Below are positions 1 to 10,212 of a DNA stretch of 10,212 nt, in pieces. The stretch covers positions 1-10,212 of the forward strand of contig JAUWJM010000052.1 in assembly GCA_030607715.1 (NCBI GenBank), written 5' to 3'. The notes under the pieces are model-generated. The model made no database searches. It worked only from the letters and a program-made list of their open reading frames with translations, and had not been told where the DNA came from. A program made the position numbers and the translations under genes. Source of the stretch: Candidatus Aerophobota bacterium (lineage in GTDB: Bacteria; Aerophobota; Aerophobia; Aerophobales; B3-G15). Within the stretch, counting starts at the first letter, position 1. Every line of letters begins with the position of its first letter.

Positions 1-22
1 ATCAAATGAGAGAAATCACTAT

Positions 23-202
23 ATGAAGCGGAAAGAATTTGTTCGTCAACTCATAGAAGGTGGTTGTATTTTCTTAAGGCCAGGAGCTAATCATGACCTC
101 TACATGAATCCTTCTACGGGCAAGAAACAACCTGTTCCAAGGCATACGGAGATTGATAACAACTTAGCAAAACATATTAGAAAATATTTGGGACTGAAGT
201 AG
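23..202 (+). CDS. hicA: HicA-family mRNA interferase toxin
   Basis: A 59-residue protein beginning MKRKEFVRQL and ending KYLGLK, too short for most ORF callers. HicA toxins are small double-stranded-RNA-binding-fold proteins that cleave mRNA and are neutralised by HicB. Visible family marks are an N-terminal helix with a following Gly-Gly, the GANHDLYMNP strand carrying the putative catalytic His24, a basic Gly-Lys-Lys segment, then PRHTEI and a C-terminal helix with the conserved IRKYLGL ending. The length is normal. A purine-rich GAGAG lies about 10 bases before the ATG. No HicB follows, because an attC site begins at the last base of the stop codon. The antitoxin, if present, must lie upstream; a possible stop codon at 7-9 (reading ATC AAA TGA) could be its end, but that is a guess. 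The toxin-attC order marks the gene as cargo of an integron cassette. Confidence 0.85.
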   Translation: MKRKEFVRQLIEGGCIFLRPGANHDLYMNPSTGKKQPVPRHTEIDNNLAKHIRKYLGLK

Positions 203-274
203 CCTAACAAATCGCTGCACCTGACAGCTATTCTGCTGGCACTCCATAGCGGCGGCTGAGCTCGGACGTTAGGT
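202..274 (+). other. Integron attC recombination site (59-base element)
   Basis: A 73-base imperfect palindrome. It begins with GCCTAAC (202-208), fitting the inverse core RYYYAAC, and ends with GTTAGGT (268-274), fitting the core GTTRRRY. Inner arms around 213-230 and 251-266 are partly complementary, as expected for L-boxes with unpaired bases. The site lies directly after hicA, overlapping its stop codon by one base, which is the standard place for attC in a cassette read on this strand. Recombination would occur between G268 and T269, so any following cassette would start at 269. No integrase gene is visible, so this could belong to a larger array upstream, or be a lone cassette or an array lacking an integrase. 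Confidence 0.8.
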
Positions 275-486
275 TGTATAAAAAATTCAATAGTAAAAAA
301 TGATTAAAGACAATTTTACTTTGCTCCCCCAAGATAATTTCAAGTTAAAACTATTACTGACTTGTTCGTGGAGCACATGATTAAATCAAAGGGCAAAATT
401 TTGTGACTATAATCAGTACAAATTTAGCCAAATTGGTGGGAATACAAAAAAGCTACAAGTTGCTTTGGGTTTAGGATTTGCTCATT
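275..486. other. Stretch without a recognisable gene after attC
   Basis: Roughly 210 AT-rich bases between the attC site and the tRNA-like sequence. The only plus-strand frame with an ATG worth noting is a 26-codon one at 300-380, with no ribosome-binding site and no recognisable composition. I see no promoter or terminator I would defend. If the attC site is active, this is where the next cassette would begin. Confidence 0.5.
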
Positions 487-566
487 GAGTGAGACTATCA
501 GAATCAGAGGTATTCGGTTTCTTAAACCGCGTGTCCCGGGTTCAAGTCCTGCCAGGCGACTCACTT
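487..566 (+). tRNA. Degenerate tRNA-like sequence (anticodon-loop CTT, Lys-like)
   Basis: The 3' two thirds fold as a tRNA. The anticodon arm is at 515-531: CGGT/ACCG stem and a seven-base loop TTCTTAA, giving U33, anticodon CTT and A37. A five-base variable region ends in C. The T arm has the loop TTCAAGT preceded by GGG and followed by CC. The folding then fails. The T stem CCGGG/CCTGC has a C-C mismatch at its base and one G-U pair. The bases after it (CAGGCGA) find no partner at the 5' end. The D arm (TATC/GGTA) lacks the conserved GG. GAGTGAG at 487-493 could pair with CTCACTT at 560-566, but that leaves seven extra bases. The sequence is probably a tRNA remnant or a hybrid left by an integration event rather than a working tRNA. 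It runs into the stop codon of the convergent cca gene. Confidence 0.4.
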
Positions 567-2273
567 CTTATTGTTATTAAGAATCTGATAGGCCAATTGT
601 ATTGCTTCTTCTTTTTGTTGAACTTTGCCGGTGATTTGAGCCTGGTGTATTTTTTCCAAAATTATAGATACCTTAGGGCCTGGCTGGATACCTAAAAGTT
701 TGATTAACTCATCTCCTGATACTAATTTAGGAGGATGCAAGATTAATGCTTGCTTCTTAAAGTAAGTTGCGATAATTTCACTGCATAAGTATAGGAAACC
801 CGCATCTTCAGGTTTAGATGCAATTGCTGCCAGACAGGTTTCTACTGTTTCTTCGCCACCTTTTGATAGAAATACACTTACTTCAGGAGAATCAAGAGGT
901 TTGCCTATTGATTCTTTAAGCAAAGGAAAGAGATTTATTATTTTTTGTATTAATTTTCTTTCTCTCCCACTAAGTTTGAGAGTTTCAGTGACTTTTTCTC
1001 CTATCTTCTTAGAGGGAGGGAATGGAAAAATTAAGCTAATTATTTTCAATAGCTCAGCTCGAGTCTCCCCACTCACTCTTCTTCTTAAATGTTCTACAAG
1101 CTTTGGTTTAAGAGAAGAGATCAGCTCTGTTTCAGAATTTAAGATCCTCTCTAAATAGCGTAGATTTTCTATATAAATTGGTGTGCTCAGTATCCTTTCT
1201 AATAGTTTCTTAGCCGCAAGATGAGTTAAATGGTCTCCAGATTTGGAACTACTCAGAATGAGACAGATTTCCCCTTTAATTCTCTCTTTAGCAACTTTGT
1301 CGATAGATTGGTGCTCTTTAAGGATCTTGTTTAAGAGATTGTCTTCTATTTTAAAGTCCAGTTGAGATTTAAGGCGGAAGGCTTTTAGTAATCTAAGAGG
1401 ATCAGCATTCAGAGCTTTATTGGTAACTAATGCTATTTTACCATTTAACAGGTTCTCTAAACCGTTTTTTATGTCGATTAAGTAAAGATGAGGATTATTT
1501 AGAGAGTTTGATTCCAGATCAAGAGCCAGGGCATCTATGGTAAAATCTCTTTCCTTTAAATTAGATTCAAGAGTGGAAGATTTTTTCAGGGTGAAATCCA
1601 GTTGATATTCTTTGGAAAGAACTACTCTTCTCAGGTCGCTGTTTAAACAGATAGGATATTTTCCGTACTTCTGGGCAAATTTTTTTACCAACTCAAAATC
1701 TGAACCATCAAGTATAATGTCAAGATCTCTGCTTTTTCTTCCCAGCAAACTGTCTCTAATAAACCCTCCCACAAGCCAGGCTTTTCTTGTTTTTTTTAGT
1801 TTAATAAAAGATGCAAGAATAGGATTGTGAAGTCTCTGATTAAGGCAATCCCATCTCAGAGCGCTATCTGAGCCTCTTTCCTTGTGAATCTTATCTAAAA
1901 TTCCGTTGACAAATTTTCCCGAATCTAAAGTGCCGTAGCGCTTGGCTATTTCTACAGCTTCATTTATAGTTACCGCAGGTGGAATCTTTCTTAAAAAGAG
2001 AAGCTCGTATATACTAAAACGGAGAATATTCCGATCTACTATAGCCATCCTTTCTATAGTCCAGTTCTTAGCGTATCTTTTAATTATATTATCAATCCAG
2101 GGCAGAAAATGGCAAGTTCCTTGAATTAACTTACGAGAAAACTCTTCTACCTCGGATTTGAAATGATAACGGGAAAGAACAACTTTTGAAACTTCCTCTG
2201 CTGAGACTTTCCTTACATCTGTTTGATAAAGAATCTGCAAGGTAAGTTCCCTTGCTTTTCGTCTATTTTTCAT
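561..2273 (-). CDS. Fused NusB antitermination domain and CCA tRNA nucleotidyltransferase
   Basis: A single 570-residue frame carrying two proteins that are normally separate. Residues 1-133 are NusB, the RNA-binding factor of rRNA antitermination complexes: [14 protein letters not shown] start, VDRNILR with IYELLF, and the typical end [12 protein letters not shown] followed by [10 protein letters not shown]. After about 20 linker residues comes a class II CCA-adding/poly(A) polymerase: GGFIRD at 169-174, catalytic DLD at 183-185, an [11 protein letters not shown] motif, then [11 protein letters not shown] of the RNA-binding neck. The C-terminus ([15 protein letters not shown] with [10 protein letters not shown]) is also typical of that family. 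A clear HD motif is missing in the middle. I chose ATG 2273 because NusB proteins start there. The frame can be extended to a TTG at 2342, but that TTG is part of a TTGACA -35 box. The gene ends TGA, against the tRNA-like sequence. Confidence 0.88.
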
Positions 2274-2314
2274 TCTTTGAGTCCAAAAAAAGTCCGAATA
2301 AATCTCCGTTTTTA

Positions 2315-2342
2315 AAATTAACACACTTCTCAGCTTTGTCAA
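2315..2342 (-). promoter_or_regulatory. Candidate promoter of the nusB-cca gene
   Basis: On the minus strand a perfect TTGACA (2342-2337) is followed after 16 bases by a weak -10, TAATTT (2320-2315). Transcription would start about 35-40 bases before the chosen ATG at 2273. The strong -35 argues against using the TTG at 2342 as a start codon. The -10 matches only half of the consensus. Confidence 0.4.
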
Positions 2343-2346
2343 GCCT

Positions 2347-2363
2347 CAAAAAATGATTTTTTG
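2347..2363. promoter_or_regulatory. Short palindrome between two divergent promoters
   Basis: CAAAAAA, a three-base gap (TGA), then TTTTTTG, a perfect inverted repeat of 7+7 bases. It lies just outside the two opposed -35 boxes (minus at 2337-2342, plus at 2371-2376). It could be an operator shared by the divergent genes, or only A/T-rich spacer; the sequence cannot decide. Confidence 0.25.
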
Positions 2364-2370
2364 TATTGTG

Positions 2371-2398
2371 TTGACTTTCTATATGTAATTGATATACT
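2371..2398 (+). promoter_or_regulatory. Sigma70-type promoter of the membrane protein gene
   Basis: TTGACT at 2371-2376, a 16-base spacer, and TATACT at 2393-2398. Both boxes match the consensus in five of six positions. It faces the membrane-protein gene whose first ATG is at 2457, giving a leader of about 50 bases. Confidence 0.6.
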
Positions 2399-2456
2399 TT
2401 TTGGAAAGAAAAATAAGTTTAAAGATCAAGGGCAAACGAAATAGGTATAGTTATTA

Positions 2457-2921
2457 ATGAGGAAATGCCCTTCAGGGAAAATGTATACTAAAAGAAATGG
2501 CTCTGGTATATTTTGGAGAATAATAGGTGTGGGCAGTCTTGTATTGGGAGCTGTGGCATTTTATATATTGAGCACTACCCCCCTGCCTTCCTCACCTGAT
2601 ACATCCATCCCTAAAATTATGGAATTTACCATTTATCTTCTTTCAATAGGGTGGTTAATCTCTTCTGTCCTGGTAAAGATAGGTTTGATTTTTAACAAAC
2701 AATGGGTCAAGTTAAGTGTTCTTAGCTGTGTTTGTTTTGTATTTATGCTAATCAATATGGGGTTGATACAGGCCAGTTTAGTAAAAGAGATACCTCCTCC
2801 ACAAGAGCCATCTTCTCCTTATCCTTATAGCTTTGTCTCTGGATGGTGGGTGAGTTGGTTCTGGATAGATGTAATGGTGATAATAAGTGCCTGGCTAAAA
2901 AAGAAACTAACTTCACTATAA
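2457..2921 (+). CDS. Hypothetical four-helix membrane protein
   Basis: I do not recognise a family. The 154-residue protein has four likely membrane helices, at about residues 18-39, 55-79, 83-106 and 130-147. A short loop rich in Pro and Ser follows helix 1. Before helix 4 is an external-looking loop with PPPQEPSSPYPYS, followed by an aromatic WWVSWFW entry to the helix. The ends are Lys-rich, so both termini are probably cytoplasmic. The start is uncertain. ATG 2457 has AGG about ten bases upstream; ATG 2481 has AGGG only three bases before it. Starting at 2481 would remove eight residues and no helix. The gene has its own promoter, diverges from nusB-cca and converges on the rseC-like gene, so it is not in an operon with either. 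No function is offered. Confidence 0.65.
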   Translation: MRKCPSGKMYTKRNGSGIFWRIIGVGSLVLGAVAFYILSTTPLPSSPDTSIPKIMEFTIYLLSIGWLISSVLVKIGLIFNKQWVKLSVLSCVCFVFMLINMGLIQASLVKEIPPPQEPSSPYPYSFVSGWWVSWFWIDVMVIISAWLKKKLTSL

Positions 2922-2946
2922 AAAGATATTATCTTTAAAGCTTGAT

Positions 2947-3357
2947 TTATTCTATTATCTGAGTAATTCTTGGTCTAAACTTTCCTGTTTTAGCCCAGTT
3001 CTTGTCTAACTGATGAATAGCAAAAAAGCTTATTCCTATGAATCCTATTCCCATAAGCAAGGAAAAAAGCTGACCTTTCTTGATTAATTCTCCTATCCCC
3101 AATCCAATTAAAAACATAAAGGCAGGTATAAAGAAGAGAAGAAAGGTTCCTTTTACTATCTTTTCGCCTTCTATTTCCACTCTAACCTTATCTCCTATCC
3201 GAATTCCCTCTTTCCTGATAGCTTCTATATATCTTTTATCTTTAGTTCCCAGATCACAAATTTTAGAAGCTGGTCACGTTAAACAAGCTGATTTTAGATC
3301 TACCTCTATTCGGGCTACGTCGCCTTTAATTTCCACCACCTTCCCTTCTTCATGCAT
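2947..3357 (-). pseudogene. RseC/MucC-like protein interrupted by UGA at a motif cysteine
   Basis: Read through the UGA, this is a 136-residue protein of the RseC/MucC family, small inner-membrane proteins linked in other bacteria to sigma-E control and to SoxR reduction. The N-terminal part, GKVVEIKGDVARIEVD, leads into a cysteine motif SACLT-stop-PASKIC. The expected spacing is Cys-x2-Cys-x5-Cys, and the UGA (minus strand, 3276-3274, codon 28) sits exactly on the second Cys. Two membrane helices follow, at about residues 71-90 and 98-117. The start ATG 3357 has AAGGA nine bases upstream and a promoter behind it. Only the part from ATG 3180 is open without the stop, and it lacks the cysteine motif. 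A point mutation (TGT/TGC to TGA), a sequencing error or selenocysteine are possible. I see no convincing bSECIS hairpin. Confidence 0.75.
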
Positions 3358-3378
3358 AAGTTTCTTCCTTGTTTTGAT

Positions 3379-3406
3379 AGAATAGCACTTTTTTCAAACA
3401 AATCAA
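3379..3406 (-). promoter_or_regulatory. Candidate promoter of the rseC-like gene
   Basis: On the minus strand, TTGATT (3406-3401), a 16-base spacer and TATTCT (3384-3379), about 22 bases before the ATG at 3357. It lies close to the divergent GAF-ANTAR promoter, so the two genes share one control region. Confidence 0.45.
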
Positions 3407-3410
3407 GCAA

Positions 3411-3444
3411 TTGACAAAAAAATTCTTTTGAGTATAGTTATAAT
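3411..3444 (+). promoter_or_regulatory. Promoter of the GAF-ANTAR / gdh unit
   Basis: A perfect TTGACA at 3411-3416, a 16-base spacer and TATAGT at 3433-3438, followed at once by a perfect TATAAT at 3439-3444. The first -10 has standard spacing; the second would be 22 bases from the -35. The leader to the ATG at 3497 is about 45 bases, with AGGGAG at 3483-3488 as ribosome-binding site. Confidence 0.7.
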
Positions 3445-3496
3445 AAGATACATAAAGCCTGCAAGCTTCTGTTAGATTTATTAGGGAGAATGAATA

Positions 3497-4195
3497 ATGT
3501 TGTCTCAGAATTTCTCTTCTTATGTAGAAGCTTTGTCTAAAATAAGCAAGGCTATATCATCAGATCTTTATTTAGAGGATATTCTGCGGCTTGTAGTTAC
3601 TGTTACCGCAGAGGTAATGAAATCAAAGATAGTCTCTCTTATGCTACTGGATGAGAAAAAAGAGAAATTGATTATTCGAGCTACCCAGAGTATAAGTGAG
3701 GAATACAACGAAAAACCACCTTTGAGAATTGGAGAAGGAATCGCCGGCAAAGTAGTTGAGAAAGATAAGCCTATTGCTGTATATGATGTTACCGGAGAAA
3801 ACGAGTATAAATACAAAAATATAGCTCAAAAAGAAAATCTGTGCTCACTTCTCTGTATCCCCTTAAGCGTTAAGGGAAAAGTGATAGGTGTTATAAATTG
3901 TTATACTTCTGTTCCTCACAAGTTTACTCCTACAGAAATAGATGTTCTCACCAGTGTAGCTAATCAGGCTGCGGTAGCTATTGAAAATACAGAGCTAATG
4001 GTGAAAACTAAAGTAATTCAAGAAGAACTGGAGACCCGCAAACTCGTGGAACGAGCTAAAGATACATTGGTGGAGAAATTAAAAATATCCGGGGAGGAGG
4101 CTTATCGAAGAATACAAAAGAAAAGTATGGATATGCGAAAGCCTATGCGAGAAATCTCTGAGGCTATAATATTATCCTCAGAGATAGAAAAATAA
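3497..4195 (+). CDS. GAF-ANTAR domain RNA-binding antitermination regulator
   Basis: A 232-residue cytoplasmic regulator. Residues 10-168 form a GAF sensor domain: LRIGEGIAGKVVEKDKPIAV, then LLCIPLSVKGKVIGVINCY, and TSVANQAAVAIEN at its end. A coiled linker (about 168-185) leads to an ANTAR domain at 180-228, recognisable by ERAKDTLVEKLKISGEEAYR followed by IQKKSMDMRKPMREISEAIIL. The usual Gly after AK is Asp here. ANTAR domains bind paired hexaloop hairpins in mRNA leaders and prevent terminator formation. They are often fused to receiver or GAF domains and often control nitrogen genes. The GAF ligand cannot be read from the sequence. AGGGAG lies eight bases before ATG 3497. Directly downstream are hairpins fitting the ANTAR target and then glutamate dehydrogenase, so the likely target is the next gene. 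Confidence 0.92.
   Translation: MLSQNFSSYVEALSKISKAISSDLYLEDILRLVVTVTAEVMKSKIVSLMLLDEKKEKLIIRATQSISEEYNEKPPLRIGEGIAGKVVEKDKPIAVYDVTGENEYKYKNIAQKENLCSLLCIPLSVKGKVIGVINCYTSVPHKFTPTEIDVLTSVANQAAVAIENTELMVKTKVIQEELETRKLVERAKDTLVEKLKISGEEAYRRIQKKSMDMRKPMREISEAIILSSEIEK
4154..4185 (+). other. Perfect hairpin in the 3' end of the ANTAR coding region
   Basis: ATCTCTGAGG at 4154-4163 pairs fully with CCTCAGAGAT at 4176-4185, a 10-bp stem around a 12-base AT loop. It lies within the last 14 codons and just before the first hexaloop hairpin. There is no U-tract, so it is not a terminator. It could stabilise or mark the message, or be a side effect of the codons. Confidence 0.45.
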
Positions 4196-4254
4196 AGACA
4201 AAGTAGTCTCATAATAGAGCACATCGTGGTGCTCAAAGTAAAACAAGGGTGTTT
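4196..4254 (+). promoter_or_regulatory. ANTAR-target leader: consecutive hexaloop hairpins
   Basis: Three small hairpins with six-base loops follow the ANTAR gene, each with A at loop position 1 and G at position 4, the published signature of ANTAR substrates. Hairpin A is AGAC-AAAGTA-GTCT (4196-4209). Hairpin B is GAGCAC-ATCGTG-GTGCTC (4217-4234). Hairpin C is AAAC-AAGGGT-GTTT (4241-4254). B and C are six bases apart, and C shares bases 4245-4254 with the 5' arm of the downstream terminator, so C and the terminator cannot form together. That is the classic ANTAR design: a bound protein holds B and C, the terminator fails, and gdh is transcribed. A is an extra candidate with a four-bp stem. 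The fit is by eye; no folding energy was computed. Confidence 0.75.
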
Positions 4255-4310
4255 ATCTATCAATCTACACAAAAAAGTGCAGGATAAATAGGTAAGCACC
4301 CTTTTTATTT
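4245..4310 (+). terminator. Conditional intrinsic terminator before gdh
   Basis: Bases 4245-4260 (AAGGGTGTTTATCTAT) pair with 4288-4303 (ATAGGTAAGCACCCTT) over 16 positions, two of them G-U, followed by TTTTTATTTT. The loop is 27 bases and contains a smaller CAC/GTG hairpin. It sits between the ANTAR gene and gdh, 30 bases before the gdh ATG. Its 5' arm overlaps hexaloop hairpin C, so it is probably an attenuator rather than a plain gene end. Confidence 0.8.
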
Positions 4311-4339
4311 TACTATAAATAAATTATGAGGGAAAAATC

Positions 4340-5620
4340 ATGATACAAGAAAAAGCAAGTGAGAAAGCAGAGTATAATTTAAACCCTTTTGCCATTGCCC
4401 AGTGGCAATTAGACACAGCAGCAAAGAAGTTGCAATTAGAACCAGAAATTTGTGCTCTGATAAGAGAACCAATGAGGGAGATCCAGATAACAATTCCTGT
4501 AAGGATGGATAATGGCACAATTAAGATTTTCAAAGGATTTAGGGTCCAACACAACGATTCTCGCGGTCCTTGTAAAGGGGGTATTCGGTTTCACCCTGAT
4601 GAAACCATTGATACTATTAGAGCTTTAGCTATCTGGATGACCTGGAAATGTGCTGTGGTAGACATCCCCTTTGGAGGTGCCAAGGGAGGAATCATCTGTA
4701 ATGTAAAGGAGCTTTCAGAACGAGAATTGGAAAAATTAAGTCGAGGTTACATTGATAAAATATACAAAATAATAGGACCTGAAAGAGATATTCTGGCTCC
4801 CGATGTTTACACTAATCCTCAGATTATGAGCTGGATGATGGATGAATATTCAAAATTAAAGGGAAACTATTGCCCAGAAATGATTACTGGAAAGCCTATA
4901 TCTCTGGGAGGTTCTCAAGGAAGAAATGATGCCACTGCCAGGGGCAGCGCTTTTATGATAAGAGAAGCTGCAAAACATCTTAATATGAGTCTTGCCACTG
5001 CTACTATAGCCGTTCAAGGTTACGGAAATGCAGGCTCTTATATAGCTATTTTACTAAAGGAGCTATTTGGCTCAAAAATTGTAGCAGTGAGTGATTCAAA
5101 AGGAGGAATTTATAATGCTAATGGTCTTGATCCCCAGGAAGTATTAAAGCATAAAGTTAAAACAGGTTCAGTGATATGTTTTCCTGAGGCTGAGAATATC
5201 AATAATGGTCAGTTATTGGAGTTAAAGGTCGATGTGCTTTGTCCTTCAGCGCTGGAAAACTATATAACTTTGCAAAATGCTGACCATATAAATGCTAAGA
5301 TTATTGCAGAACTTGCCAATGGGCCAACCACACCTAAAGCTGACGATATATTGTTTAAAAAAGATACGTTTATAATTCCCGATATTCTCTGTAATGCTGG
5401 TGGAGTTATGGTATCTTATTTTGAATGGGTTCAAAATCTTTATAGGTACTACTGGGAAAAGAATGAGGTCTACGATAGATTAAATAAAGGAATGACCAGG
5501 GCATTTTGGGAAGTGCTAAAGGTGTCCCTCGAGAATAAGATAAATATGAGAGTAGCCGCTCATATGATCGCAGTTAACCGAGTAGTTGAAGCTATGAAAC
5601 TGAGAGGTTGGATAAATTAA
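4340..5620 (+). CDS. gdhA: Glutamate dehydrogenase (Glu/Leu/Phe/Val dehydrogenase family)
   Basis: A 426-residue cytoplasmic enzyme that interconverts glutamate with 2-oxoglutarate and ammonia; the length is normal for hexameric bacterial and archaeal enzymes. The substrate site is clear: GPCKGGIRFHP with Lys79, TWKCAV with Lys103, GGAKGG with catalytic Lys115, and APD with Asp155. The cofactor domain has GYGNAG at 227-232 and VSDSKGG at 250-256. The acidic residue after the second strand favours NAD over NADP, by inference. The C-terminal half carries ELANGPTTPKAD and the conserved CNAGGVMVSYFEWVQN. The start has GAGGGA about seven bases upstream. Expression is predicted to depend on readthrough of the terminator at 4245-4310 under the upstream GAF-ANTAR protein. 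That would tie the gene to nitrogen or redox signals. A related amino acid dehydrogenase cannot be excluded, but glutamate is the best reading. Confidence 0.93.
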   Translation: MIQEKASEKAEYNLNPFAIAQWQLDTAAKKLQLEPEICALIREPMREIQITIPVRMDNGTIKIFKGFRVQHNDSRGPCKGGIRFHPDETIDTIRALAIWMTWKCAVVDIPFGGAKGGIICNVKELSERELEKLSRGYIDKIYKIIGPERDILAPDVYTNPQIMSWMMDEYSKLKGNYCPEMITGKPISLGGSQGRNDATARGSAFMIREAAKHLNMSLATATIAVQGYGNAGSYIAILLKELFGSKIVAVSDSKGGIYNANGLDPQEVLKHKVKTGSVICFPEAENINNGQLLELKVDVLCPSALENYITLQNADHINAKIIAELANGPTTPKADDILFKKDTFIIPDILCNAGGVMVSYFEWVQNLYRYYWEKNEVYDRLNKGMTRAFWEVLKVSLENKINMRVAAHMIAVNRVVEAMKLRGWIN

Positions 5621-5623
5621 AGA

Positions 5624-5681
5624 GGGTCAGGTCTTCAAACTTGACATAAATATCATTGAGTGAAGAATGAAGACCTGACCC
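5624..5681. repeat. Palindromic repeat (REP/MITE-like) at the end of gpsA
   Basis: GGGTCAGGTCTTCA at 5624-5637 is perfectly complementary to TGAAGACCTGACCC at 5668-5681, a 14-bp stem around 30 bases. It starts three bases after the gdh stop and contains the stop and last codons of the convergent gpsA gene. Terminal GGGTCAGGTCTT/AAGACCTGACCC arms are, as far as I recall, typical of short dispersed palindromes mobilised by IS200/Y1-type transposases; that link is inference. No U-tract follows on either strand, so it is not a standard terminator, though it may still stabilise the 3' ends of both messages. Confidence 0.65.
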
Positions 5682-6711
5682 CAGATATTTGGTAGTCATT
5701 TATTCCTTCTTGCACTGATTTTCCTTCATAAAGAACAGCGTAAAGTTGCCTAAACAAAGGAAGGTTTTTATCTATGTTTAATTTTGATTTTTCCTCAAGT
5801 TCTTTTGCTAATCTATATATGCCTTTAGTAGCTGTGTATCCTTCAATAGTTTGGTCTTTCTTCTCTTCCATAGCTTCCTCAACCATTTTACCTCTCCCCA
5901 GAAGTTTTCCAAAGGCTCCATTTCGACCTCTCTGCACGGTAAGATATAAATCTCCCACCCCAGCCAGTCCCATTATAGTTTTTAGTTTTCCTCCATAGGG
6001 TATAATGAGCCTGGACATCTCCATAATTGCCTGAGCTATAAATGCAGATTTAGTGTTATCCATACTTATTTTTAGTCTTTCAGATAGTCCCTGACACATC
6101 CCGACAGCAATAGCATAGGAGTTTTTCATGGCAGCGCATAATTCTACTCCTGTTATATCATAGGTTGTATTTGCTTTAAGTTGAAGATTGCGAGTTATTT
6201 CACTACAGTACTCAGCATATCTCTTTTCTTTGGCACCAAAGATAACCTCAGTATAAATTCCCCTGACTAATTCATTAGCTCGAGCAGGACCTCCCATACC
6301 AACTACAGAAATTTTCTTATCCAATAAAGGAGGAATTAAATCCTCAATTAAATCGCATAAAGTTAGATATGGAGCTTTAGGAATACCCTTGGCAACATTT
6401 ATAATAGTCATTCCCTCTCTTAGAAGTGGAGCTACTCTTTTGGCAATTTTTTCTATAGCATGGGAAATTATGGCAATTATTACAATTTCCCTTTTATCCA
6501 TAGCTTCCTCTAATTGATCTACCTGGAAAAATTTAATATTTTGAGGGACAGGTGCATATAAAGTTTTATGATTTCCCCTTTGCTTGAGAATATCTATAAT
6601 CTCCTTATCCAGTTCAGTCCCCCAGAGATTTACCTCATGTCCTCTCCTTGCTAAATGAGATGCACAGGCAGTTCCCATCATTCCAGCGCCAATTACTACC
6701 ATTTTTGCCAT
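5653..6711 (-). CDS. gpsA: NAD(P)-dependent glycerol-3-phosphate dehydrogenase
   Basis: The enzyme reduces dihydroxyacetone phosphate to sn-glycerol 3-phosphate for phospholipid synthesis. From ATG 6711 it is 352 residues, the usual size. The N-terminal cofactor motif VIGAGMMGTACASHLARRGH is present. NVAKGI and VGMGGPARANEL follow mid-protein. The catalytic-domain signature GVELCAAMKNSYAIAVG and the strong GLAGVGDLYLTVQRGRNGAFGKLLGRG come next. The frame extends upstream to a TTG at 6777, but those 22 codons lie in an inverted repeat and are not GpsA-like, so I start at 6711, where the upstream ribosome-binding site is weak (AGAAGA). The C-terminus is odd: after YEGKSVQEGINDYQIS the last nine residues are encoded by the palindromic repeat and replace the usual family ending. 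The core is intact, so the enzyme is probably active. It faces gdh convergently. Confidence 0.9.
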   Translation of the reverse strand: MAKMVVIGAGMMGTACASHLARRGHEVNLWGTELDKEIIDILKQRGNHKTLYAPVPQNIKFFQVDQLEEAMDKREIVIIAIISHAIEKIAKRVAPLLREGMTIINVAKGIPKAPYLTLCDLIEDLIPPLLDKKISVVGMGGPARANELVRGIYTEVIFGAKEKRYAEYCSEITRNLQLKANTTYDITGVELCAAMKNSYAIAVGMCQGLSERLKISMDNTKSAFIAQAIMEMSRLIIPYGGKLKTIMGLAGVGDLYLTVQRGRNGAFGKLLGRGKMVEEAMEEKKDQTIEGYTATKGIYRLAKELEEKSKLNIDKNLPLFRQLYAVLYEGKSVQEGINDYQISGVRSSFFTQ

Positions 6712-6740
6712 TTGAATTTCTTCTGTATTAACTTTGTTAT

Positions 6741-6923
6741 TTTGTAACAGTTCAGCCACTAAGTCACCAAGGCACAAAGAAGTGATATGAATTTTAAATC
6801 TCTATTGGAAAGAAAAGAATGTATTGCTAAAAAAATTAACCACTGAAGACACAGATGACGTTAAAAATTTTAAGACCGGGTTTACTTGGTATCTTCGTGT
6901 CTTGGTGGCTGAATAGTAACAAA
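6741..6923. repeat. Inverted-repeat element upstream of gpsA
   Basis: The plus strand at 6741-6779 and the reverse complement of 6885-6923 match at about 30 of 39 positions, sharing a core of TTCAGCCAC followed by spaced AAG and CAC triplets. Together they frame about 180 bases with no gene. The left arm begins 30 bases upstream of the gpsA start and explains the spurious N-terminal extension of that frame. This looks like a MITE-type or other small non-coding repeat. No transposase is present. Confidence 0.5.
6838..6853 (+). repeat. Left copy of a 16-base inverted repeat
   Basis: AACCACTGAAGACACA. Its reverse complement occurs at 8581-8596 with one mismatch. The pair encloses the sRNA candidate and the decayed restriction-modification genes. 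The left copy itself lies inside the element at 6741-6923. Confidence 0.5.
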
Positions 6924-6976
6924 TGAATTGCACCAAATAAGATATTTCTGGCCTCAAATTTTTTTCATTTCTCATC

Positions 6977-7010
6977 TTGACAAATTCCTTTTATTATCTA
7001 TAATTATAAT
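6977..7010 (+). promoter_or_regulatory. Consensus sigma70 promoter
   Basis: Perfect TTGACA at 6977-6982, a 16-base spacer and perfect TATAAT at 6999-7004, followed at once by a second TATAAT at 7005-7010. This is the strongest promoter in the window, and it repeats the doubled -10 seen before the GAF-ANTAR gene. No ORF follows; a terminator ends the transcript about 70 bases later. Confidence 0.75.
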
Positions 7011-7011
7011 G

Positions 7012-7082
7012 GAAACAAAAATGGGATTGGGGTGTCTCCCAGTCGGTAGAAGGCCTCCTTAAAAGGGGGCTTTCTATTTTTT
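7012..7082 (+). ncRNA. Candidate small RNA or orphan leader (~70 nt)
   Basis: The space between a consensus promoter and a strong terminator holds no reading frame. The predicted RNA has an unpaired A-rich start, then TGGGA (7022-7026) able to pair with TCCCA (7037-7041) around a G-rich loop, a short linker AGTCGGT, and the terminator hairpin. It matches no small RNA or riboswitch that I recognise. It could be a free-standing sRNA, an RNA antisense to the 3' end of the neighbouring minus-strand remnant, or the leader of a gene that has been lost. Exact ends are estimates. Confidence 0.5.
7048..7082 (+). terminator. Strong intrinsic terminator
   Basis: AGAAGGCCTCCTT (7048-7060) pairs with AAGGGGGCTTTCT (7063-7075) in 13 positions, two of them G-U, followed by TATTTTTT. 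The U-tract is on the plus strand, so it ends plus-strand transcripts. It abuts the stop codon of the minus-strand DUF3800 remnant. Confidence 0.8.
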
Positions 7083-7557
7083 AGGGAAATAATTTAAGTC
7101 CCCACCCATGATACTCTCCATTTTTATTACAGTAAATCTTCTTTTCTATGATCTTGAAAGGTATATAGGGTTCTTCAGGGTTTAATAAATGCCTTACTAA
7201 AGGATAAGCACATAAATCTGCAATCTGTAGTCCTACAATATTTTTTCTTTTACTGTGGAATTCTAAATTTATTATTTTTTCTTTAAGCCGGTTTGAAGAA
7301 ACGTAGAAAGTACCTAAGTCCAAAACAGAATTGAAATGTCTTAGAAGCATTTGGTCTTCTTTTCTCCCACGTGGTTCTACTTTTAGACTTAAATCAAATA
7401 GTATCTGAAAAGACCCCTCGCATTTCCTTATCTCCCTGGAATGTAAAATAACTTGAGTTGTCTTAAAATATTTCTGTTTAAAATCGTCAATTTCGGCTTT
7501 GACATTGTTTAACTCATCACTACAAAAAAGACAGCCACATAAAAGAAATAAATTTCC
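7081..7557 (-). pseudogene. DUF3800-family protein remnant, N-terminally truncated
   Basis: The frame is open from 7557 to a TAA at 7083-7081, about 158 codons, but its first ATG is at 7350. Upstream of that ATG the frame still encodes family-like sequence: ELNNVKAEIDDFKQKYF, then VILHSREIRK. The C-terminal part has the DUF3800 marks IVGLQIADLCAYPLVRHLLN and the ending GWGLKLFP. The N-terminal strand with the acidic DES-type motif normal for this family is missing, and the middle is shorter than expected, so at least one deletion is likely. At its 5' end the frame overlaps the broken end of the methyltransferase, as though a deletion had joined the two genes. DUF3800 proteins have a probable RNase H-like fold and often sit near defence or mobile genes; that is family knowledge and says nothing about present activity. 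Confidence 0.7.
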
Positions 7558-8090
7558 TTACATAATGTAAATTAGCATTACTTAAGATGCCATCAGGGAT
7601 AATAACAGCAATATGACCACCTGGCTTGGCGAGTTGGATGAATCTATCTACAAATAAAACCTCTATAGGAAATCTTTCAAGTCTTTTCTTCCTTTTATCG
7701 CCAAGCGTTTCAATCTGATGCTTATCAAATAATTCTCCTTATCCTGTGTCATTCCGTCTAAGTGCTCTTCGCCACACGTCAAAACCAAGTAAAGCTTTCT
7801 CAAGCTCTGGAGTTATCTCCTTTAATCCCACTCCGCCATAGGGAGGATTTCCCACTACCAAATCAAATTCCTTCAGAGCATTTTTTTTAATTCCCCGGTA
7901 TTTGTATTTCAGATCGTGCTTAATTGGTAATAGACCATTTTGGTGGAAAAACCTACTTTCAAGCCTGGCTTCAGAGCCAAACTTGGTAAGAAGATTTAGC
8001 TAAAGTAGAAGAAATCCAATTGATATTTCCGGTCATCTTTTCCAGAGTTAGTTTTTCAGCTAAGTACCTTTGTAAAAAAATATTACTCAT
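7550..8090 (-). pseudogene. N6-adenine DNA methyltransferase, multiply disrupted
   Basis: Fragments in the minus strand together make a methyltransferase. The first is ATG 8090 to a TGA at 7973-7971 (39 residues, MSNIFLQRYLAEK start). A one-base frame change near 7990 leads to KFGSEARLESRFFHQNGLLPI, and from there EFDLVVGNPPYGGVGL carries the catalytic NPPY motif (7849-7832). An in-frame TAA at 7741-7739 interrupts the sequence. It resumes as GELFDKHQIETLGDKRKKR, then FPIEVLFVDRFIQLAKPGGHIAVIIPDGILSN, and stops making family sense after YVRKFI near 7550. The target-recognition part is absent. The ATG overlaps the stop of the preceding XRE remnant by four bases, suggesting an original operon. 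With a frame change, a nonsense codon and a missing end it cannot be functional unless the read is wrong in several places. Confidence 0.8.
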
Positions 8091-8200
8091 TTGTTCTTTC
8101 CAATCAATTCATCTAAACCAATCCTAAAATCATCGGCTATTTTTATAAGTATTTCATAGAAGAATTGAGTGTATAGCCAGTCTCTACCTTGATTGAGGCG
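8087..8200 (-). pseudogene. C-terminal remnant of an XRE-family HTH regulator
   Basis: A 37-residue open stretch ending EILIKIADDFRIGLDELIGKNK, the familiar last two helices of Cro/C1-type regulators, where ILxKIAxxxxxxLDELxG is typical. The recognition helix and N-terminus are not found upstream in any minus-strand frame I read, so the gene is truncated. Its TGA overlaps the ATG of the methyltransferase (ATGA at 8090-8087). Small XRE proteins before a methyltransferase are often controller proteins of restriction-modification systems, which fits this position. Confidence 0.6.
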
Positions 8201-8634
8201 TTAAAAAGAATGTTAGTTTTTCTGGCAAGTTAATTCTCAAGTTGATTCTGTAATATATATCCAGTTTTTGATATGATGATAACGATAAGATATTTATCTT
8301 ACTCTTTAATGAGTATTTTAGTATTTTTGAGGTCGTAGTCAAATAGAAATAAAATTTGCTTTTTCCGTTTTGAAAACAAATTAACTCTTTCATAAGTAAA
8401 TTTTGAACGGAGGCAAGATTTATTGCAAATTATTTTAGATTTGATATTATATTAAATGTCAAAGCATTATTCTAATTATGAGTATAAAAATTTGGAAAGA
8501 ATGTCAAGGATAAAAATATGAGGATAGTATGTTGGGTAATATGTGAAGGATAAAAAATCCCTTTACTTATTACAATTATTTGTGTCTTCTGTGGTTAAGT
8601 TTTGGTATTACTGAACATTATGAAAGGAGTCCTT
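8201..8634. other. Very AT-rich stretch without a supported gene
   Basis: Lies between the XRE remnant and the DUF362 gene. A minus-strand open frame at 8184-8393 has low-complexity composition and no recognisable domain. AAGGATAAAAA occurs twice, near 8507 and 8547. The 16-base inverted-repeat copy at 8581-8596 is the only feature I would defend. The missing 5' part of the XRE gene would have been expected here. Confidence 0.5.
8581..8596 (-). repeat. Right copy of a 16-base inverted repeat
   Basis: TGTGTCTTCTGTGGTT, the reverse complement of 6838-6853 with one mismatch. It lies 38 bases before the DUF362 start, and together with the left copy it brackets the decayed island. Confidence 0.5.
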
Positions 8635-9798
8635 ATGAAATCTACAGTTTCCATAATAAGATGTAAGAATATACACAACTTTCGAGATATAAAAAGTGCT
8701 TTGAGAAAAAGTCTTGATTTAATTGGAGGGTTAGAAGCTATTATATGCCCACAAGACACAGTTATTATTAAACCCAATTTAATTAAACCAGCTCATTATA
8801 AAACTGGCATTACCACTAATTCTTTACTTGTAAGGGCTCTTTGTGAGATAAGCAGGGAAAAAGGGGCAAAAAGAGTAATTATTGGAGAGGGATCTGCAGT
8901 TGGATATAATACAGAAAAGGCTTTTAATGAAACAGGTATGAGAGAGATAGCCAAAGAGATGAATGTGGAACTGATTGATTTTAAAAAAGCTGAGTTGATT
9001 CCTGTGTTTGTAGTAGGAGGTAAGATATTACACAGGATTAAACTACCCCGTATCTTATTAGAGGCAAATGTAATAATAAATGTCCCGGTTATGAAGACTC
9101 ACGATACTTTCCCAGCAACTCTTGGTCTTAAAAACATGAAAGGGGTAATTAAAGAAGAGGATAAAAAAAGATTTCACAGGTGGGGATTATCTCAGTGCAT
9201 AGTTGATTTAAACAAACTTGTTCTTGCTGATATAACAGTTATAGATGGAACAGTATGTATGTAGGGGCTTGGACCTACTCACGGAACTCCTGTGAATTTG
9301 GGAATTCTAATTACATCAAAGGATACAGTGGCTGCAGATGTTGTAGCTTCTACAGTAATGGGAATAGATCCTATGAGTATTGAATATATAAAATTGGCAG
9401 CAGATGAGAACCTCGGATGCGGTGATCTATCCAGGATAGAAATATTAGGAGAGAGCTTGGATAAGGTAATAAGACCTTTCAAACAAATTAAGATTGATTT
9501 TGATAAATATAAGGATGAAGGAATATTTATCTATGAGAAGGGTGCCTGCAGTGGGTGGCGTCATACAATGGAAGCTATCATAAGTAATCTGGAAAGACAG
9601 AATAAATTAAACTTGTTAAAAGGTTACACTTTGGTTTTTGGCCAATTAGCCCATATTCCCTCAAAATTAAAGGGAAAACTTGTAAATATAGGTTTGTGCA
9701 CAAAAAAATACAAGGAGAAGGGTGAATATATCCCAGGTTGCCCTCCTCATCCTGAAGATGTAGTCTCTTTTTTTAAAAGGAAGAATAGGGAATCGTAA
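8635..9798 (+). pseudogene. DUF362-domain protein interrupted by an in-frame UAG
   Basis: Start ATG 8635 has AAAGGAG five bases upstream; the frame can be extended to a TTG at 8602, but nothing supports that. Residues 1-210 are the N-terminal part: IIKPNLIKPAHYKTGITTN, VIIGEGSAVGYNTEKAF, then VINVPVMKTHDTFPATLGLKNMKGVI. They end VIDGTVCM before a TAG at 9262-9264. The same frame continues at once as GLGPTHGTPVNLGILI and DTVAADVVASTVMGIDP for 177 more residues to a TAA. In DUF362 proteins this junction normally reads Met-Glu-Gly, so the stop replaces a Glu codon (GAG to TAG is one base). A separate ATG at 9292 could start the second half, but without a good ribosome-binding site. The C-terminus carries a GCPPHPEDV segment. 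DUF362 proteins are thought to be iron-sulphur-related; the exact role is unknown. It may be a pseudogene, a read error or a readthrough gene. Confidence 0.8.
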
Positions 9799-9804
9799 TT
9801 ATTT

Positions 9805-10212
9805 CTAACTTTTCTTACAGATTTCTATTATTGTCGCCAGAATAAAATAGCTTGAGGTTGCTCCTGGATCAATGTGCCCTTTAGTTCTTTCACCTAAACG
9901 GGAGGACCTTCCTCTTTTGGAAATTAAATCTTTAGTGGATTCCATACCTTTTTGGGCAGATTGTCTTGCTTTTTCTAAAGCTTCCTTAAGGGAATCATTA
10001 CCAGAGAGTGATTCTTTTAAAGACATAACAGCAGGATGAATAGCATCAAGCATAGTCTTTTCTCCTACCTTTGCTTTTCCTATTCTCTTTATTCCTTCTT
10101 CAGCATTCTGTAAAGCTTTAGCCCAATCTTTCAAGAAAAGGGCTTCTTTTCCTTCCAGAGTCTTTCCTGCTTCCATAAGGGCTGTACCAAATAGAGGACC
10201 TGTAGCAGCTCC
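9805..10212 (-). CDS. dhaL: Dihydroxyacetone kinase subunit DhaL, C-terminal part (partial)
   Basis: The frame is open to the window edge, so the N-terminus is missing; 135 residues are visible. DhaL is the ADP/Mg-binding subunit that takes phosphate to dihydroxyacetone bound in DhaK, with either ATP or a DhaM phosphocarrier as donor. Visible marks are GAATGPLFGTALMEAGK near the edge (nucleotide-binding GxxSGPLxGT in relatives), GEKTMLDAIHPAV, and the end KRGRSSRLGERTKGHIDPGA with Asp and Pro in the usual positions. The missing part should hold the Asp residues that bind magnesium. It ends in TAG six bases from the convergent DUF362 stop, with no evident terminator between them. The family also includes DhaL-like domains of fatty-acid kinase (FakA) proteins, but the ending fits DhaL better. 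Confidence 0.82.
   Translation of the reverse strand, partial: GAATGPLFGTALMEAGKTLEGKEALFLKDWAKALQNAEEGIKRIGKAKVGEKTMLDAIHPAVMSLKESLSGNDSLKEALEKARQSAQKGMESTKDLISKRGRSSRLGERTKGHIDPGATSSYFILATIIEICKKS

Follow-up and report, generated by a model that had tools for sequence, protein, structure and literature searches.

A predicted ANTAR antitermination switch between a GAF-ANTAR regulator gene and a glutamate dehydrogenase family gene in Candidatus Aerophobota

Introduction

A 10,212-nucleotide stretch of Candidatus Aerophobota DNA (the window, meaning the whole stretch analysed) carries a gene for a GAF-ANTAR protein followed on the same strand by a glutamate dehydrogenase family gene (gdh). Does the RNA between the two genes form an ANTAR antitermination switch, which protein would act on it, and is gdh its target? 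In the mechanism described in the main text of PMC3369931, two short hairpins with hexaloops bearing A at position 1 and G at position 4 (A1/G4) are joined by a short linker, the second overlaps an intrinsic terminator, and nitrogen genes lie downstream. According to the same text, no GAF- or PAS-ANTAR protein had been characterized by 2012; passages on the subject in PMC7496416 name PAL (PAS-LOV-ANTAR) and NasR (NIT-ANTAR) as the characterized one-component cases in 2020. We found no characterized GAF-ANTAR example in the open-licence PMC literature, where 'GAF-ANTAR' occurs only in PMC7496416 and no paper was found with both 'Omnitroph' and 'ANTAR domain'.

Results and discussion

Architecture of the locus and its leader RNA

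The intergenic stretch between the GAF-ANTAR gene and gdh measures 144 bases and holds the leader. The features are as follows.

3411..3438, + strand: candidate sigma-70 promoter TTGACA-16-TATAGT, 5' of the GAF-ANTAR gene (11/12 consensus letters)
3497..4195, + strand: GAF-ANTAR regulator gene (232 aa; GAF 26-163, ANTAR 175-225)
4196..4209, + strand: third hexaloop hairpin, P0, AGAC-AAAGTA-GTCT (A1, G4), directly 3' of the GAF-ANTAR stop codon (-2.4 kcal/mol)
4217..4234, + strand: hexaloop hairpin P1, GAGCAC-ATCGTG-GTGCTC (6 Watson-Crick pairs; -9.7 kcal/mol)
4235..4240, + strand: linker between P1 and P2 (6 nt)
4241..4254, + strand: hexaloop hairpin P2, AAAC-AAGGGT-GTTT (4 pairs), mutually exclusive with the terminator
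4245..4303, + strand: intrinsic terminator, outer stem 4245-4260 with 4288-4303 (-26.8 kcal/mol)
4304..4312, + strand: U-rich tract TTTATTTTA, directly 3' of the terminator stem
4340..5620, + strand: glutamate dehydrogenase family gene (Glu/Leu/Phe/Val dehydrogenase; 426 aa)

A preliminary description of this DNA had proposed P1 and P2 with six-base spacing and A1 and G4 in both loops, together with a 16-position terminator stem whose 5' arm overlaps P2 and which is followed by a U-tract. All coordinates of the hairpin pair hold, and the terminator stem pairs at 16 of 16 positions, two of them as G-U. The leader thereby combines the features of dual-hexaloop ANTAR targets, namely two hairpins of at least three pairs, A1/G4 loops, a short linker and a terminator overlapping P2. 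The hairpin P0 was absent from the feature list of the preliminary description. It could permit early loading of the protein or provide an alternative hairpin pair; about 4% of shuffles of its stretch carry an A1/G4 hexaloop hairpin, and an extra upstream hairpin of this kind accompanies only one of 71 hits of the covariance model R2 (below), near the 0.8% shuffle rate, and is not a family trait.

The candidate promoter at 3411..3438 is a consensus match only, of a kind no commoner in the window than in shuffles. A perfect sigma-70 consensus, TTGACA-16-TATAAT, occurs elsewhere on the + strand, at 6977-7004. The gdh product matches the Pfam ELFV dehydrogenase domains above cut-off (255.9 and 192.9 bits). 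Its nearest NCBIfam model is GdhA_Arch, an archaeal-type glutamate dehydrogenase, at 612.6 bits, below the 750-bit equivalog cut-off; glutamate as substrate is therefore inferred from the family rather than certified.

Folding of the leader and tests against chance

The 120-nt leader is predicted to fold at -43.0 kcal/mol, against -17.2 +/- 2.8 kcal/mol in shuffles (z -9.2), and P2 alone is weak (-0.6 kcal/mol). The predicted protein-free fold consists of the terminator and P1, with P2 pair probabilities of 0.0, whereas in a transcript cut at 4262, 5' of the 3' arm of the terminator, the P2 pairs reach probabilities of 0.63-0.82. Such mutually exclusive P2 and terminator folds are the geometry of an antitermination switch.

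In a scan of the whole window on both strands, the leader was the single place where two A1/G4 hexaloop hairpins occur and the second contains the start of a terminator. The same combination was absent from 100 shuffled windows and from 2000 shuffled leaders, and no place in the window appeared when loop positions 1 and 4 were given any of the 15 alternative letter pairs. No Rfam family was matched in the leader at E<=5. A simple terminator scan did not list the leader terminator because that scan permits loops of at most 8 nt.

Covariance models of the RNA element

An element of the same design lies near Amt and glnA genes, in which a linker joins the hairpins GCAC-ATCGTA-GTGC and GAAC-ANAGGC-GTTC and a terminator starts within the loop of the second; the P1 core of the window, GCAC-ATCGTG-GTGC, matches its first hairpin. 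Strict scanning of the window and 202 loci, which together amount to 2,997,218 bases over the two strands, yielded 10 distinct elements, against none when each of these sequences was shuffled once. Poor conservation, suggested by the few elements in 80 GAF-ANTAR loci when linkers were held to <=14 nt, was overturned by admitting longer linkers and the Amt and glnA loci.

Two covariance models were built. R1 derives from alignment A2 of 12 seeds, the window among them, that were picked after the hairpins had been seen, so its hits on the seeds and the A2 pairing counts are partly so by construction. Three seed loci (L038, L082 and L150) had been chosen by the P1 pattern alone, which occurred at 17 real places against 4 shuffled ones, and their P2 is consequently less circular; L029 and L110, which show the P1 pattern with G replacing A1 of P2, were excluded as seeds. 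R1 was run on 82 of the 202 loci plus the window, and R2 on 30 loci. R2 derives from alignment A3 of 32 R1 hits in 30 loci and holds no sequence from the window or from L082; it was built from hits of a model seeded with the window, and several of its members are R1 seed places. The E-values of both models are rough. Covariation is modest, with cells changed on both sides numbering 5 in A2 and 7 in A3, and 5 of the 8 pairs are invariant in each alignment.

The assignment of the leader as an ANTAR antitermination element, already made in the preliminary description, gains support from R2, which was built without the window and gives the leader 30.2 bits (E 1.3e-7). The second-best R2 place in the window, 6770-6805 on the + strand, scores 11.4 bits (E 0.028) with a P1-like AGGCACAAAGAAGTGAT and no P2, and is likely due to chance.

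These results bear on another account, in which the structure is a plain terminator of the GAF-ANTAR gene, gdh is transcribed from a separate promoter and the hairpins are without significance. The strength of the terminator (-26.8 kcal/mol) suits it, and a TATAAA string at ~4314-4319, between the U-tract and gdh, makes a weak gdh promoter with its -35 element inside the hairpin conceivable. Against this, the promoter scan lists no site of at least 9/12 on the + strand of 4196-4340, only ~30 nt separate the U-tract from the gdh ATG, and the hairpin pair appeared in no shuffle yet is recovered by R2, whose sequences come from other genomes. We regard this account as improbable, although it is the strongest of the competing explanations.

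The GAF-ANTAR protein

The preliminary description had taken the adjacent gene to encode a GAF-ANTAR protein, and both domains were matched (ANTAR: PF03861, 61 bits against a curated cut-off of 27.3; GAF: PF13185, 82.8 bits). The protein belongs to a large family, with 7528 of 8000 scored candidates reaching E<=1e-3 and the best 120 listed. Its AlphaFold model has a mean pLDDT of 87.3. In a VIA-align comparison whose rows were filled by GAF matches, and which covers the GAF part and not ANTAR, the GAF domain is nearest to the EI-Ntr GAF structures 3trc and 3ci6. The GAF domain of EI-Ntr (PtsP) senses glutamine, and the output of EI-Ntr is a phosphotransferase. The two GAF domains share a like fold at 21-25% identity, a common fold being no proof of glutamine binding.

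Comparison with the RNA contacts of EutV, as given in the contact list of PMC8934654 and numbered with an offset of 2 worked out in this analysis, shows that R142, K143, K149, Y164, M172 and R175 are kept in the GAF-ANTAR alignment, and that K147 is replaced by R and N173 by D. By eye, the listed contacts Glu160, Arg168 and Arg177 correspond to Gly, Gln and Pro in the same alignment.

Co-occurrence of the RNA element and the protein family

The distribution of the element was surveyed in 193 genomes of one phylum (that of genome G001, labelled Omnitrophica). GAF-ANTAR was found at E<=1e-40 in 139 of them, and R2 at E<=1e-3 gave 71 hits in 47 genomes. All 47 belong to the 139 genomes with GAF-ANTAR, compared with 0 of the 54 without (Fisher 1.5e-8, kinship ignored), where 'without' means no match at E<=1e-40, so that such a genome may hold another ANTAR protein or miss contigs. 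With looser thresholds the pattern admits a few exceptions: R2 at E<=0.02 hit 65 genomes, two of them (G061 and G065) without a GAF-ANTAR match, and R1 at E<=0.1 hit 57, one of them (G053) without. Under strict filters, and in genomes that are possibly incomplete, 92 of the 139 GAF-ANTAR genomes had no R2 hit at E<=1e-3; 10 of 20 further genomes had none at E<=0.1. The hit lay on the same contig as a GAF-ANTAR gene in 43 of 71 cases and within 20 kb of it in 40.

R2 is blind to terminators. A terminator nevertheless starts in the P2 loop or 3' strand in 65 of the 71 hits, whereas shuffling those stretches gave one in 16 of 1420 cases; of the six hits without an overlapping terminator at the set score, two have one beginning just behind P2. 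Loop conservation is high, with the reservation that R2 itself favours the A1/G4 letters and the counts are thus not independent of it: G4 occurs in every scorable loop (70 for P1, 71 for P2), and A1 in 53 of 70 P1 loops (G in the other 17) and 65 of 71 P2 loops, the exceptions being G save for one T. The preliminary description would have counted against a switch any related leaders that retain the terminator without the A1/G4 hairpins; among the 71 leaders, all of them model-found, G4 was lost from no scorable loop.

Other traits vary. P1 loops of 7 nt occur in 9 of 70 hits, and with stems fully extended the linker is longer than 12 nt in 31 of 70 and at least 20 nt long in 16 of 70. An apparent clustering of linker lengths, seen with 4-pair stems, disappeared once the stems were extended. 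Tandem switches were observed in L184 (2256-2326), L224 and L230, where P1, P2 and a terminator are followed in the same leader by a hexaloop-like hairpin with its own terminator. In L204, L207, L208 and L217, inspection by eye revealed, 5' of the RNA element and in gene direction, a repeated GTTACCAAAA ~8 nt before TTTTACTTGT, perhaps a shared promoter or the site of a second regulator.

The partnership of the leader with the adjacent protein can also be questioned, in that the RNA might be chiefly the target of a different ANTAR protein present in the cell. Five of ten relatives scanned have two ANTAR matches each, which leaves room for such a partner. The element co-occurs, however, with one and the same GAF-ANTAR family, commonly within 20 kb of its gene, and in the window the two are adjacent; we consider this explanation slightly less probable still than the plain terminator. 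Post-initiation control of a kind other than antitermination, such as the sequestration or translation control proposed for ANTAR RNAs without terminators, is the least probable of all: it would suit locus L014, where by eye GAF-ANTAR is followed by two A1/G4 hairpins with 7-nt loops and then GDH with no terminator visible (11.0 bits), but not the leaders in which a terminator starts inside P2, the window among them.

Nitrogen targets and the case of gdh

Downstream of 68 of the 71 R2 hits, an ORF of at least 80 aa begins no further than 450 nt away (the longest being taken). Glutamine synthetase is matched by 17 of these 68 ORFs, 7 of them with the type III N-terminal family, followed by the glutamate synthase amidotransferase domain (11), Amt (7), the GDH family (4), NifH (3) and ANTAR (2), for a total of 44 of the 68 provided that no ORF falls into two classes. 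In one glutamate synthase case a short HTH_8 ORF lies between the RNA element and the gene. GAF-ANTAR relatives are themselves frequent neighbours of nitrogen genes. Ten genes downstream of GAF-ANTAR, picked by size in 80 loci, comprised two glutamine synthetases, two GDH family members, one gene of the glutamate synthase region, two glutamine-hydrolysing NAD synthases, a CTP synthase, a DUF1846 gene and an NADH dehydrogenase subunit. In 45 chosen GAF-ANTAR genomes, Gln-synt_C was matched in 37 and Amt in 32 (E<=1e-20). Regulation of a wider ammonium-assimilation regulon in related bacteria by the same GAF-ANTAR family is the best explanation of these associations.

The proposal of the preliminary description that gdh is the target stands in part. 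Among 22 GDH family loci (L081-L102, some truncated at contig ends), strong R2 hits lie just upstream of GDH in two (L095 and L096) and, in a third (L092, the same element as L011), upstream of a GAF-ANTAR-GDH operon. Elsewhere the association weakens: in L088 the hit is downstream of GDH, and L083-L086, with GDH 46-50% identical, have no R2 hit. Of the genomic GDHs whose upstream DNA is readable, the closest (L082, Desantisbacteria, 65% identical) has a leader that scores 13.8 bits (E 0.1) and reads by eye as GCAC-AATGAC-GTGC and GAC-AACGGT-GTC with a terminator beginning in the second loop. No R2 hit at E<=0.1 was found in the whole genomes G004 and G010. With strong upstream hits in only 3 of 22 GDH loci, gdh is one recurrent target among several.

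Proposed mechanism

Taken together, the evidence leads us to read the leader as a one-component ANTAR antitermination switch through which the GAF-ANTAR protein controls gdh, with a probability of roughly 0.87. Computation shows the parts and their mutually exclusive folds, the joint occurrence of RNA and protein across the family, and targets in nitrogen metabolism; the events that these observations suggest would run as follows. Transcription from the promoter 5' of the GAF-ANTAR gene would continue into the leader, gdh presumably being co-transcribed. By default P1 would fold and the terminator would halt RNA polymerase before gdh. With GAF in its active state, a GAF-ANTAR dimer would bind P1, then P2, and hold P2; dimerization and the direction of control are suppositions of this scheme. 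Held P2 would keep 4245-4254 from the terminator, so that gdh would be transcribed. The signal may be nitrogen status, glutamine being the first candidate.

Tentatively, and at rather less than even odds, we extend this scheme to several uncultured lineages, where a one-component GAF-ANTAR protein whose GAF domain directly reads nitrogen status (glutamine or 2-oxoglutarate) may control an ammonium-assimilation regulon (GS, GS-III, GOGAT, Amt, GDH and some nif genes) by RNA antitermination, in the role played elsewhere by NtrC, GlnR or NtcA. Its RNA code would consist of G4 with position 1 relaxed to purine, would tolerate 7-nt first loops and linkers of >20 nt, and would include some leaders with tandem or extra hairpins.

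Relation to known ANTAR systems

The hairpin pair, linker, terminator overlap and downstream nitrogen genes recur in EutV/eut, NasR/nasF and AmiR/amiE as described in the main text of PMC3369931. Those systems use receiver or NIT input, whereas the protein of the window has GAF and its proposed target is gdh. The 6-nt linker of the window falls within the 5-12 nt given for eut in the same text, and the actinobacterial survey in PMC8164766 gives a range of 2-25 nt. In the account of the EutV structure in PMC8934654, G4 is the sole base-specific contact; the presence of G4 in all scorable loops of the R2 hits fits that structure, bearing in mind the preference of R2 itself for G4. The family departs from EutV in its linkers, since an extension of 20 nt abolished EutV function according to PMC8934654, in contrast to the 16 of 70 family linkers that are 20 nt or longer. 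The P1 loops also depart from those of the known systems, with G at position 1 in 17 of 70 and a length of 7 nt in 9 of 70.

Nitrogen regulons of ANTAR RNAs are not themselves new. The main text of PMC3369931 already predicts such RNAs before nitrogen genes in many bacteria, and the regulons predicted there for Desulfotomaculum acetoxidans and D. reducens likewise comprise several ANTAR RNAs per genome before nitrogen-metabolism genes. The searches it reports name P-II, ammonium transporters, nitrogenase, and glutamate and glutamine synthase enzymes (glutamate synthase in D. reducens); its main text contains neither 'gdh' nor 'glutamate dehydrogenase', and its passages on the Desulfotomaculum regulons assign them no GAF-ANTAR partner. 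What is new here is the pairing of the GAF-ANTAR family with its RNA, a proposed gdh target adjoining its regulator, and the family traits. The locus offers a defined protein-RNA pair for binding, ligand and readthrough assays, through which the GAF-ANTAR signal becomes testable, and the covariance model carries ANTAR regulons into uncultured phyla.

Other features of the window

An ORF at 561-2342 on the - strand fuses NusB to a CCA-adding enzyme (tRNA nucleotidyltransferase). Near full-length relatives with the same domains carry the name Candidatus Aerophobetes in five cases (P0251, P0252, P0261, P0298 and P0301) and Patescibacteria in one (P0244), which suggests an Aerophobota-like bacterium as the source of the window; among the best matches from 30 genomes, none spans both parts in one frame. 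A DUF362 gene at 8602-9798 contains an in-frame TAG at 9262-9264, near which the Pfam match stops (1-168 of 200), and its frame continues into an ORF at 9292-9798; the TAG may reflect a nonsense mutation, an error in sequencing or stop-codon recoding. Just 3' of gdh, at 5624-5681, lies an imperfect inverted repeat with 22-nt arms that are 86% complementary (GGGTCAGGTC...GACCTGACCC), which may be a dispersed repeat or a hairpin at the end of gdh.
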